Shown: piece after piece, positions 1 to 64,000 of the stretch
Layout of the letters: each line of letters starts with the position of its first letter
Numbering within the stretch: position 1 is the stretch's first letter
From: Acidobacteriota bacterium
Lineage (GTDB): Bacteria > Acidobacteriota > Thermoanaerobaculia > UBA5066
Assembly: GCA_029781975.1 (NCBI GenBank)
Contig: JAKOVQ010000053.1
Location: forward strand, 186,001-250,000
DNA: 64,000 nt
Direction: 5' to 3'
Notes under the pieces: generated by a model
What the model was told of the DNA's origin: nothing
The model's input: the letters and a program-made list of their open reading frames with translations, nothing else
Databases searched by the model: none
Position numbers and translations under genes: made by a program

Positions 1-296
1 CGTGGTACACGGGCTCCGCGCAGTGGCTCCACCGGGTCGTCTCCGAGCGGGTCCTCGGCGTCAGGCCCGAGTGGGACGGCATCCGCTTCGAGCCCTGCCT
101 CCCTCCCTCCTGGAGCGGCGCCCGGATGACGCGCCCCTGGCGCGGGACGACGCTCGACGTCACCGTCGTCCGCGCGGACGACCTCCCCGCGGGGAGGGAC
201 GTCGCGCTGGAGGTCGACGGCAGCGCGTATCCGGGGACGGTCCTCTCGCCCCGGGCGGCGGGGGCGCGCGTAACGGTGAGGGTGAAGGTCCGGTAG
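1..296 (+). CDS. GH94-type glycoside phosphorylase, C-terminal end (partial)
   Basis: The reading frame runs in from the left edge at base 3 and ends at TAG 294-296, giving 97 residues. It opens with WYTGSAQWLHRVV and continues with RFEPCLPPSW and a short beta-rich tail. This is the usual C-terminal pattern of family GH94 enzymes (cellobiose/chitobiose phosphorylases and the phosphorylase half of cyclic beta-glucan synthases), which cleave beta-glucosidic bonds with phosphate. Substrate cannot be told from this piece because the catalytic centre lies outside the window. A GH1 beta-glucosidase sits 2 kb away, consistent with beta-glucoside use. The stop codon lies inside a strong hairpin. Confidence 0.75.
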   Translation, partial: WYTGSAQWLHRVVSERVLGVRPEWDGIRFEPCLPPSWSGARMTRPWRGTTLDVTVVRADDLPAGRDVALEVDGSAYPGTVLSPRAAGARVTVRVKVR

Positions 297-322
297 CCCG
301 CGGGCCCGCCGCGGGCTACCGG
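290..322. terminator. Hairpin terminator between convergent genes
   Basis: A perfect 14-bp inverted repeat (290-303 with 309-322) has a 5-nt loop, GCCCG. It lies between the ends of two converging genes and contains the TAG stop of the left one. There is no T-run on either side, so it may act as a bidirectional hairpin or need a factor. Confidence 0.6.
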
Positions 323-329
323 CTCCCCG

Positions 330-2231
330 TCATCCCGCCTTCGGGTAGCCGAGGTCCTTCAGCGCGTCCGCGATCTCGCCCAGGATCGCGGGGTCGTCGA
401 TGGTCGCCGGCGGCGAGTACGGCTGCCCGTCGGCGATCTTCTTGATCGTCCCGCGGAGGATCTTCCCGGACCGGGTCTTCGGGAGCCGCTTGACGACGAC
501 CGCGATCTTGAACGCCGCGACGGCGCCGATCGTGTCTCTCACCTTCTGGGTCAGCTCGGCGACGATCTCCGCGTGCGGGCGGTTCACGCCCGCCTTGGTC
601 ACGACGAACCCGACCGGGATCTCGCCCTTCAGCTCGTCGTGGACGCCGACGACGGCGCACTCGGCGACGTCCGGGTGCGAGGCGAGGACCTCCTCCATGC
701 CGCCGGTGGAGAGGCGATGCCCCGCGACGTTGATGATGTCGTCCACGCGGCTCATGATGTAGAGGTAGTCGTCCTCGTCCTGGTAGCCGGCGTCCGCCGT
801 CAGGTAGTGCCCCGGGTGCGCCGCGAGGTAGGCCTTCTCGTACGCCTCGTCCTTCTGCCAGAGGGTCGGCAGGCACCCCGGCGGGAGCGGCAGCTTGACG
901 ACGATCGTCCCGATCTCGCCCCGCGGGCGCTCCTTCTGGTCGGCCCCCAGGATCCTCACGTCGTAGCCCGGGACCGCCTTGGTCGGGGAGCCCGGCTTCA
1001 CCGGGAGCATCCCGAGGCCGACGCAGTTCGCGGCGATCGGCCAGCCGGTCTCGGTCTGCCACCAGTGGTCGATCACGGGGACGCCGAGGTTGCGCTCGGC
1101 CCAGTGGAGCGTGTCGGGGTCGCAGCGCTCCCCGGCGAGGAAGAGGGTCCGGAAGCGCGAGAGGTCGTACTTCGCGATGTGGCTGCCCGTGGGGTCGTCC
1201 CGCTTGATCGCGCGGAACGCCGTCGGCGCGGTGAAGAGGACGTTCACGCCGTGCTGAGACGCCACGCGCCAGAACGCTCCCGGGTCGGGGGTGCCGACGG
1301 GCTTCCCCTCGTAGAGGATCGTCGTGCACCCCTTCAGGAGCGGCCCGTAGACGATGTACGAGTGGCCGACGACCCAGCCGATGTCCGAGGCGGCCCAGTA
1401 GACCTCGCCGGCGCCGACGCCGTACACGTTCTCCATGCTCCACTTGAGGGCCACCGCGTGGCCGCCGTTGTCGCGCACGACCCCCTTCGGGATGCCGGTC
1501 GTCCCGGACGTGTAGAGGATGTAGAGGGGGTCCGTCGCGGCGACGGGGACGCACTCGGCGGGCTCGGCCCCCGCGAGGAACTCGCCCCACTCGAGGTCGC
1601 GGCCCGGGACGAGCTCCGCCAGGAGCTGCGGGCGCTGGAGGACGACGCACCGCTCCGGCTTGTGGCGCGACATCTCGATCGCCTGGTCGAGCATCGGCTT
1701 GTAGGCGATGGTCCGCCCCGGCTCGATGCCGCAGGAGGCGAGGAGCATCACCTTCGGCCTGGCGTCGTCGATCCGCGTCGCCAGCTCCTTCGGCGCGAAG
1801 CCGCCGAAGACGACCGAGTGGATCGCCCCGAGCCGCGCGCACGCGAGCATGGCGATGACCGCCTCGGGCACCATCGGCATGTAGAGGATGACCCGGTCCC
1901 CCTTCTCGACGCCGATGCGGCGGAGGGCCCCGGCGCAGAGCGCCACCTCGTCCCTCAGCTCGGCGTAGGTGAAGGTGCGGAGAGTGCCCGTCACCGGGCT
2001 GTCGTAGATCAGCGCCGCCTGGCGCCCCCGGCCGCGCGCGACGTGGAAGTCCAGCGCGTTGTAGCTCGTGTTGAGGACGCCTCCCGCGAACCAGCGGTAG
2101 AACGGCGCGCGCGAGGAGTCGAGGACGCGGTCCCACCGCTTCTTCCAGTGGAGCTCCTCCGCCGCCTGGCCCCAGAAGCCCTCGGGGTCCTTCAGCGAAC
2201 GCGCGTAAACCGCATCGTACGAGCTGGTCAT
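330..2231 (-). CDS. prpE: Propionyl-CoA synthetase-type acyl-CoA ligase (PrpE/ACSS3-like)
   Basis: A 633-residue ligase that activates a short-chain acid (propionate or acetate) with ATP and CoA through an acyl-AMP. The P-loop-like motif YTSGTTGIPKG is near residues 238-248. Further family motifs are ASDIGWVVGHSYIVYGPLL, DHWWQTETGWP, the hinge AGHRLSTGG near 500, and PKTRSGKILRG near 587, which carries the adenylation lysine. The wording of the middle motifs fits PrpE/ACSS3 better than AcsA, so propionate is the likelier substrate. The ATG follows GGGGGGAG. The long in-frame extension upstream overlaps the next gene and lacks similarity, so it was dropped. Confidence 0.88.
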   Translation of the reverse strand: MTSSYDAVYARSLKDPEGFWGQAAEELHWKKRWDRVLDSSRAPFYRWFAGGVLNTSYNALDFHVARGRGRQAALIYDSPVTGTLRTFTYAELRDEVALCAGALRRIGVEKGDRVILYMPMVPEAVIAMLACARLGAIHSVVFGGFAPKELATRIDDARPKVMLLASCGIEPGRTIAYKPMLDQAIEMSRHKPERCVVLQRPQLLAELVPGRDLEWGEFLAGAEPAECVPVAATDPLYILYTSGTTGIPKGVVRDNGGHAVALKWSMENVYGVGAGEVYWAASDIGWVVGHSYIVYGPLLKGCTTILYEGKPVGTPDPGAFWRVASQHGVNVLFTAPTAFRAIKRDDPTGSHIAKYDLSRFRTLFLAGERCDPDTLHWAERNLGVPVIDHWWQTETGWPIAANCVGLGMLPVKPGSPTKAVPGYDVRILGADQKERPRGEIGTIVVKLPLPPGCLPTLWQKDEAYEKAYLAAHPGHYLTADAGYQDEDDYLYIMSRVDDIINVAGHRLSTGGMEEVLASHPDVAECAVVGVHDELKGEIPVGFVVTKAGVNRPHAEIVAELTQKVRDTIGAVAAFKIAVVVKRLPKTRSGKILRGTIKKIADGQPYSPPATIDDPAILGEIADALKDLGYPKAG

Positions 2232-2254
2232 GGCCGCTCCCCCCTGGGCCGCAG

Positions 2255-2260
2255 ATTCTA
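2255..2260 (-). promoter_or_regulatory. -10-like TAGAAT upstream of the acyl-CoA ligase
   Basis: TAGAAT lies 23 nt before the ATG of the ligase gene on the minus strand. It is AT-rich in a very GC-rich setting. No clear -35 is visible. Confidence 0.35.
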
Positions 2261-2296
2261 GCGAAGATGAGGGGAGCGCGGCGGTCCCGAAGGCGC

Positions 2297-3652
2297 TCAA
2301 CCCGGCCCGAGGCTCGCCCCGTTCGTCCGGATCACGTCGGCGTAGGCGCGCGCGCTCGACTTGAGGGTCCGCTCCAGCGTCGCGAAGTTCACGTGGACGA
2401 GGCCGAACCGCTTGCGGAAGCCGTGCGACCACTCGAGGTTGTCGAGGAGCGACCAGGCGAAGTAGCCGCGGAGGTCGACGCCGTCGGCCACCGCCCGGCG
2501 GGCCGCGCGGAGGTGGTCGCGGAGGTACGCCACGCGGAGCGGGTCCTCCACCTCGGGGCCGGTAGCCGCCGGCGGGTCGTAGAACGCCGCGCCGTTCTCC
2601 GTCACGTAGAGCGGGACGTCGCCGTAGCGCGCCTTCACCCAGGCGAGCGCCTGGTAAAGGCCGTCGGCGCAGACCTCCCACCCCGTCTCGGTGTGGGTCG
2701 CCTGCCGCTGCGGGACGCGCCCCTCGCGGACGGGGAAGGCCCGCGGCTCGTCCGTCACGACCGCCCGGGTGTAGTAGTTCACGCCGAGGTAGTCGATCGG
2801 GGCCCTCATCCGCGCCAGGTCCCGCGGATCGGTCTCGGGCCACGCCTCGCCGAAGACGTCGCGCAGCTCCTCGGGGAACGAGCCGAGGAAGACGGGGTCG
2901 AGGTACTGCCGGTTCATGTAGGCGTCGGCCCGGCGGGCGGCGGCCACGTCCTCGGGCCGGGCGGAGGCGGGCGTCTTCGGCTCGAGGTTCACCACCAGCC
3001 CGATCTCCCCCTTCCCGTCGGCGCGGAAGGCCTCGACGCCTGCCGCGTGGGCGAGGAGGAGGTTCCGCGCGGCGATCGGCGCCTCCCACGGGCTCGCGTG
3101 TCCCGGCGCCAGGACGCCGTGGAGGTACCCCCCGTCCGCGACGACCCACGGCTCGTTGAGCGTCGTCCAGAGGTCGACGCCGTCCCCGAGGGCGCGGAAG
3201 GCGACGCGGGCGTAATCGGAGAACCAGCCGGCCACGTCCGGGTTGAGCCACCCTCCGCGGTCGTCGAGCGCGGCCGGGAGATCCCAGTGATAGAGGGTCG
3301 CCATCGGCCGGATCCCCGCCTCGCGGAGCGCGGCGACGAGGCGCCGGTAGAAGTCGAGCCCCTTCTCGTTCACGGGGCCGGTCCCCGAGGGGAGGACGCG
3401 GCTCCACGAGATGGAGAAGCGGTACGCCCCGAGGCCGAGCTCCTTCATCAGCGCCACGTCGTCGCGGAAGCGTCGGTAGTGGTCGCAGGCGACGTCGCCC
3501 GTGTCGCCGTCGGCCACGCGGCCCGGCGTGTGCGCGAAGCGGTGCCAGATGCTCGGCCCCGCGCCGTCGGCGAGGGGGGAGCCCTCGACCTGGTAGGCGG
3601 AGGTGGCCGCGCCCCAGAGGAACCCGTCGGGGAACGTCGCGTCGGCGGTCAT
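2297..3652 (-). CDS. bglA: GH1 beta-glucosidase
   Basis: A 451-residue retaining beta-glycosidase of family GH1 that hydrolyses cellobiose or other beta-glucosides. It starts FPDGFLWGAATSAYQVEG, the usual N-terminal motif. The acid/base glutamate is E167 in TLNEPW and the nucleophile is E351 in YVTENG. DNLEWSHGFRKRFGLVHV closes the active site near the C-terminus. There is no signal peptide, so it is probably cytoplasmic. The ATG at 3652 follows AGGAGG with 4-nt spacing; the longer in-frame ORF upstream was rejected. It is transcribed toward the ligase gene and diverges from the pterin gene. Confidence 0.93.
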   Translation of the reverse strand: MTADATFPDGFLWGAATSAYQVEGSPLADGAGPSIWHRFAHTPGRVADGDTGDVACDHYRRFRDDVALMKELGLGAYRFSISWSRVLPSGTGPVNEKGLDFYRRLVAALREAGIRPMATLYHWDLPAALDDRGGWLNPDVAGWFSDYARVAFRALGDGVDLWTTLNEPWVVADGGYLHGVLAPGHASPWEAPIAARNLLLAHAAGVEAFRADGKGEIGLVVNLEPKTPASARPEDVAAARRADAYMNRQYLDPVFLGSFPEELRDVFGEAWPETDPRDLARMRAPIDYLGVNYYTRAVVTDEPRAFPVREGRVPQRQATHTETGWEVCADGLYQALAWVKARYGDVPLYVTENGAAFYDPPAATGPEVEDPLRVAYLRDHLRAARRAVADGVDLRGYFAWSLLDNLEWSHGFRKRFGLVHVNFATLERTLKSSARAYADVIRTNGASLGPG

Positions 3653-3830
3653 CGGTCCTCCTGTCGGCACCTGCGCCCGTTCCCCGGGCGCCTCGGGGAC
3701 TCTACCCGAGGGGCGTCCCGGGCGCCCTCCTGGACGGCGGGGCGGACGTTCCCCGCGTGCTAGAGTGCCGGCGGCCGCGCCGGGTTCCCCCGGGCGGCGC
3801 GCCCCGTCCCCCGGGGCCGGAGCCGACGCC

Positions 3831-4292
3831 GTGACCGAAACGACCGCCGCCTCGCCGCTGACCCGGATCACCTCGCGGGTCCACTTCAGCGCGGCCCACC
3901 GCCTCCACAGCGACTCCCACGACGCGGAGTGGAACCGCCGCGTCTTCGGCAAGTGCAACAACCCCCACGGGCACGGCCACACCTACGTCCTCGACGTCAC
4001 GGTCGAGGGGCCGGTCGACCCGGTGACCGGCTGGGTGATGGACTTCTCCGACCTCAAGAGGATCGTGACGGAGCGGGTCGTCAAGGCGTGCGACTGCCGG
4101 AACCTCAACGTCGACGTCCCGTACCTGCTCGGCGTGAACCCGACGGCCGAGAACCTGGCCGTGGCGTTCTGGCGCCAGCTGGCGGGGGAGGTGGCCCCGG
4201 CCCGCCTCGTGCGGCTCGAGCTCCACGAGACGGAGCGGAACAAGGTGGTCTACACGGGAGGCGCGGCGCCGGCGCCGGCGCCGCGGGGCTGA
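3831..4292 (+). CDS. 6-pyruvoyl-tetrahydropterin synthase / QueD-like protein
   Basis: A 153-residue member of the PTPS/QueD family, which acts on dihydroneopterin triphosphate in tetrahydropterin or queuosine synthesis. From the GTG start the numbering happens to match rat PTPS: zinc ligands H23, H48 and H50 in FSAAH and HGHGH, catalytic C42 in FGKCNNPHGHGH, and D88. Position 89, the catalytic histidine of the family, is a cysteine here (sequence ACDCRNLN). HETERNK near the end carries the pterin-binding glutamate. The long insert and motif wording resemble animal PTPS more than E. coli QueD. The start is the GTG just before the conserved region; an in-frame extension upstream looks non-coding. 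SurE begins 3 nt downstream. Confidence 0.8.
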   Translation: MTETTAASPLTRITSRVHFSAAHRLHSDSHDAEWNRRVFGKCNNPHGHGHTYVLDVTVEGPVDPVTGWVMDFSDLKRIVTERVVKACDCRNLNVDVPYLLGVNPTAENLAVAFWRQLAGEVAPARLVRLELHETERNKVVYTGGAAPAPAPRG

Positions 4293-4295
4293 CGC

Positions 4296-5072
4296 GTGCG
4301 CGCCCTCATCTCGAACGACGACGGGATCCACAGCGCCGGCCTCGAGGCCCTCGAGCGCGCGGCGCGCGCCGCCGGCTTCGAGACGTACGTCGTGGCCCCG
4401 GACCGCGAGCAGAGCGCCTCGTCCCACGCCCTGACGCTCCACCGGCCGCTCCGGGTCGTCAAGGCGGGGGAGCGGCGCTGGGTGGTGGACGGCACCCCGA
4501 CCGACTGCGTGAACCTGGCGATCTGCCGGATCCTGAAGGAGGAGCCGCCCGACTTCGTCTTCTCGGGGATCAACAGCGGCCCGAACCTGGGGGACGACGT
4601 CACCTACTCCGGGACCGTGGCCTGCGCCTTCGAGGGGACCCTCCTCGGCGTCCCCTCCATCGCCTTCTCCCTTGACTACCGCCGCGACCGCGCTGACACC
4701 CCCCCCGACTTCTCGCACGCCGAGGTCGTCGCCCTGGCGGTGATCCGGTTCGCGCAGGAGACGGGGCTGTCCGAGGAGACGTTCTGGAACGTCAACATCC
4801 CCGACGGAAGGCCGCGGGGGATCCGGGCGACGCGGATGGGGAGGCGCCGGTACGGCGAGAGCGTGGTGGAGAAGATCGACCCGCGGGGGCGGCCCTACTA
4901 CTGGATCGGCGGCTCGCACGTGGACACCCATGCGGACGGCTCCGACCTGACGGCCGTGGCCGACGGCATCGTCTCCGTGACGCCGCTCCACCTCGACCTG
5001 ACCGCCTACCACGCGATGGACGCGCTTGCCGGGATCGAGTCGCGGCTCGCGCCGCGGGACGGCGAGGGCTGA
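4296..5072 (+). CDS. surE: 5'/3'-nucleotidase SurE
   Basis: A 258-residue SurE phosphatase that removes phosphate from nucleoside monophosphates. The family signature is complete: ISNDDGI at the N-terminus with metal-binding D8 and D9, APDREQSASSHALTL, VDGTPTDCV, and SGINSGPNLGDDVTYSGTV. The GTG start is 3 nt after the pterin-synthase stop, and Pcm follows. surE and pcm are neighbours in many bacteria and are linked to stationary-phase repair. Confidence 0.95.
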   Translation: MRALISNDDGIHSAGLEALERAARAAGFETYVVAPDREQSASSHALTLHRPLRVVKAGERRWVVDGTPTDCVNLAICRILKEEPPDFVFSGINSGPNLGDDVTYSGTVACAFEGTLLGVPSIAFSLDYRRDRADTPPDFSHAEVVALAVIRFAQETGLSEETFWNVNIPDGRPRGIRATRMGRRRYGESVVEKIDPRGRPYYWIGGSHVDTHADGSDLTAVADGIVSVTPLHLDLTAYHAMDALAGIESRLAPRDGEG

Positions 5073-5109
5073 GCCGACGGGAACCCCGCCGCCGGGGCGG
5101 GCGGCCGGT

Positions 5110-5115
5110 TAAGAT
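5110..5115 (+). promoter_or_regulatory. -10-like TAAGAT just upstream of pcm
   Basis: TAAGAT ends 6 nt before the GTG of pcm. That spacing would put the transcription start at or next to the start codon, giving a leaderless mRNA. No good -35 is visible. Confidence 0.35.
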
Positions 5116-5121
5116 CGGCGG

Positions 5122-5826
5122 GTGAGGCCGGAAGACCCGGAAGTCGCCCGGGCCGCCCGCGCGGGCGCGGACCTGCGGCGCGAGATGGTGGCCCGGCTGA
5201 TCGAGGCCGGCTTCGTCCGGGATCCCCGTCTGGTCGAGGCGCTCACGGTCGTCCCGCGCCACCTCTTCGTCCCGCACGCGCTGGCGGGGGAGGCCTACGG
5301 CGACCACGCCCTCCCGGTCGGCCACGGGCAGACGATCACCCAGGCTGCGAACGTGGCGCGGGCGGTGGAGCTGGCGGGGCTCAAGCCCGGGTCGCGGGTC
5401 CTCGAGGTGGGGACGGGGACCGGGTACCAGGCGGCCGTCCTGGCCCGGCTCGCGCAGTCGGTCTTCTCGCTCGAGCGGGTCCCGGAGCTCGCCGCCTCGG
5501 CCATCCGGCTCCTCTCGGCGCTCGGCGTCAAGAACGTCGCGGTGAAGGTCTTCGACGGCTCCTACGGCTGGCGCGAGCACGCACCCTACGACGCCATCCT
5601 CGTCGCGGCGGCCGCTCCCGAGGTCCCCTCGCCCCTCGTCTCGCAGCTGAAGGCGACGGGACGGCTGATCGTCCCCGTCGGCACGCCCGCCCGGCAGAGG
5701 CTCCTCGTGATCCGCCGCCTCCCGAGCGGCCGGACGAGGACGGAGGACGCGGGAGAGGTCGCCTACGTCCCTCTCGTGGGGCGGTACGGCTGGGACAAGT
5801 CGCCGGCGGAGGGGCCGCGGCGGTGA
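5122..5826 (+). CDS. pcm: Protein-L-isoaspartate O-methyltransferase
   Basis: A 234-residue repair methyltransferase that uses S-adenosylmethionine to methylate isoaspartyl residues in aged proteins. Seen are [20 protein letters not shown], the substrate-loop motif GHGQTITQ, and the SAM-binding glycine motif [18 protein letters not shown], followed by the usual C-terminal [14 protein letters not shown]. Length fits the family. The GTG start is only 6 nt after a -10-like element. It follows surE, its common partner. Confidence 0.94.
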
Positions 5827-5848
5827 GACGCGCGGGGCCGGGGGCGCG

Positions 5849-6145
5849 ATGAGCTTCGAGGAAGGGCGGAGGAGGTTCCTGGTGGCGGGGCGCGTCCAGG
5901 GGGTGGGGTACCGCGCCTTCGCGGCCCGCGCCGCCCGCGGCCTCCGGCTGAGAGGGGGCGCGGCGAACCTCGACGACGGGAGGGTCCTGGTGGTGGCCTC
6001 CGGACCGCGCTTCGCGCTCGAGAGGCTCGAGGCGATGCTCTGGGAGGGGCCGCGCCTTTCGCGCGTCGACGCGGTCGAGACGGAGGAGCTCCCGGTGGGG
6101 ACGGCGGCGGAGACCTTCGACCCGGGGTTCGACGTCGAGTTCTGA
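5849..6145 (+). CDS. acyP: Acylphosphatase
   Basis: A 98-residue acylphosphatase, which hydrolyses carboxyl-phosphate bonds such as acetyl phosphate. The phosphate-binding loop [11 protein letters not shown] carries the catalytic arginine, and the catalytic asparagine is in the motif [11 protein letters not shown]. Length is typical for this small ferredoxin-like fold. It lies 22 nt after pcm and probably belongs to the same transcript. Confidence 0.9.
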
Positions 6146-6157
6146 GCACGCCGTGTC

Positions 6158-6163
6158 TACAAT
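6158..6163 (+). promoter_or_regulatory. -10-like TACAAT upstream of the REC-EAL gene
   Basis: TACAAT ends 10 nt before the ATG at 6174. A GTG at 6153 in the same frame lies upstream of this element and so is unlikely to be the start. Confidence 0.4.
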
Positions 6164-6173
6164 TCCCTCTTCG

Positions 6174-7862
6174 ATGCCCGATCCCGCCCCGAAGAAGGTC
6201 CTCGTCGTCGACGACGACGAGGCGATCGTCCTGGTCGTCCAGACCCTTCTCCTCGGGGCGGGGTACGAACCGGTCGTGGCGCGCGACGGGCGGGAGGCGC
6301 TCGAGCTGGCCCCCCGGGTCCGCCCGGACCTCGTCCTCCTCGACGTGATGATGCCGAGGATCTCCGGGTGGGAGGTCTGCGCGACCCTCAAGGCGCTTCC
6401 CGAGACCGCCTCGATCCCCGTCGTCATGCTCACCGTGAAGTCCGACATCAAGGACCTCGTCACCGGGATGCAGGTCGGGGCGGACGACTACGTCGGCAAG
6501 CCGTTCACCCGCCAGCGGCTCCTCGAGACCGTCGCTCGGGCGCTCGAGGGAGGGGGGGAGAGCCGGATCGCCCCCGCCCTGCCGCACGCCCCGGCCGACC
6601 CGCGGGCGCGGAGCCTCGTCCTCGATGCCGAGACGGGGCTTCCGACCGTGCCCCTCGTCATCGACACGCTCCGCGACCGGCTCCTCGTCGACCAGGACAT
6701 CGGCGTCCTCTACATCGACTTCGAGAAGTACTCGCACATCGAGGACTCGCAGGGCTGGGTCGTCTTCGACGAGGTCCTCCGGGAAGGGGCGCTCGCCGTC
6801 CGCCGCCTCCTCGGGACCGTCCTCTCCGCCGAGGACATCGTCGCCGTCAACCGCCCCGCGGGCTCCGATTTCTACGTCTTCGTCACGATGCCGCCCGGGC
6901 TCGGCCCGGCCGAGTCGATCGACCGGCTGATGCGCAAGGCCCGCCACGTCGAGGTGGCGGTGGGGCAGCACCTGAACGACGCGTTCCGGTCGCGGATCCA
7001 GCAGGTGATCGGCCTCTACGTCGGCTGGGCGCGGATCCGCCACGACCCCCAGGTGCGCCTCGAGCGGCTCGTCCACCGGGGCCTGCGCGAGGCCGTCGCC
7101 GTCGCCGCGTCGAAGGAGGGGGAGCGCGCCGCCGTCCTCCGCGAGCAGTTCCGCGACGTACTCGTGAGGAAGAGGATCGACACGGTCTTCCAGCCGATCG
7201 TCGACCTGGCGACGGGCGAGGTCGTGGGGCACGAGGCCCTCTCGCGCGGTCCCGAGGGGACCCCCTTCCAGAGCCCCGAGGTCCTCTTCGACTACGCCCT
7301 GAGGACCGACCAGGTCTGGAGCCTGGAGCGGCTCTGCATGGCCTCGGCGGCGCGGCGCTTCCGGCCGGCCGGGAAGGGGCTGCTCTTCGTCAACGTCGAG
7401 ACCGAGCTCGTCCACGACCTCAAGCTCCGCGGGCACGAGGTCCTCGAGCCGCTGCGCGGACTCGGGACGGGCGTCGTCCTCGAGATCACCGAGCGCGCCG
7501 CCATCCGGGACTTCGGGCTCTTCCGCGAGAGCGTCGCGCTCCTGAAGTCGCTCGGGTTCGAGATCGCCATCGACGACGCCGGGTCGGGGTACGCCTCGCT
7601 CCAGGCGATCGCCGAGCTGAGGCCCGCCTACCTGAAGGTCTCCAACACGCTGGTGACGGGCCTTCCGTCGGACGGGATCAAGCGGGACGTGGTGGAGATG
7701 CTCGTCCAGCTCGCGTCGCGCATCGACTCGAGGACCGTCGCGGAGGGGATCGAGACGGAGGCGGAGCGGGCCGAGCTCCGCCGCCTCGGCGTCTCCTACG
7801 GGCAGGGCTTCCTCCTCGGGCGTCCCGCCCGGATGGAAGCCGGCGAAGGCGAGGGCGCGTGA
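6174..7862 (+). CDS. Response regulator with EAL phosphodiesterase output
   Basis: A 562-residue two-component regulator likely to degrade c-di-GMP. Residues 8-125 are a receiver domain (acidic D13-D15, phospho-acceptor D57 in LLDVMMP, conserved lysine in VGKPFT). The middle, about 145-320, looks like a degenerate GGDEF-type fold with no GG[DE]EF motif. The C-terminal EAL domain keeps the active-site set: GHEALSR, FVNVE, LEITER, AIDDAGSGYASL, YLKVSN, AEGIET and GQGFLLGRP. I therefore expect an active phosphodiesterase. No sensor kinase is adjacent. The ATG at 6174 was preferred to a GTG 21 nt earlier because a -10-like hexamer lies between them. Confidence 0.85.
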   Translation: MPDPAPKKVLVVDDDEAIVLVVQTLLLGAGYEPVVARDGREALELAPRVRPDLVLLDVMMPRISGWEVCATLKALPETASIPVVMLTVKSDIKDLVTGMQVGADDYVGKPFTRQRLLETVARALEGGGESRIAPALPHAPADPRARSLVLDAETGLPTVPLVIDTLRDRLLVDQDIGVLYIDFEKYSHIEDSQGWVVFDEVLREGALAVRRLLGTVLSAEDIVAVNRPAGSDFYVFVTMPPGLGPAESIDRLMRKARHVEVAVGQHLNDAFRSRIQQVIGLYVGWARIRHDPQVRLERLVHRGLREAVAVAASKEGERAAVLREQFRDVLVRKRIDTVFQPIVDLATGEVVGHEALSRGPEGTPFQSPEVLFDYALRTDQVWSLERLCMASAARRFRPAGKGLLFVNVETELVHDLKLRGHEVLEPLRGLGTGVVLEITERAAIRDFGLFRESVALLKSLGFEIAIDDAGSGYASLQAIAELRPAYLKVSNTLVTGLPSDGIKRDVVEMLVQLASRIDSRTVAEGIETEAERAELRRLGVSYGQGFLLGRPARMEAGEGEGA

Positions 7863-7893
7863 GGCGGCCCGCGAAGGCGCAGGGAGCGGAACA

Positions 7894-8301
7894 GTGACCG
7901 ACGACGTCGTCCTGCCCGAGGGGTTCGAGAAGGTGGAGGCGGCCGTCTACCGCAAGGGGAGGGAGCTCCTCGTGGTGGGGGTCCTCGCCCCGGAGGGGCC
8001 GTTCGCCTTCCGCGTCCAGCTGGGGGAGGCGCCGGAGGCCGGGGAGGCGCCGGCGGACGCGCCGGAGCCCGAGGACCCGGGTCCCCCCCCGGACGGCTAC
8101 GAGTGGACCGGCGAGGTCCGGCCGCCACGAAAGGGCGAGTACTTCTGGTCCGAGATCCGCGGCCGCGTCGTCCAGGCGATCAAGGACGAGACGGGCGTCA
8201 ACCAGTTCGGCGAGCCGACGGGCGGGAGGCGGATCCTCCGCCCCGCGTCGGCGCCGGCGCGGCCCCGGCTGAGGCTCGTGAAGGACGACGACGAGGGCTG
8301 A
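7894..8301 (+). CDS. Uncharacterised acidic protein
   Basis: A 135-residue protein that I do not recognise. The first 50 residues could form a small beta-rich fold (EAAVYRKGRELLVVGVLAP). Residues 45-75 are a Glu/Ala/Pro linker with the repeat EAGEAPADAPEPEDP. The second half, with GEYFWSEIRGRVVQAIKDE, may be a short helix. There is no signal peptide, membrane helix or cysteine. The GTG follows GGGAGCGGAACA. It may be co-transcribed with the EAL gene 31 nt upstream and converges on the phosphatase gene, whose end is 6 nt away. Confidence 0.55.
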   Translation: MTDDVVLPEGFEKVEAAVYRKGRELLVVGVLAPEGPFAFRVQLGEAPEAGEAPADAPEPEDPGPPPDGYEWTGEVRPPRKGEYFWSEIRGRVVQAIKDETGVNQFGEPTGGRRILRPASAPARPRLRLVKDDDEG

Positions 8302-8307
8302 GGGGAG

Positions 8308-8976
8308 CTACGCCCTCGCGCCGGAGCCGCCGCGCCGCCCGCGCAGGAAGGAGACCAGCTCGTCCGGCGTGGCGACGAGCGCGTCCGCCCCGGCCTCGGT
8401 GAGCTCCTCGCGCGTCCCATAGCCCCAGAGGACGCCGATCGAGGCGACCCCCGCGGCCCGCGCGCCCCGCACGTCCTGCTCGCGGTCGCCCACCATAACG
8501 GTCTCTCCCGGGGCGAGGCCTTCGCGCGAGAGGAGGTGGCGCAGGAGCTCGGCCTTGTCCGCCCGCTCGCCGGAGAGCTCCGAGCCGTAGACGCCGCCGA
8601 GCCGCGGGCTCAGGCCGAAGTGGTCGAGGATCCGCTGCGCGTAGACGGTGGGCTTCGACGTGGCGACGAAGAGGCGGAAGCCGTCGCGCCAGAGGGCGGC
8701 GAGGGCTTCCGGCACGCCCGCGAAGAGCTCGTTCTCGAGGATCCCCGTCGCTGCGTAGTAGTCCCGGTACCGGGCGATCGCCTCGTCCAGCGTCGCGTCG
8801 TCGCCGGTCCCGAGGAGCTCGCGGAACGAGTCGCGCAGCGGCGGCCCGAGGTACCGCCGGAGCGCGGCCTCGCCGGGAGACGCCACCCCCATCTCCCGCA
8901 GCGCGTGCTGGAGGGAGCGATAGATCCCGGGGGCGGAATCGGTCAGCGTTCCGTCGAGGTCGAAGAGGACGTTCAC
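8308..8976 (-). CDS. gph: HAD phosphatase, phosphoglycolate phosphatase-like
   Basis: A 222-residue HAD hydrolase. Motif I is FDLDGTLTDSA (nucleophile and acid aspartates), motif II is FVATSKPT, and motif III/IV is VMVGDREQDVRGARAAG. The cap is helical, as in Gph and PpaX. Likely substrate is 2-phosphoglycolate or another small phosphate ester or pyrophosphate; sequence alone cannot choose. It is transcribed just downstream of tRNA-Arg on the same strand. Confidence 0.85.
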   Translation of the reverse strand: MNVLFDLDGTLTDSAPGIYRSLQHALREMGVASPGEAALRRYLGPPLRDSFRELLGTGDDATLDEAIARYRDYYAATGILENELFAGVPEALAALWRDGFRLFVATSKPTVYAQRILDHFGLSPRLGGVYGSELSGERADKAELLRHLLSREGLAPGETVMVGDREQDVRGARAAGVASIGVLWGYGTREELTEAGADALVATPDELVSFLRGRRGGSGARA

Positions 8977-8999
8977 GGCATGGAGGTCCGGAAGAAAGC

Positions 9000-9076
9000 T
9001 GGTGGGCCCGGCGTGACTCGAACACGCGACACGCGGTTTAGGAAACCGCTGCTCTATCCACCTGAGCTACGGGCCC
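9000..9076 (-). tRNA. tRNA-Arg (anticodon CCU)
   Basis: On the minus strand the cloverleaf reads GGGCCCG acceptor, D-arm GCTCAGGTGGATAGAGC, anticodon arm GCGGT-TTCCTAA-ACCGC with anticodon CCT, T-arm GCGTG-TTCGAGT-CACGC, and acceptor CGGGCCC with discriminator A. The 3' CCA is encoded (9000-9002). The acceptor, anticodon and T stems pair fully. It decodes AGG arginine codons. Confidence 0.96.
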
Positions 9077-9088
9077 GACCGGGGGCGG

Positions 9089-9094
9089 ATTGTA
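9089..9094 (-). promoter_or_regulatory. -10 element of the tRNA-Arg gene
   Basis: TACAAT on the minus strand ends 12 nt before the mature 5' end of the tRNA. No clear -35 was found 17 nt further upstream. Confidence 0.45.
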
Positions 9095-9148
9095 GACGGA
9101 GGCGGCCGATCGTGCTCGCGGGCCTGGGCGCGCGCGGCTCCGGGCGCC

Positions 9149-9382
9149 TCACTCCTCCGGCATCGGCGCGACCGAGAGGTGCCGGATGAGGAGGACGCGG
9201 TGCGCGCGGACGGCGGCGTCCTCGCCGAGCGGCAGGAAGTTGTCCTCCTGGCGGGCGATGTACTTCGCGCAGGCGTCCGTGGCCTCGGCCACGTCGTCGC
9301 GCTCGTAGGGCATCCGGAACTCGAACGACGAGGCGAGCCCGTCGACGGTGAGCTCGAAGACGTGGAGGAAGGCGAGGTCCAT
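9149..9382 (-). CDS. Small uncharacterised protein
   Basis: A 77-residue soluble protein that I do not recognise. It begins MDLAFLHVFELTVDGL and has a probable beta-strand pair followed by a helix (EATDACAKYIARQEDN) and a last strand HRVLLIRHLSVA. One cysteine, no signal peptide. The internal ATG at 9382 was chosen because the upstream extension overlaps the divergent glycosyltransferase start. It is the only coding frame between tRNA-Arg and the glycosyltransferase; codon bias (GC-rich third positions) supports it being real. Confidence 0.5.
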   Translation of the reverse strand: MDLAFLHVFELTVDGLASSFEFRMPYERDDVAEATDACAKYIARQEDNFLPLGEDAAVRAHRVLLIRHLSVAPMPEE

Positions 9383-9436
9383 CCCGCGGATTGTGAGGCA
9401 CGCGGGCGGGGCGGGGAAGCCGGCCTCCTCCTCCGC

Positions 9437-9442
9437 TATCCT
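9437..9442 (+). promoter_or_regulatory. -10-like TATCCT upstream of the GT39 gene
   Basis: TATCCT ends 7 nt before the GTG of the glycosyltransferase, so the mRNA would be leaderless or nearly so. Confidence 0.4.
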
Positions 9443-9449
9443 CCGGGCC

Positions 9450-11072
9450 GTGATCGGCACCGCCTCGCCGGGCGTCTTCCGCCTCCGCATCCCCCTCGCC
9501 CTCGGCCTGGCGGCGGCGATCCTCTACGGCGCGGCCGCGCTCTCGCGCGACTTCTGGGCGCCCGACGAGCCCGACTTCGCCGAGGCGGTGAGGGAGATGG
9601 GGGAGCGCGGCTCGTACCTCCTCCCGTACCAGAACGGGAAGCCCTACTCCGAGAAGCCGATCCTCTACTACTGGGCGATGGCCGCCACGACGCCCCTCAC
9701 GGGCGGCGACGTCCACCCGGCGGCGATGCGGCTCCCCTCGATCCTCTCGGGCGCCTTCCTCGTCTTCGCGGCCTCCGCCCTCGCGGGCTTTCGGGGGACG
9801 CAGCGCGAGGCGCTGGTGGCCGGGGCGGCGACCGCCTCGGCGCCGCTCATCTTCTGGCAGGCCCAGTTCATCCAGATCGACGCCTTCTTCACGGCCCTCC
9901 TCCTGGCCGCCTTCCTCTGCCAGCTCCTGGCCGAGGACGACCCGAGGCGCGAGAAGGGGTGGGTCTGGGCCTTCCACGTCCTCCTCCCCCTCGCCGTCCT
10001 GGCGAAGGGGCCGCTCGCGGTCGTCCTGACCGGGCTCGTCGCCCTCGTCCGGTCGGCGCTGACGCGCAGCCTCCGCCCCGTCCTCGTCCTGAAGCCGCTG
10101 CGCGGCGCCGTCGTCTTCGCGGCGCTCGTCGTCCCCTGGTACGTCCTGGCGAGCCGCGCCGGAGGCCCCGAGTACACCTACGACCTCATCGTCAAGCAGA
10201 ACTGGGTCCGCTTCACGCACGCCTTCGACCACATCCAGCCCTGGTGGTACTACCTCGAGAAGGTCTGGGGCGACTTCTCCCCCTGGACCCTCCCGGCGCT
10301 CGCCGCGCCGCTCGTCCTTTCGCGGAGCGGCCTCTTCCGGCGCCGGCCGGAGCTCGGCTTCGCCGCGACCGTGGCGCTCACCTGCTTCGCCTTCCTCTCG
10401 GTCTCGCAGTCGAAGCAGGGGAAGTACCTCCTCGTGGCCTACCCGCTGGCCGCCGTCCTCCTGGCCGCCTCGGTCGAGCAGCTCGAGAGCCTTCGCGGCC
10501 GCGGGCTCGCCCTCCTCCGGTCCTACCTCCTCCTCTGCGCAGGGGTCCTCCTCGGGGCGGCCCTGGCGCTGACGCCGGTGGCGGCGCGCAAGGCGCCGGG
10601 GTTCGCGAAGCTCGCCCCGTGGGTGGCCGTCCCGGTGGCGGTCGGGGCGGCGGGGACGATGGTGGTCTGGGGGCGGAGGCGCGACCGGGCCTGGCCCGCG
10701 CTCCTCGCCCTCGCCGCGACGCTCGCGGCGGCGGAGACCGCGGCGGCCGTGGTCGTCTTCCCGGCGATCGACGTCCTGAAGACCGGGCGCCCCTTCTACG
10801 ACCGGATCCGTCCCCTCGTCTCGTCCGGCGAGCCGCTCGCCTACTTCGGCGACCCGTACCGCTGCTATCCCATCCTCCGGCTCAGGAGGAGGACGGAGCA
10901 CCTCGTCGGGGAGGACGCCCTCGCGGCGTGGATCTCCCGGACCCCCGGGGCGTACGTCCTGGTCGACGAGAGCGAGAGGCGGAAGTGGTCGCGTCCCGAC
11001 CTCGCGCGCCTCGTCGTCGTCGACTCCCAGCCGACCGGGCAGGACCGGATCCTCCTCCTGAGGGCCCCGTGA
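9450..11072 (+). CDS. GT39/ArnT-like membrane glycosyltransferase
   Basis: A 540-residue integral membrane protein of the dolichyl-phosphate mannosyltransferase/ArnT type, which transfers a sugar from a polyprenyl phosphate to lipid A, protein or another acceptor on the outer face of the inner membrane. After the first membrane helix come the acidic residues D39-E40 (FWAPDEPDFAEAVREM), the expected catalytic loop, then SEKPILYYWAMA. About ten to twelve hydrophobic segments follow, and a soluble C-terminal domain. It overlaps the next gene, a Kdo-kinase-like protein, by 4 nt, which suggests envelope glycolipid modification. Confidence 0.82.
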   Translation: MIGTASPGVFRLRIPLALGLAAAILYGAAALSRDFWAPDEPDFAEAVREMGERGSYLLPYQNGKPYSEKPILYYWAMAATTPLTGGDVHPAAMRLPSILSGAFLVFAASALAGFRGTQREALVAGAATASAPLIFWQAQFIQIDAFFTALLLAAFLCQLLAEDDPRREKGWVWAFHVLLPLAVLAKGPLAVVLTGLVALVRSALTRSLRPVLVLKPLRGAVVFAALVVPWYVLASRAGGPEYTYDLIVKQNWVRFTHAFDHIQPWWYYLEKVWGDFSPWTLPALAAPLVLSRSGLFRRRPELGFAATVALTCFAFLSVSQSKQGKYLLVAYPLAAVLLAASVEQLESLRGRGLALLRSYLLLCAGVLLGAALALTPVAARKAPGFAKLAPWVAVPVAVGAAGTMVVWGRRRDRAWPALLALAATLAAAETAAAVVVFPAIDVLKTGRPFYDRIRPLVSSGEPLAYFGDPYRCYPILRLRRRTEHLVGEDALAAWISRTPGAYVLVDESERRKWSRPDLARLVVVDSQPTGQDRILLLRAP

Positions 11073-11794
11073 CGGCCGGCCTCGCCGGCACGCTCCAGGC
11101 GGCCCCGGGGGAGGCGCGCCGCTACCCGGCCCGGCACCTCGTCGAGGACGCGGTCCTCGCTCGCGGGGAGGATCGGATCGCGGTCGTCGTGAAGCGGGTG
11201 AGGAGGAGGCGGTTCGAGCGGGACGGCCGGACCCGCGCCGAGCGCTCGCTGGCCGTGGCCCGTGCGCTCGCGGCCGCGGGGATCGGGACGCCCGAGCCGA
11301 TGGGGGTCGAGGTGAGCCCGGAGGAGAGCGTCTACGTGGCCCGGCGGCTCGAGGGGGCGGCCCAGGTGAGGGAGTGGTTCCTCCACCGCGACGACCCGGC
11401 GCGCTTCCCGGCGCCGGCTCTCCCGTTCCGGTTCGAGGAGGTCGTCGACGGCCTCGGCCGGCTGGCGCGCCGCCTCCACGACGCCGGGGTCTTCTTCCGG
11501 GACTTCACCGACGGGAACGTCCTCCTCACGGCCGGGGAGGCGGGGGAGCCCCGCTTCTGGCTCGTGGACCTCGACCGGGCGCGGGTGAAGGGGCGCCCCC
11601 TCGGCTGGACCCTCCGGATGCGGGACCTCGCCCGCCCCGGCCTGAACCGGCGCGAGGACCGGGCGCGCCTCCTCGCGGCCTACTGCGCCCCGCGGCCCGC
11701 CCCGGCGTGGCTCCGGGGAGGGGTCACCCTCCTCCGGGGGAGGATCGTCCTCTGGGACGACCTCAAGAGGGCGCTCCGGCCCTGGAGGCGCTGA
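11069..11794 (+). CDS. Lipopolysaccharide (Kdo/heptose) kinase-like protein
   Basis: A 241-residue small kinase-fold protein like WaaP/KdkA. It has a lysine in AVVVKRVRR, a catalytic loop RDFTDGNVLL, and a metal-binding LVDLDRARV in place of DFG. These proteins phosphorylate Kdo or heptose in the LPS core. The GTG overlaps the TGA of the glycosyltransferase gene, so the two are translationally coupled. Substrate remains an inference from family and neighbour. Confidence 0.75.
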   Translation: MTAGLAGTLQAAPGEARRYPARHLVEDAVLARGEDRIAVVVKRVRRRRFERDGRTRAERSLAVARALAAAGIGTPEPMGVEVSPEESVYVARRLEGAAQVREWFLHRDDPARFPAPALPFRFEEVVDGLGRLARRLHDAGVFFRDFTDGNVLLTAGEAGEPRFWLVDLDRARVKGRPLGWTLRMRDLARPGLNRREDRARLLAAYCAPRPAPAWLRGGVTLLRGRIVLWDDLKRALRPWRR

Positions 11795-11849
11795 GGACCC
11801 CCGTCGAGGGCGCTCCGGGGGAAAGGGATGCGGATGGACGGGAAGGGTT

Positions 11850-11855
11850 TATGCT
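11850..11855 (+). promoter_or_regulatory. Possible -10 in the sigma-factor leader
   Basis: TATGCT lies in the 178-nt gap before the ECF sigma gene, about 117 nt before the chosen start. A short GGCC-type hairpin and a T-containing run (about 11872-11900) follow it. The rest of the gap shows no clear structure. Confidence 0.25.
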
Positions 11856-11972
11856 CGGGCTCCCGAGGTAAACCGGCCGTTCGGCCCGCTCGTCTTTCCT
11901 CCCGTGAGGAGCCTCGGCGGGACAGCCCCGGTCGTCAGGTTCCCGGGGAGACCCGGGGCCGGGAGTGAATGG

Positions 11973-12602
11973 GTGCCGACCGATCCCCCCACGGACGAGA
12001 GCCGCCCGGCCCGCGAGGCCGACCCCCTTCGCGAGAAGGAGCTGGAGCAGATCCGGAGGGTCCGGGCGGGCGAGGTCGATGCGTTCGAGTACTTCGTCAG
12101 GACCTACCAGCGGAAGCTCTACCGTCTGGTCCTGAGCCTCGTCCGGGACGGCGCGGAGGCCGACAACGTCACGCAGGAGTCGTTCGTGAAGGCCTTCCGG
12201 GCCCTCCCCGACTTCAAGGGCGAGTCGTCGTTCGAGACGTGGATCACCCGGATCGCCATCAACGCCGTGAGGGACCGCGCCCGGCGGAAGAAGCCGGTCG
12301 TCTCGTTCAGCGACCTCGCCGCCGCGGAGGACGAGGGGTCGAGCGACGTCCCCCGCGCGATCGAGCCGACCGACGGGACCTCGCCCGAGAGGGACTCCCT
12401 CTCGCGGGAGATCCGGCGCCGGATCGGGGAGGCCCTCACGGCGCTGACGCCGCGGCAGCGGGCCGTCTTCGTCATGAAGCACTACGAGGAGCGGACCATC
12501 GCCGAGATCGGCGCCGCGACCGGCCTCGACGAGGGGACGGTCAAGTCGCATCTCTTCCGGGCGGCGCGCAAGCTCCGCCAGCGGCTGGAGGACCTGAGAT
12601 GA
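11973..12602 (+). CDS. ECF-type RNA polymerase sigma factor
   Basis: A 209-residue sigma-70 family factor of the extracytoplasmic-function type. Region 2 is seen as FVRTYQRKLYRLVLSLVRD and DNVTQESFVKAFR. A linker rich in charged residues follows, then region 4 with LTPRQRAVFVMKHYEERTIAEIG and the helix-turn-helix ending in DEGTVKSHLFRAARKLR. The GTG at 11973 follows GGGAG; an earlier in-frame GTG at 11904 would add 23 unconserved residues. It overlaps its anti-sigma gene by ATGA. Confidence 0.93.
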   Translation: MPTDPPTDESRPAREADPLREKELEQIRRVRAGEVDAFEYFVRTYQRKLYRLVLSLVRDGAEADNVTQESFVKAFRALPDFKGESSFETWITRIAINAVRDRARRKKPVVSFSDLAAAEDEGSSDVPRAIEPTDGTSPERDSLSREIRRRIGEALTALTPRQRAVFVMKHYEERTIAEIGAATGLDEGTVKSHLFRAARKLRQRLEDLR

Positions 12603-13138
12603 GCGCCCGACACCTGACTCCCGACGAGATGGTGGAGAGGGTCTTCCCCGTCGGGGAGGACCCGGCCCCCGTGCCGATGCACCTGGCGATCTGCGCCGAG
12701 TGCCAGCATCGGGTCGCCCGGCTCCGCGAAGGGCTGCTGATCGACCGGGGCGCCCTGACCGGCATCGTGGAGGCGCTCCCGGAGGAGTTCTGGCGCGCCC
12801 AGGCCCGGGCGGTCATGGAGCGCGTGAGGGCCGGCGCCGCGCCGGTCCCTCTCGTCCCGTTCCCGTCCCGCCTGAAGCGCTCGATCTTCCGCCGCCCGGC
12901 CCTCGCCGTGGGGAGCCTGGCCGCCGCCCTCGTCCTCGTGGCCGCCCTGAGCATCCTGGGACCGGGGCGCCAGGCCGCCGTGAAGAGCGAGCCGGCGCTC
13001 GCCCGGGCCACCCCGGCGGCCGCCGCCCCGACCGAGCTCTCGCCCGCGGACCGCGCCGACGACGAGCTCCTGCGCGCCGTCGACCGGATGCTCTCCCAGG
13101 ACGTCCCCCAGTCCGATCTCCTTCCGGAGGGTGTGTGA
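12599..13138 (+). CDS. ZAS-type anti-sigma factor, membrane-anchored
   Basis: A 179-residue partner of the preceding sigma factor. The N-terminal domain carries H28-x3-C32-x2-C35 (HLAICAEC), the zinc-binding signature of anti-sigma domains that respond to thiol stress or clamp the sigma factor. One membrane helix spans about residues 101-122. The remaining C-terminal part would be periplasmic and is Ala/Pro-rich. ATGA overlap with the sigma gene and a 1-nt overlap with the following Spy-like gene show a tight three-gene operon. Confidence 0.82.
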   Translation: MSARHLTPDEMVERVFPVGEDPAPVPMHLAICAECQHRVARLREGLLIDRGALTGIVEALPEEFWRAQARAVMERVRAGAAPVPLVPFPSRLKRSIFRRPALAVGSLAAALVLVAALSILGPGRQAAVKSEPALARATPAAAAPTELSPADRADDELLRAVDRMLSQDVPQSDLLPEGV

Positions 13139-13674
13139 TGAGGAAGCCCCTGCTCGCGTCGCTCTCCGTCGCGGTCGTGGCCGCGGCGCTCCTCGCCCCG
13201 GTCCCGGCGGCTGCGCAGGGAGGGGACATCCCGCTCGGGAAGTGGTGGAAGCACCCGCGGGTCGCGGAGGAGCTCGGGCTGACCGCCGAGCAGCAGGAGC
13301 GGCTCGACGAGATCTTCGCCAAGAACCGCCGCGAGTTCATCGACCTGAAGGCCGACGTCGAGAAGCGCCAGCTCGACGTCGAGGAGCTCCTCGCCCGGAA
13401 GGACGCCGACGTCAAGAAGGTCTCGGCCGCCTCCGACGCCCTCGAGCAGGCCAGGGCCCGCCTGGGCAAGGCGCGGCTGATGCTGATCTTCGAGATGAAG
13501 GGCGTCCTGACCCAGGAGCAGTGGGAGAAGATCCAGGACCGCCGCGACGAGTGGCGGGCCCAGCGCGCCCAGGAGTTCCGTCGCGGGGCCCGCGGCGGGC
13601 GGATGGCGCCGGACGGGGCGCCACCCCGCCGTCCTGCGCCCGCGCCGGCCGCTCCCGAAGCGACGCCCCGCTGA
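13138..13674 (+). CDS. Spy/CpxP-like periplasmic protein (LTxxQ)
   Basis: A 178-residue exported protein. Residues 1-27 form a signal peptide ending APAAAQ. Mature protein is helical with two LTxxQ-type motifs, GLTAEQQERLDEIF and GVLTQEQWEKIQD, as in Spy, CpxP and metal sensors such as CnrX. The tail is Arg/Pro/Ala-rich. Its place directly after sigma and anti-sigma genes suggests a periplasmic chaperone or stress sensor feeding the anti-sigma factor. Confidence 0.8.
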   Translation: MRKPLLASLSVAVVAAALLAPVPAAAQGGDIPLGKWWKHPRVAEELGLTAEQQERLDEIFAKNRREFIDLKADVEKRQLDVEELLARKDADVKKVSAASDALEQARARLGKARLMLIFEMKGVLTQEQWEKIQDRRDEWRAQRAQEFRRGARGGRMAPDGAPPRRPAPAPAAPEATPR

Positions 13675-13708
13675 CCTACGCAGGGGCGAAGGCCCGCGGA
13701 AGGGTCTC

Positions 13709-14566
13709 TCAGCCTCGCTTCCGTCCCGGTCCCTTGCGCGCCAGGACGATCCAGCGCGTCCCCTCCGGCAGGAACGAGAGCCAGCCCGCGGCGTCGGCGA
13801 AGAGCCTCACGCGCAGCCCCGCCCGCGAGAGGGCCCGCCGGAGCGCCGACGCCGGCCAGCCGATCTCGACGTACGCCTCGCGGAAACGGCGAAACCGGTG
13901 GAAGCGCCGGGCGGCCGGGGAGCCGGGATCGGGGAGGAACCAGTCCCTCACGATCGTCGCGCGCCGGCTCCCGGCGTCCCAGAGCCCCGTCTCGGCGGAG
14001 AGCCCTCCGCTGGCGAGGCGCGAGACGCGGTGGTGCTCGGCGACCCCCTCGAGGACCCCGGGGGTGTTGACGTCGAAGAGGAGGTGCCCGCCGGGCGCGA
14101 GGACCCGGGCCGCCTCGGCGAGGGCGGGCGCGAGCTCGGCGTGGTCCGCGAGGTGGTTGTAGACGTCGAACGTGGCGAGGACGAGGTCCGCGGTGCCGTC
14201 CTCCGCCGGGATCGCGAGGGCATGGCCCCTTCGGACCTCGAGCGGGAGGCGCTCCGCGCGGGCCGCGCGTCGGAGCGGCGGGAGGAACGCCGCCACCGGC
14301 TCGACCGCGACGACGCGGACGCCGCGGCGGGCCAGCTCGAGGCTCTGCCAGCCGCTCCCGCATCCGAGGTCGAGAACGCTCCCGAATCGGACGCCGTGGG
14401 CACGGAGCACCTCGTCGCGGGCCGGGCCGAGGAACGCCCTCCAGACGGCATAGACCTCGTCGTAGTACGGCGCGAGGACCGAGTAGGGAGGGCGGGTCCG
14501 CGCGGGGCCGCTCCGCGCCGGCGCCGCCTCCCCGCTCGCCGGGTGGAGGACCGGGAGGCGGCTCAC
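13709..14566 (-). CDS. SAM-dependent class I methyltransferase
   Basis: A 285-residue methyltransferase. The SAM motif is VLDLGCGSGWQSLELA, followed by VVAVEP as motif II and DLVLATFDVYNHL, with a post-motif LAPGGHLLFDVN. It begins (after a Pro/Ala-rich stretch) with YYDEVYAVWR, as in small-molecule methyltransferases. Substrate unknown. The GTG overlaps the stop of the ABC permease gene upstream on the same strand, so it may belong to the importer operon, though a functional link is not obvious. Confidence 0.72.
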   Translation of the reverse strand: MSRLPVLHPASGEAAPARSGPARTRPPYSVLAPYYDEVYAVWRAFLGPARDEVLRAHGVRFGSVLDLGCGSGWQSLELARRGVRVVAVEPVAAFLPPLRRAARAERLPLEVRRGHALAIPAEDGTADLVLATFDVYNHLADHAELAPALAEAARVLAPGGHLLFDVNTPGVLEGVAEHHRVSRLASGGLSAETGLWDAGSRRATIVRDWFLPDPGSPAARRFHRFRRFREAYVEIGWPASALRRALSRAGLRVRLFADAAGWLSFLPEGTRWIVLARKGPGRKRG

Positions 14567-15426
14567 GGCGCCGGCGTCCCGAGGGCCTTCGGCGCCCCGC
14601 CGCCTCTCCCGGAGACGGCGAGGGCGGCGAGGGCCAGGAGGCCCGGCAGGGCGAGGAAGAAGGCGTAGGGGACGGCCTGGAAGCCCAGCGCCTGCAGGCG
14701 GTACTGCAGGGCGGTGACGCCGCCGAGGAGGAGAGAGGCGGGGACCAGCCGGAGCGGCTTCCAGCGCGCGAAGACGACGATCGCCAGGGCGAGGAACCCG
14801 CGCCCCGCCGTCACCCCTTCCACGAAGGTGGGGGAGATCGTCAGGACGAGGAGGCCGCCTCCGAGCGCTCCGAGGACTCCCGCCAGCGTCGAGGCTCCCG
14901 TCCGGATCGCCACCACGGAGAGCCCCTGGGCGCGGACCGCCTCGGGGTGCTCGCCCGCGGCGACGATCCTGAGGCCGGGGCGCGTCCGGGTCAGGAGGAG
15001 GTGGAGGACGGGGGGGACGAGGAACGACGCGAGGACGGGCCACGGGAGGCCGAGGAGGTCCGCGGGGAGCGTCCTCACCTGGAGGACCGAGCCCGTCTCG
15101 CCCGCCAGAAGGCGATACGCGAAGCCGGTGGCCCCCAGGGCGAGGAGGTTCCAGACGGTCCCGACGAGGATCGGGTCCGCGCGGCGCGCCACGGCGAAGA
15201 GGGCGAAGAGGAGCCCGGCCCCGGCGCCGACGGCGGCCGACGCGGCCAGCGCCGCGTAGGGCCCGGTCCCCGCGCGCGCGGCGGCGAAGGCGGTGAACGC
15301 GCCGGCGAGCATCGTCCCCTCGAGGCCGATCTGCAGCGAGCCGGAGCGCTCCAGGACCAGCTCGCCCGCTGCGGCGAGGAGGAGGGGGGCCGACAGGAGG
15401 AGCGCCACCTCGAGGAAGCCGCTCAC
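14563..15426 (-). CDS. BMP-type ABC importer, permease 2
   Basis: A 287-residue inner-membrane permease of the branched-chain/ribose type (BPD_transp_2). It is very hydrophobic, with the family motif GSLQIGLEGTMLAGAF near the N-terminus and GVTAGRGFLALAIVVFARW near the C-terminus. It pairs with the permease encoded just upstream; both overlap neighbours by GTGA. With a BMP-family binding protein in the operon, nucleosides are the likely cargo. Confidence 0.87.
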   Translation of the reverse strand: MSGFLEVALLLSAPLLLAAAGELVLERSGSLQIGLEGTMLAGAFTAFAAARAGTGPYAALAASAAVGAGAGLLFALFAVARRADPILVGTVWNLLALGATGFAYRLLAGETGSVLQVRTLPADLLGLPWPVLASFLVPPVLHLLLTRTRPGLRIVAAGEHPEAVRAQGLSVVAIRTGASTLAGVLGALGGGLLVLTISPTFVEGVTAGRGFLALAIVVFARWKPLRLVPASLLLGGVTALQYRLQALGFQAVPYAFFLALPGLLALAALAVSGRGGGAPKALGTPAP

Positions 15427-16418
15427 GGCGCCTCCCTCCGCCCGCGGGCCAGGAGCAGGCCGAGGACCGCCAGGGCCGGGACGACCGAGGCGAGGGCCGA
15501 CGGGACCCCCGCGTCGCGCTGCAGGGCGCTCGACCCCGCGCCGAGAGCGGCGAAGAGCAGCGCGGCGACGGCCGAGCCGGCCGGCGCCATCCCGCCGAGG
15601 AGGGCCGCGGCTATCCCGGTGAAGCCGATGCCCGCCGAGAACGGGTCGTAGAGGCGCGCGGTGATCGCGAGGACCTCGAGCCCCCCCGCCAGGCCGGCCA
15701 GGGCGCCCGACGCGAGGAACGCCCCGGTCCTCAGCCCGACGTCGTCGAGGCCCGCCGCGCGCGCCGCGCGGGGCGAGAGGCCGGCGGCGCGCAGCTTCAG
15801 CCCGAGCGCGGTCCGTCCCAGGACGACGGCCGCAAGCGCCGCGAGGGCGAACGCGACGACGACGGCCGCCGTGGCTCGGGTGCCCGGGACGAGCGGGGGG
15901 AGGACGAGGGCGTCGGCGAGGGGCCTGCTCTGCGGGTAGTCGCCGGCCGGGTCGCGGAGGGGACCGCGGACCAGCCACGTCACCCCGGCGGCGGCGACGA
16001 GGTTGAGGAGGATGGTCGAGAGGACGGCCGGGACCTTCCTCCGCTCGGCGAGCCACGCCGCCGGGAGGACCCACGCCGCTCCCGCGAGAGCGGCCGCGAG
16101 GAGGACGGCGAGGCGGCCGATGAACGGAAGGTTGCCCACGGCCGGCCCGACGGCCGCGGCCGCCGCCGCTCCGGCGAGGAGCTGCCCCTCGAGGCCGATG
16201 TTCAGGACCCCGGAGCGGAAGGCCACCACCGCGCCGAGGGCCGTGAGGACGAGCGCGGTCGACCGTGCGAACGTCTCGCCCAGCGCGGCCGGGGAGGCGA
16301 GGGCTCCGTCGAGGAGGGCCCGGGCGGCCGCAAGGGGAGACGCCCCGGCGAGGGCGACGAGGAGCGCCGCCGCGGCGAGCGTCCCGGCGGCGACGGCCGC
16401 GGCCTGGAGCGGCCTCAC
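15423..16418 (-). CDS. BMP-type ABC importer, permease 1
   Basis: A 331-residue permease of the same family. Motifs include FRSGVLNIGLEGQLLAGA, VLSTILLNLVA and GIGFTGIAAALLGGMAPAG, typical of the larger permease in nucleoside or simple-sugar ABC importers (NupP/YufP type). It overlaps the ATPase gene (GTGA) and the second permease gene. Confidence 0.87.
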   Translation of the reverse strand: MRPLQAAAVAAGTLAAAALLVALAGASPLAAARALLDGALASPAALGETFARSTALVLTALGAVVAFRSGVLNIGLEGQLLAGAAAAAAVGPAVGNLPFIGRLAVLLAAALAGAAWVLPAAWLAERRKVPAVLSTILLNLVAAAGVTWLVRGPLRDPAGDYPQSRPLADALVLPPLVPGTRATAAVVVAFALAALAAVVLGRTALGLKLRAAGLSPRAARAAGLDDVGLRTGAFLASGALAGLAGGLEVLAITARLYDPFSAGIGFTGIAAALLGGMAPAGSAVAALLFAALGAGSSALQRDAGVPSALASVVPALAVLGLLLARGRREAP

Positions 16419-17971
16419 GCGGCGAGCCCCGCCATCCGCCGTCCGAGCGCCTCGAACGGCGTGCCGGAGGGGAGCGGCTCGGAGAGGCGGCCGCGGTAGA
16501 CGACGCGGATCGGCCGTCCGAACGCCTGCGCCTCCTCGGGGTCGGCGGTGACGACGAGGACGCCGGCCCCCGAGGCCGCTGCGTCGAGGAGCCGTGCCCG
16601 AACGTCGGCCGAGGCGGCGAGGTCGAGGCCCCGCGTCGGGTGGATCGCGGTCAGGACGCGCGGGAGAGGCTCCAGCTCTCGCGCGAGGAGGAGCTTCTGC
16701 TGGTTCCCGCCGGAGAGCTCGCCCGCCCGCGCGTCCGGTCCGGTCGCGCGGACGCCGAACCGGGCGAGCCGGTCGGCCGCCGTGGCGGCCATCGCCGCCC
16801 GGTCGACGAGGAGGCCGCCCGGCGGGCGGCGCAGGAGAAGGTTCTCGGCGAGCGTCAGGTCGGGGAGGAGCCCCTCGGCCCGCCGGTCGGACGGGATGAA
16901 CGCCCCTCCCGCCCGGCGGTAGGCGAGGGGGTCGCCCGGGCGGACCTTCCGCCCTCCGATCTCGATCGACCCTTCGGCCTCCCTCACGCCCGCCGCGGCG
17001 CCGGCCAGGTCGTCCGCGCCGTTGCCGTCGATCGAGAGGAGGACGACGAGCTCACCCGGGGCGACGGCGAGGTCGACGGGGGGAGCGGCCGAGCCGCGGG
17101 GCCTGAGGGCGCGGAGCGCGAGCGCGGGCGACGGCCCGGTTCCGCCGCCGCCGCCGTCGACGGCAACGCCCCCGGCGGGCGGTGCGTCGGCCGGAGGAGC
17201 CTCCCGCTCCGGGGCGCCGGTCCGCTCCGTCGCCTCCGCGCTGCCGAGGAGGAGCGCGCCGATCTCCTCCGCCGACGTCTCGCCGACGGCCGCCTCGCGA
17301 AGCGTCCTCCCGCGCGCGAGGAGGGTCAGCCGGTCGGCGGCGGCGAAGACCTCCGCGAGGCGGTGGGTGATGAGGAGGACGGTCTTTCCCGTCGAAGCGC
17401 GCGCGCGGAGAGCGCGGAAGAGGGCCGCGGTCTCGTCGGGGGAGAGGACCGCGGTCGGCTCGTCGAGGATGAGGACCGACGGGTCGGTCAGGAGCGCGCC
17501 GGCCACCTCGAGCCGCTGACGCGTCCCGACCGGCAGCTCGCCGACGCGGGCGTCCGGGGGTCCGACGTCGAGGTCGAGGGCGGACGCCACGCGCGCGACG
17601 CGCTCCCGCCGGGCGCGCCGGCTCTCCAGGAAGGGGGCCGCGGGATCGAGGAAGGCGAGGTTGTCGGCGACCGTCGCCGCCTCGACGAGGAGGTCGTGCT
17701 GCGGGACGAGGGCGATCCCGGCGCGGCGCGCCTGTCGGGGCCCGCGGAACGCCATCGGCTTCCCCGCGAGCCGGATCGTCCCCGCGTCGGGCGGGACGAG
17801 CCCCGCCGCGATCGAGACGAGGGTCGACTTGCCGGCTCCGTTCTCGCCGAGGAGGGCGTGGATCTCTCCCGGCCGGAGGGCGAGGTGGGCGCCGTCCAGC
17901 GCCCGGACCGGGCCGAAGGCCTTCGAGATCCCCGACAGCTCGAGCGCGAAGCCCCCCTCCCGACCGTTCAC
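16415..17971 (-). CDS. BMP-type ABC importer, duplicated ATPase
   Basis: A 518-residue protein with two ABC cassettes, as in RbsA, MglA and NupO. The first has Walker A GENGAGKST, the signature-like VGELPVGTRQRLEVAGALL, and Walker B ILDEPTAVL. The second has a degenerate Walker A (SIDGNGADDLAGAAAG) but an intact signature LSGGNQQKLLLAREL, the usual asymmetry in this family. A Pro/Ala/Gly-rich linker separates them. It energises uptake by the two adjacent permeases. Confidence 0.9.
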   Translation of the reverse strand: MNGREGGFALELSGISKAFGPVRALDGAHLALRPGEIHALLGENGAGKSTLVSIAAGLVPPDAGTIRLAGKPMAFRGPRQARRAGIALVPQHDLLVEAATVADNLAFLDPAAPFLESRRARRERVARVASALDLDVGPPDARVGELPVGTRQRLEVAGALLTDPSVLILDEPTAVLSPDETAALFRALRARASTGKTVLLITHRLAEVFAAADRLTLLARGRTLREAAVGETSAEEIGALLLGSAEATERTGAPEREAPPADAPPAGGVAVDGGGGGTGPSPALALRALRPRGSAAPPVDLAVAPGELVVLLSIDGNGADDLAGAAAGVREAEGSIEIGGRKVRPGDPLAYRRAGGAFIPSDRRAEGLLPDLTLAENLLLRRPPGGLLVDRAAMAATAADRLARFGVRATGPDARAGELSGGNQQKLLLARELEPLPRVLTAIHPTRGLDLAASADVRARLLDAAASGAGVLVVTADPEEAQAFGRPIRVVYRGRLSEPLPSGTPFEALGRRMAGLAA

Positions 17972-18012
17972 CGCTCGGACCGGCCCTGCGCCGCCACCCG
18001 CCCGCCCTTCCT

Positions 18013-18088
18013 CCCCTGGTGGGGGGCCAGGGGGGATCGAGAAACCCCCAGGAACATGAATGCCTGGGGGGATCGAGAAACCCCCAGG
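18013..18088. repeat. Tandem hairpin repeat, locus A (two units, 36-bp period)
   Basis: Two units carry the core ATCGAGAAACCCCC at 18036-18049 and 18072-18085. Each core sits in an inverted repeat, CC(A/T)GGGGG, 10-nt loop GATCGAGAAA, CCCCCAGG (18027-18052, 18063-18088). A further 7-bp arm CCCCTGG at 18013 can pair with 18027-18033. The block lies right after the stop of the binding-protein gene and before the ATPase gene. The same core recurs near 51.2 kb. Confidence 0.8.
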
Positions 18089-18092
18089 AACA

Positions 18093-19142
18093 CTAGAAAT
18101 TCCCGCGGGGGACCGCCAGCTCCCCCTTCTCGATCTTCGCCTCCGTCAGCTTCACCTCGTCCACGACCGGCGCCGGGACCCGCCCGAGGAGGGCCGGGTT
18201 CCAGACGAACGAGATGACCTTGCTCTTCAGCCCGTAGCGGATCGGCTGGCCGGTGAAGCGCCCCTCCTTCACCAGCCGCGCCGTCTCGACGAACGCGCGG
18301 GGGAGGTCGATGACGGCGGAGGCGAGGACCGAGGGCGAAAGGGCGTTCTGGTCGCGGTTGGCGCCGAAGGCGTAGATGCCGCGCTCGGTCGCCGCCTGGA
18401 AGACGCCGAGGGCGGCGGCGTCGGCGTTCTGGAAGAGGAAGTCGGCGCCCTGGTCCACCAGGGCGAGGGCGGCCGCCTTCGCGCCGGCGACGTCCTCGAA
18501 CGACCCCGTGAAGACCGCCGTCGCCGTGGCCCCCGGGTTGCCCGCCTTCAGGCCGGCCTCGAACGCGAGGAACGTCGACTTAATCGAGGGGATCTCGACC
18601 CCGCCGACCATCCCCGCCTTCGCGCTCTTCGACATCCGCCCCGCCACGAGGCCGCAGAGGTAGGTCGCCTGCTCCAGCTCGAAGACGATCGGGGCCTGGT
18701 TCCGGGAGGTCCGAGAGCCGGAGGTCGTGATGAAGACCGTCCCGGCGTAGTCGCGCGCGACCCGCGCGGCCGCGTCCTGGAACTCGAAGCCGTGCCCGAA
18801 GCAGAGGCTGTAGCCCTTGGACGCGTAGGCGCGGAACTGCTCCTCGAACTCCGAGGGCGTCTTCACCTGGACGTGGGAGACCTCCGCCCCCAGCTCCTTC
18901 CTGATCGCCTGCAGCCCGTCGTACGCGCCCGCGTTCCATCCCGCGTCCGAGATGGGTCCCGGCGTCAGGAGGGCCACGCGGAACGGCCCGCCGGCCGAGG
19001 GGGGCGGCTGGGGTGCGGCCTTCCTGCAGCCGGCGAGGGCGAGCGGGACCGCGAGGAGCGCGAAGAGAGCGGGGAGCGCGAGGATGCCGGTGCGGCGGGC
19101 GCGGGCCGGTCGGACGGCGGCGAGTCGATGGGTGGCGGGCAT
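18093..19142 (-). CDS. BMP-family ABC importer substrate-binding lipoprotein
   Basis: A 349-residue lipoprotein with a basic N-terminus, hydrophobic core and lipobox LALAGC (Cys near residue 39). The mature part matches the BMP/Med/PnrA family: RVALLTPGPISDAGWNAGAYDGL, CFGHGFEFQDAA, FELEQATYLCGLVAGRMS, GMVGG, and a C-terminal half with FQNADAAALGVFQAATERG. Such proteins bind purine or other nucleosides. The gene heads an operon with the ATPase and two permeases. A separate nucleoside degradation operon lies 14 kb away, which supports nucleoside uptake. Confidence 0.88.
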   Translation of the reverse strand: MPATHRLAAVRPARARRTGILALPALFALLAVPLALAGCRKAAPQPPPSAGGPFRVALLTPGPISDAGWNAGAYDGLQAIRKELGAEVSHVQVKTPSEFEEQFRAYASKGYSLCFGHGFEFQDAAARVARDYAGTVFITTSGSRTSRNQAPIVFELEQATYLCGLVAGRMSKSAKAGMVGGVEIPSIKSTFLAFEAGLKAGNPGATATAVFTGSFEDVAGAKAAALALVDQGADFLFQNADAAALGVFQAATERGIYAFGANRDQNALSPSVLASAVIDLPRAFVETARLVKEGRFTGQPIRYGLKSKVISFVWNPALLGRVPAPVVDEVKLTEAKIEKGELAVPRGNF

Positions 19143-19152
19143 TTGGGCTCGA

Positions 19153-19158
19153 ATTATG
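19153..19158 (-). promoter_or_regulatory. -10-like CATAAT upstream of the BMP lipoprotein
   Basis: CATAAT on the minus strand ends 10 nt before the ATG, so the importer mRNA would have a very short or no leader. Confidence 0.4.
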
Positions 19159-19207
19159 CCCGCGACCGGCAGCGGACCAGGCCGGGGCGCGCGCCCGGCC
19201 GGCCGGC

Positions 19208-19930
19208 TCAGACCACGCTGCGGCCGGCGTCGACGGCGACGACCTGTCCGGTGACCGAGCGGTTCGTCAGGAGGGCCAGCGCCATCGCGACGAGGTCGTC
19301 GACCGAGACGGCCCTGCGCAGCGGCGTCCTCTCGACGAGGCGCGCCAGGGCCTCGGGGGCGAGGTCCTCAGGGGGGAGGACGATCCCGGGAGCGATCCCG
19401 TTGACGCGGACCGCCGGCGCGAGGGCGACGGCGAGGTTCCTCACGAGCGCGTCGATCGCGGCCTTCGCCGCGGCATGCGGGACGTGGGACGGCCACGCCT
19501 GCGCGGCGGCGACGTCCGAGACGAGGAGGACGGCCCCCCCGGCCCGGGCGAGGGCCGCGGCGCCCGCCTGGGCGAGGAAGAAGGCGCTCCGCGGTCCCAC
19601 GGCGAAGGTGAGGTCCCAGTCGTCCCCCGTCACCTCCCCGAACGGCTTCTCGATCCACGGTGAGGCGGAGTGGACGAGCGCGTCGAGCCGGCCGTGCTTC
19701 GCGAGGACCGAGGCGACGAGCGCCGCCGGGGCTCCCGGCTCCGCGAGGTCGGCGCGGTGGGTCGTCGCCCGGGCGCCCGCCGCCTCGAGCGAGGCGGCCG
19801 CCTCCGTCGCCGCCGCCGGATCGCTCCGGAAGTGGACCGCGACGTCGAAGCCCCCGCGCGCGCAGCCGAGCGCGAGGGCGCGGCCCAGGCGGCGCGAGGC
19901 TCCGGTGACGAGGACGACGGGCCGGGTCAC
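19208..19930 (-). CDS. Short-chain dehydrogenase, pteridine-reductase-like, atypical active site
   Basis: A 240-residue Rossmann-fold SDR. The cofactor motif is TGASRRLG (residues 9-16); the arginine is typical of NADPH enzymes and of the PTR1/FolM group. SASPW follows the NNAG position and S138 fits the catalytic serine. The catalytic tyrosine of YxxxK is absent: the sequence is H152-A-A-A-K156. C-terminal NGIAPGIVLP fits the family. The protein may still bind NADPH, may use His, or may be a non-enzymatic homologue. It diverges from the acyl-CoA synthetase gene. Confidence 0.75.
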   Translation of the reverse strand: MTRPVVLVTGASRRLGRALALGCARGGFDVAVHFRSDPAAATEAAASLEAAGARATTHRADLAEPGAPAALVASVLAKHGRLDALVHSASPWIEKPFGEVTGDDWDLTFAVGPRSAFFLAQAGAAALARAGGAVLLVSDVAAAQAWPSHVPHAAAKAAIDALVRNLAVALAPAVRVNGIAPGIVLPPEDLAPEALARLVERTPLRRAVSVDDLVAMALALLTNRSVTGQVVAVDAGRSVV

Positions 19931-19970
19931 CCCGGCAGTTTCTCACCCGGAGGATTGCTGCACTGCTTCC

Positions 19971-19976
19971 TATAAT
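19971..19976 (+). promoter_or_regulatory. -10-like TATAAT upstream of fadD
   Basis: A perfect TATAAT lies 37 nt before the chosen ATG. An ATG inside the hexamer (19974) is in frame but cannot be the start if this is the promoter. Confidence 0.45.
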
Positions 19977-20013
19977 GGCCGACGCCTCAACGAGGGCCGT
20001 GGAGGTTGAATCG

Positions 20014-21801
20014 ATGATCCCGCGCACGCTGGTCGACGTCGTCTCGGGCCTCTCGACGCTCCGGAAGCCGGACCTCCTCCTCTACAAGCGGGACGGCCGG
20101 TGGCGGCCGATCTCCTCGGACCAGCTCGTGGCGGACGTCCGGGCCACCGCCGCCGCCCTGATCCGGCTCGGCGTCCCCGTCGGCGGCCGGGTGGCGCTCC
20201 TGTCCGAGAACCGGCCGGAGTGGGCGACGGTCGACTTCGCCTGCCACCTGGCCGGGGCCGTCCTCGTCCCGGTCTTCCCGACGATGGTGGCCGACCAGGC
20301 CGAGTACCTCCTCCGCGACAGCGGGGCCGTCGCCGCCTTCGCGTCGGGCGACGAGCAGCTGGCGAAGGTCCTCGACGCCCGCAAGCGCTGTCCCGCCCTC
20401 GCCCACGTCTTCCGCTTCGACGGGGAGGGGGGGGACGGCGTCCGTCCCTTCGCTTCGCTCCTCGAGGAGGGGCGGACGGCCTGGGCGCTCGATCCTTCGC
20501 CCGTGGACGAGCGCGCGGCCGCGCGACGGCCGGACGACCTGGCGACGCTCATCTACACCTCCGGGACGACGGGGGAGCCGAAGGGCGCGATGCTGACGCA
20601 CGGCAACTTCGTCTCGAACGTGAACGCGGGGCTCTCGGTCCTCCCGTTCGAGCCGACCAGCGTGGCCCTCTCGTTCCTCCCCCTGTCGCACGTCTTCGAG
20701 CGGATGCTCGAGTACTGCTACTTCGTGAAGGGCGCCACCATCGCCTACGCCGAGTCGATCGAGAAGCTGCGCGACAACCTGGGAGAGGTCAACCCGCACA
20801 TCTTCGGCGCCGTCCCCCGCGTCTACGAGAAGGTCTACGGGCGGATCCGCGACAGCGTCGACTCCGGCTCCCCCGCCAGGCAGAAGCTCTTCGCGATGGC
20901 CGTCGAGACCGGGCGGAAGGTCCTCGAGCTCCGCCAGGCGCAGCAGACCCCGGGGGCCGCCCTGGCCCTCCAGCACATGCTCTTCGACCGGCTGGTCTTC
21001 CGGAAGATCCGCGCCGCGCTCGGCGCGCGCTTCGAGTTCGCGGTGTCGGGCGGGGCGCCCCTCTCCAAGGACCTCGCCGAGTTCTTCTGGGCGATCGGGG
21101 TCCGGGTCTTCGAGGGCTACGGCCTGACCGAGACGAGCCCGGTCATCGCCGTCAACACACCGTCCGCCTGGCGGCTCGGGACCGTGGGGCGGGTCCTCCC
21201 CGGCGTCGAGGTGAGGATCGCCGCCGACGAGGAGATCCTGACCCGGGGGCCCCACGTCATGAAGGGCTACTTCGGCAAGCCCGAGGCGACCGCGGAGGCG
21301 ATCGACTCCGAGGGGTGGTTCCACACGGGCGACATCGGGCTCCTCGACGAGGACGGCTTCCTGAAGATCACCGACCGGAAGAAGGAGATCATCGTCAACT
21401 CGAACGGCAAGAACGTCGCCCCGGCGCCGATAGAGAGCGCCCTGAAGGGGGACCCGTTCGTCGGCCAGCCGGTCGTCATCGGGGACCGGCGGAAGTACCT
21501 CACCTGCCTCATCGTCCCCAACTTCGAGAAGCTCCTCGACTGGGCCCGCCGGAACGGCCTCGGCTCCCTGACCGCCGGGGAGCTCGTGAAGGACCCGCGG
21601 GTCCGCGAGATCTACCAGAAGATCGTCGACCGGGTGAACGCCGGGCGCCCCCACGAGCAGCTGATCCGGCGGTTCGAGCTCCTCACCTCGGAGCTGACGA
21701 TCGACGGGGGGGAGCTGACCCCCACCCTCAAGGTGAAGCGGCGCGTCGTCGACCAGAAGTTCCGGAGCGTCATCGACGCCCTCTACCCGGACGGGGACTG
21801 A
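20014..21801 (+). CDS. fadD: Long-chain acyl-CoA synthetase
   Basis: A 595-residue AMP-forming ligase that activates fatty acids for beta-oxidation. It has YTSGTTGEPKGAMLTHGN (ATP binding), LPLSHVFERM, VSGGAPLSKDLAEFFWAIG, EGYGLTETSPV, WFHTGDIG and ITDRKKEIIVNSNGKN, the set seen in FAA1/FadD15-type long-chain enzymes. The start at 20014 has GGAGG 8 nt before it; the longer frame begins inside a TATAAT. It lies directly upstream of the FadR-type regulator and the beta-oxidation operon. Confidence 0.93.
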   Translation: MIPRTLVDVVSGLSTLRKPDLLLYKRDGRWRPISSDQLVADVRATAAALIRLGVPVGGRVALLSENRPEWATVDFACHLAGAVLVPVFPTMVADQAEYLLRDSGAVAAFASGDEQLAKVLDARKRCPALAHVFRFDGEGGDGVRPFASLLEEGRTAWALDPSPVDERAAARRPDDLATLIYTSGTTGEPKGAMLTHGNFVSNVNAGLSVLPFEPTSVALSFLPLSHVFERMLEYCYFVKGATIAYAESIEKLRDNLGEVNPHIFGAVPRVYEKVYGRIRDSVDSGSPARQKLFAMAVETGRKVLELRQAQQTPGAALALQHMLFDRLVFRKIRAALGARFEFAVSGGAPLSKDLAEFFWAIGVRVFEGYGLTETSPVIAVNTPSAWRLGTVGRVLPGVEVRIAADEEILTRGPHVMKGYFGKPEATAEAIDSEGWFHTGDIGLLDEDGFLKITDRKKEIIVNSNGKNVAPAPIESALKGDPFVGQPVVIGDRRKYLTCLIVPNFEKLLDWARRNGLGSLTAGELVKDPRVREIYQKIVDRVNAGRPHEQLIRRFELLTSELTIDGGELTPTLKVKRRVVDQKFRSVIDALYPDGD

Positions 21802-21888
21802 ACGGCCCTCCCGGTCCCCCGAACCCCCCGGGGGGCGTCCCGGCGGCCGGGGCGTCGGGGAGGGCGGGCGGGGCGGGCCATTGGGGTA

Positions 21889-21918
21889 TTGACGCGGTGC
21901 GGCAATCGGGTCTAGTGT
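21889..21918 (+). promoter_or_regulatory. Sigma-70-type promoter of the fadR operon
   Basis: TTGACG (21889-21894), an 18-nt spacer and TAGTGT (21913-21918). The transcription start would fall within a few nt of the ATG at 21927. Confidence 0.6.
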
Positions 21919-21936
21919 AATGAGTGATGGCTCATT
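21919..21936 (+). promoter_or_regulatory. Probable FadR (TetR-type) operator
   Basis: The inverted repeat AATGAG-TGATGG-CTCATT directly abuts the -10 element and covers the start codon of the regulator gene. It resembles the TGAATGA..TCATTCA boxes bound by TetR-type FadR proteins of Gram-positives. It would give autorepression of the whole operon, relieved by long-chain acyl-CoA. Confidence 0.6.
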
Positions 21937-22634
21937 CAGTAGTCCGGGGGAATCGCGATGACCACGTGGAGGGCGGCGAGGCCGCCGTCCGGCCGGTCGC
22001 CGGAGCCGACCCCGAGAAGCGCCGCCGGATCCTGAAGGCGGCGATCCAGACCTTCGGCCGGAACGGCTTCCACGAGGCCCGCGTCGCCGAGATCGCCTCC
22101 GAGGCGGGGGTCGCCGAGGGGACGGTCTACCTCTACTTCCGGAACAAGGAAGACCTCCTCGGGGTGGTCTTCGACGAGACGATGGACGGCGTCCTGGCCG
22201 AGGGGCGCGGGATCGCGGCCTCGGAAGGGACCGCGGCCGCCAAGCTCGAGCGCCTCGTCCAGCTCCACCTGTCGTTCCTCTCGGCCGACCGCGACCTCGC
22301 CTCGGTCTTCCAGATCGAGCTCCGGCGCAGCGCCCGGCTCGTGGAGCGGTTCTCGCGCTCGAAGCTGGTCGAGTACCTCCGCCTCCTCGACGTGGTCCTC
22401 CAGGAGGGGGTCCGCCGGGGGGAGCTGAGGCGCGACCTGGACCGGCACCTCGCGGTGCGGATCCTCTTCGGGGCGACGGACGAGATCCTGTCGGAGTGGC
22501 TCCTGGCCGGCACGAGCGCCCCCTACGCGGACGGCGCACGGCTGGTGGGGACGCTCCTCAACGGATTCATCGCCTGCGACGGCGAGCAGAAGAAGAGGCG
22601 GGCCCGGGCCCGCCGGGGGAGGGGGACCGCTTGA
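21927..22634 (+). CDS. fadR: TetR-family regulator of fatty acid degradation (FadR-type)
   Basis: A 235-residue TetR regulator. The DNA-binding domain contains RRRILKAAIQTFGRNGFHEA and the helix-turn-helix VAEIASEAGVAEGTVYLYFRN, followed by KEDLL. The C-terminal part (FLSADRDLASVFQIELRRS, GATDEILSEWLL) follows the layout of Bacillus/Thermus FadR, which releases DNA on binding long-chain acyl-CoA. It heads an operon with thiolase, FadB and acyl-CoA dehydrogenase and has an operator over its own start. The start at ATG 21927 is leaderless; a GTG 3 nt earlier is also possible. The stop overlaps the next start by TTGA. Confidence 0.85.
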   Translation: MAHSVVRGNRDDHVEGGEAAVRPVAGADPEKRRRILKAAIQTFGRNGFHEARVAEIASEAGVAEGTVYLYFRNKEDLLGVVFDETMDGVLAEGRGIAASEGTAAAKLERLVQLHLSFLSADRDLASVFQIELRRSARLVERFSRSKLVEYLRLLDVVLQEGVRRGELRRDLDRHLAVRILFGATDEILSEWLLAGTSAPYADGARLVGTLLNGFIACDGEQKKRRARARRGRGTA

Positions 22635-23887
22635 GCCGAGCCGCATACATCCTGAACGGGGCCCGAACGCCCTACGCCAAGGCGGGGACGGACTTCAAGG
22701 ACGTCCCGGCCACCGACCTGGGACGCATCGCGGCCGTCGAGGCGATGGCCCGGGCCCGGGTCGAGCCGGAGGAGATCGACCAGGCGATCTTCGGCAACAT
22801 CGCGACCCCCGTCGACGCCGCCAACATCGCGCGCGTCATCGCGCTCCGCGCGGGGATCCCGAAGGAGAGGCCGGCCCACTCGGTCTCCCGCAACTGCGCC
22901 TCCGGGATCGAGTCGATCGTCCAGGCGGCCCGGCTCATCCAGACGGGGGAGGCCGACGTCGTCCTGGCGGGCGGCGTCGAGAACATGTCGCTCATCCCGT
23001 TCCTCTACCCGGAGAAGGTGAAGGCGGTCCTGACCCAGGCGGGGATGGCGCGGTCGCTCCCGGACCGGGTGATGGCCTTCTCGAGGATGCCGTGGCCGCA
23101 GCTCCTCGACCCGGTGATCGGGATCAAGCAGGGGCTGACCGACCCGGTCTGCAACCTGAACATGGGGGAGACGGCCGAGATCCTCGCCAAGGAGGGGAAG
23201 CTCACCCGCGAGGAGCAGGACCGCTTCGCCCTGAGGTCGCACCAGCGGGCGACGCTGGCGCGCGACCGCCTGGCGCAGGAGATCGTCCCCGTCCCGATCC
23301 CGCCGGCCTTCGACCGGCTCTCCCTCCAGGACAACGGCGTCCGCGAGAACCAGACCATGGACGCGCTCGCGAAGCTGAAGCCGTTCTTCGACCGGAAGTA
23401 CGGGACGGTCACCGCGGGCAACTCGTCGCAGATCACGGACGGCGCCGCGGCGGTCGTCGTGGCGTCGGAGGACTTCGTCGAGAGGCGCAAGCTCCCGGTC
23501 CTCGGGCGCGTCGAGGGGTGGGGGTTCGCGGGGCTCGAGCCCGAGCGGATGGGGCTCGGCCCCTCGCGGTCGACGCCGGTCGCGCTGAAGCACGCCCGGA
23601 GGAAGCTCTCCGACGTCGGGCTCGTCGAGATGAACGAGGCGTTCGCCGCCCAGGTGCTGGCGAACCTCGCCGCGTTCGAGCGCGACCCGCAGCTCGGGCC
23701 CCTCGACCCGGACATCCTCAACGTGAACGGCGGCGCGATCGCCCTGGGGCACCCCGTGGGCGCCTCGGCGACCCGGCTCGTCCTGACGCTCCTCTACGAG
23801 ATGAAGCGCCGGAAGGTGGCGCACGGCCTGGCCACGCTCTGCGTCGGCGGCGGGCTGGGGGCCACGATCGTCCTGGAGGCCGCATGA
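22631..23887 (+). CDS. fadA: Acetyl-CoA C-acyltransferase (3-ketoacyl-CoA thiolase)
   Basis: A 418-residue thiolase for the last step of beta-oxidation, releasing acetyl-CoA. It opens AAYILNGARTPYAKAGTDFKD. The nucleophilic cysteine is in SRNCASGIESIVQAA, the catalytic His and final Cys motifs are NGGAIALGHPVGASATR and CVGGGLGAT. Length and motifs are closest to FadI / trifunctional-protein beta subunits. The TTG start overlaps the fadR stop and follows GGGGGA; the longer frame upstream runs inside fadR. It overlaps fadB by ATGA. Confidence 0.93.
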   Translation: MSRAAYILNGARTPYAKAGTDFKDVPATDLGRIAAVEAMARARVEPEEIDQAIFGNIATPVDAANIARVIALRAGIPKERPAHSVSRNCASGIESIVQAARLIQTGEADVVLAGGVENMSLIPFLYPEKVKAVLTQAGMARSLPDRVMAFSRMPWPQLLDPVIGIKQGLTDPVCNLNMGETAEILAKEGKLTREEQDRFALRSHQRATLARDRLAQEIVPVPIPPAFDRLSLQDNGVRENQTMDALAKLKPFFDRKYGTVTAGNSSQITDGAAAVVVASEDFVERRKLPVLGRVEGWGFAGLEPERMGLGPSRSTPVALKHARRKLSDVGLVEMNEAFAAQVLANLAAFERDPQLGPLDPDILNVNGGAIALGHPVGASATRLVLTLLYEMKRRKVAHGLATLCVGGGLGATIVLEAA

Positions 23888-26232
23888 CCACCTCGAAGAA
23901 GAAAGTGCTCGCCCCCGCGCCGGAGCCGGCGGAAGCGCTGAAGGCGCCGAAGACGCCGAGAACGCAGAGAACGCCGAGAACGCCGCAGGCGTCGCGGCCC
24001 CCGAAGCCGGCGAAGCCCCAGGAATCGCCGAGGCCGTCGAAACCGAAGGTCGCTCCGGCTGCGCCGAGAGCGCCGAAGGGGCCCTCGTTCCACCTCGCGG
24101 TCGAGACCGACGGCCTCGCCGTCCTCACCTTCGACTGCCCCGGCGAGAAGGTGAACAAGTATTCCACCCCCGTCGTCCAGGAGCTCCACGCCCTGCTCGA
24201 CGACCTGGCGAAGCGGGAGGACGTCAAGGCCCTCCTCCTCGTCTCCGGAAAGCCCGACGTCTTCATCGCCGGCGCCGACGTGAACGAGATTGCCGACACC
24301 CCGCTGGCCGACGTCGAGAAGGGGGTGAAGCAGGGGCAGAAGCTCTTCGTGAAGCTCGCGAACCTGCCGTTCCCGACGGTGGCCGCCATCGACGGCGCCT
24401 GCCTGGGCGGAGGGTGCGAGACCGCGCTGGCGATGGACTGGCGGCTCGCCTCGGACTCGAGGAAGACCCAGATCGGCCTGCCGGAGGTCAAGCTCGGGAT
24501 CCTCCCCGGCTGGGGCGGGACGACGCGGCTCCCCCGGGTCGTCGGGCTGGAGGCCGCGCTCGACCTCCTCCTGACGGGCAAGTCGCTCGACGGGCGGCGG
24601 GCGAAGAGGGTGGGGCTGGTCGACGAGGTGGTCCCGAAGACCATCCTCGCGGAGGTCGCCCGGGCGTTCGCGAGGGAGAAGTTCGGGACGAAGAAGCGGG
24701 CGAACGCGGGGCCCGGAGGCGGTCCGGTCCGGGTCGCCCCGGCCGGCCCGAAGGAGATGCTCCTCGAGGGGATCGGGAAGATGGCCGTCTTCTCCCAGGC
24801 GAGGTCGACGGTGATGAAGCAGACGCACGGCTGCTACCCGGCCCCGCTCGAGATCCTCCGGACCGTCGAGGAGGGCTTCGCCAAGCCGTTCCCGGAGGCG
24901 CTGAAGCTCGAGGTGGAGGGGGCGAAGCGGCTCGTCGGCGGGGAGGTCCAGAAGAACCTCGTGAACCTCTTCTTCCGGATGGAGGAGGTGAAGAAGGAGA
25001 CGGGGGTCGAGGGCGGTGTGGCGCCGCTCCCGGTCCGGAGGGTCGGCGTCCTCGGCGCGGGCGTGATGGGGGGCGGGATCGCCCAGCTCGCGGCCGACAA
25101 GGGCTACCCCGTGCGGATGAAGGACATCCGGAACGACGCCCTGGCCGGGGGCTACGCCGCGGCGGCGAAGGTGTGGCAGGAGCGGCTGAAGAAGCGGCGG
25201 ATGACGAAGGCCGAGTTCACGGGGAAGATGTCGCTCCTCTCCGGCGGCCTGACCTGGACGGCCTTCGAGTCGTGCGACGTGACGATCGAGGCGGTCCTCG
25301 AGAAGCTCGCGGTCAAGCAGGCGGTCCTGAAGGAGTGGGAGGGGGTCGCCCGCCCCGACGCGATCTTCGCGTCGAACACGTCGACGCTCCCGATCACCGA
25401 GATCGCCGCGGCCGCCGCGCGCCCCGAGCGCGTGGTCGGGATGCACTTCTTCAACCCGGTCCACAAGATGCCCCTCGTCGAGGTGATCTACGGCGCGAAG
25501 ACCGACCCGGCGGTGACGGCGACGATCTTCGACCTGGCCAAGAAGATGGGGAAGACCCCCGTCGTCGTGAAGGACGCGCCCGGCTTCCTCGTCAACCGCC
25601 TCCTCGCCCCTTACCTCGGAGAGGCCGTGAGGCTCCTCCTCGAAGGGGTCCCGATGGAGGCGATCGACCACGCGATGCGCGCCTTCGGGATGCCGGTCGG
25701 TCCCATCGAGCTCCTGGACGACGTCGGGATCGACGTGGCGACCAAGGGAGCCGAGACCCTCTCGGCCGCGTGGCCCGAGCGGATGCCGGTCGACCCGGCC
25801 TTCGGCAAGCTCGTCCAGGCGGGGCGCCTGGGCCGGAAGAGCGGCAAGGGGTTCTACCTCTACGACGGCGACAAGCGGACGGGCCCCGACCCGGCCGCCA
25901 CCGGCGCGCTCGGCCTCGAGGGACCCGGCACGAAGAAGCCGTCGGCCGACGAGCTCGAGGCCCGGCTCATCTACCCGATGGTGAACGAGGCGGCGCTCTG
26001 CCTCGCCGAGGGGATCGTCTCCTCGCCGGCGAAGCTCGACCTCGCCATGATCTTCGGAACCGGCTTCCCGCCCTTCCGCGGGGGACCGCTCCGCCACGCC
26101 GACGCGCGCGGCGCGAAGGCCGTCGTCTCCGCCCTGGAATCCCTCGCAGCCGCCCACGGGGCCCGCTTCGTGCCGGCGCCCCTCCTGACCGAGCACGCCC
26201 GCAAGGGGAAGACGTTCTTCGACGAGGAGTAG
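23884..26232 (+). CDS. fadB: Fused enoyl-CoA hydratase / 3-hydroxyacyl-CoA dehydrogenase with basic N-terminal extension
   Basis: A 782-residue alpha subunit of the fatty-acid oxidation complex. The hydratase domain starts near residue 68; its two catalytic glutamates are in GGGCETALAMDWRLA and LPEVKLGILPGWGG. The dehydrogenase half starts near 380 with GVLGAGVMGGGIAQLAADKG; catalytic His is in GMHFFNPVHKMPLVE, followed by KDAPGFLVNRLLAPYL and a C-terminal GTGFPPFRGG. Residues 2-67 are an extra Lys/Arg/Pro/Thr/Ala stretch (such as TPRTQRTPRTPQ) that normal FadB/FadJ lack, written partly with the AGA codon that the rest of the gene avoids. It pairs with the thiolase just upstream. Confidence 0.92.
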   Translation: MTTSKKKVLAPAPEPAEALKAPKTPRTQRTPRTPQASRPPKPAKPQESPRPSKPKVAPAAPRAPKGPSFHLAVETDGLAVLTFDCPGEKVNKYSTPVVQELHALLDDLAKREDVKALLLVSGKPDVFIAGADVNEIADTPLADVEKGVKQGQKLFVKLANLPFPTVAAIDGACLGGGCETALAMDWRLASDSRKTQIGLPEVKLGILPGWGGTTRLPRVVGLEAALDLLLTGKSLDGRRAKRVGLVDEVVPKTILAEVARAFAREKFGTKKRANAGPGGGPVRVAPAGPKEMLLEGIGKMAVFSQARSTVMKQTHGCYPAPLEILRTVEEGFAKPFPEALKLEVEGAKRLVGGEVQKNLVNLFFRMEEVKKETGVEGGVAPLPVRRVGVLGAGVMGGGIAQLAADKGYPVRMKDIRNDALAGGYAAAAKVWQERLKKRRMTKAEFTGKMSLLSGGLTWTAFESCDVTIEAVLEKLAVKQAVLKEWEGVARPDAIFASNTSTLPITEIAAAAARPERVVGMHFFNPVHKMPLVEVIYGAKTDPAVTATIFDLAKKMGKTPVVVKDAPGFLVNRLLAPYLGEAVRLLLEGVPMEAIDHAMRAFGMPVGPIELLDDVGIDVATKGAETLSAAWPERMPVDPAFGKLVQAGRLGRKSGKGFYLYDGDKRTGPDPAATGALGLEGPGTKKPSADELEARLIYPMVNEAALCLAEGIVSSPAKLDLAMIFGTGFPPFRGGPLRHADARGAKAVVSALESLAAAHGARFVPAPLLTEHARKGKTFFDEE

Positions 26233-26235
26233 CCC

Positions 26236-28008
26236 ATGTCGACCACGAAGACCGACACCGAGGTCCATTCCTTCCTGAAGTCCCTGTACAAGGGCGAGTT
26301 CGCCGAGTCGCTCGTCTTCCCGTTCCCGGAGGTCCCGGAGGACGTGAAGGAGACCGTCACGGTCTTCGCCGACGCCTACCGGGACTTCGACGCGCAGTTC
26401 ATCGACTCGGAGAAGATCGACCGCGACCACTTCTTCCCGCGCGAGGCGATCCAGGGGCTGGGCGACCTCGGCGCCCTCGGCATGACGATTCCAGAGGAGT
26501 ACGGCGGCAGCGGCTTCTCCGCGGCGGCCTACTGCAAGATGGTCGAGGTGATCGGGCCGCTCGACTCGTCGGCGGCGATCGTCATCGGCTCGCACCAGTC
26601 GATCGGGCTGAAGCCCCTCCTCCTCTTCGGCACCGACGAGCAGAAGCGGAAGTGGCTCCCCGACCTCGCCTCCGGCAAGAGGCTGGCGGCCTTCTGCCTC
26701 ACCGAGCCGGAGGCGGGCTCCGACGCGGCCTCGCTCAAGACGACCGCCGTCTACGACCCGGCGACCGACGAGTACGTTTTGAACGGGACCAAGCAGTGGA
26801 TCTCGAACGGCGGCTTCGCGAAGTTCCTCACCGTCTTCGCCCGGATCCCCTCCGAGGCGGCCGAGAAGGACAAGCACAGGGAGATCGCCTGCTTCGCCGT
26901 CGTGCCCGACGAGTCCGGGGAGCTCCCCGGACTCACCCGCGGCCCGGAGGAGAAGAAGCTCGGCCTCTGCGGCTCCTCGACCTGCCAGATCATCCTCGAG
27001 AACTGCCGCGTCCCGGCCTTCAACATGATCGGCGGGAAGGGGCAGGGGTTCCGCGTCGCGGTCGAGACGCTGAACACCGGGCGGACGTCCTTGGGCGCCG
27101 GCTCCGTCGGCGGCTGCAAGCAGATGATCAAGCTCGCGACGGAGCACGCGACGCAGCGCAAGCAGTTCAAGACGCGGATCGCGGACTTCGAGCTGATCCG
27201 CGAGAAGATCGCCGAGATGACGGCGAACACCTACGTCCTGGAGTCGATGGTCTACCTGACCGCCGGCCTCATCGACAAGGGGGTTCCCGACTACTCGCTC
27301 GAGGGGGCGTGCTGCAAGGTCTACGGCACCGAGCTCCTCTGGAAGACGATCAACGAGGCGCTCCAGATCGCCGGCGGCAACGGCTTCATGAACGAGTACC
27401 CCTACGGGCGTGCGCTCCGCGACAGCCGGGTCAACATGATCTTCGAGGGGACGAACGAGATCCTCCGCCTCTACCTCGCCCTGACCGGGATGAAGGAGGC
27501 GGGCGACGTCCTCAAGGGGGTGGAGAAGGCGGTCTACAGCCCCCTCACCCAGTACGGCGTCCTGATCGGCCACGCCCAGAAGTGGATGCAGGGGAACGTC
27601 CCCGCCTTCGACAAGAAGCTCCAGAAGGTCCACCCCGCCCTCGCGCCCGAGGCGGACCAGGTGTCGCACTACGCCTCCATCTTCCGCAACGCCGTCGAGA
27701 CGATCGTCTTCCGCAACGGCAAGAAGGTGATCGAGCGGCAGTACCTCCACCACCGGATCGCCGACACCCTCATCGACCTCTACGCCCAGGTGGCGACGCT
27801 CTCGCGCGTCACGGCGGCCATCGAGAAGAAGGGGGAGGAGAAGGCGAAGCCCGAGATCGAGATCGCCCGCTGGTTCTGCTTCCAGGCCAGGCACCGGATG
27901 GTGGCGAGCCTCAAGGCGCTGGACAAGAACAGGGACGCCGAGGCAACGGCGATCAGCAACGCCGTCTACGAGGCGGGCGGCTACCCGTTCGACCTCTGGG
28001 GCTGGTGA
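26236..28008 (+). CDS. Acyl-CoA dehydrogenase (VLCAD-type)
   Basis: A 590-residue flavoprotein for the first step of beta-oxidation. The FAD/substrate motifs are FCLTEPEAGSDAASLKT and QWISNGG, and the catalytic-region motif is NMIFEGTNEILRLYLALTG. Length is that of the very-long-chain/ACAD9 group, with an extra C-terminal helical domain of about 160 residues. It begins 3 nt after fadB and belongs to the FadR operon. No electron-transfer flavoprotein genes are in the window. Confidence 0.93.
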   Translation: MSTTKTDTEVHSFLKSLYKGEFAESLVFPFPEVPEDVKETVTVFADAYRDFDAQFIDSEKIDRDHFFPREAIQGLGDLGALGMTIPEEYGGSGFSAAAYCKMVEVIGPLDSSAAIVIGSHQSIGLKPLLLFGTDEQKRKWLPDLASGKRLAAFCLTEPEAGSDAASLKTTAVYDPATDEYVLNGTKQWISNGGFAKFLTVFARIPSEAAEKDKHREIACFAVVPDESGELPGLTRGPEEKKLGLCGSSTCQIILENCRVPAFNMIGGKGQGFRVAVETLNTGRTSLGAGSVGGCKQMIKLATEHATQRKQFKTRIADFELIREKIAEMTANTYVLESMVYLTAGLIDKGVPDYSLEGACCKVYGTELLWKTINEALQIAGGNGFMNEYPYGRALRDSRVNMIFEGTNEILRLYLALTGMKEAGDVLKGVEKAVYSPLTQYGVLIGHAQKWMQGNVPAFDKKLQKVHPALAPEADQVSHYASIFRNAVETIVFRNGKKVIERQYLHHRIADTLIDLYAQVATLSRVTAAIEKKGEEKAKPEIEIARWFCFQARHRMVASLKALDKNRDAEATAISNAVYEAGGYPFDLWGW

Positions 28009-28033
28009 GGCCGGAACCGGGGCGACCCCGGCC

Positions 28034-29092
28034 GTGAAACCGAACGAACGACGCGAGGGGGGCCCGGGCGACCGGGTCCCCCGGCCGTCTCCACCGGGCC
28101 CCTCGGCGTCCCGCACGGGGGCGAGGCGCTCGGCGCGGGACGCCGTCCCCGTCCACACGATCCCGGTCCCGACTCCCTTTCCGGTGGGTCCCGTCAACGT
28201 CCACCTGATCGCGCGCGACCCGGTGACGCTCGTCGACACCGGCCCGCTCTCGGACGAGGCGTGGGAGCTCCTCCGGGCCGGTCTCGCCCGGCGGGGCCTC
28301 GCCCCGGGAGACGTGAGGCGGGTCCTCCTGACGCACGGCCACCAGGACCACTTCGGCCTGGCGGCGCGGCTGGCGCGCGGGGGGGCGGACCTCTGGGGCG
28401 GCGTCCTCGACCGGAGCCACTTCGCCATGAGGCGGAACACGCGGATGCTCCTCGACGCGATGACCCGGCACGGCTTCGGCGCCGCGACCCGCCTCGCGGT
28501 CACGGCGTCGACCGCAGGCGTCGACACCTACTCCGAGGCGCTCCAGGAGTGGAACGGCCTCCACGGGGGCGAGGTCCTGCCGGGCGACGGCTACTCGGTC
28601 CTCGTCCGGTCGGTGCCCGGCCACACGCCGGGGAGCCTGACGTTCGAGGTGCCCGAGGCGGGGATCCTCTTCACCGGCGACACGGTCCTGCGGGACATCA
28701 CCCCGAACGCGATCGTCGACGAGGACCCCCTCCACCCGGGCGAGACGTTCCGGAGCGTCAGCCGCTACTTCGAGTCGCTCGAGGCGCTCGGGGCGGCCGC
28801 CCCGGGCGCGGAGCTGCTGACCGGCCACGGGCGCCGGATCCCCGACTTCGCGAGCCACCGGGAGAAGCTGGAGGGGAAGTACCGGCTCCGGGTCGACCAG
28901 GTCGTCCGGACGCTCGCCGGCGGGCCGCGGACGGTGTCCGAGATGGTCGCGTCGATGTTCCCGGGGGTCGACGCCGTCCACATCTACCTCGCCTACTCGG
29001 AGGCGCTCGGCTTCCTGATGTACCTCGAGGACCTCGGGAGGGTGGAGAGGATCCGGGGGAGCCGGATCGACCGGTTCCGGCTCGCGGCCTGA
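28034..29092 (+). CDS. Metallo-beta-lactamase-fold hydrolase
   Basis: A 352-residue MBL-fold protein. The metal-binding motif LTHGHQDHFGL is near residue 101, later ligands are in VPGHTPGSL and FTGDTVL, and TGHGR carries the last histidine. A C-terminal winged-helix-like segment (TVSEMVASMF) is as in LACTB2-like thioesterase/nuclease relatives. The first 40 residues are Arg/Pro/Gly-rich and may be untranslated. It follows the dehydrogenase by 25 nt and may be the last gene of the fatty acid operon; an acyl-CoA or acyl-thioester substrate is possible but unproven. Confidence 0.75.
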   Translation: MKPNERREGGPGDRVPRPSPPGPSASRTGARRSARDAVPVHTIPVPTPFPVGPVNVHLIARDPVTLVDTGPLSDEAWELLRAGLARRGLAPGDVRRVLLTHGHQDHFGLAARLARGGADLWGGVLDRSHFAMRRNTRMLLDAMTRHGFGAATRLAVTASTAGVDTYSEALQEWNGLHGGEVLPGDGYSVLVRSVPGHTPGSLTFEVPEAGILFTGDTVLRDITPNAIVDEDPLHPGETFRSVSRYFESLEALGAAAPGAELLTGHGRRIPDFASHREKLEGKYRLRVDQVVRTLAGGPRTVSEMVASMFPGVDAVHIYLAYSEALGFLMYLEDLGRVERIRGSRIDRFRLAA

Positions 29093-29125
29093 GCCGGGGG
29101 GCCGGGAGGGCGGCACCGCCGCCGC

Positions 29126-29878
29126 TCAGCCGCCGGCGGGGACCTCCGCGGCCGCCAGCCGCGACGCACGGACCGCGCGGTCCACGGCGTCCGGCAGGGT
29201 CTCTCCCAGCGCCAGCCAGGCGGCGGCCGACGCGGCGATTCCAATGCCGGCGCCGGATGGCCCCGCGACCGGCGAGCCCCCCGGCTCGAACCGGACCCAC
29301 TCCCGCCCGTCGAGGAGCCGCTCCCCGAGCCGGCCCGAGGCGGAGACGCCCCCGATCACGAGGACGGCGCGGGGGCCGAACCCCTGGATGGCCCGCGCCG
29401 CCGCCTTCGCCTCCGTCTCTTCCCCCGGCGAGGAGCGGCCCGCCAGGCGAGCGGCGTCGTCGACGGTCGCCACGACGAGGTCGGCCGCGGGGAGGAGCTC
29501 CCTCCCGAGGGCCTGGACCACGGCCGTGCCGACGAGGGGGGAGCCGTCGCCGGCGGTCAGGACGGGCTCGACGACCAGCGGGACCCCGAGCTCGCGGACG
29601 GTCCGCGCGACCGCCCGGAGGACCGGGAGGGAGGGGAGCCAGCCGATGACGACGGCCCCCGGGAGAGCGCCTGCCAGGGCGGCCCGGAGCTGCTCCCGGA
29701 CGAGGGCCGACGGGACCTCGAGGGGGGGGCCGGGCTGGCGGGCCCCCCGGGCGGTGACCGAGGTGACCACGCCCGCGGGACGGACGGTCGCCGCCGACAG
29801 GGCGGCGAAGGCCGCCTGGAGCCCGGTGGAGCCGGTGGCGTCGGAGGCGTCGACCACCAGGACGGCGGGGGGTGCCAC
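29126..29878 (-). CDS. ThiD-like kinase homologue with altered active site
   Basis: A 250-residue ribokinase-fold protein related to hydroxymethylpyrimidine (phosphate) kinase. The ThiD opening motif GSDPSGGAG appears as ASDATGSTG, IGWLPSLPVLRAVA matches the IGML strand-helix, and VVEPVLTAGDGSPLV matches the VDPVM region. The terminal GTGC motif, which supplies the anion hole and catalytic Cys, is GAGIG here, and the Asp of the general kinase motif GAGD is missing as well. No other thiamine gene is nearby. It may bind a pyrimidine or have lost catalysis. The GTG start is the outermost in frame. Confidence 0.6.
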   Translation of the reverse strand: MAPPAVLVVDASDATGSTGLQAAFAALSAATVRPAGVVTSVTARGARQPGPPLEVPSALVREQLRAALAGALPGAVVIGWLPSLPVLRAVARTVRELGVPLVVEPVLTAGDGSPLVGTAVVQALGRELLPAADLVVATVDDAARLAGRSSPGEETEAKAAARAIQGFGPRAVLVIGGVSASGRLGERLLDGREWVRFEPGGSPVAGPSGAGIGIAASAAAWLALGETLPDAVDRAVRASRLAAAEVPAGG

Positions 29879-29905
29879 GGCCGTGAGTTTAGCGTCGCGC
29901 CCTGA

Positions 29906-29911
29906 TATCCT
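29906..29911 (+). promoter_or_regulatory. -10-like TATCCT upstream of the peroxiredoxin operon
   Basis: TATCCT lies 23 nt before the GTG of the peroxiredoxin gene; a GGGAGGA ribosome site sits between them. Confidence 0.4.
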
Positions 29912-29934
29912 CGTTGCCCGGGAGGATTAGAGCA

Positions 29935-31119
29935 GTGGCAGAAGAGAGCCAGGACACCGTTACGCTGACGGTCGGTTCCCCCGCGCCGGGCTTCACGCTC
30001 CCGGGCCGCTCCGGAGCGTCCGTCTCCCTCGCGGACTTCGGCGGCAAGCACGTCCTCGTCTACTTCTATCCCAAGGACGATACTCCCGGATGCACGAAGG
30101 AAGCGTGCAGCCTGCGCGACGGCTGGTCCGAGCTGCAGTCCGCGGGGGTGACGGTCCTCGGGATCTCGCCCGACGACGCGGCGTCGCACAACGCGTTCGC
30201 CGCCAAGTACAGCCTCCCGTTCGAGCTCCTCACCGACGCCGACCACTCCGTGCACGAGGCGTACGGCGTCTGGGGGAAGCGCCCCTGGGGGATGGGGACC
30301 CTCCGCAAGTCGTTCCTGGTGGGGCCCGACGGCGCGATCCTGCACGTCTTCTCGAAGGTCGACGTGGAGAACCACGCCGCGCAGGTCCTCGCGGCGCTCC
30401 GGGGCGAGCCCTTCGCGCAGCCGGGCCCGGCCGCCGAGGCGAAGGTGGTCGTGGAGGCCGCGGTCGAGAAGGCCGGCGAGGCCGTCCAGGCCGTCGTCGC
30501 CGAGGCGAGGAAGGTCGCCGAGGAGACCATGGAGAAGCCGGTGGTCAGGAAGGCGGTCGCCGGGGCGAGCAAGGCGGTCGAGGACGCGAAGAAGGCGATC
30601 GCCGACGCGCAGAAGAAGCCCGCGGTGAAGAAGGCCGTCGCCGAGGCGAAGAAGGCCGTGAAGGGCGCGAAGAAGGCGATCGCCGACGCGCAGAAGAAGC
30701 CGGCCGTGAAGAAGGCCGTGGCCGGCGCGAAGAAGGCCGTGAAGGGCGCGAGGAAGGCGATCGCCGAGGCGCAGAGGAAGCCGGCCGTGCGGAAGGCCGT
30801 CGCGCAGGCGAAGAAGGCCGCGGCCGGCGCGAAGAAGGCGGTCCGCCGCGCCACGAAGGCCGCCGAGAAGAAGGCGCCGAACGCGTTCTCGAAGCTCATG
30901 GCCCTCGTGTCGCCCAGGAAGAAGGCGGCCCCGGCTCGCAAGAAGGCCGCTCCCGCCCGCAAGAAGGCCGCCCCGGCCCGCAAGAAGGCCGCCCCGGCTC
31001 GCCGGAAGGCGCAACCCGTCCGGAAGAAGGCCGCCGCGCGCAAGCCCGCGGCCCGCAAGGCCCCGGGCCGGAAGGCGCCGGCCCGCAAGCCGGCGGTCCG
31101 CGGGAAGAAGCGGAGATAG
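29935..31119 (+). CDS. BCP-type peroxiredoxin fused to a histone H1-like Lys/Ala-rich tail
   Basis: A 394-residue two-part protein. Residues 1-160 are a thioredoxin-fold peroxiredoxin of the BCP/PrxQ type, with peroxidatic C53 (YPKDDTPGCT) and resolving C58 five residues on, which reduces peroxides with electrons from thioredoxin. Residues 166-394 are nearly all Ala, Lys, Arg, Val and Pro: four copies of a 27-residue repeat (203-229, 230-256, 257-283, 284-310; e.g. AVKKAVAEAKKAVKGAKKAI), then PRKKAAPAR heptads from 327 and an Arg/Lys/Pro end. This tail resembles bacterial H1-like and eukaryotic linker histone tails and should bind DNA. The GTG start has GGGAGGA before it. The next gene starts directly after the stop codon. 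Confidence 0.9.
   Translation: MAEESQDTVTLTVGSPAPGFTLPGRSGASVSLADFGGKHVLVYFYPKDDTPGCTKEACSLRDGWSELQSAGVTVLGISPDDAASHNAFAAKYSLPFELLTDADHSVHEAYGVWGKRPWGMGTLRKSFLVGPDGAILHVFSKVDVENHAAQVLAALRGEPFAQPGPAAEAKVVVEAAVEKAGEAVQAVVAEARKVAEETMEKPVVRKAVAGASKAVEDAKKAIADAQKKPAVKKAVAEAKKAVKGAKKAIADAQKKPAVKKAVAGAKKAVKGARKAIAEAQRKPAVRKAVAQAKKAAAGAKKAVRRATKAAEKKAPNAFSKLMALVSPRKKAAPARKKAAPARKKAAPARKKAAPARRKAQPVRKKAAARKPAARKAPGRKAPARKPAVRGKKRR
30541..30864 (+). repeat. 81-bp coding repeats in the peroxiredoxin tail
   Basis: Four in-frame units of 81 bp encode the 27-residue Ala/Lys helix repeat. The units share most codons but differ in synonymous positions and in Lys/Arg choice, so they have diverged under selection for charge and helix. 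Confidence 0.85.
30913..31116 (+). repeat. 21-bp coding repeats (KKAAPAR heptads)
   Basis: Short in-frame repeats encode four KKAAPAR heptads followed by degenerate Arg/Lys/Ala/Pro units up to the stop. It is protein-level low complexity and is not a mobile or CRISPR-type repeat. Confidence 0.8.
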
Positions 31120-31443
31120 ATGGGAGGGACGGACCCCACGGAGACCATCCGCGTCACGGATCGGGCCCTCGCGGCGCTCCGCGCCGAGGGGCTCGATCCC
31201 CTCCGGACCTACCTCCGGATCCAGCACGTCCTCGGCTGCGGCGGCACGGGCTATCGCCTGACGTTCGGCGATGCCGGCCTGCCGGGCGGGGTCGAGGTGC
31301 GCGTGCCGGGCGGCCTCACCGTGTCCCTGGATGCTTACGCGAAGGCGCGCCTTTCCGGCGCGTCGATCGACTACGACCTGACGAAGGAGACCGAGGGCTA
31401 CTGGCTCGACCATCCGGACGCGGCGTTCGCCGCGTTCTGCTGA
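31120..31443 (+). CDS. HesB/IscA-like protein lacking the C-terminal CxC
   Basis: A 107-residue protein with the strand order of A-type Fe-S carriers: IRVTDRALAALR, a glycine-rich YLRIQHVLGCGGTGYRLTF with a cysteine where IscA has its first ligand, VSLDAYAKARLSGASIDYD, and the end YWLDHPDAAFAAFC. Genuine IscA/ErpA proteins end in CxC; here only one terminal Cys remains. It may bind a cluster differently or sense redox state. The ATG directly abuts the peroxiredoxin stop, so the two are coupled. Confidence 0.6.
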   Translation: MGGTDPTETIRVTDRALAALRAEGLDPLRTYLRIQHVLGCGGTGYRLTFGDAGLPGGVEVRVPGGLTVSLDAYAKARLSGASIDYDLTKETEGYWLDHPDAAFAAFC

Positions 31444-31465
31444 GCCGGCCGCCCGAGCAGAGACG

Positions 31466-32185
31466 ATGTCCAAGGACAAGCTGACCAAGAAGGACATGAA
31501 GACCGACGAGCTGGAGCGCGCCCTCGAGGGAGCGCGCGACTTCGTCGTCACCCACAAGACCCAGACCTGGCACTGGGCGCTCGTGGCGGGGGCCGCCGTG
31601 GCCGTCGTCGCGCTCGTCTGGTGGGGGCTGAGCCTGAGGTCGAGCCGGCTCGACGCCCGCCTGTCGGACGCGCTCGGGCTCTACGACGCCCCGCTCGTCT
31701 CCCAGGGGGCCTCGCCCGTTGCCGGGGGGAAGGTGTTCAAGGACGCCGCGGAGAGGCAGGCCGCCGTGAAGAAGGAGCTCGAGGGGCTCGCGAACGACGC
31801 CCCCTCGTCGGACGCCGGGCGGGCCGCCCGGGTCCTCCTCCTTTCCATGGAAGGGGGCACCAACCCGCCGGCGAAGCTCCTCGACGGGGCCCGCGACCTG
31901 GCCGCCGAGAGGCCGGGCTCGCTGGTGAGCGGCGCGGCCGCCGCGGCCTACCTGGACGCCGAGGCCGCCGCGGGGCGCGCGAAGGACGCCATCGCGACGG
32001 CCAAGGGGTACCTCGACTCGTCGTCCTCGCCCCTCCCCAAGGACGTCCTCCTCTTCACCCTCGGGAGGCTCAGCGAGAAGGTCGGCCAGGTGGCGGAGGC
32101 GAAGACCTACTACCAGCGCCTCGTCAGCGACTACCCGGACTCCCCGATGCGCTTCGACGCGCAGCAGAAGGTGCAGGGGCTCTGA
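31466..32185 (+). CDS. YfgM-like membrane-anchored TPR protein
   Basis: A 239-residue protein with a charged cytoplasmic N-terminus (residues 1-33), one membrane helix at about 36-56 (WHWALVAGAAVAVVALVWWG) and a periplasmic helical repeat domain ending in LGRLSEKVGQVAEAKTYYQRLVSDYPDSPM, a TPR unit. This is the layout of YfgM/TPR_21 proteins, which act with the Sec translocon or BamB. It stands 22 nt after the Fe-S-like gene and 8 nt before deoB. Confidence 0.68.
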   Translation: MSKDKLTKKDMKTDELERALEGARDFVVTHKTQTWHWALVAGAAVAVVALVWWGLSLRSSRLDARLSDALGLYDAPLVSQGASPVAGGKVFKDAAERQAAVKKELEGLANDAPSSDAGRAARVLLLSMEGGTNPPAKLLDGARDLAAERPGSLVSGAAAAAYLDAEAAAGRAKDAIATAKGYLDSSSSPLPKDVLLFTLGRLSEKVGQVAEAKTYYQRLVSDYPDSPMRFDAQQKVQGL

Positions 32186-32193
32186 GGGGCCCG

Positions 32194-33369
32194 GTGAAGC
32201 CGCGGGCGATCGTCGTCGTCTGCGACGGGCTCGGCGTCGGGGCCCTCCCCGACGCCGAGAGGTACGGCGACGAGGGGACCGACACGCTCGGCAACGTCCT
32301 CCGGGAGGCGGGCCCTTCGCTCCCGAACCTGTCCCGGGCCGGGCTCCTCCACGCGCTCTACGAACGGGCGCCCGCCGGCCTGCCGGATCCCGCAGCCTGG
32401 TTCGGGCGGCTGGCCACCCGCTCGCCCGGAAAGGACACCACGGTCGGTCACTGGGAGCTGATGGGGCTCGCGCTCGAGGAGCCCTTCCCGGTCTACCCGG
32501 AAGGGTTCCCGGACGAGGTGATCGCCCCGTTCGAGTCGGCCATCGGCCGCCGGGTCCTGGCGAACCGGGCCGCCTCCGGGCTGGCGCTCCTCGACGAGCT
32601 CGGCGGCGAGCACCTGAAGACGGGCCGCCCCATCGTCTACACCTCGGAGGAGTCCGTCTTCCAGGTCGCGGCGCACGAGGAGATCGTCCCGCTCGACGTC
32701 CTCTACTCGTGGTGCGAGACGGCGCGCGAGATCCTCGACGGGCCCCACCGGGTGGGCCGCGTCATCGCCCGGCCGTTCGTCGGCGCCGGGCGCGGGACCT
32801 TCCGGCGGACCCCGCACCGCCGCGACTTCGCCACGCCTCCGCCGGGGGAGACGCTGCTCGACGCGCTCTCGGCGGCCGGGCGCCGCGTCCTGTCGATCGG
32901 CAAGGTCGACCAGCTCTTCGCCGGGAGGGGGATCGCGGAGGCGAAGGCGACGGACTCGAACGCCGAAGGCCTCGAGCGGACGCTCGCCGCCGTCCGGGAG
33001 CGCGACGACGACCTGGTCGTCTCGAACCTCGCGGAGTTCGACAGCCGCTACGGCCATCGCAACGACCCGCTCGGCTTCGCCCGGGCCCTCGAGGAGCTCG
33101 ACGGGGCGCTCCCGGAGCTGACGGGGGCCCTGCGCGAGGGAGACCTCCTGGTCCTGACGGCCGACCACGGGGCCGACCCGACCGACATCTCCACGGACCA
33201 CACGCGCGAGTACGTCCCCCTCCTCGCCTTCCGTCCCGGCGCCCGTCCCGGCGGCGACCTCGGGACGCGGGCGACCCTGGCCGACGTGGCGGCGACGGCC
33301 GCGGAGCACCTGGGCGTGCCGGCCCCGTCCGGCACGAGCTTCCTCGGCGCGCTCCGCCGGGACGGCTGA
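32194..33369 (+). CDS. deoB: Phosphopentomutase
   Basis: A 391-residue alkaline-phosphatase-fold mutase that converts (deoxy)ribose 1-phosphate to the 5-phosphate, the product of nucleoside phosphorylases. Metal sites are VVVCDGLGVGALPDAE at the N-terminus and LTADHGADPTDISTDHTRE at the C-terminus; the active-site Thr region is GKDTTVGHWELMG. The GTG follows GAGGGG. It stands before the CNT transporter and phosphorylase genes and completes their pathway. Confidence 0.94.
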   Translation: MKPRAIVVVCDGLGVGALPDAERYGDEGTDTLGNVLREAGPSLPNLSRAGLLHALYERAPAGLPDPAAWFGRLATRSPGKDTTVGHWELMGLALEEPFPVYPEGFPDEVIAPFESAIGRRVLANRAASGLALLDELGGEHLKTGRPIVYTSEESVFQVAAHEEIVPLDVLYSWCETAREILDGPHRVGRVIARPFVGAGRGTFRRTPHRRDFATPPPGETLLDALSAAGRRVLSIGKVDQLFAGRGIAEAKATDSNAEGLERTLAAVRERDDDLVVSNLAEFDSRYGHRNDPLGFARALEELDGALPELTGALREGDLLVLTADHGADPTDISTDHTREYVPLLAFRPGARPGGDLGTRATLADVAATAAEHLGVPAPSGTSFLGALRRDG

Positions 33370-33399
33370 TTCGGGAGCGCCGCGGGCCTCCTTCTCGGG

Positions 33400-33405
33400 T
33401 ATCCT
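33400..33405 (+). promoter_or_regulatory. -10-like TATCCT in the leader of the nucleoside operon
   Basis: TATCCT lies 158 nt before the TTG of the CNT transporter. It suggests a second promoter within the deoB-pdp cluster. The leader that follows (about 33413-33563) is very GC-rich. I see no known riboswitch and only weak hairpins in it. Confidence 0.35.
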
Positions 33406-33563
33406 CCGTCAATCGCCGCGCGTCACCCGCTTCGGGCCCCCGCCGCTTCCTCTCCTCCCGCCCCGCCGGCCTCCGTCGTCGGGACCCCGGCGCGAGCCGT
33501 GTGGCGGGGACGGGTGCGCGGGATCCGTGCGCCCGAGCCCTGACGGGACCCTGGAGGTAGCCA

Positions 33564-34850
33564 TTGGCTCGTTTCACCGGCCTGATCGGCCTCGCGTTCA
33601 TCATCGGCCTCGCGACCCTCCTCTCGAAGGACCGGAAGGCGATCCGCTGGCGGACGGTCCTCTGGGGACTGGTCCTCCAGTTCTCGCTGGGGTGGCTCGT
33701 CATCAGCTGGCAGTCGGGGGCGAACGCGCTGAAGAGCTTCTCCGACGGCATCACCGGGGCGATCGCCTACTCCGACGAGGGGGCCAAGTTCGTCTTCGGG
33801 TGGCTGGCCGACCCCTCCATCGGCGCCGGGATCTCCGCGAAGACGGGGATCGACTTCTCCCCGTTCCTCTTCGCGTTCAAGGTGATGCCCATCGTCATCT
33901 TCATCGCGTCGTTCTTCACGATCCTCTACTACCTCGGGATCATGCAGAGGATCGTCCAGGTCTTCGCCATCGTCATGACGAAGCTCCTCCGGATCTCGGG
34001 GGCCGAGTCGCTCGCCGTCTCGGCGAACATCTTCATCGGTCAGACCGAGGCTCCGATCATCGTCGCCCCGTACATCCCGAAGATGACGAACTCCGAGCTC
34101 CTGACGATGATGACCGGGGGGATGGCCCACATCTCGGGGGCCGTCCTCCTCGCCTACGCGGCCATGGGGATCCCGGCGAACTACCTCATCACGGCGTCCG
34201 TCATGGCCGCGCCGGCCACGATCGTCATCGCCAAGCTCCTCCGCCCCGAGGTCGACCAGCCGGAGACCTCGGGGACCGTCCACGTGAAGATCCAGCACGA
34301 GCAGGCGAACGTCATCGAGGCGGCCGCCTCGGGTGCCTCGCAGGGCGTCTCGCTCGCCATCAACATCATCGGGATGCTGATCGCGTTCATCGCCCTCGTG
34401 TCGCTGTTCAACGGGCTCCTCGGCTGGGTCGGGACCTCCATCGGCTTCGCGAAGCCGGGCCCCGGCGTCGACCCGGCGACGACGCTCTCCCTGCAGTGGC
34501 TCTTCTCGCAGGTCCTCTGGCCGCTCGCGTGGGTGATGGGCGTCCCGGCGGCCGACTGCTCCAAGGTCGCCCGTCTCATCGGCTTCAAGACGGTCATCAA
34601 CGAGTTCGTCGCCTACGCCGAGATGTCGAGGATCCCGCTGGCGCAGTGGACGGAGAAGGGGCACCTCATCGCCTCGTTCGCCCTGTGCGGCTTCGCCAAC
34701 TTCTCGTCGATCGGGATCCAGATCGGGGGGATCGGCGGGCTCGCCCCGTCGCGCAAGAGCGACATCGCGCGGCTGGGGCTCTGGGCGCTCCTGGCGGGGT
34801 CCCTCGCCACCTTCATGAGCGCCACGATCGCCGGGATCCTGAAAGGATGA
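33564..34850 (+). CDS. nupC: Concentrative nucleoside transporter (CNT/NupC family)
   Basis: A 428-residue inner-membrane symporter that imports nucleosides with H+ or Na+. Family motifs are NIFIGQTEAPIIVAPYIPKM, GGMAHISGAVLLAYAAMG, NEFVAYAEM and CGFANFSSIGIQIGGIGGLAPSRK. About ten hydrophobic segments are visible. The TTG start has GGAGG 7 nt before it. It precedes the phosphorylase, deaminase and pdp genes. Confidence 0.93.
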   Translation: MARFTGLIGLAFIIGLATLLSKDRKAIRWRTVLWGLVLQFSLGWLVISWQSGANALKSFSDGITGAIAYSDEGAKFVFGWLADPSIGAGISAKTGIDFSPFLFAFKVMPIVIFIASFFTILYYLGIMQRIVQVFAIVMTKLLRISGAESLAVSANIFIGQTEAPIIVAPYIPKMTNSELLTMMTGGMAHISGAVLLAYAAMGIPANYLITASVMAAPATIVIAKLLRPEVDQPETSGTVHVKIQHEQANVIEAAASGASQGVSLAINIIGMLIAFIALVSLFNGLLGWVGTSIGFAKPGPGVDPATTLSLQWLFSQVLWPLAWVMGVPAADCSKVARLIGFKTVINEFVAYAEMSRIPLAQWTEKGHLIASFALCGFANFSSIGIQIGGIGGLAPSRKSDIARLGLWALLAGSLATFMSATIAGILKG

Positions 34851-34861
34851 GGGGAGGAGCG

Positions 34862-35785
34862 ATGGGCAAGCGCGCGTCCGACGCCGTCGAGTACCTGATG
34901 GAGCGGCTCCCGGTGCCGCCCGTCGTCGGCGTCATCCTCGGCTCCGGGCTGGGGGAGCTCGCCGGCCGGGTCGAGGAGGCCGTCCGGATCCCGTACGCCG
35001 AGATCCCGGGCTTCCCGGCCTCGGCCGTCGTCGGGCACTCCGGCGTCCTCGTGGCCGGCCGGATCGGGGGCGTCCCCCTGGCCGTCCTCTCGGGCCGGAT
35101 CCACTACTACGAAGGGCACTCGATGCACGCGGTGGTGCAGCCGGCCCGCGTCCTGGCGCTCCTCGGCTGCCGGACGGTCGTCGTGACGAACGCGGCGGGC
35201 GGGATCGACCGGTCGCTCCGGGCCGGCGACCTGATGCTGATCGAGGACCACATCAACCTCTTCGGGAGCAACCCCCTCGTGGGGCCGAACCGGGACGAGC
35301 TGGGACCGCGCTTCCCGGACATGTCCGACGCCTACCGCGCGGACCTGCGCGCCCTCGCCGAGTCGGTCGCGCGCCGCTGCCGGGTCCCCCTGAAGAAGGG
35401 GGTCTACGTCGGCGTCCACGGGCCGTCCTACGAGACGCCCGCCGAGATCCGTGCGTTCCGGACCCTCGGGGCCGACGCCGTCGGGATGTCGACGGTCCCC
35501 GAGGTGATCGCGCTGAACCACATGGGGGTCGGCGTGATCGGCATCTCCTGCATCACCAACATGGCCGCGGGCGTCCTGAGGAAGCCCCTGGTCCACGAGG
35601 AGGTCCTCGCGACGACCGAGCGGGTCAAGGACCGCTTCGTGAAGCTCCTCGTCGCCCTCGTCGCGGCGGTCGGCGAGGGGCGGTCGCCGGACACGCTCCT
35701 CGCGACCACGCGCTCCGCCCGGCGCCCGACTCGGCGCCCCGCCGGGGGCGCCGCGGGCCGCTCGCCGGCACGGCGGAAGGCGTGA
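34862..35785 (+). CDS. punA: Purine nucleoside phosphorylase
   Basis: A 307-residue class II (trimeric-type) phosphorylase that splits inosine and guanosine with phosphate. Motifs: GVILGSGLGELA, VVGHSGVLVAGRI, GRIHYYEGHSM (phosphate binding), VVVTNAAGGID, GVYVGVHGPSYETPAEIR and GADAVGMSTVPEVI. The last 27 residues (TTRSARRPTRRPAGGAAG and after) are an Arg/Pro-rich tail not expected in the family. ATG follows GGGGAGGAG. It overlaps cdd by GTGA. Confidence 0.94.
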   Translation: MGKRASDAVEYLMERLPVPPVVGVILGSGLGELAGRVEEAVRIPYAEIPGFPASAVVGHSGVLVAGRIGGVPLAVLSGRIHYYEGHSMHAVVQPARVLALLGCRTVVVTNAAGGIDRSLRAGDLMLIEDHINLFGSNPLVGPNRDELGPRFPDMSDAYRADLRALAESVARRCRVPLKKGVYVGVHGPSYETPAEIRAFRTLGADAVGMSTVPEVIALNHMGVGVIGISCITNMAAGVLRKPLVHEEVLATTERVKDRFVKLLVALVAAVGEGRSPDTLLATTRSARRPTRRPAGGAAGRSPARRKA

Positions 35786-36207
35786 CGGCGCCCGCTCGAC
35801 CGCTGGCTCCCGGGGAGGCCGACGCCCTCGTCGCCGCCGCGACGGCCGCGCGCGAGAGGGCCGTGGCCCCCTACTCCGGGTTCCTCGTCGGCGCCGCCCT
35901 CCTCGCGGACGACGGGCGGGTCTTCGGCGGGGGGAACGTCGAGTCCGCGACCTACGGCCTGACCGTCTGCGCCGAGAGGACGGCGGTCTTCCGCGCCCTG
36001 GCCGAGGGAGCGCGCGGCTTCCGCGCCGTCGCCGTCGTGACGGGGGCGGACGAGCCGACGCCGCCCTGCGGCGCGTGCCGGCAGGTCCTCTGGGACCAGT
36101 GCCGGGACGTCGCCGTGGTCCTCGCGACGACGGCGGGCAGGCGCGAGACGACGACGCTGGCGGCCCTCTACCCCAGGCCGTTCGAGTTCGAGGGGCCGAA
36201 GCCGTGA
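35782..36207 (+). CDS. cdd: Cytidine deaminase
   Basis: A 141-residue zinc deaminase that turns cytidine or deoxycytidine to uridine. The catalytic CAE motif is in YGLTVCAERTAVF and the second zinc motif is PPCGACRQVL. N-terminal YSGFLVGAALL and GNVESATY are typical. The GTG overlaps the punA stop and the next GTG overlaps its own stop. Confidence 0.94.
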   Translation: MTAPARPLAPGEADALVAAATAARERAVAPYSGFLVGAALLADDGRVFGGGNVESATYGLTVCAERTAVFRALAEGARGFRAVAVVTGADEPTPPCGACRQVLWDQCRDVAVVLATTAGRRETTTLAALYPRPFEFEGPKP

Positions 36208-37709
36208 GGCGGGGCCTCCGGCTCCGGGCGCTCGCGGCGCCCGCCGTCCTCGCCGCGCTCCTCGCCGGGTCCGGGCGCGCGGAAGCCGCCGGGCCGGCCG
36301 AGCCGGCCGCTGCGGTCGCCGCGGCCGCCGCGGTCGCCGCCGACGCCGCGCCCGCCGCGAAGACCGCCTGCGACCTCCTCGTCGTCGCCGGGAGCGTCCT
36401 GACGATGGACGACGCCGACCGCGCCCTCGGCCGGACCGGCATCTGCGTGTCGGGCGGCACAATCACGGCGATGGGGGACCCGGACGAGCTGGCCGGGACG
36501 CACGCGGTGGGGGAGCGGGTCGACCGCCCGAACGCCGTCGTCCTCCCGGGCTTCGTCAACACGCACACGCACGCGGCGATGAGCCTCCTGCGCGGCGTGG
36601 CCAACGACCAGCCGCTGATGGAGTGGCTGCAGAAGTCGATCTTCCCGGCCGAGGCGAAGAACGTCAGCCCCGACTTCGTGAGGGCCGGGACGCGGCTGAC
36701 GTGCCTCGAGATGGTCGAGGGGGGGACGACCACCTTCGCCGACATGTACTACTTCGAGTCCGACGTGGCGGACGTCGTCGACACCGCGGGCCTCAGGGGC
36801 GTCCTCGGCGAGACGTGGCTCGACTTCCCGGTCCCGGACCACAAGGACCTCGCCGAGGAGAAGGCGGTCACGGAGGCGTTCCTCCTGAAGTGGAAGGGGC
36901 ACCCGCGGATCACCGCGGCCGTCGCCCCGCACGCGCCGTACACCTGCAGCAAGGAGACGCTCCAGGCCGCAGGCGCGCTGGCCGACCGCTACGGCGCCCC
37001 CCTCCTGATCCACGTCTCGGAGACCCGCGACGAGCAGCGCCAGATCCGGGAGAAGTACGGGACGACCCCGACGCGCTGGCTCGACTCGATCGGCTTCCTC
37101 GGGCCACGGGTCGTCTTCGCGCACGGCGTCTGGCTCGACGCCGACGACCTCGCCCTGATGGCCCGGAGGGGCGTCGCGCTGTCTCACAACCCGGAGTCGA
37201 ACATGATGCTCGCGTCGGGCGTGGCGCCGGTCGTGGCCGCCCGGAAGGCGGGGGTCGTGGTGGCGCTCGGGACCGACGGCGTGGCGGGGTCGAACAACGA
37301 CGTCGACATGATCGAGGCGGCGGACATCGCGGGGAAGCTCGCGAAGGTCTCCACCTTCGACCCGACCGCGCTGACGGCCCGGGAGCTCCTCCGGATGGCG
37401 ACGCGGGACGGCGCGCGGGCCCTGGGGCTGGCGGACCGGATCGGGTCGCTCGAGGTGGGGAAGAGGGCCGACCTGATCGCCGTCGAGCTCGACCGCCCCT
37501 GGATGCAGCCCGTCTACGACCTGGCGGCCGCGGTCGTCTACTCCGCGGACCGGTCCGACGTGAGCCTGACCGTCGTCGACGGGAAGGTGCTCTGGGACGG
37601 GACCAACGCGAGGACCCTCGACCGCGCCGCGATCCTGGCGGAGGCGGCCCGGTGGCGCGAGCGGGTCCGCGCGTCGCTCGCCCCGGACTCGGCTGGAGGG
37701 AAGAAGTGA
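36204..37709 (+). CDS. Exported amidohydrolase, SAH/MTA (nucleoside) deaminase-like
   Basis: A 501-residue amidohydrolase of the MtaD/SsnA/TrzN group, which deaminates adenosine derivatives such as S-adenosylhomocysteine or methylthioadenosine, or related bases. Metal ligands are in FVNTHTHAAMSLLRG, PHAPYTC, LIHVSET, FAHGVWL and ALGTDGVAGSNND. Unlike family norms it starts with a signal peptide (residues 1-28, LAAPAVLAALLAGSGRAEA) and a 25-residue Ala-rich linker, so it probably acts in the periplasm. GTGA overlaps on both sides tie it to cdd and the phosphorylase. Confidence 0.82.
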   Translation: MRRGLRLRALAAPAVLAALLAGSGRAEAAGPAEPAAAVAAAAAVAADAAPAAKTACDLLVVAGSVLTMDDADRALGRTGICVSGGTITAMGDPDELAGTHAVGERVDRPNAVVLPGFVNTHTHAAMSLLRGVANDQPLMEWLQKSIFPAEAKNVSPDFVRAGTRLTCLEMVEGGTTTFADMYYFESDVADVVDTAGLRGVLGETWLDFPVPDHKDLAEEKAVTEAFLLKWKGHPRITAAVAPHAPYTCSKETLQAAGALADRYGAPLLIHVSETRDEQRQIREKYGTTPTRWLDSIGFLGPRVVFAHGVWLDADDLALMARRGVALSHNPESNMMLASGVAPVVAARKAGVVVALGTDGVAGSNNDVDMIEAADIAGKLAKVSTFDPTALTARELLRMATRDGARALGLADRIGSLEVGKRADLIAVELDRPWMQPVYDLAAAVVYSADRSDVSLTVVDGKVLWDGTNARTLDRAAILAEAARWRERVRASLAPDSAGGKK

Positions 37710-39019
37710 GCCTGATCGTCCGGACGATCGTCAAGAAGCGGGACGGCGGCGAGCTGACCGAAGGGGAGATCCACGACTTCGTCCGGGGGGTCACCGAGGG
37801 GAGCGTGGGCGACGAGCAGGCGGCCGCGCTCCTGATGGCCGTCTGCTGCCGGGGGATGACGACCGCCGAGACGGCGGCGCTCACCTTCGCGATGATGCGG
37901 TCGGGAGAGACGTGGGACCTCTCGGCGCACGGCTTCGTCGGCGACAAGCACTCGACGGGCGGCGTGGGCGACAAGGCGACGCTCGTCCTGGCGCCGCTCG
38001 TCGCCGCGTGCGGCGTGAAGGCCGGGATGATGTCGGGGCGGGGCCTCGGCCACACCGGCGGGACGCTGGACAAGCTCGAGGCGATCCCCGGGTTCGTGAC
38101 GGCGCAGCCGCGCGAACGCTTCGACGAGCTCCTCGAGACGGTCGGCTGCGCGCTGATCGGACAGACGGACCACATCGCGCCGGCGGACCGCCGCCTCTAC
38201 GCCCTCCGGGACGTCACGGGGACCGTCGAGTCGATCCCCCTCATCACGGCGTCGATCCTCTCGAAGAAGCTGGCGACCGGCGCCCACGCGACGGTGTTCG
38301 ACGTGAAGACGGGGAACGGCGCGTTCATGGAGCGCCCCGAGGACGCGGAGAGGCTCGGGGCGGCCCTCGTCGAGACGACCCGCGCCACGGGTCGGCTCGC
38401 CAGCGGCTACATCACGGCGATGGACCGGCCGATCGGCGTCGCGGTGGGCAACGCGAACGAGGTGGCCGAGGCGATCGCCGCCCTGCGAGGGGAAGGGCCC
38501 CCGGACCTCCGCGAGAACGTCCTCCTCCTCGGGACCGACCTCCTCCTGGCCGCGGGCGTCGAGACGACCCCGAAGGGCGCCCGGACGCGCCTGAACGCGG
38601 CGCTCTCCGACGGCCGCGCCCTCGACGTCTTCGCCCGCCTCGTCGCGGCGCAGGGGGGCGACCCCGGCGTCTGCGACGACCCGACGAGGCTGCCGCAGCC
38701 GGCGCAGACGATCCCCTGCCCGGCGCCTTCCGCGGGCGTCGTGACGGCGGTGGCGACGCGGGAGCTGGGGCTCCTCGCCATCGAGATCGGCTGCGGCCGG
38801 AGCCGGAAGGAGGACGTGGTCGACCCGGCGTCGGGCTTCCGGATCCTCAGGAAGCCGGGCGACCGCGTCGCCGCCGGGGAGCCGCTCGTCCTCGTCGAGC
38901 GCGGTCCGAGCGTCACGATCCCGGAGGGCTTCCTCGGGCGCCTCTCGCGCTGCTTCACCGTCGAGGAGGGGGACGCGCGGGCGGAGCCTCTCCCGTTCGT
39001 GGTCCGGAAGCTGGGCTGA
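37706..39019 (+). CDS. pdp: Pyrimidine-nucleoside (thymidine) phosphorylase
   Basis: A 437-residue phosphorylase that splits thymidine or uridine. The signature SGRGLGHTGGTLDKLEAIPG is complete, with KHSTGGVGDKATLVLAP (phosphate binding) and the ALRDVTGTVESIPLI substrate region. The biotin-like C-terminal domain is present (FRILRKPGDRVAAGEPLV). Last gene of the nucleoside operon; its sugar phosphate product is the substrate of the DeoB encoded upstream. Confidence 0.94.
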   Translation: MSLIVRTIVKKRDGGELTEGEIHDFVRGVTEGSVGDEQAAALLMAVCCRGMTTAETAALTFAMMRSGETWDLSAHGFVGDKHSTGGVGDKATLVLAPLVAACGVKAGMMSGRGLGHTGGTLDKLEAIPGFVTAQPRERFDELLETVGCALIGQTDHIAPADRRLYALRDVTGTVESIPLITASILSKKLATGAHATVFDVKTGNGAFMERPEDAERLGAALVETTRATGRLASGYITAMDRPIGVAVGNANEVAEAIAALRGEGPPDLRENVLLLGTDLLLAAGVETTPKGARTRLNAALSDGRALDVFARLVAAQGGDPGVCDDPTRLPQPAQTIPCPAPSAGVVTAVATRELGLLAIEIGCGRSRKEDVVDPASGFRILRKPGDRVAAGEPLVLVERGPSVTIPEGFLGRLSRCFTVEEGDARAEPLPFVVRKLG

Positions 39020-39052
39020 GCGCGGCGGCCCGCGGGGCGCGCGGCCGCGGGC

Positions 39053-40045
39053 TCAGGCCTTCGGCTCGGCCTCGGTCCCGGCGGACCTTCCGCTCCGGAT
39101 GAGGAGCTCGTCGGCGCTGCCGAGCCGCGCCTCGCAGAAGCTGACGAGGATGTCCCTGACGTTGGGCTGGCGCTCGGTGATCCCGTCCAGCGTCGGGCGG
39201 TCGAGCTCCAGGAGCTCGCACGGCGTCGCCGCGGTGATGGTGGCGCTGCGGGGCTTGCCCGTCAGGATCGAGACCTCCCCGAAGAACGCCCCCTCGTACA
39301 TCTCCCGCACCTTGTGGTAGTGGCCCGCGGGGTCCTTGACGAAGGCCTTGACGGTCCCGGTCGTCAGGACGAAGAGGCTGTCTCCCGGCTCCCCTTCCGC
39401 GACGATGACGTCGCCCGGCTCGAACGTCTTGAGCTGCAGCCCGCGGATGACCGCGAGGAGCTCCGCCGTGCTGAAGTCGCCGAAGAGGGGCGTCGACGCG
39501 ATGATGGGCCTGGTGACCGCGGTGTCGTCGCCGGGCCGCGCCTCCTGAGCCGTGGCCGCCCGGGCGGCGGTCGGCGCCTCGGGCTCGGCCTCGCCGGGAA
39601 GCGTCACCTCGAACTCGACCGCCGGGTCGGGGAGCGGGGCGCGGGCCGCCGTCCGCGCCGCGCTGTCGTCCCGCCCCATCCGCCCCCCCCCCTGCCGGAG
39701 CCTGTGGCGAAGGGTGGTCTCCTCGTCGCGCTCCTTGACGAGCCGCGCGAGCCTCTCCTCCACGCCGGTGCGGCCGGGGTCGAGCCGCTGGACGCGCTTG
39801 AGGACGGCGATCGCCTTGCCGACGAACCCCTCGACGGCGAACTCGTCCGCCACGCGGAGAAGGACCTCCACCGCTTCGCGGGTCTTGCCGTCGAACGCCA
39901 GGACGTCGGCGAGCTGCGACTGGAGGGAGGTGTTCCCCGGCTCCTTCTCCAGCTGGGCGCGGAGGATCTTCGCCGCGCGCGCGTAGTTCCGCTTGGCGAT
40001 CAACTCGGAGACGTCCTCGGTCCCCGAAAGCCAGGAGAAGACCAT
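39053..40045 (-). CDS. TPR plus cyclic-nucleotide-binding domain protein
   Basis: A 330-residue soluble protein. Residues 10-110 hold TPR-like helices (YARAAKILRAQLEKEPGN, REAVEVLLRVADEFA). A charged linker follows to about 195. The C-terminal part is a CAP_ED cyclic-nucleotide domain with FEPGDVIVAEGEPGDSLFVL and the phosphate-binding cassette GAFFGEVSILTGKPRSATI. There is no DNA-binding domain, so it probably signals by protein contact. ATG has GGAGG 9 nt upstream. The nearby class III cyclase could supply the ligand. Confidence 0.8.
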   Translation of the reverse strand: MVFSWLSGTEDVSELIAKRNYARAAKILRAQLEKEPGNTSLQSQLADVLAFDGKTREAVEVLLRVADEFAVEGFVGKAIAVLKRVQRLDPGRTGVEERLARLVKERDEETTLRHRLRQGGGRMGRDDSAARTAARAPLPDPAVEFEVTLPGEAEPEAPTAARAATAQEARPGDDTAVTRPIIASTPLFGDFSTAELLAVIRGLQLKTFEPGDVIVAEGEPGDSLFVLTTGTVKAFVKDPAGHYHKVREMYEGAFFGEVSILTGKPRSATITAATPCELLELDRPTLDGITERQPNVRDILVSFCEARLGSADELLIRSGRSAGTEAEPKA

Positions 40046-40069
40046 CCTCACGAACCTCCGGCCCGGCGA

Positions 40070-40098
40070 CGGTAAGTCGCCGCTCGACCGGGTGTCAA
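40070..40098 (-). promoter_or_regulatory. Promoter of the TPR-cNMP gene
   Basis: On the minus strand, TTGACA (40093-40098), a 17-nt spacer and TTACCG (40070-40075), 24 nt before the ATG. The -35 is perfect, the -10 weak. Confidence 0.5.
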
Positions 40099-40135
40099 GG
40101 AACCGCACCGCCGCGGACGGCCCCGGGCGCTGGGT

Positions 40136-40141
40136 TAACAT
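40136..40141 (+). promoter_or_regulatory. -10-like TAACAT upstream of the hybrid kinase
   Basis: TAACAT ends 9 nt before a GTG at 40151 that opens a 26-codon frame leading into the kinase gene. Confidence 0.3.
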
Positions 40142-40150
40142 CCCCTCACC

Positions 40151-40231
40151 GTGGCCACCTTCCCCCGATCCTCGAGCGGGACCTCGCGGTCCCGGTGTCG
40201 GGTGCGAAGGAAGGGAGCGCCCCGGCCGTGA
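40151..40231 (+). CDS. Possible 26-residue leader peptide
   Basis: GTG at 40151, 9 nt after a -10-like hexamer, opens a 26-codon frame (MATFPRSSSGTSRSRC...). Its TGA overlaps the best GTG of the kinase gene as GTGA, the coupling seen throughout this window. The peptide is Ser/Arg-rich and unrecognised. It could serve to deliver ribosomes to the kinase start, or be chance. Confidence 0.25.
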   Translation: MATFPRSSSGTSRSRCRVRRKGAPRP

Positions 40232-42561
40232 GGCGGTTCCTCGGGGACGCGCCGGTCGGCTGGAAGCTGACGGTCATCAGCCTCGCGGCGACCGCTTTCC
40301 CCATCCTCCTGGCGGGCGGGGTCCTCTTCGTCGCGGGGAACGCCGAGGCCCGGCGGGAGCGTGGGACGAGCCTCGCGGCCATCGCGGAGGTCCTGTCCCC
40401 CGCGTGTCTCGCGCCCCTGGGGGCCCGCGACGCCGCGGCCGCGGCCGACACGCTCGGGGGGCTCGGGTCGCTCGCGGCGGTCACGCGCGCGGGGCTCTAC
40501 ACCTCCGACGGGGCCCTCCTGGCGTCGTACACGCGGCCCGCGGCGGACGAGCCGCCCCCGCGCGCCCCGAGGGCCGGCGGGCCGACGGAGGCGGAGGGGC
40601 ACGTGACGCTCACGCGTGAGGTCCTGGCCCCGGGGGGAGCCCCGCTCGGGTCGCTCTTCCTCGAGACGGACCTGTCGTGGCTCGCCCGGGAGAGGCGTGC
40701 GCGCGGCTCGCTCCTCGCCGTCGTGGGGCTCTCCGCCTGCCTCCTGGCCGTCCTCATCGCCTCGCGCCTGCAGAGAGCCGTGTCGGAGCCGATCCGCGCC
40801 CTCCTCGAGGTGGCGCGGAACGTCGCCGCCACCGGCAACTACGCCCTGCGCGCCGGCGGGGGAGGCCGCGACGAGATCGGGGCGCTCGTCGAGGACTTCA
40901 ACCGGATGCTGGCGCAGGCCCAGGAGCGGGACGCGGAGCTGAGGGCGGCCAAGGAGGCGGCGGAGGAGGCGAGCCGGAGCAAGAGCGCCTTCCTCGCCAG
41001 CGTGAGCCACGAGCTCCGGACGCCGCTGAACGCCATCATCGGGTACAGCGAGATCCTCCAGGAGGAGGTCCGCGAGCGGGGGGCGTCCGGGCTCCTGCCG
41101 GACCTCGAGAAGATCCACGCCTCCGGCCGTCACCTCCTCGCCCTGATCAACGACATCCTGGACCTCTCGAAGATCGAGGCGGGGAAGGTCGAGCTCCTCG
41201 TCGAGTCGTTCGACGCGGCCGCCCTCGTCCGGACGGTCGGCGCCACCGTCCAGCCCCTCGTCGCCGCGCGCGGGAACCGGCTCGAGCTGGCGATCGGGTC
41301 GGAGGTCGGGAACGTCCGGGCGGACGTCACGAAGGTCCGGCAGATCCTCCTCAACCTCCTGTCGAACGCGGCGAAGTTCACCGAGAACGGGACGGTCTGC
41401 CTCGGCGTCGAGCTCTCCCGCGGCCCCGAGCGCGACGAGCTGGTCTTCCGGGTCCGGGACTCGGGGATCGGGATCGCCCCGGAGCAGATGGGCCGGCTCT
41501 TCCGCGCCTTCGCCCAGGCCGACGCGACCGTCTCCCGGAACTACGGCGGGACCGGCCTCGGGCTGGCCCTCAGCAAGCGCTACGCCGAGCTCCTCGGCGG
41601 GGAGCTCTCCGCCGAGAGCGAGATGGGGAAGGGCTCGACGTTCACCTTCCGTCTCCCCCTGGCGACCCGCGAGACCCGGACGCCGTCCAGGCCGAGCCTC
41701 CTGGGGACGCGCCGGAGCGACGTGCGGCGGGTCGTCCTCCCCGCCTACGCCGAGCCGGGCCCGGACGCCCGGCTCGTCCTGGTCGTCGAGGACGACGCGG
41801 CGGCCCGGGGGTTCCTCGTCCGCGTCCTCAACGCCGAGGGCCTTCGCGTCGTCTCCGCGGAGAACGGGGCCGAAGGGATCCGGCTCGCCCGGGAGCTGAA
41901 GCCCGCCCTCGTCACGCTGGACCTCCTGATGCCCCAGGAGGACGGCCTCTCGGTCCTCGCCGCGCTGAAGGCCGACCCGGCTCTCGGGGCCGTCCCGGTC
42001 CTCCTCCTCGCGACGGGGGACGACCCGCAGCACGGTCTCACGCTGGGGGCCGCGGGGCACCTCGTCAAGCCGGTCGACCGCGACCGGCTCGCGGAGGTCC
42101 TCCATCGCTTCGCCTCCGGGCGCCGCCCGCCGCGCGTCCTGATCGCGGACGCGGACGAGATGACGCGGACGGTCCTCCGGCGCGCGGTGGAGCGGGAGGG
42201 GGGGACCGTCGTGGAGGCCGCGGACGGGCGCGGGGCGCTCGACGTCCTCGCCTCGTCCGACGTCGACCTGGTCCTCCTCGACGTCCTGATCCCCGGCGTC
42301 GACGCGTTCGAGCTCCTGAGGTGGCTTCGGTCGGCCCCGGGCCGAGGGCCCCTGACGCCCGTCGTGATCCTGGCCGCGAGGCAGCTCACCACCGCCGACC
42401 GGGCCCGGCTCGCCGGGGCGGTCGAGGCGGCGGCGGTCGCCGGGGAGGGAGGGGCCCCCCTCGAGGAGGAGATCCGCCGCCTCGTGCGCCGGTACGTCCA
42501 CGCGGACGCGCGGAATGGAAAGGAGGCGCCGGCGGATGCCCAGGATCCTGGTCGTCGATGA
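40228..42561 (+). CDS. Hybrid sensor histidine kinase with two receiver domains
   Basis: A 777-residue membrane kinase. Helices at about 13-37 and 160-179 flank a small extracytoplasmic domain (about 38-159). Then HAMP (about 180-230), coiled coil, HisKA with phospho-acceptor H261 (SVSHELRTPLN), and the ATPase domain with N-box LLNLLSNAAKF, G1 RDSGIGI and G2 GGTGLGLALSK. Two receiver domains follow with D565 (TLDLLMP) and D685 (LLDVLIPG); the second has a weaker C-terminal half. The start at 40228 has GGAAGGGAG upstream; a GTG at 40195 would add 11 residues. The next gene, a lone receiver, overlaps its end by 26 nt. Confidence 0.88.
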   Translation: MRRFLGDAPVGWKLTVISLAATAFPILLAGGVLFVAGNAEARRERGTSLAAIAEVLSPACLAPLGARDAAAAADTLGGLGSLAAVTRAGLYTSDGALLASYTRPAADEPPPRAPRAGGPTEAEGHVTLTREVLAPGGAPLGSLFLETDLSWLARERRARGSLLAVVGLSACLLAVLIASRLQRAVSEPIRALLEVARNVAATGNYALRAGGGGRDEIGALVEDFNRMLAQAQERDAELRAAKEAAEEASRSKSAFLASVSHELRTPLNAIIGYSEILQEEVRERGASGLLPDLEKIHASGRHLLALINDILDLSKIEAGKVELLVESFDAAALVRTVGATVQPLVAARGNRLELAIGSEVGNVRADVTKVRQILLNLLSNAAKFTENGTVCLGVELSRGPERDELVFRVRDSGIGIAPEQMGRLFRAFAQADATVSRNYGGTGLGLALSKRYAELLGGELSAESEMGKGSTFTFRLPLATRETRTPSRPSLLGTRRSDVRRVVLPAYAEPGPDARLVLVVEDDAAARGFLVRVLNAEGLRVVSAENGAEGIRLARELKPALVTLDLLMPQEDGLSVLAALKADPALGAVPVLLLATGDDPQHGLTLGAAGHLVKPVDRDRLAEVLHRFASGRRPPRVLIADADEMTRTVLRRAVEREGGTVVEAADGRGALDVLASSDVDLVLLDVLIPGVDAFELLRWLRSAPGRGPLTPVVILAARQLTTADRARLAGAVEAAAVAGEGGAPLEEEIRRLVRRYVHADARNGKEAPADAQDPGRR

Positions 42562-42910
42562 CGACGAGATGAACAGGGACATGCTCTCCCGGAGGCTCCT
42601 GAGGAAGGGGTTCGAGGTGGAGCTCGCCGTGAACGGCGAGGAGGCGATCCAGAAGGCGCACGCGGTCCGGCCCGAGATCATCCTGATGGACCTGTCGATG
42701 CCCGTCCTCGACGGCTACGAGGCGACCCGGCGACTGAAGGCCTCCCCCGAGACGGCGCGGATCCCGATCATCGGCCTGTCGGCGCACGCGATGGTGGGGG
42801 ACCGCGAGAAGGCGCTCGCGGCCGGGTGCGACGACTACGACACGAAGCCCGTGGAGCTCCCGCGCCTCCTCGAGAAGGTCGACGCGAGGCTCGGGCGGAC
42901 GGAGGCCTGA
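42536..42910 (+). CDS. Single-domain response regulator (CheY-like)
   Basis: A 124-residue receiver with VVDDDEMNRD at the acidic pocket, phospho-acceptor D52 (ILMDLSMPVLDG), the Thr/Ser position in IIGLSAHA and Lys in DTKPVEL. Its wording is like the receivers attached to hybrid kinases. The ATG follows AGGAGGCG inside the kinase gene, so it is co-translated with it and is its likely phosphotransfer partner. Confidence 0.9.
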   Translation: MPRILVVDDDEMNRDMLSRRLLRKGFEVELAVNGEEAIQKAHAVRPEIILMDLSMPVLDGYEATRRLKASPETARIPIIGLSAHAMVGDREKALAAGCDDYDTKPVELPRLLEKVDARLGRTEA

Positions 42911-42935
42911 GCCCGCGGCGCGCCGCCGCGCGGCG

Positions 42936-44744
42936 TCAGCTCCTGTCCCGCGGGCGCAGCGCCTCGAAGAAGCTCCGGACCTCCGGCGGGATCGAGGTGA
43001 AGCGGAGGAGGAACCCCTTCGAGCCGGCCGACCCCTCGGCCCCGACCTTCCCGTAGACGTCGCCCGGCATCCGGGCCCCGTCGCGCGAGACGAGCTGGAC
43101 CCGCACGTTCGCGTACGGGCCGGGCCGCTCCCGGCTCTCGATCTCGGCCTCCTTCATCGAGAGGCGCGTGAGGAGCCCTTCCCTCTCCGGCCCCTCGACC
43201 CGCTTGTCGTTGAGGACGACGAACCGGAGCGGGAGCGGCTGCGGCAGGTCGGCGAGGGGCTCGTCGCGGGCGGGGAGGAAGAGGGAGAAGTCCCCCCCGA
43301 CGCCCCGGACGTCGTAGGCCGTCAGCGGGCGCTCGAAGCCCTTCATCTGGACGACGACCTCCTCGCCGGCGACCGCTACCTCGGGGCCCGCCTCGCGGCG
43401 CGTCCGCTCGCTGATCAGGACCTGTCCGCCGACCGTGTACGACTCGATCCGGGCGGTCAGGTTGACGGCCGTCCCGACGACGCCGTACTTGGCCCGCCGG
43501 TGCGAGCCGATGTTGCCGACGATCACCTCGCCCGTGTGGACGGCGATCCCCATCTCCAGCTGGGGGAGCCCCTCGCGGCGGTTGAACTGGTTCACCCGCT
43601 CCATCGCCTGCTGCATCGCCACGGCGCAGGCGACGGCCCTCTCGGCGTCGTCGTCGCGCGCGACCGGCGCCCCGAAGATGGCGAGGATCGCATCGCCGAT
43701 GAACTCGTCGATCGTCCCCTGGAACTCGAGGAGGACGTCCGCCATCGTCCCGAGGTAGTTGTTCAGGAGCTTGACGACGCGGTCCGGCGGGATTCTCTCC
43801 GCGAGGGGGGTGAAGCCCCGGAGGTCGGACATCAGGAGCGTCACCTTCCGGCTCTCGCCGCCGAGCGAGAGCCCCTCGGGGGTCCGGAGGAGGTTCGCGA
43901 CGACCTCGCTCGAGAGGTAGCGCCCGAACGTCTCGTAGATGAAGCGGTTCCTCAGCTCGAGGTCGGAGGCCAGCGAGGCGATCCGGTCCTTGGCCCGCTT
44001 CAGGCCGAGCTGGGTCTTCACCCGCGCCAGGACCACCGGGAGGTCGAGCGGCTTGGTGACGTAGTCGTTGGCGCCGAGGCGAAGGGCGGTGACGACGTCC
44101 CGGCTGTCGTCGCGGGCCGTCGCCATGATGACCGGCAGGTCCGAGGCCGCGTGGGTCCGCCTCAGCCGGGCGAGGACGTCGAGCCCGGACAGGCCGGGCA
44201 TCACGACGTCGAGGAGCACCAGGTCGTAGCTCTTCTCCCCGATCGCGGCCAGGGCCTGCTCGCCCCCCTCCGCCGCGTCCGCCGTGTAGCCGTGGAGCTG
44301 CAGCCGCCGGCAGAGGACGTCCCGGTTCGCCTCGTTGTCGTCGACGACGAGGAGCGTCGCCGGCTCGACGGCCTCCGAGGAGACGTCCGCGCCCTCGGGG
44401 GCGAGGGGGTCGACCCGGATCGGCCCGGTCCGGTCGACGTCGAAGTCGGGGGCCGGGGTGTCGGTGCGCGCGGGCCGGACCGTCGCCGCGAGGCCGTCGA
44501 CGAGCTCGAGCAGCCTGCGGGCGGCCGACTTGATCCTCCCCAGGTCGCGCGCGAGCTCGGGCTTGTCGGACGCGCCGGCATCCTCCTCGAGCATCTCGCT
44601 GTACCCGAGGATCTGGTGGATCGGCGTCCGGAGGTCGTGGCGGAGGGCCGAGAGGGCCGTCGCCGAGAGCCGCAGCTCGTCGACGGCGGCGTCGGGTCCT
44701 CCCTCCCCGGGCCGTGGGGTCTCCTGGCGGTCTCTCTCGGCCAT
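42936..44744 (-). CDS. Class III nucleotide cyclase with HisKA-like, receiver and PilZ-like domains
   Basis: A 602-residue soluble protein. Residues 25-90 form a HisKA dimerisation/phospho-acceptor helix pair (H36 in ALRHDLRTPIHQILGYSEML) with no ATPase domain after it. Residues 128-247 are a receiver (D179, K231). A helical linker leads to a class III cyclase domain (about 300-480) with metal aspartates D307 (SDLRGFT) and D351, and N428/R432 for catalysis. The substrate-selecting lysine is E347 (IDEFIGDAIL), as in guanylate cyclases. The C-terminal 100 residues look like a divergent PilZ fold. Product could be cGMP or cAMP. Two cNMP-binding proteins are encoded on either side. Confidence 0.82.
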   Translation of the reverse strand: MAERDRQETPRPGEGGPDAAVDELRLSATALSALRHDLRTPIHQILGYSEMLEEDAGASDKPELARDLGRIKSAARRLLELVDGLAATVRPARTDTPAPDFDVDRTGPIRVDPLAPEGADVSSEAVEPATLLVVDDNEANRDVLCRRLQLHGYTADAAEGGEQALAAIGEKSYDLVLLDVVMPGLSGLDVLARLRRTHAASDLPVIMATARDDSRDVVTALRLGANDYVTKPLDLPVVLARVKTQLGLKRAKDRIASLASDLELRNRFIYETFGRYLSSEVVANLLRTPEGLSLGGESRKVTLLMSDLRGFTPLAERIPPDRVVKLLNNYLGTMADVLLEFQGTIDEFIGDAILAIFGAPVARDDDAERAVACAVAMQQAMERVNQFNRREGLPQLEMGIAVHTGEVIVGNIGSHRRAKYGVVGTAVNLTARIESYTVGGQVLISERTRREAGPEVAVAGEEVVVQMKGFERPLTAYDVRGVGGDFSLFLPARDEPLADLPQPLPLRFVVLNDKRVEGPEREGLLTRLSMKEAEIESRERPGPYANVRVQLVSRDGARMPGDVYGKVGAEGSAGSKGFLLRFTSIPPEVRSFFEALRPRDRS

Positions 44745-44756
44745 CGGGCTCCGGCT

Positions 44757-44762
44757 AGTGTA
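44757..44762 (-). promoter_or_regulatory. -10-like TACACT of the cyclase gene
   Basis: TACACT on the minus strand ends 12 nt before the ATG of the cyclase, again giving a very short leader. It is arranged back to back with the promoter at 44794. Confidence 0.4.
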
Positions 44763-44793
44763 GCGGAGGGGGTCTCGCGGCGTGCCGCGCGTC

Positions 44794-44799
44794 TATACT
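44794..44799 (+). promoter_or_regulatory. -10-like TATACT of the cNMP-GGDEF gene
   Basis: TATACT lies 15 nt before the ATG; GGCGGAGG sits between them, so a short leader with a ribosome site is likely. Confidence 0.45.
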
Positions 44800-44814
44800 G
44801 TCCCGGCGGAGGCC

Positions 44815-45759
44815 ATGCTCGAGGACGCACCGGCCCTGAGGGATCGGGACGAGCTGTTCAGGGAGCTCTCGCGCGAGGCGGAGTCGGTGCGGGTGCGCGA
44901 AGGCGAGTACCTCTGGCGCGAGGGGGACCCGGTCGACTGCGTCCTCCTGCTCCACGAGGGCTCGCTCGAGGTGGTCCAGGGGATCTCCGGCGGCGACACC
45001 GTCGTCGTCCGGACCCTCGACCCGGGCTCCGTCGCGGGCGAGCTGGCGGCGCTCGATGGGCTGGCCCGCTCCGCGGCCGTCCGGGCGGCGACCCCCTGCC
45101 GGGTCGGGCGCGTCCCCGCGGACCGGTTCCGCGAGTTCGTCAGGCAGCGCCCGCACCTCCTCGAGGGGTTCCTCTACCTCCAGTCGCAGCGGGTCCGGAG
45201 CCTCACCCGGCAGGTGACGCAGACGCACCAGCGGGCGATCACCGACCAGCTGACCAAGCTCTACAACTACGGCTTCTTCGTGGAGCGGCTCGACCTCGAG
45301 CTCGACCGGGCCGCCCAGATGGGCGACGCGGTGTCGATCGCCCTCTTCGACATCGACCACTTCAAGCAGTACAACGACACGCACGGCCATCCGGCCGGCA
45401 ACGTCGTCCTCGTCACGTTCGCCGACATCCTCAAGCGGACGGGGCGGCGCGGCGACATCGTCGCCCGCTTCGGGGGCGAGGAGTTCGTCTTCCTCCTCTA
45501 CGGCGCCTCGCGGCGCGAGGCGCGCCAGGTCGCCGAGCAGGCGCGCGTACGCGTCGAGGAGACCGACTTCCCCGGGGGAGGGACCCAGCCCGAGGGGAGG
45601 ATCACGGTGAGCGGCGGCGTGGCGACGTATCCCTACGACGCGCGGACCGCGGTCCAGCTCGTCGAGGCGGCGGACGAGCAGCTCTACAAGGCGAAGGCCG
45701 ACGGGCGGAACCGGGTGATGCCGGAGGAGCCCGGCGGGCCGGACTCCCTGCACGGCTGA
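44815..45759 (+). CDS. cNMP-binding domain plus GGDEF diguanylate cyclase
   Basis: A 314-residue protein that would link cyclic nucleotide binding to c-di-GMP synthesis. Residues 10-120 are a CAP_ED domain (VREGEYLWREGDPVDCVLLL, PGSVAGELAALDG). A helix connects to the GGDEF domain at about 150-300: DQLTKLYNYGFF, FDIDHFKQYNDTHGH, the active-site motif FGGEEF, and an inhibitory-site RRGD five residues before it. It should be an active, product-inhibited diguanylate cyclase. It diverges from the class III cyclase gene, so cAMP/cGMP made next door may control it. Confidence 0.88.
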   Translation: MLEDAPALRDRDELFRELSREAESVRVREGEYLWREGDPVDCVLLLHEGSLEVVQGISGGDTVVVRTLDPGSVAGELAALDGLARSAAVRAATPCRVGRVPADRFREFVRQRPHLLEGFLYLQSQRVRSLTRQVTQTHQRAITDQLTKLYNYGFFVERLDLELDRAAQMGDAVSIALFDIDHFKQYNDTHGHPAGNVVLVTFADILKRTGRRGDIVARFGGEEFVFLLYGASRREARQVAEQARVRVEETDFPGGGTQPEGRITVSGGVATYPYDARTAVQLVEAADEQLYKAKADGRNRVMPEEPGGPDSLHG

Positions 45760-45770
45760 GCCGCGTCGTT

Positions 45771-45776
45771 TATCCT
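45771..45776 (+). promoter_or_regulatory. -10-like TATCCT upstream of the ABC-F gene
   Basis: TATCCT ends 8 nt before the GTG of the ABC-F gene, pointing to a leaderless transcript. Confidence 0.4.
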
Positions 45777-45784
45777 CCGGCTCC

Positions 45785-47725
45785 GTGCTGTACCGCCTGG
45801 ACCGCGTCCGGAAGTCCTTCGGAGAGAAGGTCGTCCTGAAGAGCGCCACCTGGCAGCACGACCCGGGGCGCGTCGTCGGGCTCGTGGGCCGAAACGGCGC
45901 CGGCAAGTCGACGCTCCTGAAGGTCGTGCAGGGCCTCGTGGAGCCCGACGGAGGGCAGCTCCTCCTCGCCGGGGGGACGACCTTCGCCTCGCTCGAGCAG
46001 GCGGTTGAGCCCGAGGGGGACGAGCCCCTTCGGGCGTTCGTCGCCCGGGCGCAGGAGGGGCTCCGCGGCCTCGAGGCCGAGCTGCAGCGCCTCGAGGAGG
46101 CGATCGCCGCGCGTGGCGCGGCCGGCGAGCGGGAGGCGGTGGAGGAGCTCCTGACCGAGCACGACGAGCTGAGGGAGAGGTTCGAGCGGGGCGGAGGGTA
46201 CGAGGCCGACTCGCGCGTCGAGCGCGTCCTCCTCGGGATCGGCCTCCCGGCGGCGAGCTGGGACGCGCCGGTCGGCACCCTCTCCGGGGGGCAGAAGCAC
46301 CGGGCCCAGATCGCGCGCCTCCTCCTGACCGACGCCTCCGTCCTCCTCCTCGACGAGCCGACGAACCACCTCGACGTCGCGGGGATCGAGTTCCTCGAAG
46401 GGTGGCTCGTCGAGCGGAAGGCGGCGGGGCAGGCGGCCCTGGTCGTCTCGCACGACCGGAGGTTCCTCAACGCCGTGGCCGACCGGATCGTGGAGGTCGC
46501 CCACGGCGAGCTCGAGGAGTACCCGGGCGACTACGAGGCGTATCGGCGCCTGAAGGCGGAGCGGGACCGCCTGAGGGCCCGGGCGGCCGAGGAGCAGCGC
46601 CGATACGTCGAGCGGACCGAGGAGTTCATCCGGCGGAACATCGCGGGGCAGAAGACGAGGCAGGCGCAGGGCCGCCGGAAGATGCTCGCGAAGATCGAGA
46701 GGATCGAGGCCCCGCGCGAGGACGCCAACGAGGTCACGTTCCGCTTCGAGGAGGCGCGGCGCTCGGGCGAGCGGGTCCTCGAGGCGCGCGCCGTCGAGGC
46801 GGGGTATCCCGAGACGGGGCCGCTCCTCCCCCCAGTCTCCCTCCTCCTCCGGCGCGGCGACCGCGTGGCCCTCTGGGGCCCGAACGGCTGCGGCAAGACG
46901 ACCCTCCTGAAGACGCTGGCCCGGGTCCACCCGCCGCTGCGGGGGAGCGTCGCCTTCGGGACCGGCGTCCTCGTCGGCTACTACGACCAGGAGATGGCCG
47001 ACCTTGCCCCGGGGGCCCGGGTCCTCGACGTCGTCATGGACCTCGACCCGACGCTGACCGAGGGGGAGGCACGGGACTTCCTCGCCCTCTTCGACTTCCG
47101 GGGTGACGAGGTGGAGCAGCGGATCGGCACCCTCTCGGGCGGCGAGAAGGGGCGGCTATCTCTCGCGCGGATCGTCTTCGGCGGAGCGAACCTCCTCCTC
47201 CTCGACGAGCCGACGAACCACCTCGACCTCGACGCGCGCGAGCGCCTGGAGGAGGCCCTCTCCGACTTCGAAGGGGCGATCGCCTTCGTCTCCCACGACC
47301 GCTGGTTCGTCGACCGCCTCGCCACCCACCTCCTCGAGGTGGGACGGGAGGGGGTCGAGCTCCACCGCGGCACCTACGGCGACTGGACGCGCCGGAAGTC
47401 CGAGGCCGCCCGGCCGAAGGAGCAGCCCTCCGGGAAGGCGGCCGCCCCGGCCGGGGGCGTCTCGTCCCGCCGCCCCGACCGGGTGGCGGAGCGCCAACGG
47501 CAGAGGGCCCTGCAGCGGCTGGCAGCGATCGAGGCGGAGATCGCCGCCGTGGAGGAGGCGCTCCGCGAGGTGGACCGGTCCCTCTCGGACCCCGACGCCT
47601 ACCGGGACTCCCTCCGCGTGAAGCGGCTGGCCGCCGAGCGCGAGCGGCTGACCTCCGGGCTGGCCGAGCGGATGGCCGCCTGGGAGGAAGCCTCGCGCCG
47701 GCTGGAGCAGGAGGTGCCGGCATGA
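45785..47725 (+). CDS. ABC-F ATPase (Uup/EttA-like)
   Basis: A 646-residue cytoplasmic protein with two ABC cassettes and no membrane segment. Walker A sites are GLVGRNGAGKSTLLK and WGPNGCGKTTLLK, signatures LSGGQKHRAQIARLL and LSGGEKGRLSLARIV, and Walker B motifs LLLDEPTNHLDVAG and LLLDEPTNHLDLDA. Between them is the ABC-F linker rich in Arg/Lys (RRNIAGQKTRQAQGRRKML). The C-terminal 80 residues form a coiled coil as in Uup. These proteins act on the ribosome or, for Uup, also on branched DNA. Confidence 0.93.
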   Translation: MLYRLDRVRKSFGEKVVLKSATWQHDPGRVVGLVGRNGAGKSTLLKVVQGLVEPDGGQLLLAGGTTFASLEQAVEPEGDEPLRAFVARAQEGLRGLEAELQRLEEAIAARGAAGEREAVEELLTEHDELRERFERGGGYEADSRVERVLLGIGLPAASWDAPVGTLSGGQKHRAQIARLLLTDASVLLLDEPTNHLDVAGIEFLEGWLVERKAAGQAALVVSHDRRFLNAVADRIVEVAHGELEEYPGDYEAYRRLKAERDRLRARAAEEQRRYVERTEEFIRRNIAGQKTRQAQGRRKMLAKIERIEAPREDANEVTFRFEEARRSGERVLEARAVEAGYPETGPLLPPVSLLLRRGDRVALWGPNGCGKTTLLKTLARVHPPLRGSVAFGTGVLVGYYDQEMADLAPGARVLDVVMDLDPTLTEGEARDFLALFDFRGDEVEQRIGTLSGGEKGRLSLARIVFGGANLLLLDEPTNHLDLDARERLEEALSDFEGAIAFVSHDRWFVDRLATHLLEVGREGVELHRGTYGDWTRRKSEAARPKEQPSGKAAAPAGGVSSRRPDRVAERQRQRALQRLAAIEAEIAAVEEALREVDRSLSDPDAYRDSLRVKRLAAERERLTSGLAERMAAWEEASRRLEQEVPA

Positions 47726-48987
47726 GCGAGCGGACGGCCTCGATCCTCGCGGTGGGGAGCGAGCTCCTCGGGACGACCCGGGTCGACACCAACTCCCTCT
47801 TCCTGACGGAGGAGCTGGAAGCGCTCGGGATCTCCGTCGTGAGGAAGGCGTGCGTCGGCGACGCGTTCGAGGGCCTCAAGGCCGAGATCGCCGTCGCGCT
47901 CGACCGGGCGCCGCTCCTGGTGGTGACGGGGGGCCTCGGGCCGACCGACGACGACCGGACGAAGGAGGCCGTGGCCGCCCTCCTCGACCGCGCGCTCGTG
48001 AGGGACGAGAAGATCCTCGGGCACCTCGTCGAGAGGTTCCGGCGCCGCGGGATCGAGATGCCGCGGGTGAACGAGAAGCAGGCCGACGTGATCGAGGGCG
48101 CGGTCGTCCTCCCGAACCCGCGCGGGTCGGCGCCCGGCTACCTCGTGGAGGCCCGGGATCGGACGATCGTCCTCCTCCCGGGCGTCCCGTCCGAGATGCG
48201 CGCGATGTTCCGCGAGGCCGCAGCCCCGCTCCTGGCCCGCACCGCGCGCGGGCCGGCGGTCCGCCGGCGGGTCCTGAAGGTGGCCGGGATGGCCGAGAGC
48301 GCCGTCGAGCAGCTCGTCCAGCCCGTCTACGCGGCGCACCCCGGCCACGAGGTGACGATCCTCGCGGCCCAGGGGGAGATCCAGCTCCACTTCGCCTCGC
48401 GCGGGACGCCCGAGGCTGCCGCCGGGGTCCTCGACCGGATCGAGGGGGACTTCCGGAAGGTCCTCGGCAACGAGATCTTCGGCCGCGACGAGGAGACCCT
48501 CGAGGGGGTCGTCGGCGAGCTCCTCCGCGCGCGCGGCCAGACCCTGGCGCTGGCCGAGTCCTGCACCGGAGGGACGCTCGCGGGGCGGATCACCGACGTC
48601 AGCGGCTCCTCGGACTACTTCCTCGGGGCCGCCGTCACCTACGCGAACAGCGCCAAGGTCGGGCTCGTCGGGGTCTCCCCGGAGACCCTCGACAGGTTCG
48701 GGGCCGTCTCCGAGGAAGCCGCCCGGGAGATGGCCGCCGGAGCCCGGCGCGCCTTCGGCGCGACGATCGGGCTGGCCGTGACCGGCATCGCGGGCCCGGG
48801 CGGAGGGACCCCCGACAAGCCCGTCGGGACCGTTCACCTCGCGCTCGAGAACGGCGACGGGACCCGCCTCCACCGGCGCTTCATCGCCCCCGGCGACCGC
48901 GCTCTCGTGAGACGCTGGACGACGTCGGCCGCGCTCAACATGGTGAGGCTCCACCTCCTGGGGCGGGCCGACGCGAGGAGGGGGTGA
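47722..48987 (+). CDS. cinA: CinA, nicotinamide-nucleotide amidohydrolase
   Basis: A 421-residue two-domain protein. N-terminal molybdopterin-binding-like COG1058 domain: AVGSELLGTTRVDTNSLFL, VVTGGLGPTDDDRTKEAVA. C-terminal PncC amidohydrolase domain: LAESCTGGTLAGRITDVSG, TYANSAKVGLVGV and GIAGPGGGTPDKPVG. The enzyme recycles NMN and hydrolyses ADP-ribose. ATG overlaps the ABC-F stop, and its own stop overlaps the gpsA start. Confidence 0.94.
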   Translation: MSERTASILAVGSELLGTTRVDTNSLFLTEELEALGISVVRKACVGDAFEGLKAEIAVALDRAPLLVVTGGLGPTDDDRTKEAVAALLDRALVRDEKILGHLVERFRRRGIEMPRVNEKQADVIEGAVVLPNPRGSAPGYLVEARDRTIVLLPGVPSEMRAMFREAAAPLLARTARGPAVRRRVLKVAGMAESAVEQLVQPVYAAHPGHEVTILAAQGEIQLHFASRGTPEAAAGVLDRIEGDFRKVLGNEIFGRDEETLEGVVGELLRARGQTLALAESCTGGTLAGRITDVSGSSDYFLGAAVTYANSAKVGLVGVSPETLDRFGAVSEEAAREMAAGARRAFGATIGLAVTGIAGPGGGTPDKPVGTVHLALENGDGTRLHRRFIAPGDRALVRRWTTSAALNMVRLHLLGRADARRG

Positions 48988-49991
48988 CCTTGGAGAAGGT
49001 GGCCGTCGTCGGGACCGGAGCGTGGGGGACGGCGCTCGCCATGCACGCCGCCGGGAAGGGGCTCTCCGTGTCGCTGCTCGGGAGGCGCCCCGACGTCGTC
49101 TCGCGCATCGCCGGCCGTCGGGACCATCCCGCCCTCTCCGGGGCTCCGCCGCTGCCGGAGCGGGTCGAGGTGACGCTCGACCCGTCGCAGGCGTTCGACG
49201 AAGCCGCGGCCGTCCTCTGGTCGGTCTCGGTCCAGGCGACGGCGGCGGAGCTCGCCCGCCTCGCTCCCGCCCTGCCCAGGTCCGTGCCGCTCGTCTCCAC
49301 CTCGAAGGGGATCGAGATCGGCACCCATCGCCGGACGACGGAGATGATGCGCGAGGCCGCGGGGCCCGACGTCCTCCTCGCCGTCCTCTCCGGGCCGACC
49401 TTCGCAGCCGAGGTGGCGCGGGGCCTCCCCGCGGCGGCCGTGGTGGCGTCGGTCGACCAGGAGTGCTCGGCCTCCCTGCAGGCCCTCCTCTCGTCCCCGA
49501 CCCTCCGGCTCTACCGCTCCTCCGACGTGGTCGGGGTCGAGCTGGCGGGGGCGGCGAAGAACGTGGTGGCGATCGCGGCCGGGATCGTCGACGGCCTGCG
49601 TCTGGGGCACAACACGCGCGCGGCGCTCCTGACGCGGGCGCTCGCGGAGATCCGGAGGCTGGGGGCCCGGCTCGGCGGCGCCCCGGAGACCTTCGCGGGG
49701 CTGGCGGGGATGGGCGACCTCGTCCTGACCGCGACCGGGGACCTGTCGCGAAACCGGAGGGTGGGCCTCGCGCTCGCGTCCGGGATGGACCCGGCCGCGG
49801 CGGTCGCCTCGCTCGGGGGCGAGGTGGCCGAAGGGGTCGACACGGCCGAGTCCCTCGTCGAGCTCGCCCGGAGCGTCGGCGTCGAGATGCCGATCGCCGA
49901 GGCGGTCACCGAGATCCTGGCCGGGAGGCTCCCGCCCCGCGAGGCCGTCTTCCGCCTGATGACCCGCGAGCTGCAGGAAGAGCGCCGCTAG
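48984..49991 (+). CDS. gpsA: Glycerol-3-phosphate dehydrogenase [NAD(P)+]
   Basis: A 335-residue enzyme that reduces dihydroxyacetone phosphate for phospholipid synthesis. Motifs: VVGTGAWGTALAMHAAGKG (cofactor), STSKGIE, LSGPTFAAEVARGLP, and the catalytic lysine region GAAKNVVAIAAGIVDGL with GHNTRAALLTR. The GTG overlaps the cinA stop; a TTG two codons later is possible. Confidence 0.94.
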   Translation: MTLEKVAVVGTGAWGTALAMHAAGKGLSVSLLGRRPDVVSRIAGRRDHPALSGAPPLPERVEVTLDPSQAFDEAAAVLWSVSVQATAAELARLAPALPRSVPLVSTSKGIEIGTHRRTTEMMREAAGPDVLLAVLSGPTFAAEVARGLPAAAVVASVDQECSASLQALLSSPTLRLYRSSDVVGVELAGAAKNVVAIAAGIVDGLRLGHNTRAALLTRALAEIRRLGARLGGAPETFAGLAGMGDLVLTATGDLSRNRRVGLALASGMDPAAAVASLGGEVAEGVDTAESLVELARSVGVEMPIAEAVTEILAGRLPPREAVFRLMTRELQEERR

Positions 49992-50019
49992 GGCCGGTCC
50001 GCCGGCCTCGCGCGGCCGG

Positions 50020-50049
50020 TTGGGCGTCCCGGCGGGAGTCGGGCACAAT
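50020..50049 (+). promoter_or_regulatory. Promoter of the amidotransferase-like gene
   Basis: TTGGGC (50020-50025), 18-nt spacer, CACAAT (50044-50049), 11 nt before the ATG at 50061. Both hexamers are partial matches, with correct spacing. Confidence 0.4.
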
Positions 50050-50060
50050 CGGGCCGGCGC

Positions 50061-51095
50061 ATGGACCTCCCCGGCTCGCCCCGTCCCCCCCTCTTCCCGT
50101 CCGACGACCTCGGCGTCTCGTACGCGCGGGTCGAGAGGGCGGGCGACGAGCCCGAGCCCCTGCGCCACGGCGTCGAGGTCGCGGTCCTCGACATGCACCA
50201 CCGCTTCCCGAACCTGGGGCACGCCTCCATCGTCGACACGCTCCAGAGGATCGCCCGCTCGGAGCGGGAGCGGCTGGGCCCCTCGGCGCCGCCGCTTCGG
50301 GTGACGAGCTACGACGTCCGCGCGGGCCTGGCCCTCCCCGACGCCTCCCGGCCGGAGCGGTTCGCCCTCGTCGTCGGGACCGGCGGGCCGGGCGCGCTCG
50401 ACCCCCGGGACAACGACGGCGCCTCTCCACTCTCGCAGGGCGTCCGGGAGGACCCGCGGTGGGAGGCGCCCCTCTTCCGGCTCTTCGACGCCGTCCTGGC
50501 CGAGCCGCGCGTCTCGCTCCTCGGGATCTGCCACAGCTTCGGCCTCCTGATGCGCTGGTCGGGCGCCGCCCGCCCCGAGGCGCGGCCGCCGGAGAAGGGG
50601 GGGAAGAGCGCCGGGGTCGTGTCGAACGTCCTGACCGACGAGGCGCGGTCCCATCCGTGGTTCTCCGGGCTCCTCCTGGCGAGCTACGGCTCGAGGATCC
50701 AGGTCCTCGACAGCCGGCTCTTCGACCTCCTCCCGACCGGGAGCAACGGCGTCACGGTCCTCGCCCACGAGGCGCTGGCGGGGACGGCGGCGGCCGGCGA
50801 CGCCATCACGATGGTCGAGCTCGACCGGCACCTCGACGGGAGGACGCCGAGGGTCTGGGGGGTGAACCACCACCCCGAGATCGGCGACCGCGGGCAGCAG
50901 CGGGACCGGCTCGTCCGGCTCCGGGAGTCGGGCGAGGTCTCGGCGGAGTGGTTCGAGGAGCGGCGCCGGGCGCTCGACTCCTGGGAGGCGTCGGAGCAGG
51001 CCGAGCGGCGTCTGCAGATCACCGCCTCGTTCACCTTCCAGCAGCCGGTCCGGAGGATCCTCGCGCGCGCCCTCGCCGAGCGCCTCGCCGCCTGA
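50061..51095 (+). CDS. Stand-alone class I glutamine amidotransferase-like protein
   Basis: A 344-residue protein with the class I amidotransferase fold. The nucleophile elbow is LLGICHSFGLLMRW, and VNHHPEIG gives the His-x-Glu part of the triad. An N-terminal VAVLDMHHRFPNLGHASI and VVGTGGPGALDPRDND replace the usual first strand and oxyanion loop. There is no synthase domain and no adjacent acceptor enzyme. The 70 C-terminal residues are helical (EEQ... RRLQITASFTFQQPVRRI). It may be an amidase or hydrolase with its own substrate. I do not know the function. Confidence 0.65.
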   Translation: MDLPGSPRPPLFPSDDLGVSYARVERAGDEPEPLRHGVEVAVLDMHHRFPNLGHASIVDTLQRIARSERERLGPSAPPLRVTSYDVRAGLALPDASRPERFALVVGTGGPGALDPRDNDGASPLSQGVREDPRWEAPLFRLFDAVLAEPRVSLLGICHSFGLLMRWSGAARPEARPPEKGGKSAGVVSNVLTDEARSHPWFSGLLLASYGSRIQVLDSRLFDLLPTGSNGVTVLAHEALAGTAAAGDAITMVELDRHLDGRTPRVWGVNHHPEIGDRGQQRDRLVRLRESGEVSAEWFEERRRALDSWEASEQAERRLQITASFTFQQPVRRILARALAERLAA

Positions 51096-51144
51096 CCGTC
51101 CCAGCTCCCCGTCGGTTGCGACCTCGTCTCCGGCCCGGTATCAC

Positions 51145-51249
51145 GGGGGACCGGCGCTCGAGAACCCCCGGGGAATCTTCCGTGCGGGGGTTCCGGGGGG
51201 ATCGAGAAACCCCCGGGAACACTGCTACCGGGATCGAGAAACCCCCGGG
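51145..51249. repeat. Hairpin repeat, locus B (two good units, one degenerate)
   Basis: The core ATCGAGAAACCCCC occurs at 51201-51214 and 51233-51246, a 32-bp period. The first core sits in CCGGGGG, loop GATCGAGAAA, CCCCCGG (51193-51216). A third, degenerate unit (GGGGG at 51145, CTCGAGAACCCCC ending 51169) lies to the left. The block starts 4 nt beyond the stop of the His-rich gene. It is the same family as the repeats at 18.0 kb. Confidence 0.8.
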
Positions 51250-51253
51250 AAAG

Positions 51254-51571
51254 CTAGCAGGCCCCGTGCAGGTCGCAGTGGTCTCCGTGTGGGTGGTGGA
51301 GCGCCCCGTTCACCTCGAAGTCGACGTGGTCGCCGTGCGGGACGGGCGGATGGCCGTGCGTGCCGTCGTGCCCGCCGGGGCACTCGATGGGAGCGCAGGT
51401 GGCCGGGCGCCTGTGGTCGACGCCGAGGGTGTGCTCGTCCGCGTGGCCGCCGTGGGGTGAATGGAGGTGGCCGTCATGGAGATAATCCGCGTGATCGCCA
51501 TGCCGGACCTCGCGGTGACCGCAGCCTGGGCCGTGCTGGTGCTCGTGACCCTCGTGCTCGCGACACGTCAT
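51254..51571 (-). CDS. Histidine-rich metal-binding protein
   Basis: A 105-residue protein with roughly a quarter histidines, in units such as HRHGD-like VRHGDHADYLHDGHLHSPHG, GHDGTHGHPPVPHGDHVDF and HHPHGDHCDLHGAC. It has several cysteines and ends in AC. No signal peptide is visible, so it probably buffers or delivers zinc (or nickel) in the cytoplasm. Similar short HGDHxD proteins are known beside zinc uptake genes in other bacteria. It is divergent from znuA. The ATG at 51571 begins MTCREHEGHEHQHGPGCGH. Confidence 0.72.
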   Translation of the reverse strand: MTCREHEGHEHQHGPGCGHREVRHGDHADYLHDGHLHSPHGGHADEHTLGVDHRRPATCAPIECPGGHDGTHGHPPVPHGDHVDFEVNGALHHPHGDHCDLHGAC

Positions 51572-52588
51572 CAGGCCGGACCTCCCTGCGCCGAGGATGC
51601 GATCGGCGCCCGCCGCCGTCAAGGCGCCGGAAGGGGGGAGGTCCGCCCGACCGCGCCGGGAGCGCTCGGTCTCGCGCTCCTCGTCGCGCTGCTCGGCGGG
51701 GGTGCCTCCGTGGGCTGCGCCCCGCCGGCGCGGGAGACGGGGCGCCCGGTCGCCGCCGCCACCATCGCGCCGCTCGCCGACCTGGCGGCCCGGGTGGCGG
51801 GGCCCGGGTGGGAGGTCCGGACGGTCATGCCCCCCGGCGTCTCCGAGCACGTCTTCGAGCCGGACCCGCGGGAGGTCCGCGCGGTCGCCCCGGCGCGGCT
51901 GGTGGTGGTGGCCGGGGGCGGGCTCGACGACTGGGTGAGGAAGCTCCTCCAGGCCTGCGCCCCCGGAGTGCCCGTCTTCGACGCCGGGGCGGCGGTCGGA
52001 ATCCACGCGCCGAAGGGGGGCGCGGGGGGGCACGGGCACGGCGCCTCTCACGGCGGCGGCGGGGAGCTGGACGAGGAGCCCCACTGGTGGCTCTCGGCGG
52101 CGCTCGCGGCCCGGTCGCTCGCCCCGATGGCCGAGGCCTTCGCGCGGGTCGACCCGGCAGGGGCAGCGGGCTACCGCGAGCGCGCCGCGCGCGAGACGGA
52201 GGAGCTCCTCGCCCTGGACCGGCAGATCGCCGCCGAGCTCGCGCCGTTCCGCGGCCGCCGGTTCGTCTCCGCGCACCTCGCGTGGAGCCAGTTCGCGGCG
52301 CGCTACGGGCTGGTCCCGGTCGGCGCGGTCGAGCCGGTGCCGGGGCGGGAGCCGTCGCCCCGCGACCTCAAGGAGCTGATCGACGCGGCCCGGCACGGCG
52401 GGTCGGGGGCCCTCTTCACCGAGCCCCAGTTCCCGCCCGGGGCGGCGCGCGTCATCGCCCGCGAGGCGGGGATCCGCCTCACCACCGTCGACCCGATCGG
52501 CGGGGTCCCGGGCCGCGAGACGTATCCTGAGCTGATGCGCTTCAACGCCGACGCGTTCGCCCGGGGGCTCTCGGGGGAGGGCCCGTGA
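51554..52588 (+). CDS. znuA: Zinc ABC transporter substrate-binding lipoprotein (start uncertain)
   Basis: A ZnuA/TroA-like protein. A hydrophobic segment GALGLALLVALLGGGASVGC ends in a lipid-type cysteine at 51716. The mature part has IAPLADLAARVAGPGWEV, MPPGVSEHVFEPDPRE (first His ligand), a His-rich acidic loop with GGHGHGASHGG, EPHWWLS (second ligand), SAHLAWSQFAARYGL (third) and a C-terminal TVDPIGG. No ATG lies in frame after the divergent His-rich gene begins; the GTG at 51554 used here overlaps that gene by 18 nt. An out-of-frame ATG at 51597 would join after a one-base slip in the GGGGGG run at 51633. It precedes znuC and znuB. Confidence 0.75.
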   Translation: MLATRHQAGPPCAEDAIGARRRQGAGRGEVRPTAPGALGLALLVALLGGGASVGCAPPARETGRPVAAATIAPLADLAARVAGPGWEVRTVMPPGVSEHVFEPDPREVRAVAPARLVVVAGGGLDDWVRKLLQACAPGVPVFDAGAAVGIHAPKGGAGGHGHGASHGGGGELDEEPHWWLSAALAARSLAPMAEAFARVDPAGAAGYRERAARETEELLALDRQIAAELAPFRGRRFVSAHLAWSQFAARYGLVPVGAVEPVPGREPSPRDLKELIDAARHGGSGALFTEPQFPPGAARVIAREAGIRLTTVDPIGGVPGRETYPELMRFNADAFARGLSGEGP

Positions 52589-53244
52589 GCCTGGGAGTCC
52601 GCTTCCAGGGGATCGGCGTCCGCCTCGGCGGGCGGCCCGTCCTGACCGACGTCAGCTTCTCGATCAGGCCCGGGGAGCGGACGGCCCTCGTCGGCCCCAA
52701 CGGCGGGGGGAAGACGACCCTCGCGCGGGTCCTCCTCGGCCTCCTCCTTCCCGACGCGGGGGCGGTGACGTTCGTGGACGCCGCGGGCCTTTCGGTCCCA
52801 CGCCCGCGCATCGGCTACCTCCCGCAGCGGAGCACCCTCTCGCCCCAGGCGCCAGTGACGGGGCTCGACCTCGTGGCCCTCTCCCTCGCGCCCCGTCCCG
52901 GCTTCCGGAGGCGGAAGGGGGCCGAGGACGAGGCACGGGGGGCCCTCGCCCGCGCGGGGCTCCCGGAGGACTCGATGCAGAAGCCCGTCGGCCGCCTGTC
53001 GGGCGGACAGCGCCAGCGCGTCCTCCTGGCGCGCGCGCTGGCGGGGAACCCGGCCCTCCTCCTCTTCGACGAGCCCGACACGGCCCTCGACGCGGAGGGG
53101 ATGATGACGCTCCGCCGGATCATCGCCGAGGAGGTGGCGGCCGGGCGGGCCGTCATCTACGTCACCCACGACAGCGACGCGATGGGCGGGGCGGACGCGA
53201 TCTACCGCGTGGACGGGAAGGCCACCGAGGTGGCGGTCTCGTGA
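52585..53244 (+). CDS. znuC: Zinc ABC transporter ATPase
   Basis: A 219-residue ABC ATPase. Walker A LVGPNGGGKTTLARVLLG, Q-loop IGYLPQRSTL, signature RLSGGQRQRVLLARALAG, Walker B LLLFDEPDTALD and H-loop VTHDSD. It drives zinc import through the ZnuB permease encoded directly after. GTG overlaps the znuA stop. Confidence 0.9.
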   Translation: MSLGVRFQGIGVRLGGRPVLTDVSFSIRPGERTALVGPNGGGKTTLARVLLGLLLPDAGAVTFVDAAGLSVPRPRIGYLPQRSTLSPQAPVTGLDLVALSLAPRPGFRRRKGAEDEARGALARAGLPEDSMQKPVGRLSGGQRQRVLLARALAGNPALLLFDEPDTALDAEGMMTLRRIIAEEVAAGRAVIYVTHDSDAMGGADAIYRVDGKATEVAVS

Positions 53245-54047
53245 TCGAGTTCCTCGGCTACCCGTTCTTCCAGCGGGCCCTCCTGTCGGGCGTCGTCGTC
53301 GCCCTCGTCTGCGGCTCGCTCTCGTTCTTCGTCGTCCTCCGGCGCCTGGCGTTCGTCGGGTCGGGCGTGGCCCACGCCGCGTTCGGCGGCGTGGCGCTGG
53401 CGACGCTGATCGGCGCCCCTCCCGGGATGGGAGCCCTCGCGGCCGCCGTGACGGTGGCGTTCGCGACGGCGAAGGCGTCGGACGAGGGGGCGCTCTCGGA
53501 GGACACGGCCGTCGGGGTCTTCACCGTGGCCGCGATGGCGGTCGGCGTCGTGGCGCTCAGCTTCGTCCAGACGTCCGTCGACCTCTTCGGGCTGATGTTC
53601 GGCAACATCCTCACCGTCGACCCGATCGACCTCCTCGAGCTCACGGGGGTGGGCGCGGCGGTCCTCGTCGCGACCGCGGCCTTCTTCCGGCCGCTCCTCC
53701 TCGCGTCGGTCGACGAGGACGGGGCGGCGACGTCCGGCGTCGACGTCGCGCGGATGCGGATGCTCGTCCTCCTCCTCCTCGCCGTCACCGTCGTCGTCGC
53801 CCTGAAGGTGGTCGGGATCCTCCTCGTCTCGGCCCTCCTCGTCCTCCCCGGCGCGACCTCCCGCGCCCTTTTCGACCGCTGGCCGGGTCTCCTCGTCGGG
53901 TCGGTGGTGGCCGCGCTGGTGATGGTCCTGGGGGGGCTCCTCCTCTCGGTCGCCCTCGACGTCCCGTCGGGCGCGGCGATCATCCTGACGGGGACCCTCC
54001 TCTTCGTCGCGGCGATCGGCTGGCGGCGGAAGGCCGAGCGGCGCTGA
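53241..54047 (+). CDS. znuB: Zinc ABC transporter permease
   Basis: A 268-residue permease of the ABC-3 (zinc/manganese) family with seven to nine hydrophobic segments. Typical are FFVVLRRLAFVGSGVAHAAFGG, the LMFGNIL motif and VVALKVVGILLVSALLVLPG. GTG overlaps the znuC stop. Confidence 0.92.
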   Translation: MIEFLGYPFFQRALLSGVVVALVCGSLSFFVVLRRLAFVGSGVAHAAFGGVALATLIGAPPGMGALAAAVTVAFATAKASDEGALSEDTAVGVFTVAAMAVGVVALSFVQTSVDLFGLMFGNILTVDPIDLLELTGVGAAVLVATAAFFRPLLLASVDEDGAATSGVDVARMRMLVLLLLAVTVVVALKVVGILLVSALLVLPGATSRALFDRWPGLLVGSVVAALVMVLGGLLLSVALDVPSGAAIILTGTLLFVAAIGWRRKAERR

Positions 54048-54054
54048 GCGCGCC

Positions 54055-54060
54055 TATACT
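54055..54060 (+). promoter_or_regulatory. -10-like TATACT upstream of the LolD-like gene
   Basis: TATACT ends 9 nt before the GTG; the mRNA would be leaderless. It separates this set from the zinc operon. Confidence 0.4.
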
Positions 54061-54069
54061 CCGCCGGCC

Positions 54070-54810
54070 GTGCTCGTTCGCGTCGCGGGGCTCTCCCGCA
54101 TCTACACGTCCGGGGAGGAGCGCGTCGTGGGGATCGAGGGGGCGACCTTCGACGTCGCGGCGGGGGAGCTCGCGGTCCTCGAGGGGCCCTCGGGGAGCGG
54201 CAAGACGACGCTCCTCAACCTCCTCGGCCTCCTCGACACGCCCGACGCCGGGACGCTGGTCCTCGACGGCGTCGACACGGCGGGCCTCGACGACCGCGGC
54301 CGCGCCCGGTTCCGCCGCGAGCGGCTCGGCTTCGTCTTCCAGGCCCACCAGCTCGTGCCGGTCCTCTCGGCCGAGGAGAACGTCGCCCTCGCCCTCTGGA
54401 TCCGCGGCCTCCCGGAGGCCGAGTGCCGCGCGCGCGCCCGCGAGGCCCTCGCGGCCGTCGGCCTCGCCGACCAGGCGGGACGGAGGCCGGACGCGCTCTC
54501 GGGAGGCCAGAGGCAGCGCGTCGCGGTGGCGCGCGCCATCGTGGGCCGGCCGGCGCTGGTCCTGGCGGACGAGCCGACGGCCTCGCTCGACTCGGAGACC
54601 GGCCGGCGGCTCCTCGACCTCTTCGAGGAGCTGCACACCCAGCGGGGGACCGCGTTCCTCTTCTCGAGCCACGACCCGGCGATCGTCGCCCGGGCCCACC
54701 GCCGGCTGAGGCTGCGCGACGGCCGCGTGGTCGAGGACGTCCGCCTCGGTCCCTCCACGGGCCCCGCGGCCCCGTCGCCCGGCGCCGCGCCGGGGGGAGC
54801 GGGCGCGTGA
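54070..54810 (+). CDS. LolD/MacB-type ABC ATPase
   Basis: A 246-residue ATPase of the group that powers lipoprotein release or efflux. Walker A LEGPSGSGKTTLLNLLGLLD, the family motif GFVFQAHQLVPVLSAEENV, signature ALSGGQRQRVAVARAI and Walker B LVLADEPTASLDSETG. A Pro/Ala/Gly tail ends the protein. It overlaps the FtsX-like permease gene by GTGA. Confidence 0.9.
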   Translation: MLVRVAGLSRIYTSGEERVVGIEGATFDVAAGELAVLEGPSGSGKTTLLNLLGLLDTPDAGTLVLDGVDTAGLDDRGRARFRRERLGFVFQAHQLVPVLSAEENVALALWIRGLPEAECRARAREALAAVGLADQAGRRPDALSGGQRQRVAVARAIVGRPALVLADEPTASLDSETGRRLLDLFEELHTQRGTAFLFSSHDPAIVARAHRRLRLRDGRVVEDVRLGPSTGPAAPSPGAAPGGAGA

Positions 54811-56039
54811 GCCTCCGCTGGTGGCGTCTCGCCGCGCGCAACCTCCTCCGGCACCGGAGGCGGACGGCGCTGACCGGGTCGATCGTCGTGGTCGGCTTCG
54901 TCGCGACGACGATGACGGCGGGGTTCGTGGCGCAGACGTTCCGGAGCCTCGCGGAGGTGACCATCCGCGGGCTGGGCGGACAGCTCCGGATCGTCAACCC
55001 CGACGCCCTCGGGAAGACGGACGAGGAGGCGATGGGGCTCCTCCTCGACGACTGGGAGGGTCTCGCGCGGATCGCCCGCGAGGACCCGAACGTCGTCCAG
55101 GCGATGCCGCGGCTCACCTTCTTCGGCCTCGCCGTGAAGGGGGAGAAGAGCGCCGCCTACCTCGGGACGGGGACGGTCCCCGCCCTCGAGAAGCGGGCCT
55201 CGCTGACGGCCGACTCCGTGGCCTCGGGGAGCTTCTTCGCGGACCCCCGGGCGGACGACGTCATGCTGGGCGGGGGGCTCGCGCGGGCCATCGGCGCCGG
55301 GCCCGGGGACCTCGTGACCGTGATGACGACGACGCCGGACGGGGGCCTCAACGCCGTCGACGCGAACGTGACCGCGGTCCTGCGGTACCCGATCAAGGAG
55401 GTGGACGACCGCCTCCTCTTCCTGACGTACGAGTCGGCGGCGCGCCTCCTGAAGGCCGAGGGGAAGGCGTCGGCGGTCGTCGTCCTCCTCCGCGACGGCG
55501 CGGACCTCGAGACGGCGGCCTCCGGCCTCCGCGAGAGGCTCGCGCGCGCCGGGCGCCGGGCCTCGGTGAAGACGTGGCTCGACAGCGCCGCTTTCTACAA
55601 GCAGGTGCAGCTCCTCTACGCGGCGATCTTCCTCTTCACCGGCCTCGTCCTGGCGACCGTCGTCGTCCTGGCGGCCGCGAACACCATGACCATGGCGGTC
55701 TTCGAGCGGACGCGGGAGATCGGGACGCTGCTCGCGATCGGGACCGACCGCCGGGACGTCCGTCGTCTCTTCCTCGCCGAGGGGGCCATCCTCGGCGTCG
55801 GCGGCTCGCTCCTGGGCGGCGCCGCCTCCCTCCTCCTGCGCGCCGCGCTGAACGCGGCGCGCCTGCCGCTCCCGCCCCCCCCGGGGGGGACGGTGGGCGG
55901 CGTCCTCCACGTCGACCTGATCCCCCTGGCGTACCTGATCGGCTTCGCGCTGATGACGGCCACGCTCCTCGCCGCCTCGTGGTGGCCCGCGCGCCGCGCG
56001 GCGCGCCTCGACCCCGTGAAGGCCCTCGCGCATGTGTGA
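54807..56039 (+). CDS. FtsX/LolE-type ABC permease
   Basis: A 410-residue permease with one N-terminal helix (after RNLLRHRRRTALTGS), a periplasmic MacB-like core domain (about 45-265) and three C-terminal helices with the FtsX signature FERTREIGTLLAIGTDRRDVRRLFLAEG. It ends WWPARRAARLDPVKALAHV, the usual last motif. With the LolD-like ATPase it forms a mechanotransmission-type complex. The following gene overlaps it by 8 nt. Confidence 0.87.
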   Translation: MSLRWWRLAARNLLRHRRRTALTGSIVVVGFVATTMTAGFVAQTFRSLAEVTIRGLGGQLRIVNPDALGKTDEEAMGLLLDDWEGLARIAREDPNVVQAMPRLTFFGLAVKGEKSAAYLGTGTVPALEKRASLTADSVASGSFFADPRADDVMLGGGLARAIGAGPGDLVTVMTTTPDGGLNAVDANVTAVLRYPIKEVDDRLLFLTYESAARLLKAEGKASAVVVLLRDGADLETAASGLRERLARAGRRASVKTWLDSAAFYKQVQLLYAAIFLFTGLVLATVVVLAAANTMTMAVFERTREIGTLLAIGTDRRDVRRLFLAEGAILGVGGSLLGGAASLLLRAALNAARLPLPPPPGGTVGGVLHVDLIPLAYLIGFALMTATLLAASWWPARRAARLDPVKALAHV

Positions 56040-56874
56040 CCGGCGCCGCCACCCGGCGAGGCGCTCTTGCAGAGCGGCCGGGCCCGCCCTCGCCGCGGCC
56101 CTCGCCCTCCTCTTCGTCCCGCCGCTCGCGGCCGCTCCCCCGGCGTCCGGGGCGGAGGAAGCCCGCCCCTCGGACCCCCGGGCGCTCCTCCTCAGGGCCG
56201 ACCGCGTGAGGACGGCGTGGAGCGAGGCCCGCCTCGTCCTGAGGATCGTCACCACGCGGCCGGGCGCCCCGGAGCAGCGGGGCGACTTCGAGGTCCTGGT
56301 GAAGGGGCAGAAGGCGCGGATCTCGTTCCTCGACCCGGCCGACGCCGGCAAGGCGCTCTACGTCTCGGGAGAGGACGCCTGGCTCGTCCTCCCGACCGCT
56401 CGCAACCCGATCCGGATCCCGCGCGCCTACCGGCTGACCGGGGGGTTCAGCGTCGGGGACGTCGCCTTCACCCGCTTCGCCGAGGACTACGACGCCCTCT
56501 GGGAGCGGTCCGACGTCCTCGACGGGAGGGCGTGCGACGTCCTCCGGCTGATGGAGCGGCGGGACCGCCACCCCCCGTTCCCCGTCCTCCGCGTCTGGAT
56601 CGACCGGAAGGAGGGCCTCACCCGGAAGATCGTCTTCCTCCTGCCGTCGGGGAAGACGGCGCGCGAGGCGACGTTCGACGCCTACGCGACCCTGGGAGGG
56701 GCCCTCTCGGTGAAGAGGATGACCATCGTCGACACCCTCCGTCCCGGGACGACGACGGTCGAGTACCTCGAGGGCGAGCGGAAGAGCCTCCCCGACTCCC
56801 TCTTCGACCCGAAGGGGGCGAGGAAGGCGCCGGAGGCGGGCGAAGGGAAGGCCCCGCCGGCGCACGCACGCTGA
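56032..56874 (+). CDS. Outer-membrane lipoprotein-sorting (LolA-like) protein
   Basis: A 280-residue exported protein. Residues 1-41 include a basic N-terminus and a hydrophobic core ending near SGAEEA. The mature part has the LolA/LolB-like half-barrel pattern used by the outer-membrane lipoprotein-sorting family: DFEVLVKGQKARISFLDPA, GKALYVSGEDAWLVLP, DVAFTRFAEDY and RVWIDRKEGLTRKIVF. Linked to an FtsX-type ABC transporter it could accept lipoproteins or another lipid cargo for the outer membrane. Confidence 0.75.
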   Translation: MCDRRRHPARRSCRAAGPALAAALALLFVPPLAAAPPASGAEEARPSDPRALLLRADRVRTAWSEARLVLRIVTTRPGAPEQRGDFEVLVKGQKARISFLDPADAGKALYVSGEDAWLVLPTARNPIRIPRAYRLTGGFSVGDVAFTRFAEDYDALWERSDVLDGRACDVLRLMERRDRHPPFPVLRVWIDRKEGLTRKIVFLLPSGKTAREATFDAYATLGGALSVKRMTIVDTLRPGTTTVEYLEGERKSLPDSLFDPKGARKAPEAGEGKAPPAHAR

Positions 56875-56929
56875 CGCCCGGACGGAGCCGGCGTGCCGAC
56901 GGCCGCCGCGGCCGCGCGCGGCGCTCCGG

Positions 56930-57478
56930 CTACGCCGCGGCGGGGGGGCCGAGCCTGGCGAAGAGCTTCGGGAGCGCGGCGAAGTCCGGGTGGTCGCCCA
57001 CGTGCCGGAAGTCGTGCTTCCAGAGGACGTCGGCCCCCTTCACGTAGAAGAGCCCGGGCATCTGCAGGACGTCTCCCACCGGCCGGCCGAGGACGTGCCC
57101 CTTCGCGGCGGCGCGGAGCGAGCAGGCGATCGACCCGGGGCCGAGCACCTCCAGCGCGGAGCCCTTCTCGAGCCCGAGGCCGCGGTAGAAGGTCCGCTCC
57201 GGGTCCGCGACGGCGCGGGCGTCCTTCCAGCGGTCGTCGAAGAAGGCGCGCCCCTCGTCCGGGGACGCCTGGTAGAAGAAGAGGACGGGAGGGAACGAGG
57301 GGTCCTTCCGGGAGAGCGCAGACAGGTCGCCGACCGTCTCACGGCAGAAGGGTCACCCGAAGTGGCGGAGGAAGACGAGGAGCGTCGGCGTCCGGCCGAG
57401 CTGCGCGCGGAGCGTCCCGGGCTCGAGGTTGACGCCGTCGACGGCGCGCTCGAGGAGCTCTGCGGGGATCTTCTTCAT
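56930..57478 (-). CDS. Probable selenoprotein: SelL/AhpC-TSA-like redox protein with in-frame UGA
   Basis: Read through a single in-frame TGA (57353-57355) this is a 182-residue protein; without read-through it would stop after 41 residues. The UGA codon is residue 42 in FLRHFG-U-PFCRETV, exactly where the thioredoxin-fold AhpC/TSA_2 relatives carry the peroxidatic Cys, forming UxxC with C45. The frame stays open for 140 more codons with family features: DPERTFYRGLGLEKGS, SLRAAAKGHVLGRPVGD, MPGLFYV and KHDFRHVGDHPDF. A SECIS-like hairpin follows the UGA at the right distance. ATG at 57478 follows GGGAGGA. I infer selenocysteine; decay or a sequencing error is less likely because only this one codon is affected. 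It ends the six-gene minus-strand operon. Confidence 0.78.
57320..57339 (-). promoter_or_regulatory. Bacterial SECIS-like stem-loop
   Basis: In the mRNA, AGACGGUC pairs with GACC(U)GUCU: 8 bp, one bulged U, and a GGC loop. The stem begins 14 nt and the loop 22 nt after the UGA. Loop distance, stem length, G in the first loop position and the bulged U agree with the known bacterial SECIS pattern. Confidence 0.7.
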
Positions 57479-57522
57479 CGGGGTCCTCCCGGCGCGGCGC
57501 CTCCGCGCGTCGAACGGATCGC

Positions 57523-58386
57523 TCAGTGGACCGTCGCCCGGCGGGAGAGGTCGTCCATCCGCGCGGCCGCGTCGTCCGCCTCGGGAGTGTCGGGGAAGTC
57601 CTCCAGGACCTCGCCGTAGGCCGACGCCGCCAGGTCCCAGGCGCCCACGGCCGCCGCGGCCGCCCCCTTCTGCAGCCGCCTCTCGGGGAGCTCGGGCCGG
57701 AGGGCCGCGAGGAAGGTCACCACCCGGAACGTCCCCGCTCCGTCCCCCTCGCGATGGGTCGAGTCGATCAGGTTCGCGAGGACCCGCTCGACGATCTCGT
57801 CGACGGGGCTCGCCTTCAGGAACTCGTCGCTCCAGGGGACCGACCCCCCGCTCAGCTTCTCCAGGAGCCGCCGGCACCCCTCCCGCGTCAGCCCCGTCCC
57901 GCCCGAGAACGGGTCGACGATGACGCCGCGGTCGCCGCCGACCCGCGCGAGGAAGTGGCGCGGCATCCCGACGCCGTCGACGGTGATCCCCGCGCGGCGC
58001 CCCACCTCGATCCAGACCGACGAGAGGAGGATCGGCATCCCCCGCCGGAGCGACAGGACCTGGTGGAGGCAGCAGGTGCGGGCCGCGTGGTACTCCTCGA
58101 CCTCGCCCGTGAAGCCGAGCTCCTCGCCGAGCAGCTCGCGCAGGAGCCGGGCCCCGACGTAGGCGCTCCGGGCCGACGCGCGGGCGGCGCGGCGGGCGAG
58201 CGTGTCGGCCCACGTGTCGAGGAGCTCGCCGTCGGCCTCCCGCGTCTCCTCGTCGGTCCCCTCGAGGGCCGCGAGCGCCCCCGCGAGGCGCCCCTCGGCC
58301 ACCGCCTCGAGGAACGCCTCGAGGTCCGCGTCGTCCGCGGCCGTCCAGATCTCGCGGAGCAGGGGGACGGGGGAGATGCCGAGCAC
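57523..58386 (-). CDS. SirB1-like transglutaminase-fold protein with TPR-like tail
   Basis: A 287-residue protein of the SirB1/DUF-type transglutaminase-like family. The recognisable part is HQVLSLRRGMPILLSSVWIE, RAGITVDGVGMPRHFLARV and VIVDPFSGG, corresponding to the conserved RRGIP, GHFLV and DPF blocks. The usual asparagine-tyrosine block is replaced by a Cys-Cys-Leu-His (TCCLHQ) run. The C-terminal 70 residues look like a TPR pair (AAAAVGAWDLAASAYGEVLE). Function of the family is unclear. It lies between the patatin and selenoprotein genes in the operon. Confidence 0.7.
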   Translation of the reverse strand: MLGISPVPLLREIWTAADDADLEAFLEAVAEGRLAGALAALEGTDEETREADGELLDTWADTLARRAARASARSAYVGARLLRELLGEELGFTGEVEEYHAARTCCLHQVLSLRRGMPILLSSVWIEVGRRAGITVDGVGMPRHFLARVGGDRGVIVDPFSGGTGLTREGCRRLLEKLSGGSVPWSDEFLKASPVDEIVERVLANLIDSTHREGDGAGTFRVVTFLAALRPELPERRLQKGAAAAAVGAWDLAASAYGEVLEDFPDTPEADDAAARMDDLSRRATVH

Positions 58387-58420
58387 GGAGGGATCGTAGA
58401 CCAGGTCGGGCCCGATGGGG

Positions 58421-59416
58421 CTACGGAACGGGGGCCGGGACCCGTCGCGTCGCCGCGGCGATCGCCGCCCGGATCGCCGGGAGCGCCTTCCGCGTCGCCG
58501 CCTCGCCCGCCTCGATCAGCCGCTTGCGCTTGCCGAAGTCGTCGTAGGCGACGTCGCCGGCGTCCGGCTCGATGACGACGTCGGCGTCGCGCGCCCTCAG
58601 CCGCCCGATCTCGGCGGCCATGATCGTGATCGACTGGGTGACGACCTCGATCGGCGTCCGCGGCGCCGTGACCGGGAGCCGGGCCGGGACCGAGACGGCG
58701 ACGACGACCTGCGCCCCCTTCTGCCGCGCCACGCGGGCCGGGACCGGGTCGACGACGCCGCCGTCCACGTACGTCCGGCCGCCGATCTCGACCGGGACGA
58801 AGACGCCGGGGATGGCGCACGAGGCGCGGACGGCGCGGGCCGCCGGTCCCCGGTCGAAGACGACGGCCGTCCCGGTCGCCAGGTCCGCCGCGACGGCGGC
58901 GAACGGGACCCGGAACGACTCGATCGTCCGGTGGCTCAGGTTCGCGTCGAGGAAGCGCTCGAGGCGGTCCCCCTTCGCGAGGCCGCCGGAGAGGAAGGCG
59001 AGCGCCTTGTAGTCGAAGATGTCCTCCTCGGTGATCGTCAGCGCGTGGAGCTCCGCGTCGAGGACGCGCCCCGTGTCGGCGTAGAGCGCGCCGATCAGGC
59101 TCCCGACCGAGGTCCCGACGACGATCCCGACGGGGATCTTCTCCTGCTCGAGGACGCGCAGGACGCCGATCTCGGCGAAGCCACGCGCGCCGCCCCCGCC
59201 GAGCGCGAGGCCGACGACGGGCGGGACCTCGCGCGTGGGGACGGGCGTGGGCGGCGGGGGAGCCGGCGCGGGGCGCGGCGCGGGCCCGCACGCGCCGGCG
59301 AGGGCCGCGGAGACGACGAGGGCCGCGGCGGCCGCCTGGGCCGGCCGCCGCCGCACCGGTCGCGGCACGGCTCCCGCGGCCGGTCGTCGCGGCCGGGCCG
59401 GCGCTCCCTCTCCCAC
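58421..59416 (-). CDS. Patatin-like phospholipase, probable lipoprotein
   Basis: A 331-residue RssA/NTE-type lipid acyl hydrolase. N-terminal hydrophobic stretch AAAAALVVSAALAGAC suggests a lipoprotein with Cys near residue 43, followed by a Pro/Ala-rich linker. The catalytic domain has the oxyanion loop GGGGARGFAE (73-82), nucleophile S103 in VGTSVGS, and catalytic Asp in YVDGGVVDPVP. GTG begins 5 nt after the stop of the membrane subunit gene, so it is in the same operon. Confidence 0.85.
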   Translation of the reverse strand: MGEGAPARPRRPAAGAVPRPVRRRPAQAAAAALVVSAALAGACGPAPRPAPAPPPPTPVPTREVPPVVGLALGGGGARGFAEIGVLRVLEQEKIPVGIVVGTSVGSLIGALYADTGRVLDAELHALTITEEDIFDYKALAFLSGGLAKGDRLERFLDANLSHRTIESFRVPFAAVAADLATGTAVVFDRGPAARAVRASCAIPGVFVPVEIGGRTYVDGGVVDPVPARVARQKGAQVVVAVSVPARLPVTAPRTPIEVVTQSITIMAAEIGRLRARDADVVIEPDAGDVAYDDFGKRKRLIEAGEAATRKALPAIRAAIAAATRRVPAPVP

Positions 59417-59421
59417 GGAGG

Positions 59422-60531
59422 TCAGGCGGCCTCTTCGCCTGCGCCGGGCCGGTCCTTGGCCATCCGGACGAGGGCCCAGACCGAAAGGGCGACGCAGAGG
59501 ACGAGGACGACGAGGAAGAGGGCGAGGACGCTCCACTGCGGCGCGACGGCCGGAGCGCCGGTCACCCCCTCCGCGGCGAGGGTGACCTCGCGGAGCTGGT
59601 GGCGGGTGACCAGCATCAGAATCGTCGCCAGGCCGAAGAGCTCGAGGGCGTGCCTCACGAGCTTGCGCTGCGCGAGCGGGTCGACCGTCCGCGCCAGGAC
59701 GAGGAGGAGGCCGAAGCCGAGGACGACCGCGAGCGTGAAGGGGACCATCGTCGCGGCCCCGCCGCGCATGAACCCGCGGAGGACCGGCCCGGGGAGCGCG
59801 CCGACGAGCCAGAAGCCGACGAGGAGCTGGGCCGCCGTCGCCCCGAGGGCCAGCTTGATTCCCCATCGGGCGCGGTCGGCGCGGTCCGCGTCCTCCGGCG
59901 CCGCGTCGGGGTTCCGGACGGCGAGCCAGGCCACGAGGACGGCGGCGAGCGTCACCGCGGCGAGGACGAAGTGGAGCCAGCGCGGGAGGAAGGCCCGGTC
60001 CGCGAAGGCGGCCCACGGGTCGCCGAGGGCGGAGGCCCAGCGCGACGGCTGCTGGTGGAGGAGGCTCACGGCGACCTGGATCGCCGCGATGGCGAGGAGG
60101 AGGACCGCCGTCGACGCCACGGCCGCGGTCGCCCCCTTCCCGGCCCGGAAGCGGTACTTGGCGACGTAGTTCAGGTAGTAGGCGGCCGTGAGGAGGACGA
60201 GGAGGCCGAGCCAGTGGGCGGCCACGAGGATGGTCGCCGTGTAGAAGAGGCGGCCGTAGATCACCTGCAGGAAGAGGAGCGGCGCGATCCCGAACGTGAT
60301 GGCGAGGGAGATCGCCCACGTGTTCACCTCGACGAGGAAGCTCGCGGTCCGCCGCCCCGGCTCCCCCTTCCGGAAGAGGAGGGAGAGGGTCGCGACGACC
60401 GAGCCGCCGAGGACTGCGTTCATGAAGAGGACGTGGATGAGGAAGGTGAAGACCCAGAGGACGTGAAAGAGCCAGGGGGGGCCGGGGATCGGGGCCGGGT
60501 CGAGCGCGGGGATCGGGCTGCTAGCGGGCAC
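59422..60531 (-). CDS. Cytochrome bd-superfamily membrane subunit (second subunit)
   Basis: A 369-residue protein with eight or more hydrophobic helices. Histidines in WLFHVLWVFTFLIHVLFMN and AAHWLGLLVL, and HFVLAAVT, could bind haem. The layout resembles a CydA-like protein and not CydB; it begins inside the end of the first subunit gene. Paired CydA-like subunits with one fused to cytochrome c are described in divergent bd-type families. Its electron acceptor is unknown. Confidence 0.65.
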   Translation of the reverse strand: MPASSPIPALDPAPIPGPPWLFHVLWVFTFLIHVLFMNAVLGGSVVATLSLLFRKGEPGRRTASFLVEVNTWAISLAITFGIAPLLFLQVIYGRLFYTATILVAAHWLGLLVLLTAAYYLNYVAKYRFRAGKGATAAVASTAVLLLAIAAIQVAVSLLHQQPSRWASALGDPWAAFADRAFLPRWLHFVLAAVTLAAVLVAWLAVRNPDAAPEDADRADRARWGIKLALGATAAQLLVGFWLVGALPGPVLRGFMRGGAATMVPFTLAVVLGFGLLLVLARTVDPLAQRKLVRHALELFGLATILMLVTRHQLREVTLAAEGVTGAPAVAPQWSVLALFLVVLVLCVALSVWALVRMAKDRPGAGEEAA

Positions 60532-61873
60532 GGGGGGCCTCCGCGACCTTCGGGGCGTTCAGGCTGACGAGGTAACGGGCGAGTGCGTCGAGCTCCGCGT
60601 CCGTCCCGACGAACGGGGGCATCGTCGGGTAGCCGGGCTTCGCGGTGCCGTCGCCCGCCCGGAGCGCCTTCCAGGCCGCGCCGTCGTCGCGCAGCGCGGT
60701 CAGGAACATCGTCGCCAGGTCGGCGTCCATCGGCTCGACGATCTTCCGGATGCCGAGGTAGCCGTCGAGCGTGTGGCACGTCGAGCACTCGGCCCGGAAG
60801 ACGGCGCGCCCCGTCTCGGCCTTCCCGGCCCGCTCGAGCGGGCCCCACCGGGCCTTGGAGAGGATCCCGTCGCGGTTCAGCCGGTCGATCTCGGTCACGA
60901 GGACGCCGTTGGAGAACATCTGGTCGCGGATGACGAACGGCTTGCGCGACCCCTCGCGGAGCCTCTCGTACCCCCCGAGGACGGCGAAGGCGGCCAGGAG
61001 CGTCACGACGGCGAGGCCCCAGTTCTGGAGCCGGGGGAGGAGAGCGGTCAGGAGGAAGAGGGCCGCGGAGACGGCCAGGGCCCAGAGGACGAGGTGCCGG
61101 GTGGCGGCGAGCGAGGCGAGGAGGGGCTTGGCCCCGAGGAAGAAGCGGGTGACGCCGTCGGGGAGCGACCGCTCCCACCAGAGGCCGCCGAGCGCGGCGA
61201 GGGCCGCGCCGGCGACCGAGATCGCGGAGAGGAGGCGGACGGCGCGGGCGCGGGCGCCGCGGTCCTTCTCGCGCAGGGCGGAGAGCGTCAGGTAGCCCCC
61301 CGCGAGGAGGAGGCAGGCGCCGGTCCGGAAGACGAGGCCCGGGACGTAGGAGGGGTTGAGGAAGCCGTCCCAGAAGCTCCCCGTCGCGATCCAGCGCCCG
61401 GGCGTCAGCATGAAGGCCAGGATCCCCTGGATCACCACGAGCGACATGAAGGCGGCGAAGGCGTAGAGCCAGATGAGGACGAGGTGCGTCCGCGGCCGGA
61501 CCTTGTCCCACGTCGCGACGTACGCCAGCGCCGTGACGATCTCGAGGAGGAAGAAGCCCCACTCGATCGCCCAGCCCCAGACGAAGGTGTGGATGAGCGA
61601 GGAGGTGGCCGCGGGCTGGACGAGGCCGATCGTGAACCAGATCGCCACGCCCGAGATCGCGCCGAAGACCGTCGAGACGAGGACGAGGAGCCAGGAGCCG
61701 CGACGGGCCAGCTCGCGGAACGCCCGGTCGCCGTTCCTCACGGCGAGCGTCTCGAGGATCCCGAGGGTGATGCCTCCGCCGATCGCGAAGTGCGAGACGA
61801 CGACGTGGAGGATCGCGACGATGCCGATGAGGACGCCGCCGCCGATGGCAGGGTTCCAGATGGGGTAGTCCAT
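60521..61873 (-). CDS. Cytochrome bd-like subunit I with fused C-terminal cytochrome c
   Basis: A 450-residue protein. The membrane part (about 1-300) starts GGGVLIGIVAILHVVVSHFAIGG-like with a histidine in the first helix as in CydA, and has TFVWGWAIEWGFFLLEIVTA, where glutamates lie at the haem d ligand region. After the last helix a soluble domain carries one haem c site, CSTCH (363-367), with a distal Met in PTMPPF near 418. The quinol-binding Q-loop of CydA is not evident. It could oxidise quinol or cytochrome c and reduce O2 or another acceptor. ATG follows GGAGG, 28 nt after the cysteine synthase stop. Confidence 0.72.
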   Translation of the reverse strand: MDYPIWNPAIGGGVLIGIVAILHVVVSHFAIGGGITLGILETLAVRNGDRAFRELARRGSWLLVLVSTVFGAISGVAIWFTIGLVQPAATSSLIHTFVWGWAIEWGFFLLEIVTALAYVATWDKVRPRTHLVLIWLYAFAAFMSLVVIQGILAFMLTPGRWIATGSFWDGFLNPSYVPGLVFRTGACLLLAGGYLTLSALREKDRGARARAVRLLSAISVAGAALAALGGLWWERSLPDGVTRFFLGAKPLLASLAATRHLVLWALAVSAALFLLTALLPRLQNWGLAVVTLLAAFAVLGGYERLREGSRKPFVIRDQMFSNGVLVTEIDRLNRDGILSKARWGPLERAGKAETGRAVFRAECSTCHTLDGYLGIRKIVEPMDADLATMFLTALRDDGAAWKALRAGDGTAKPGYPTMPPFVGTDAELDALARYLVSLNAPKVAEAPRAR

Positions 61874-61901
61874 TCAGACCTCCGGAGCGGAGCGGGGGCC
61901 G

Positions 61902-62843
61902 TCAGGGGATGGGACGCCCCTCGTACCGGCCGTCGTAGACGTACTTCGAGAAATACCGTTCGGACGGGTCGGTCAGGATCGTCACCACGTTCTTTCCCGA
62001 CCCCAGGGTGCGGGCCAGCCGGAGGGCCCCGCTGACGTTGGCCCCCGAGGAGGCGGCGCCGAGGAGGCCCATCCGTCCCAGCCGGTCGACCATCGCGTAG
62101 CTCTCGTGGTGCGGGATGGTGTAGACGCCGTCGACGACCGACCGGTCGAGGATCGCGGGCCACCAGCCGTTCCCGATCCCCTCGACCATGTGCTCGCCCT
62201 TCCCGTCCCCGCCGCCGAGGATCGAGTCGGGGGGCTCCACGACGAAGCAGCGGCAGGCGGGGGACCTCTCCTTGAGGTAGCGGGCGATCCCGGCGAACGT
62301 GCCTCCCGTCCCCGCCCCGGTGACGAAGCCGTCCACCCTCCCGCCGAGCTGCTCCCAGATCTCGGGCCCCGTCGTCTCGTAGTGGATCCCCGGGTTCGCG
62401 GGGTTCTCGAACTGCCGCATCATCACGGCGCCCGGGATCTCGGCCTCCAGCTCCTTCGCGCGGGCCACGGCGCTCGCCATCCCGCCCGCCGGCGGGACGA
62501 CGACGAGCTCGCCGCCGAGGCCGCGGACGAGGACCATCTTCTCCCTGGCGTATCCCTCGACCATGACGATGATCACGCGGTAGCCGCGCGACACCCCGAC
62601 GAGGGCGAGGCCGACGCCGGTGTTCCCGGCGGTCGCCTCGATGACGGTGCCGCCCGGCTTCAGGCGGCCGTCGCGCTCGGCGGCGCGGATCAGGCCGAGC
62701 GCGGTCCGGTCCTTCACGCTCATGCCGGGGTTGAGGTACTCGAGCTTTGCCCAGATGTCCGCGGCGCCCTCCTCGCGAAGCCCCCCGAGGCGTACCAGGG
62801 GAGTCTTCCCGATCAGGTCGACGACGCTCTCGACGACGTTCAT
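61902..62843 (-). CDS. cysK: Cysteine synthase / cystathionine beta-synthase-type PLP enzyme
   Basis: A 313-residue fold-type II PLP enzyme. It opens VVDLIGKTPLVRLGGL; the PLP lysine is in NPGMSVKDRTALG; TAGNTGVGLALV binds the substrate carboxylate; the phosphate loop is GAGTGGTFAGIARYL. QFENPANPGIHYETTGPEIW is typical. It makes cysteine from O-acetylserine and sulfide or cystathionine from homocysteine and serine. ATG at 62843 follows GGGAGAG and a strong promoter; the frame extends 15 codons upstream without conservation. It diverges from the gamma-family enzyme at the right edge, so the pair may do transsulfuration. Confidence 0.9.
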   Translation of the reverse strand: MNVVESVVDLIGKTPLVRLGGLREEGAADIWAKLEYLNPGMSVKDRTALGLIRAAERDGRLKPGGTVIEATAGNTGVGLALVGVSRGYRVIIVMVEGYAREKMVLVRGLGGELVVVPPAGGMASAVARAKELEAEIPGAVMMRQFENPANPGIHYETTGPEIWEQLGGRVDGFVTGAGTGGTFAGIARYLKERSPACRCFVVEPPDSILGGGDGKGEHMVEGIGNGWWPAILDRSVVDGVYTIPHHESYAMVDRLGRMGLLGAASSGANVSGALRLARTLGSGKNVVTILTDPSERYFSKYVYDGRYEGRPIP

Positions 62844-62859
62844 GCGTCTCTCCCACGAC

Positions 62860-62888
62860 CTTGTACGTCCCGGCGAGAGGCGAGTCAA
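62860..62888 (-). promoter_or_regulatory. Sigma-70-type promoter of the cysK-selenoprotein operon
   Basis: On the minus strand TTGACT (62883-62888), 17-nt spacer, TACAAG (62860-62865), 16 nt before the cysK ATG. It is the best promoter in the window. Confidence 0.65.
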
Positions 62889-63028
62889 GGCGATCTCCCG
62901 TCGCTTTGGTAGACTCCCCGTTCGGCCCGCGGCGCGTGCGCCCCCCTCCCCCGGGGGCCCCGCGGGCGAGGACTCGCCACGCGAGAGAACGGTCCCGGGA
63001 CGGAAGGGAACGGGAGAGAGAAGGCCCG

Positions 63029-64000
63029 ATGAAGGACGTCCGGAAGAAGCGCCTCGCCACCCAGATCATCCACGCCGGGCAGCACCCCGACCCCGCGACG
63101 GGAGCCGTCTCGACCCCCATCTACCAGACGTCGACCTTCGCGTTCCGGAGCGCCGACGAGGGGGCCGCCCGGTTCGCCGGCAGGGACAAGGGCTACAAGT
63201 ACACCCGGCTCGGGAACCCCACCGTCGCGGCTCTCGAGGAATGCGTCGCCACGCTGGAGGGGGGGTGCGGGGCCATCGGCGCCGCGACCGGGATGGCCGC
63301 GGTCAACGCCGTCTACCTCGCCTTCCTGAAGGCGGGCGACCACGTCGTCGGGACCGACGCGCTCTACGGCCCGTCCCGCCTGATCCTCGAGAACGAGTAC
63401 TCCCGGTTCGGCGTCGCCGCCACCTTCGTCGACACCTCCGACGTCGCGAACGTCGCCGCCGCGATCCGACCCGAGACGAAGCTCGTCTACCTCGAGTCCC
63501 CCGCCAACCCGACGCTGAAGCTGACCGACATCGCCGCCTGCGCCGAGGTCGCCCACCGCGCCGGCGCCCTCGTCGTCGTCGACAACACCTTCGCCTCCCC
63601 GGTCCTCCAGCGGCCGCTCGACCTCGGCGCGGACGTCGTCCTCCACAGCATGACGAAGTTCCTGAACGGCCACACCGACGTCGTCGCCGGAATCGTGGTG
63701 GCCGGCCGCGAGGAGCACCTCGCGCGCCTCCGGCAGGTCCACCTCGCGACGGGCGGGACGATGGACCCGCACCAGGCGTGGCTCGTCCTGCGCGGCATCA
63801 AGACGCTCGGCCTCCGGATGGAGCGGGCCCAGGCGAACGCCCTCGCCGTCGCGCGCTTCCTCGAGGGGCACCCGAAGGTGTCGTGGGTCCGCTATCCGGG
63901 GCTCGCGAGCCACCCCCAGCACGACCTCGCGCAGCGCCAGATGAAGGGGGGCGGGGCGATCGTCTCCTTCGGCGTCGCGGGCGGGCTCGCGGCGGGCAAG
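63029..64000 (+). CDS. Cys/Met metabolism PLP enzyme (cystathionine gamma-synthase/lyase or methionine gamma-lyase), partial
   Basis: The first 324 residues are present; the gene runs out of the window. Fold-type I Cys/Met enzyme: TQIIHAGQHPDPATGAVSTP, YKYTRLGNPTVAALEE, PLP-stacking Tyr in DALYGPSRLILENE, ESPANPTLKLTDI, VVDNTFASP and the PLP lysine in SMTKFLNGHTDVVAG. The family includes cystathionine gamma-synthase and -lyase, methionine gamma-lyase and O-acetylhomoserine sulfhydrylase; sequence here does not decide. ATG follows GGGAGAGAG. The 185-nt gap to cysK holds the cysK promoter and a possible TAGACT -10 (62912-62917) for this gene. Confidence 0.88.
   Translation, partial: MKDVRKKRLATQIIHAGQHPDPATGAVSTPIYQTSTFAFRSADEGAARFAGRDKGYKYTRLGNPTVAALEECVATLEGGCGAIGAATGMAAVNAVYLAFLKAGDHVVGTDALYGPSRLILENEYSRFGVAATFVDTSDVANVAAAIRPETKLVYLESPANPTLKLTDIAACAEVAHRAGALVVVDNTFASPVLQRPLDLGADVVLHSMTKFLNGHTDVVAGIVVAGREEHLARLRQVHLATGGTMDPHQAWLVLRGIKTLGLRMERAQANALAVARFLEGHPKVSWVRYPGLASHPQHDLAQRQMKGGGAIVSFGVAGGLAAGK

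Follow-up and report, generated by a model that had tools for sequence, protein, structure and literature searches.

Directly behind the stop codon of a lipoprotein gene, a 64,000-nt window of an Acidobacteriota genome carries two short tandem hairpin units, which raises the question of whether they belong to a dispersed element and, if so, what such an element would do at this place. The earlier note had described two 36-bp units with a common core inside an 8-bp inverted repeat, starting 4 nt past the stop, with the core recurring 33 kb away. The exact core, ATCGAGAAACCCCC, lies on the plus strand at 18036-18049 and 18072-18085 (locus A, 36 nt apart) and again at 51201-51214 and 51233-51246 (locus B, 32 nt apart), and the stem indeed begins 4 nt past the TAG of the lipoprotein gene (Table 1). 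The inverted repeat is perfect in the gene-proximal unit (CCTGGGGG/CCCCCAGG), but the second unit contains one T:T mismatch. Two corrections apply to locus A: the element belongs to the minus strand, where it reads GGGGGTTTCTCGATCCCCCC, and a second C6 tract in copy A2 had been missed. On folding, the copy A1 region (18053-18092) gives -15.7 kcal/mol (z -2.2), copy A2 has a z of 0.33, and the whole locus A RNA (105 nt) folds no more strongly than shuffled sequences (z 0.35). The window alone contains 11 core matches at up to 3 mismatches versus 8.5 expected, so that by itself it could not have revealed the repeat.

Table 1. Features of loci A and B in the 64-kb window.
Feature	Position	Strand	Evidence
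Bmp/PnrA-like ABC transporter substrate-binding lipoprotein gene	18093..19142	-	Pfam PF02608, E 5e-54
TAG stop of the Bmp lipoprotein gene	18093-18095	-	
Copy A1: TGTT, perfect 8-bp hairpin 18088-18081/18070-18063, loop TTTCTCGATC, linker CATTCA	18057..18092	-	
Copy A2: TGTT, one-mismatch hairpin 18052-18045/18034-18027, second C6 18026-18021, then ACCAGGGG	18013..18056	-	
ABC transporter ATPase gene, next on the same strand after the lipoprotein gene	16415..17971	-	Pfam PF00005
TAG stop of the locus B gene, protein end HPHGDHCDLHGAC	51254..51256	-	
Copy B1: right arm shortened, stop to GGGG 8 nt	51228..51253	-	
Copy B2: linker, full hairpin, second C tract (AACCCCC)	51186..51227	-	
Possible decayed third copy, 3 mismatches to the core, alone within chance expectation	51157..51170	+	

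The genome to which the window belongs (G000; 5.37 Mb, 54 contigs) contains 40 exact copies of the core, 18 on the plus strand and 22 on the minus strand, and none of the reversed control. The shorter TCGAGAAACCCC occurs 42 times in G000, and a covariance model built from 68 copies identified 50 copies at a cut-off of E ≤ 0.001, including copy A2 (G000:C2:204013-204058, window 18013-18058) and copy B2 (G000:C2:237178-237223, window 51178-51223). The copies are single or form short head-to-tail arrays, whose period is fixed within a place and varies from 32 to 79 nt between places. A CRISPR array, already doubted in the earlier note, was rejected, as there are one to four exact repeats per place, scattered over the contigs and with shared linkers. 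Arrays with a 47-nt period were seen at the ends of contigs C31 (L038, L027-L030) and C49 (L037) of G000, and the assembly may have broken inside one longer array there.

Grouped by location, the G000 copies with an exact core occupy 26 places. At 25 of them, the first copy comes after the stop of an ORF on the same strand; the remaining one (L037), where no ORF lies upstream, is a decayed array at the end of a contig. The distance to the stop is 15 nt or less in 23 of the 25 places, degenerate first copies being counted by eye, and the stop-to-GGGG spacing is most often 8 nt. Genes were called with a home-made program based on codon usage (394 genes over 464 kb; the locus B gene was missed). 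By these calls, 37.7% of the oriented intergenic sites lie behind a 3' end on the same strand, and for 7.6% that end is no more than 15 nt away, which gives p values of about 4e-24 for 23/25 and about 3e-11 for orientation alone. Three further copies in G000, detected by the model alone (L180, L181, and L182), also lie behind stops. Counted genome-wide, the core thus occupies more than two loci with a clear bias in strand and position, in agreement with the REP/MITE-like dispersed element that the earlier note had suspected. Of the 25 genes preceding the element, 15 have a TAG stop, compared with 76 of 394 genes of the genome (p about 2e-5). TGA predominates among the orthologues of the 25, and the element therefore seems to bring the TAG along.

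The Pfam assignments of the flanking pairs include ribosomal proteins S3 and L16 (rpsC-rplP; L017), ribose-phosphate pyrophosphokinase and L25 (prs-rplY; L026), Omp85 and OmpH (bamA-skp; L003), carboxyltransferase and biotin carboxylase (L024), a radical SAM protein and ferrochelatase (L032), and Bmp and the ABC ATPase at locus A of the window (bmp-ABC). The adjoining genes are mixed (gyrase B, SHMT, YchF, S3, methylmalonyl-CoA mutase, Hsp70, and others), and no common pathway is visible among them.

With no more than 150 candidates scored in each genome, six of 14 genomes of the family contain the element: G000 (50 copies), G006 (at least 123), G011 (6), G004 (4), G009 (1), and G012 (1). The identical six were obtained from 148 genomes of the class with stricter filters. 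All sources are MAG assemblies with heuristic gene calls and rough E-values, and the copy numbers given for G006 are minimum values. Single 14-mer matches were seen in G026, G053, and G059, which belong to another family of the class, and none of these genomes gave a model match. The 19-mer GGGGGTTTCTCGATCCCCC was found in 75 stretches of a species-genome collection, all titled Acidobacteria, Acidobacteriota, or Thermoanaerobaculia, a count that may omit near records of the window's own genome; the same 19-mer had no match in viral contigs, and a viral origin was dismissed on this basis. An Rfam scan of the window returned one tRNA only and no match for the element at gathering score. Our literature search found no description of such an element in Acidobacteriota, which does not prove that none exists.

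G006, which represents a second expansion, belongs to a different genus of the same family. Of its 79 groups, four of which come from other genomes (L082, L093, L100, and L141), 68 follow the stop of an ORF, and in 49 of these the distance is 15 nt or less. Two G006 copies are located 12-13 nt behind tRNA-Cys and tRNA-Ala, and some lie, by eye, behind U-tract terminators (L087, L110, and L118). The 68 distances, which peak at 8 and 11 nt, are in phase, 42 of them being 2 mod 3 (p about 1.5e-6), partly because the G006 version, TTGATCC, can itself supply a TGA stop. An exception to the stop-codon rule was observed in G011 and G004, where a divergent copy lies beside a duplicated gene start (L167 and L170; dihydroorotate-dehydrogenase-like by eye).

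The consensus on the gene strand is TGWTCCY-GGGGG-TTTCTCGAT-CCCCCC-RGR-CCCCCC-(about 4 nt)-GGGG, i.e. a hairpin with a covarying stem base followed by a second C tract, about 45 nt in length. Across 68 distinct rows, columns 9-30 of the stem base are U-A in 35, C-G in 26, and U-G in 4, and columns 8-31 are C-G in 61 and G-C in 5. Cells changed on both sides number 31 versus a shuffled mean of 11.1, a value reached in 0 of 500 shuffles; two pairs show a both-side change, which is usual among shuffles (186/500). A second possible hairpin, formed by the C tract and the following G run, shows no covariation in the 68-row alignment. The aligned copies were fetched by loop sequence, and the invariance of the loop in the alignment is thus by construction; the copies found by the model include the loop variants TTTCTCGGT and TTTCGCGAT in G011 and TTTTGTCGAT in G000. 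A first count of G-U/A-C asymmetry, meant to distinguish selection on RNA from selection on DNA, suggested an excess of G-U, but C5/C6 register shifts made this count unusable. Solo left arms (TGAACGCGGGGC) were also considered and rejected, being mostly matches inside coding DNA or unrelated hairpins.

Orthologues were available for 20 of the 25 element genes of G000 in G001, G003, G004, or G005, and in more genomes for the lipoprotein. The core is absent from the next 137 nt in all 64 orthologue rows, and the orthologous proteins end at, or a few residues from, the same place: the lipoprotein C-terminus (VPRGNF or VPRGDF) is kept, and the C-terminal region of the locus B protein is conserved in G001, G004, and G005. 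A kept C-terminus combined with a missing core indicates that the copies were inserted at existing stops. The distance from the lipoprotein stop to the next start is 2 nt in G005 and 31 nt in G004 (both by eye), and about 120 nt in G000. At another locus, where G000 has the element and G001, G007, G005, and G008 lack it, the stop of the gene and the start of the next are 123 nt apart in G011 versus 1 nt in its congener G004. A 13-nt sequence, AGTGAACGCGGGG, flanks a hairpin unit on both sides in G011; in G004 it is present once and the hairpin is absent.

REP-type repeats are common in bacteria, and the element, found at about thirty places, is a variant of these known repeats and not a chance pattern. 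It is a short palindromic hairpin with many extragenic copies, and it shares with REP, BIME, and REPIN sequences the location near 3' ends, between co-directional and convergent genes, the apparent supply of TAG, and lineage-specific expansion. It differs from them in that its orientation relative to the gene upstream is fixed, its arrays are mostly head-to-tail, its loop is 9-10 nt long, a second C6 tract follows, and a GTAG or CGTC tag and a link to a RAYT were not found, as detailed below. With regard to the inverted dimers of REPINs and BIMEs, the arrays of G000 are head-to-tail, and one G011 locus seems, by eye, to contain both orientations.

The copies are dispersed, uniformly oriented, and docked at stops that are empty in relatives, and the base of their hairpin covaries. 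The probable explanation, drawn partly by analogy, is that a non-coding repeat of about 45 nt has been copied into sites directly behind stop codons, in one strand orientation to the upstream gene, and exerts a REP-like effect as a hairpin without terminating transcription strongly. In one relative, tRNA genes, U-tract terminators, and a different palindromic repeat would also have acquired copies behind them. The hairpin would be transcribed as part of a 3'-UTR or intercistronic region within reach of the terminating ribosome, a position that makes a REP-like effect likely: slower termination or recycling at the stop and/or hindrance of 3'-5' exonucleases could modestly change how much upstream product is made relative to downstream product. 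For such an effect, whether on ribosomes at the stop or on the trimming of mRNA, the model is provided by the REPs of Escherichia coli; when located 15 nt or less from a stop, these are reported to cause ribosome stalling and to reduce translation of the gene upstream (PMC12306157), and 23 of the 25 G000 places fall into this distance class. For the lipoprotein, the reported effect would have the opposite sign to the 'more lipoprotein than ATPase' through reduced read-through proposed in the earlier note.

Strong transcription termination is unlikely, since copies lie inside the rpsC-rplP, prs-rplY, bamA-skp, bmp-ABC, and carboxylase pairs (internal promoters downstream are possible) and since ribosomes are reported to repress an intrinsic terminator that lies only a few bp behind a stop (PMC4824070). 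From this, together with the REP reports, we infer either an effect on ribosomes or mRNA decay or a tolerance free of effect; many copies are perhaps simply tolerated because the site after a stop does little harm.

Possible, at clearly lower probability, is a purely selfish REPIN/MITE-like element that prefers a TAG/TGA-like target, with docking and orientation resulting from target choice and purifying selection. Such an element would account for the over-use of TAG where orthologues mostly have TGA, the separate expansions and patchy presence (6/148 genomes), the tandem arrays with their place-specific periods, and the G011 hairpin unit between two 13-nt copies. However, the copies behind tRNAs, terminators, and the other repeat share, by eye, no preceding tetranucleotide. 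Hairpins at the same stops in G005 also speak against it. Relatives possess hairpins next to stops that share the layout but differ in the apical part and have an ACCCC(C)TCCGCG tail, e.g. TAGTG-TTCCTGGGGG-acccgggaccgcgcgggt-CCCCCAGGCCCC-tccgccgcgg in G005. In this genome, such a hairpin occurs at the same stop in 4 of 15 orthologues (L021, L023, L034, and L036 families), compared with 6 of 296 called genes overall (p about 6e-4; about 0.01 on 132 gaps of at least 50 nt). This comparison, which is post hoc and draws on two different scans (orthologue rows read by eye; a regex on gaps of at least 50 nt), suggests a role for the place itself. The layout regex is weakly above shuffles (5 versus a mean of 2.8 and a maximum of 10 in G000; 6 versus a mean of 2.2 and a maximum of 7 in G005).

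These hairpins permit a broader, rather doubtful reading, in which the family has modular stop-docked 3' elements with a constant base (TGTTCYYGGGGG ... CCCCCRRACCCC) and swappable apical cassettes, TTTCTCGAT being one that has spread in two genera; machinery recognizing 3' ends (stop codons, tRNAs, and terminators) would place these elements, which would act on ribosomes at the stop. If this were true, the phasing in G006 (42/68) would be a trace of reading-frame coupling.

U-less ('I-shaped') intrinsic terminators of GC-rich bacteria consist of a GC hairpin without a U tract. The element resembles them as a GC hairpin behind a stop and departs from the ordinary intrinsic terminator in having RGR and a C tract (CCCCCC in 65/68) instead of a U tract. 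It is improbable that the element is a C-tract terminator of this kind and a member of a family-wide class of stop-adjacent GC hairpins with C-rich tails. U-tract terminators are not enriched in the window from 10 to 30 kb (5 found, 5.2 expected), same-layout hairpins with their characteristic tail exist in relatives, and the layout motif in co-directional gaps is found only in sense orientation (sense:antisense 3:0 of 95 in G000 and 4:0 of 85 in G005), all three observations speaking in its favour. However, these motif counts are small and within the range of shuffles in both genomes, and the element, unlike U-less terminators, sits within usual operons, e.g. between rpsC and rplP or carboxyltransferase and biotin carboxylase, and has a repeated sequence and a nearly fixed loop. 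The ribosomal repression of stop-adjacent terminators mentioned above also argues against it. Group IIC introns or IS elements that insert behind terminators likewise target 3' ends; unlike these, the element shows no coding capacity.

RAYT association is a trait of the GTAG class of REPs, CGTC REPs being said to lack a RAYT, and mobilization of the element as a GTAG-type REP by a RAYT (Y1_Tnp) is largely refuted and very improbable: within columns 1-9, GTAG occurs in 0/68 and CGTC in 4/68 aligned copies, TGAT and TGTT being commonest, and the number of Y1_Tnp genes (1 in G000, 0 found in the 83% complete G006, 10 in the element-free G003, 4 in G001, and 0-3 in other family members) has no positive relation to element number across the family genomes. 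What favours it is that REPs are reported to lie near gene 3' ends, between co-directional and convergent genes, and may supply TAG, as GTAG REPs often do (PMC3733652). The RAYT link raised in the earlier note also lacks support at the only Y1_Tnp gene of G000, whose flanks are unrelated to the element. This RAYT-like gene (L055 1400-2440, contig C37) has its own flanking inverted repeat, GGGGTCAGGTCTGTGATCCGTGAT / ATCACGGATCACAGACCTGACCCC.

The findings bear on how some REPs spread without an obvious transposase and on what role they have behind stop codons. Two separate expansions, empty orthologous sites for twenty genes in sister genera, near-exact stop docking, and a same-layout hairpin class in relatives form a useful set, with which the alternative of target choice or function becomes testable by comparison and reporter.

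A second palindromic repeat, TTCAGCCCTCCGGGCCGGGAAACGCCTCCGGCGCGCTGAATTT, was observed in G006 (L191-L215), where its 3' half is matched 25 times if up to 2 mismatches are allowed. In 3 of these 25 copies, the element lies directly 3' of this repeat, and the junction places the 5' boundary of the element near TTGAT/CCTGGGGG. Elsewhere in the window, positions 30505-31100 contain long lysine/alanine-rich tandem repeats with 21- and 81-nt periods, which appear histone-H1-like by eye.

Follow-up and report, generated by a model that had tools for sequence, protein, structure and literature searches.

A PrxQ peroxiredoxin with a conserved histone H1-like tail in one family of Acidobacteriota, and its putative tethering to the nucleoid

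Why would a peroxiredoxin carry a long, histone H1-like tail? The question is raised by a gene in the window, a stretch of 64,000 nt from contig JAKOVQ010000053.1 of an Acidobacteriota bacterium (GCA_029781975.1), whose numbering we use throughout. A single uninterrupted open frame (29935-31119, +) runs from a GTG codon to a TAG stop (31117-31119) and encodes 394 amino acids. A Shine-Dalgarno-like GGGAGGA (29920-29926, +) can be read directly from the sequence 8 bases 5' of the GTG, and the start is shared with the tailed PrxQ orthologues, in which VAEE, MAEE or MADE marks the common start position. Upstream lies a divergent ThiD-like kinase (29126-29878, -). The next gene after the peroxiredoxin is HesB/IscA-like (31120-31443, +; a weak TIGR00049 match, with 24.9 bits for a cut-off of 58.8). 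Its start codon immediately follows the peroxiredoxin stop, it is kept as a neighbour in relatives, and the two genes are probably co-transcribed. A TPR protein (31466-32185, +) is a further downstream neighbour kept in relatives. The genome encodes a separate peroxide-defence cluster (L001, G000:C37), with a typical AhpC, a thioredoxin-reductase-like gene and a divergent rubrerythrin.

The enzyme occupies residues 10-156 (29962-30402, +), and profiles, alignment, AlphaFold and the closest folds agree on its identity. AhpC-TSA (PF00578) matches residues 13-137 (E 3e-37, 127.8 bits for a cut-off of 26), and the NCBIfam model of thioredoxin-dependent thiol peroxidases (NF006960) scores 147 bits, above its curated cut-off of 140. 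The active-site stretch PKDDTPGCTKEAC holds the PxxxTxxC motif with the peroxidatic C53, and the resolving C58 lies five residues on. In an alignment of 39 sequences P46, T50, C53 and R124 are invariant, and C58 is conserved in at least 90%. The complete BCP/PrxQ domain with C53 and C58 described in the initial annotation is thus borne out by profiles and alignment. The AlphaFold model of the domain has pLDDT values mostly of 90 or more. Its top Foldseek matches are BCP/PrxQ, and the closest solved structures are Bcp1/PrxQ proteins, with up to 40% identity. The domain has a net charge of -6, and inspection of the sequence by eye revealed no signal peptide or membrane segment in the tailed peroxiredoxin. 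As judged from these sequence features, the protein is a cytoplasmic, thioredoxin-dependent PrxQ peroxidase whose catalytic domain is ordinary. Its fold and C-x4-C active site resemble those of bacterial and archaeal PrxQ/BCP, such as Sulfolobus Bcp1 (3DRN) and Xanthomonas PrxQ (5IIZ), but these proteins finish at about 150-160 residues, whereas ours continues for another 237.

This tail (residues 158-394) is in frame with the PrxQ domain and has a net charge of about +58; Ala makes up about 31% of it, Lys 22%, Arg 9% and Pro 8%. The initial annotation had described it as four 27-residue helix units followed by KKAAPAR heptads. The repeats were confirmed: there are about four 27-residue units (residue autocorrelation of 0.54 at lag 27), and Tandem Repeats Finder gives a period of 81 bp with 4.3 copies, 3' of which lie a 21-bp unit (about 5.6 copies) and a 15-bp unit (5 copies). 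The count of helices was not: AlphaFold predicts five (165-197, 202-227, 231-252, 256-281 and 283-313) and a short sixth (317-325). The part between residues 165 and 313 (30427-30873, +), built of repeats of the type KKPAVKKAVAxAKKAVKGAKKAIADAQ, has helices with pLDDT of 57-75 that are moderately amphipathic (mean moment of 0.39 near 95 degrees). The C-terminal end (residues 327-394; 30913-31116, +) consists of KKAAPAR heptads and then ARKPA-type repeats; its pLDDT of about 40-58 agrees with disorder without proving it, and we consider this end probably disordered. It is strongly basic: the last 60 residues have a net charge of +28, and the last 80 residues of the protein are free of acidic ones. 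The confidence pattern of the AlphaFold model thus suggests a plan in which an enzyme is followed by a helical spacer and a probably disordered polycation. Long, repetitive, rich in Lys, Ala and Pro and poor in acidic residues, the tail is of the H1-like type. A Pfam scan of the protein excluded the Hc1 domain of the chlamydial histone (PF07432), which also had no match in 20 related genomes.

We analysed how the tails change between orthologues. Substitutions accumulate at the third codon position (334, compared with 180 and 158 at the first and second). The true frame makes 45% of the codon changes synonymous, the two alternative frames 16% and 9%. In within-genus pairs, pN/pS is 0.18-0.42 in the tails and 0.04-0.22 in the domains. 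These patterns indicate that the tail is translated and constrained, if less strongly than the enzyme; together with the conservation of the tail they exclude a chance or wrong-frame reading, and the in-frame Lys/Ala extension reported initially stands. What is conserved is less the sequence than the charge. Complete tails vary from 140 to 241 residues, their internal sequence is variable, and genus g3 has an APAPKPAAP-type Pro/Ala linker instead of the helical repeats. Yet every complete tail has a net charge of +39 to +58, and its last 80 residues, in the Pro/Ala-linker tails too, carry +28 to +46 with at most one acidic residue. The basic end is constant while the length and sequence of the spacer change, a pattern that would be expected if a polyanion were bound electrostatically by the end of a spacer that is free to vary.

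The search for the domain pair proposed in the initial annotation revealed tailed orthologues in 12 of the 14 genomes of the same Acidobacteriota family: 11 with a tailed orthologue, the window's own genome included, and G012, in which about 139 codons of Lys/Ala tail remain at a contig end, adjoining the HesB gene. In 10 of the 13 other genomes the peroxiredoxin is 67-79% identical and has a Lys/Ala tail. One of the 14, G006, could not be scored (its contig begins inside HesB). The remaining genome, G003, is 96% complete and has an otherwise intact locus with no peroxiredoxin between ThiD and HesB; its peroxiredoxins are all tail-less. The absence of the gene from this good-quality member of the family shows that the tailed design is dispensable. 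The gene order ACAD-MBL-ThiD-Prx-HesB-TPR-DeoB is common to the loci of the family, with some gaps, and the occurrence of the same architecture in independently assembled genomes rules out an assembly artefact. A phylogeny of 134 PrxQ domains unites those of the tailed proteins in a single clade (support 100/99) on a long stem. The H1-like tail was apparently gained once, within this single family.

How unusual is such a tail? A survey of 464 kb of the 5.37 Mb genome (316 predicted ORFs) gave no 60-residue stretch more basic than the C-terminal 60 residues of this protein (+28, followed by +22), and no second copy was found among the 150 candidates scored out of 372. Within this scope, we can exclude that the tail is common to many proteins of the genome. 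A tailed HU performing the same job can be discarded, since none of the genome's three HU proteins bears a tail of this kind. We also compared the C-termini of other PrxQ proteins, using the best 80 loci of one collection scan and about 60 from relatives. Tail-less PrxQ loci, whether from the same order, class, phylum or other phyla, stop 0-12 residues past the domain. The sole exception comes from a planctomycete (L091), where a Lys-rich tail of 56 residues (L091:5447-5618, net charge of about +15) follows the domain; the position of this PrxQ elsewhere in the tree points to an independent gain. The assertion that free peroxiredoxins lack such tails is thus accurate for nearly all the other PrxQ examined, but not for this one.

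What could the tail be for? The initial annotation likened its make-up to bacterial H1-like proteins, and the conserved polycation has indeed the Lys/Ala/Pro composition found in HupB, AlgP and PhaF. The PAKK/KAAK tail of mycobacterial HupB is required for DNA binding in vivo, and HupB and actinobacterial topoisomerase I both consist, like our protein, of a domain with a long Lys/Ala/Pro C-terminal tail that is needed for stable DNA binding (PMC5676037). They differ in that their folded part binds DNA itself; the one described here is an antioxidant enzyme. In Pseudomonas, AlgP and PhaF join a non-histone domain to an H1-like KPAA tail, and these tails are thought to tether their cargo to the nucleoid (PMC9239181). 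Their cargo is polyphosphate or PHA granules, and a PhaF-type PHA granule protein was excluded in our case by the lack of a phasin match in the protein and of a PhaC_N match in the genome; without a match to a PHA synthase, a role at PHA granules is unlikely. Given the composition of the tail and the tested proteins with similar tails, we infer that it probably holds PrxQ on the nucleoid for the local removal of peroxide, the explanation that best accounts for our observations. The spacer, be it made of helices or of a Pro/Ala linker, would extend outward from the enzyme, and the basic end would bind DNA through its charge, without sequence specificity. The enzyme would thereby be kept on the nucleoid and reduce peroxide close to DNA, as the tails of Dps do for Dps. 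With one tail per PrxQ chain, the expected outcome would be tethering rather than strong DNA bridging or compaction; the latter may occur as a secondary effect. Two observations count against tethering: the design is dispensable, as G003 shows, and the adjoining downstream gene is HesB-like and not linked to DNA.

Polycations can bind other polyanions, such as polyphosphate, RNA and acidic membranes. The main rival is polyphosphate: the tail might place the enzyme on or near granules, possibly with DNA too, as for AlgP in Pseudomonas aeruginosa. AlgP has a similar KPAA tail, sits on polyphosphate granules and requires the tail for their spacing (PMC9239181), and the genome of the window has two polyphosphate kinase genes. 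The latter are a weak pointer, since the enzyme is a common one, encoded in 7 of 14 control genomes. AlgP-type tails are also believed to bind DNA, so that this alternative, which we regard as unlikely, does not exclude tethering. A little less likely still is the binding of RNA or ribosomes, or of acidic membrane lipids through the amphipathic Lys/Ala helices, with protection of these targets instead of DNA. Polycations do bind RNA and acidic lipids, and the moderate amphipathicity of the repeats would suit a membrane. Yet the genus with a Pro/Ala linker in place of the helical repeats retains the basic end, so that conservation does not lie in the helices, and the sequence read by eye offers neither signal peptide nor membrane segment.

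The least probable of these explanations is a weakly constrained expansion of AAG/GCC codon repeats with no specific role, or with a general one as a protectant or in solubility (LEA-like). The repeats do change fast in length and sequence, and the pN/pS of the tails exceeds that of the domains in the within-genus pairs given above. We consider this improbable: in-frame selection is clear, tails with the same strongly basic end are kept over 12 genomes, and an expansion of this kind is found only once in the 464 kb surveyed and has no second copy among the scored candidates.

Tethering of PrxQ to the nucleoid would have a functional parallel in Dps, whose flexible basic tails bind DNA while precursors of reactive oxygen are removed (PMC13319912). 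Dps couples peroxide defence to DNA binding in the manner proposed here, but with a ferritin fold and iron chemistry, and the two enzymes are unrelated. Among peroxiredoxins, the precedent is eukaryotic. PfnPrx of Plasmodium falciparum is a BCP/PrxQ-type peroxiredoxin associated with chromatin; it differs from our protein in belonging to a eukaryotic nucleus and in being listed as 1-Cys. Dot5, the nuclear thiol peroxidase of yeast, is of the BCP type, and its structure (2A4V) matches the PrxQ domain. It is eukaryotic, unlike the tailed PrxQ, and has a short basic N-terminal extension; it is not known to carry an H1-like C-terminal tail. We found no bacterial peroxiredoxin described as DNA-binding or H1-tailed in the open-access papers searched. 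The claim that no peroxiredoxin of this design had been described holds for Bacteria within those papers, but must be tempered by these chromatin-associated and nuclear proteins of eukaryotes. What seems new is the bacterial peroxiredoxin with an H1-like tail; the catalytic domain and the idea of a PrxQ located on chromatin were already known.

On balance, with odds only slightly in its favour, the tailed PrxQ may be a nucleoid-bound bacterial peroxidase, a Dps-like guard of DNA that acts through its H1-like tail, that arose independently of Dps and of the chromatin peroxiredoxins of eukaryotes, and that is perhaps also a redox-sensitive nucleoid-associated protein. Defence against peroxide at the chromosome has so far been linked to Dps in Bacteria and to nuclear peroxiredoxins in eukaryotes. 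If tethering is true, Bacteria can station a peroxiredoxin directly on their chromosome, and peroxide would be destroyed where it is most harmful. The variants that occur in nature, with a helical spacer, with a Pro/Ala spacer or, in one relative, without the gene, allow a direct test of whether local removal of peroxide protects DNA.

Two other observations were made along the way. A FadB/FadJ-like metabolic enzyme encoded about 6 kb from the tailed peroxiredoxin gene also seems to have a basic extension: Lys, Pro and Arg abound in its apparent first 67 residues (MTTSKKKVLAPAPEPAEALKAPKTPRTQRTPRT..., net charge of +13; 23884-24084, +). The genome also encodes a second PrxQ-like gene, L003 (G000:C24:552691-553119), with an in-frame TGA at the position of the peroxidatic cysteine. 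The gene is also represented by L122 and L124, the TGA recurs in the family members G003 and G012, and many relatives show the same single TGA; the N-terminus is signal-like in L003 and L124. Since the TGA stands at the cysteine site and the genome has selB, the gene probably encodes a selenocysteine peroxiredoxin.

Follow-up and report, generated by a model that had tools for sequence, protein, structure and literature searches.

The motif of selenoprotein L (SelL) is UxxU. SelL is a selenoprotein of fish, invertebrates and marine bacteria (PMC2397514, PMC2398784), its occurrence in marine bacteria being reported in PMC2397514. An AhpC/TSA family selenoprotein (pfam13911 / cd02970) with a UxxS site also appears on selenoprotein lists (PMC9312934, PMC13188914). 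Here we analyze a gene in a 64,000-nucleotide stretch of bacterial DNA (the window) that very probably encodes a selenocysteine (Sec)-containing protein from the SelL-related branch of the peroxiredoxin-like AhpC-TSA_2 (PRXL2-like) proteins, in which UGA codon 42 would be decoded as Sec via SelB, and U42 and C45 would make up the redox site.

Reading frame, fold and possible chemistry

The gene is a single 182-codon frame on the minus strand (57478-56930), interrupted solely by a TGA at codon 42, and its translation reads MKKIPAEL...FLRHFG-U-PFC...PPAAA-stop. A first-pass annotation made from the sequence had proposed this frame, from ATG to TAG with one TGA, and a good ribosome site in front of it; the coordinates proved exact, and the region upstream of the ATG does contain a good Shine-Dalgarno sequence. 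The features of the locus are as follows.

56930..57478, minus strand: predicted selenoprotein gene for a SelL-related (AhpC-TSA_2) redox protein; ATG at 57478, TAG at 56932-56930; homologues align across the TGA
57479..57490, minus strand: ribosome-binding region GGGAGGACCCCG, upstream of the ATG
57353..57355, minus strand: in-frame TGA, codon 42, predicted Sec; TGA or Cys only at this column in 59 loci
57344..57346, minus strand: codon 45 (TGC), likely resolving Cys of UxxC; three distant homologues have Sec here
57320..57339, minus strand: candidate bacterial SECIS hairpin of 8 bp with a bulged U and a GGC loop; apical stem and loop shared with the nearest relative, L034

Standard gene callers can truncate or miss selenoprotein genes with an internal TGA. 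This could happen here, since the first in-frame start codon 3′ of the TGA is codon 111.

The protein scored 138.9 bits against the NCBIfam model NF040769 (SelL-related redox protein; curated cut-off 120) over residues 9-171, and 38.5 bits against Pfam PF13911 (AhpC-TSA_2; gathering cut-off 27), bearing out the AhpC/TSA_2 (SelL-related) assignment of the first-pass annotation. We modeled the structure from a nine-sequence alignment with Cys substituted for Sec, and obtained a confident prediction (mean pLDDT 90). The best sequence match in the PDB was human prostamide/prostaglandin F (PGF) synthase (E 3.7e-6), which was also the top fold, followed closely by Xanthomonas PrxQ. In the alignment with the human enzyme, U42 pairs with C44 and C45 with C47, so that the predicted Sec comes first in a CxxC-type site; the initial description of codon 42 as the peroxidatic position was correct insofar as C44, the partner of U42, is the first CxxC Cys.

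We infer the chemistry from the family. The U42 selenol would be the attacking residue of the thioredoxin-fold UxxC site, C45 would resolve it as a selenenylsulfide, and cellular thiols would then reduce the selenenylsulfide. The protein would most likely reduce peroxides or disulfides, and this scheme does not distinguish a peroxidase from a disulfide reductase. That the protein acts mainly as a thiol-disulfide or substrate-specific reductase, not as a peroxidase, is a real possibility, though we lean somewhat against it: prostamide/PGF synthase, the best match by sequence and fold, has a CxxC site, and UxxC is a thioredoxin-type arrangement, but the PrxQ peroxidases rank closely behind in the fold search.

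A Transglutaminase-like (Transglut_core2) gene at 57526-58386 lies on the same minus strand and ends about 45 bases upstream of the selenoprotein gene; because of this strand and spacing the two may be co-transcribed. We saw no conserved operon context in the homologue loci, where about 1.5 kb per side was covered and neither neighbour was matched. Further away, the minus-strand gene at 60524-61873 has an N-terminal match to cytochrome bd subunit I and a C-terminal cytochrome c domain, and the gene adjoining it (59425-60531) had no Pfam match.

TGA and Cys codons among homologues

We searched the host phylum, in which 54 of 396 genomes had a match to the selenoprotein, and added other phyla and further stretches. 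Fifty-nine loci, including this gene, were aligned with TGA kept open; L027, a very short match, was left out. At the codon 42 column, 39 of the 59 loci, this gene among them, have TGA and the remaining 20 have Cys, the residue that the first-pass annotation had expected in close relatives if Sec is inserted. None of the aligned loci has TAA or TAG at this column. Elsewhere in query residues 5-165, TGA occurs three times, always at codon 45, and turns the motif into UxxU. These TGAs belong to distant homologues with two TGAs each (L070:475-996, L072:319-921 and L079:461-997), giving UxxU as in metazoan SelL; L070 and L079 exceed the NF040769 cut-off. Four TAA or TAG codons lie in the same interval: those at positions 5, 7 and 11 are in homologues whose start may be further in, and the one at position 149 is in a Cys homologue. 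Stops at varied places in the homologues had been named at the outset as an observation that would speak against Sec; we looked for this pattern and did not find it. Since one Sec homologue (L037:1501-2028) has UVFP, with the second motif Cys missing, a resolving Cys at the second motif position is evidently not universal.

The nearest relative, L034, is 62% identical to this selenoprotein. In this comparison, dN was 0.36 and dS about 1.0 past the TGA, and dN was 0.32 and dS about 0.9 before it. These values indicate that purifying selection persists downstream of the TGA, as it does in the upstream part.

Selenocysteine machinery and the candidate SECIS hairpin

The first-pass annotation had suggested a search of the genome for selA, selB, selC and selD, and all four were found: selA (425 bits), selB (above its cut-off), a tRNA-Sec (selC) with anticodon UCA, and selD in two copies, both above the family cut-off. 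One selD has a TGA of its own in the sequence ACAGUASKL (L029:1501-2430, identical to G000:C15:537242-538171, minus strand); the second, without a TGA, is separate (G000:C2:101491-102414). UxxK is the listed site of Sec-containing SelD (PMC13188914). Because the TGA of the first selD falls at this canonical site, SelD is predicted to be a second selenoprotein of the host genome.

We then compared 53 other genomes with the protein, 33 with a TGA inside the gene and 20 without; for 9 of these 20, only the absence of a stop was read, not the Cys itself. Matches to selA above the cut-off were present in 32 of the 33 TGA-form genomes vs 10 of the 20 without a stop (Fisher p=8e-5; the genomes are related, and the p value is indicative only). 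The single TGA-form genome in which selA was not found, G104, has a fragmented assembly.

The hairpin behind the TGA was examined separately. Its 8 bp, single bulged U and GGC loop at 57339-57320 are as first described, but the spacer is 13 nt, not 14; the stem begins 13 nt and the loop 21 nt past the TGA. Published bSECIS criteria are a loop of 3-9 nt, a G in the first two loop positions, a distance of 16-37 nt from the UGA and an MFE of at most -7.5 (PMC13188914). This gene falls within them, but so do 228 of 300 (76%) random TGAs in the GC-rich window, and we therefore dropped the hairpin as stand-alone evidence for Sec. Its fold z-score was -0.05, with 88 of 200 shuffles folding equally well, and relative to synonymous recodings it was not stronger (z 0.16). 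By itself, the hairpin does not exceed chance and merits much less weight than the word "clear", used of it initially, would give it. An Rfam search gave no SECIS match, and the RF00031 search gave no match in any control genome either, which makes it uninformative.

The family as a whole gave a different picture. Two of the Sec loci, L049 and L065, are fragments of one genome, leaving 38 Sec rows for the tree and the hairpin tests. The bSECIS limits accommodated 32 of the 38 Sec homologues and 12 of the 20 Cys homologues, and the mean z for hairpin stability against synonymous recoding was -1.66 for Sec homologues and -0.25 for Cys homologues (Mann-Whitney p=0.003). L034 retains GGTC-GGC-GACC at an equal distance with a different lower stem, a likeness to which conservation of the residues V-G-D-L contributes. 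The hairpin is thus plausibly a SECIS, supported at the level of the family and not by itself.

That the hairpin taken singly is indistinguishable from chance would suit readthrough in which a near-cognate tRNA for Trp or Cys decodes the UGA and neither SelB nor a SECIS takes part. We consider such readthrough very unlikely, as Cys is the sole exchange partner at the column, selA accompanies nearly all other TGA forms (32/33), and the host encodes a tRNA-Sec with anticodon UCA. Still less probable is a true stop, left by pseudogene decay or by a Cys codon sequenced wrongly. A lone stop with the rest of the frame open is what a recent nonsense mutation or an error of one base would produce, and the assembly is in draft state (54 contigs). 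Against this, TGA stands at this column in 38 other loci and TAA or TAG in none, the genome encodes the full Sec machinery, and selection persists past the TGA.

From the Sec machinery, the exchange of TGA and Cys in homologues and the selection past the TGA, we infer Sec insertion at codon 42, as the first-pass annotation had done. SelB with GTP and Sec-tRNA(UCA), held by the hairpin just 3′ of the UGA, would decode the codon as Sec.

Evolution and comparison with described families

A tree of 58 sequences shows six changes between the Sec and Cys states, at least four of which are forced by well-supported branches. The closest Cys relatives (L035, L036 and L038), about 50% identical, sit within a Sec-rich clade. 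Sec forms were seen only in the host phylum, as read from a scan beyond it that used back-translated Cys-form peptides and is biased against Sec forms. We tentatively suggest that the SelL-related proteins of a single bacterial phylum might form a CxxC/UxxC/UxxU series with repeated Sec/Cys exchange and a bacterial UxxU group paralleling metazoan SelL, a breadth that would not have been described before. With Cys, Sec and double-Sec active sites on a single scaffold, the family is useful for testing what Sec contributes to a peroxiredoxin-like enzyme.

Taken singly, the gene is a fairly ordinary bacterial selenoprotein gene. A partial literature search turned up no description of UxxC members of the SelL-related branch. 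The locus had been called a probable new selenoprotein, which holds for the gene as a probable new member but not for the protein family, which is already named (NF040769) and has published Sec relatives.

Human prostamide/PGF synthase (PDB 9us9, 9usa) is the best counterpart by sequence and fold, but it has Cys only and about 21% identity, and its substrate is not necessarily common to this protein. The listed AhpC/TSA selenoprotein shares the Pfam family and a Sec at the first motif position, with UxxS in place of the UxxC seen here. SelL proper has two Sec residues in UxxU; the motif here is UPFC. Both are peroxiredoxin-like proteins with Sec in a UxxU/UxxC-type motif, a likeness drawn from published descriptions of SelL, and SelL has a diselenide (PMC2397514), whereas this protein has UxxC with one predicted Sec. 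The closest correspondence is to NF040769, which this protein matches over its whole length, as its Sec and Cys relatives also match, and no tested feature separates it from that family.
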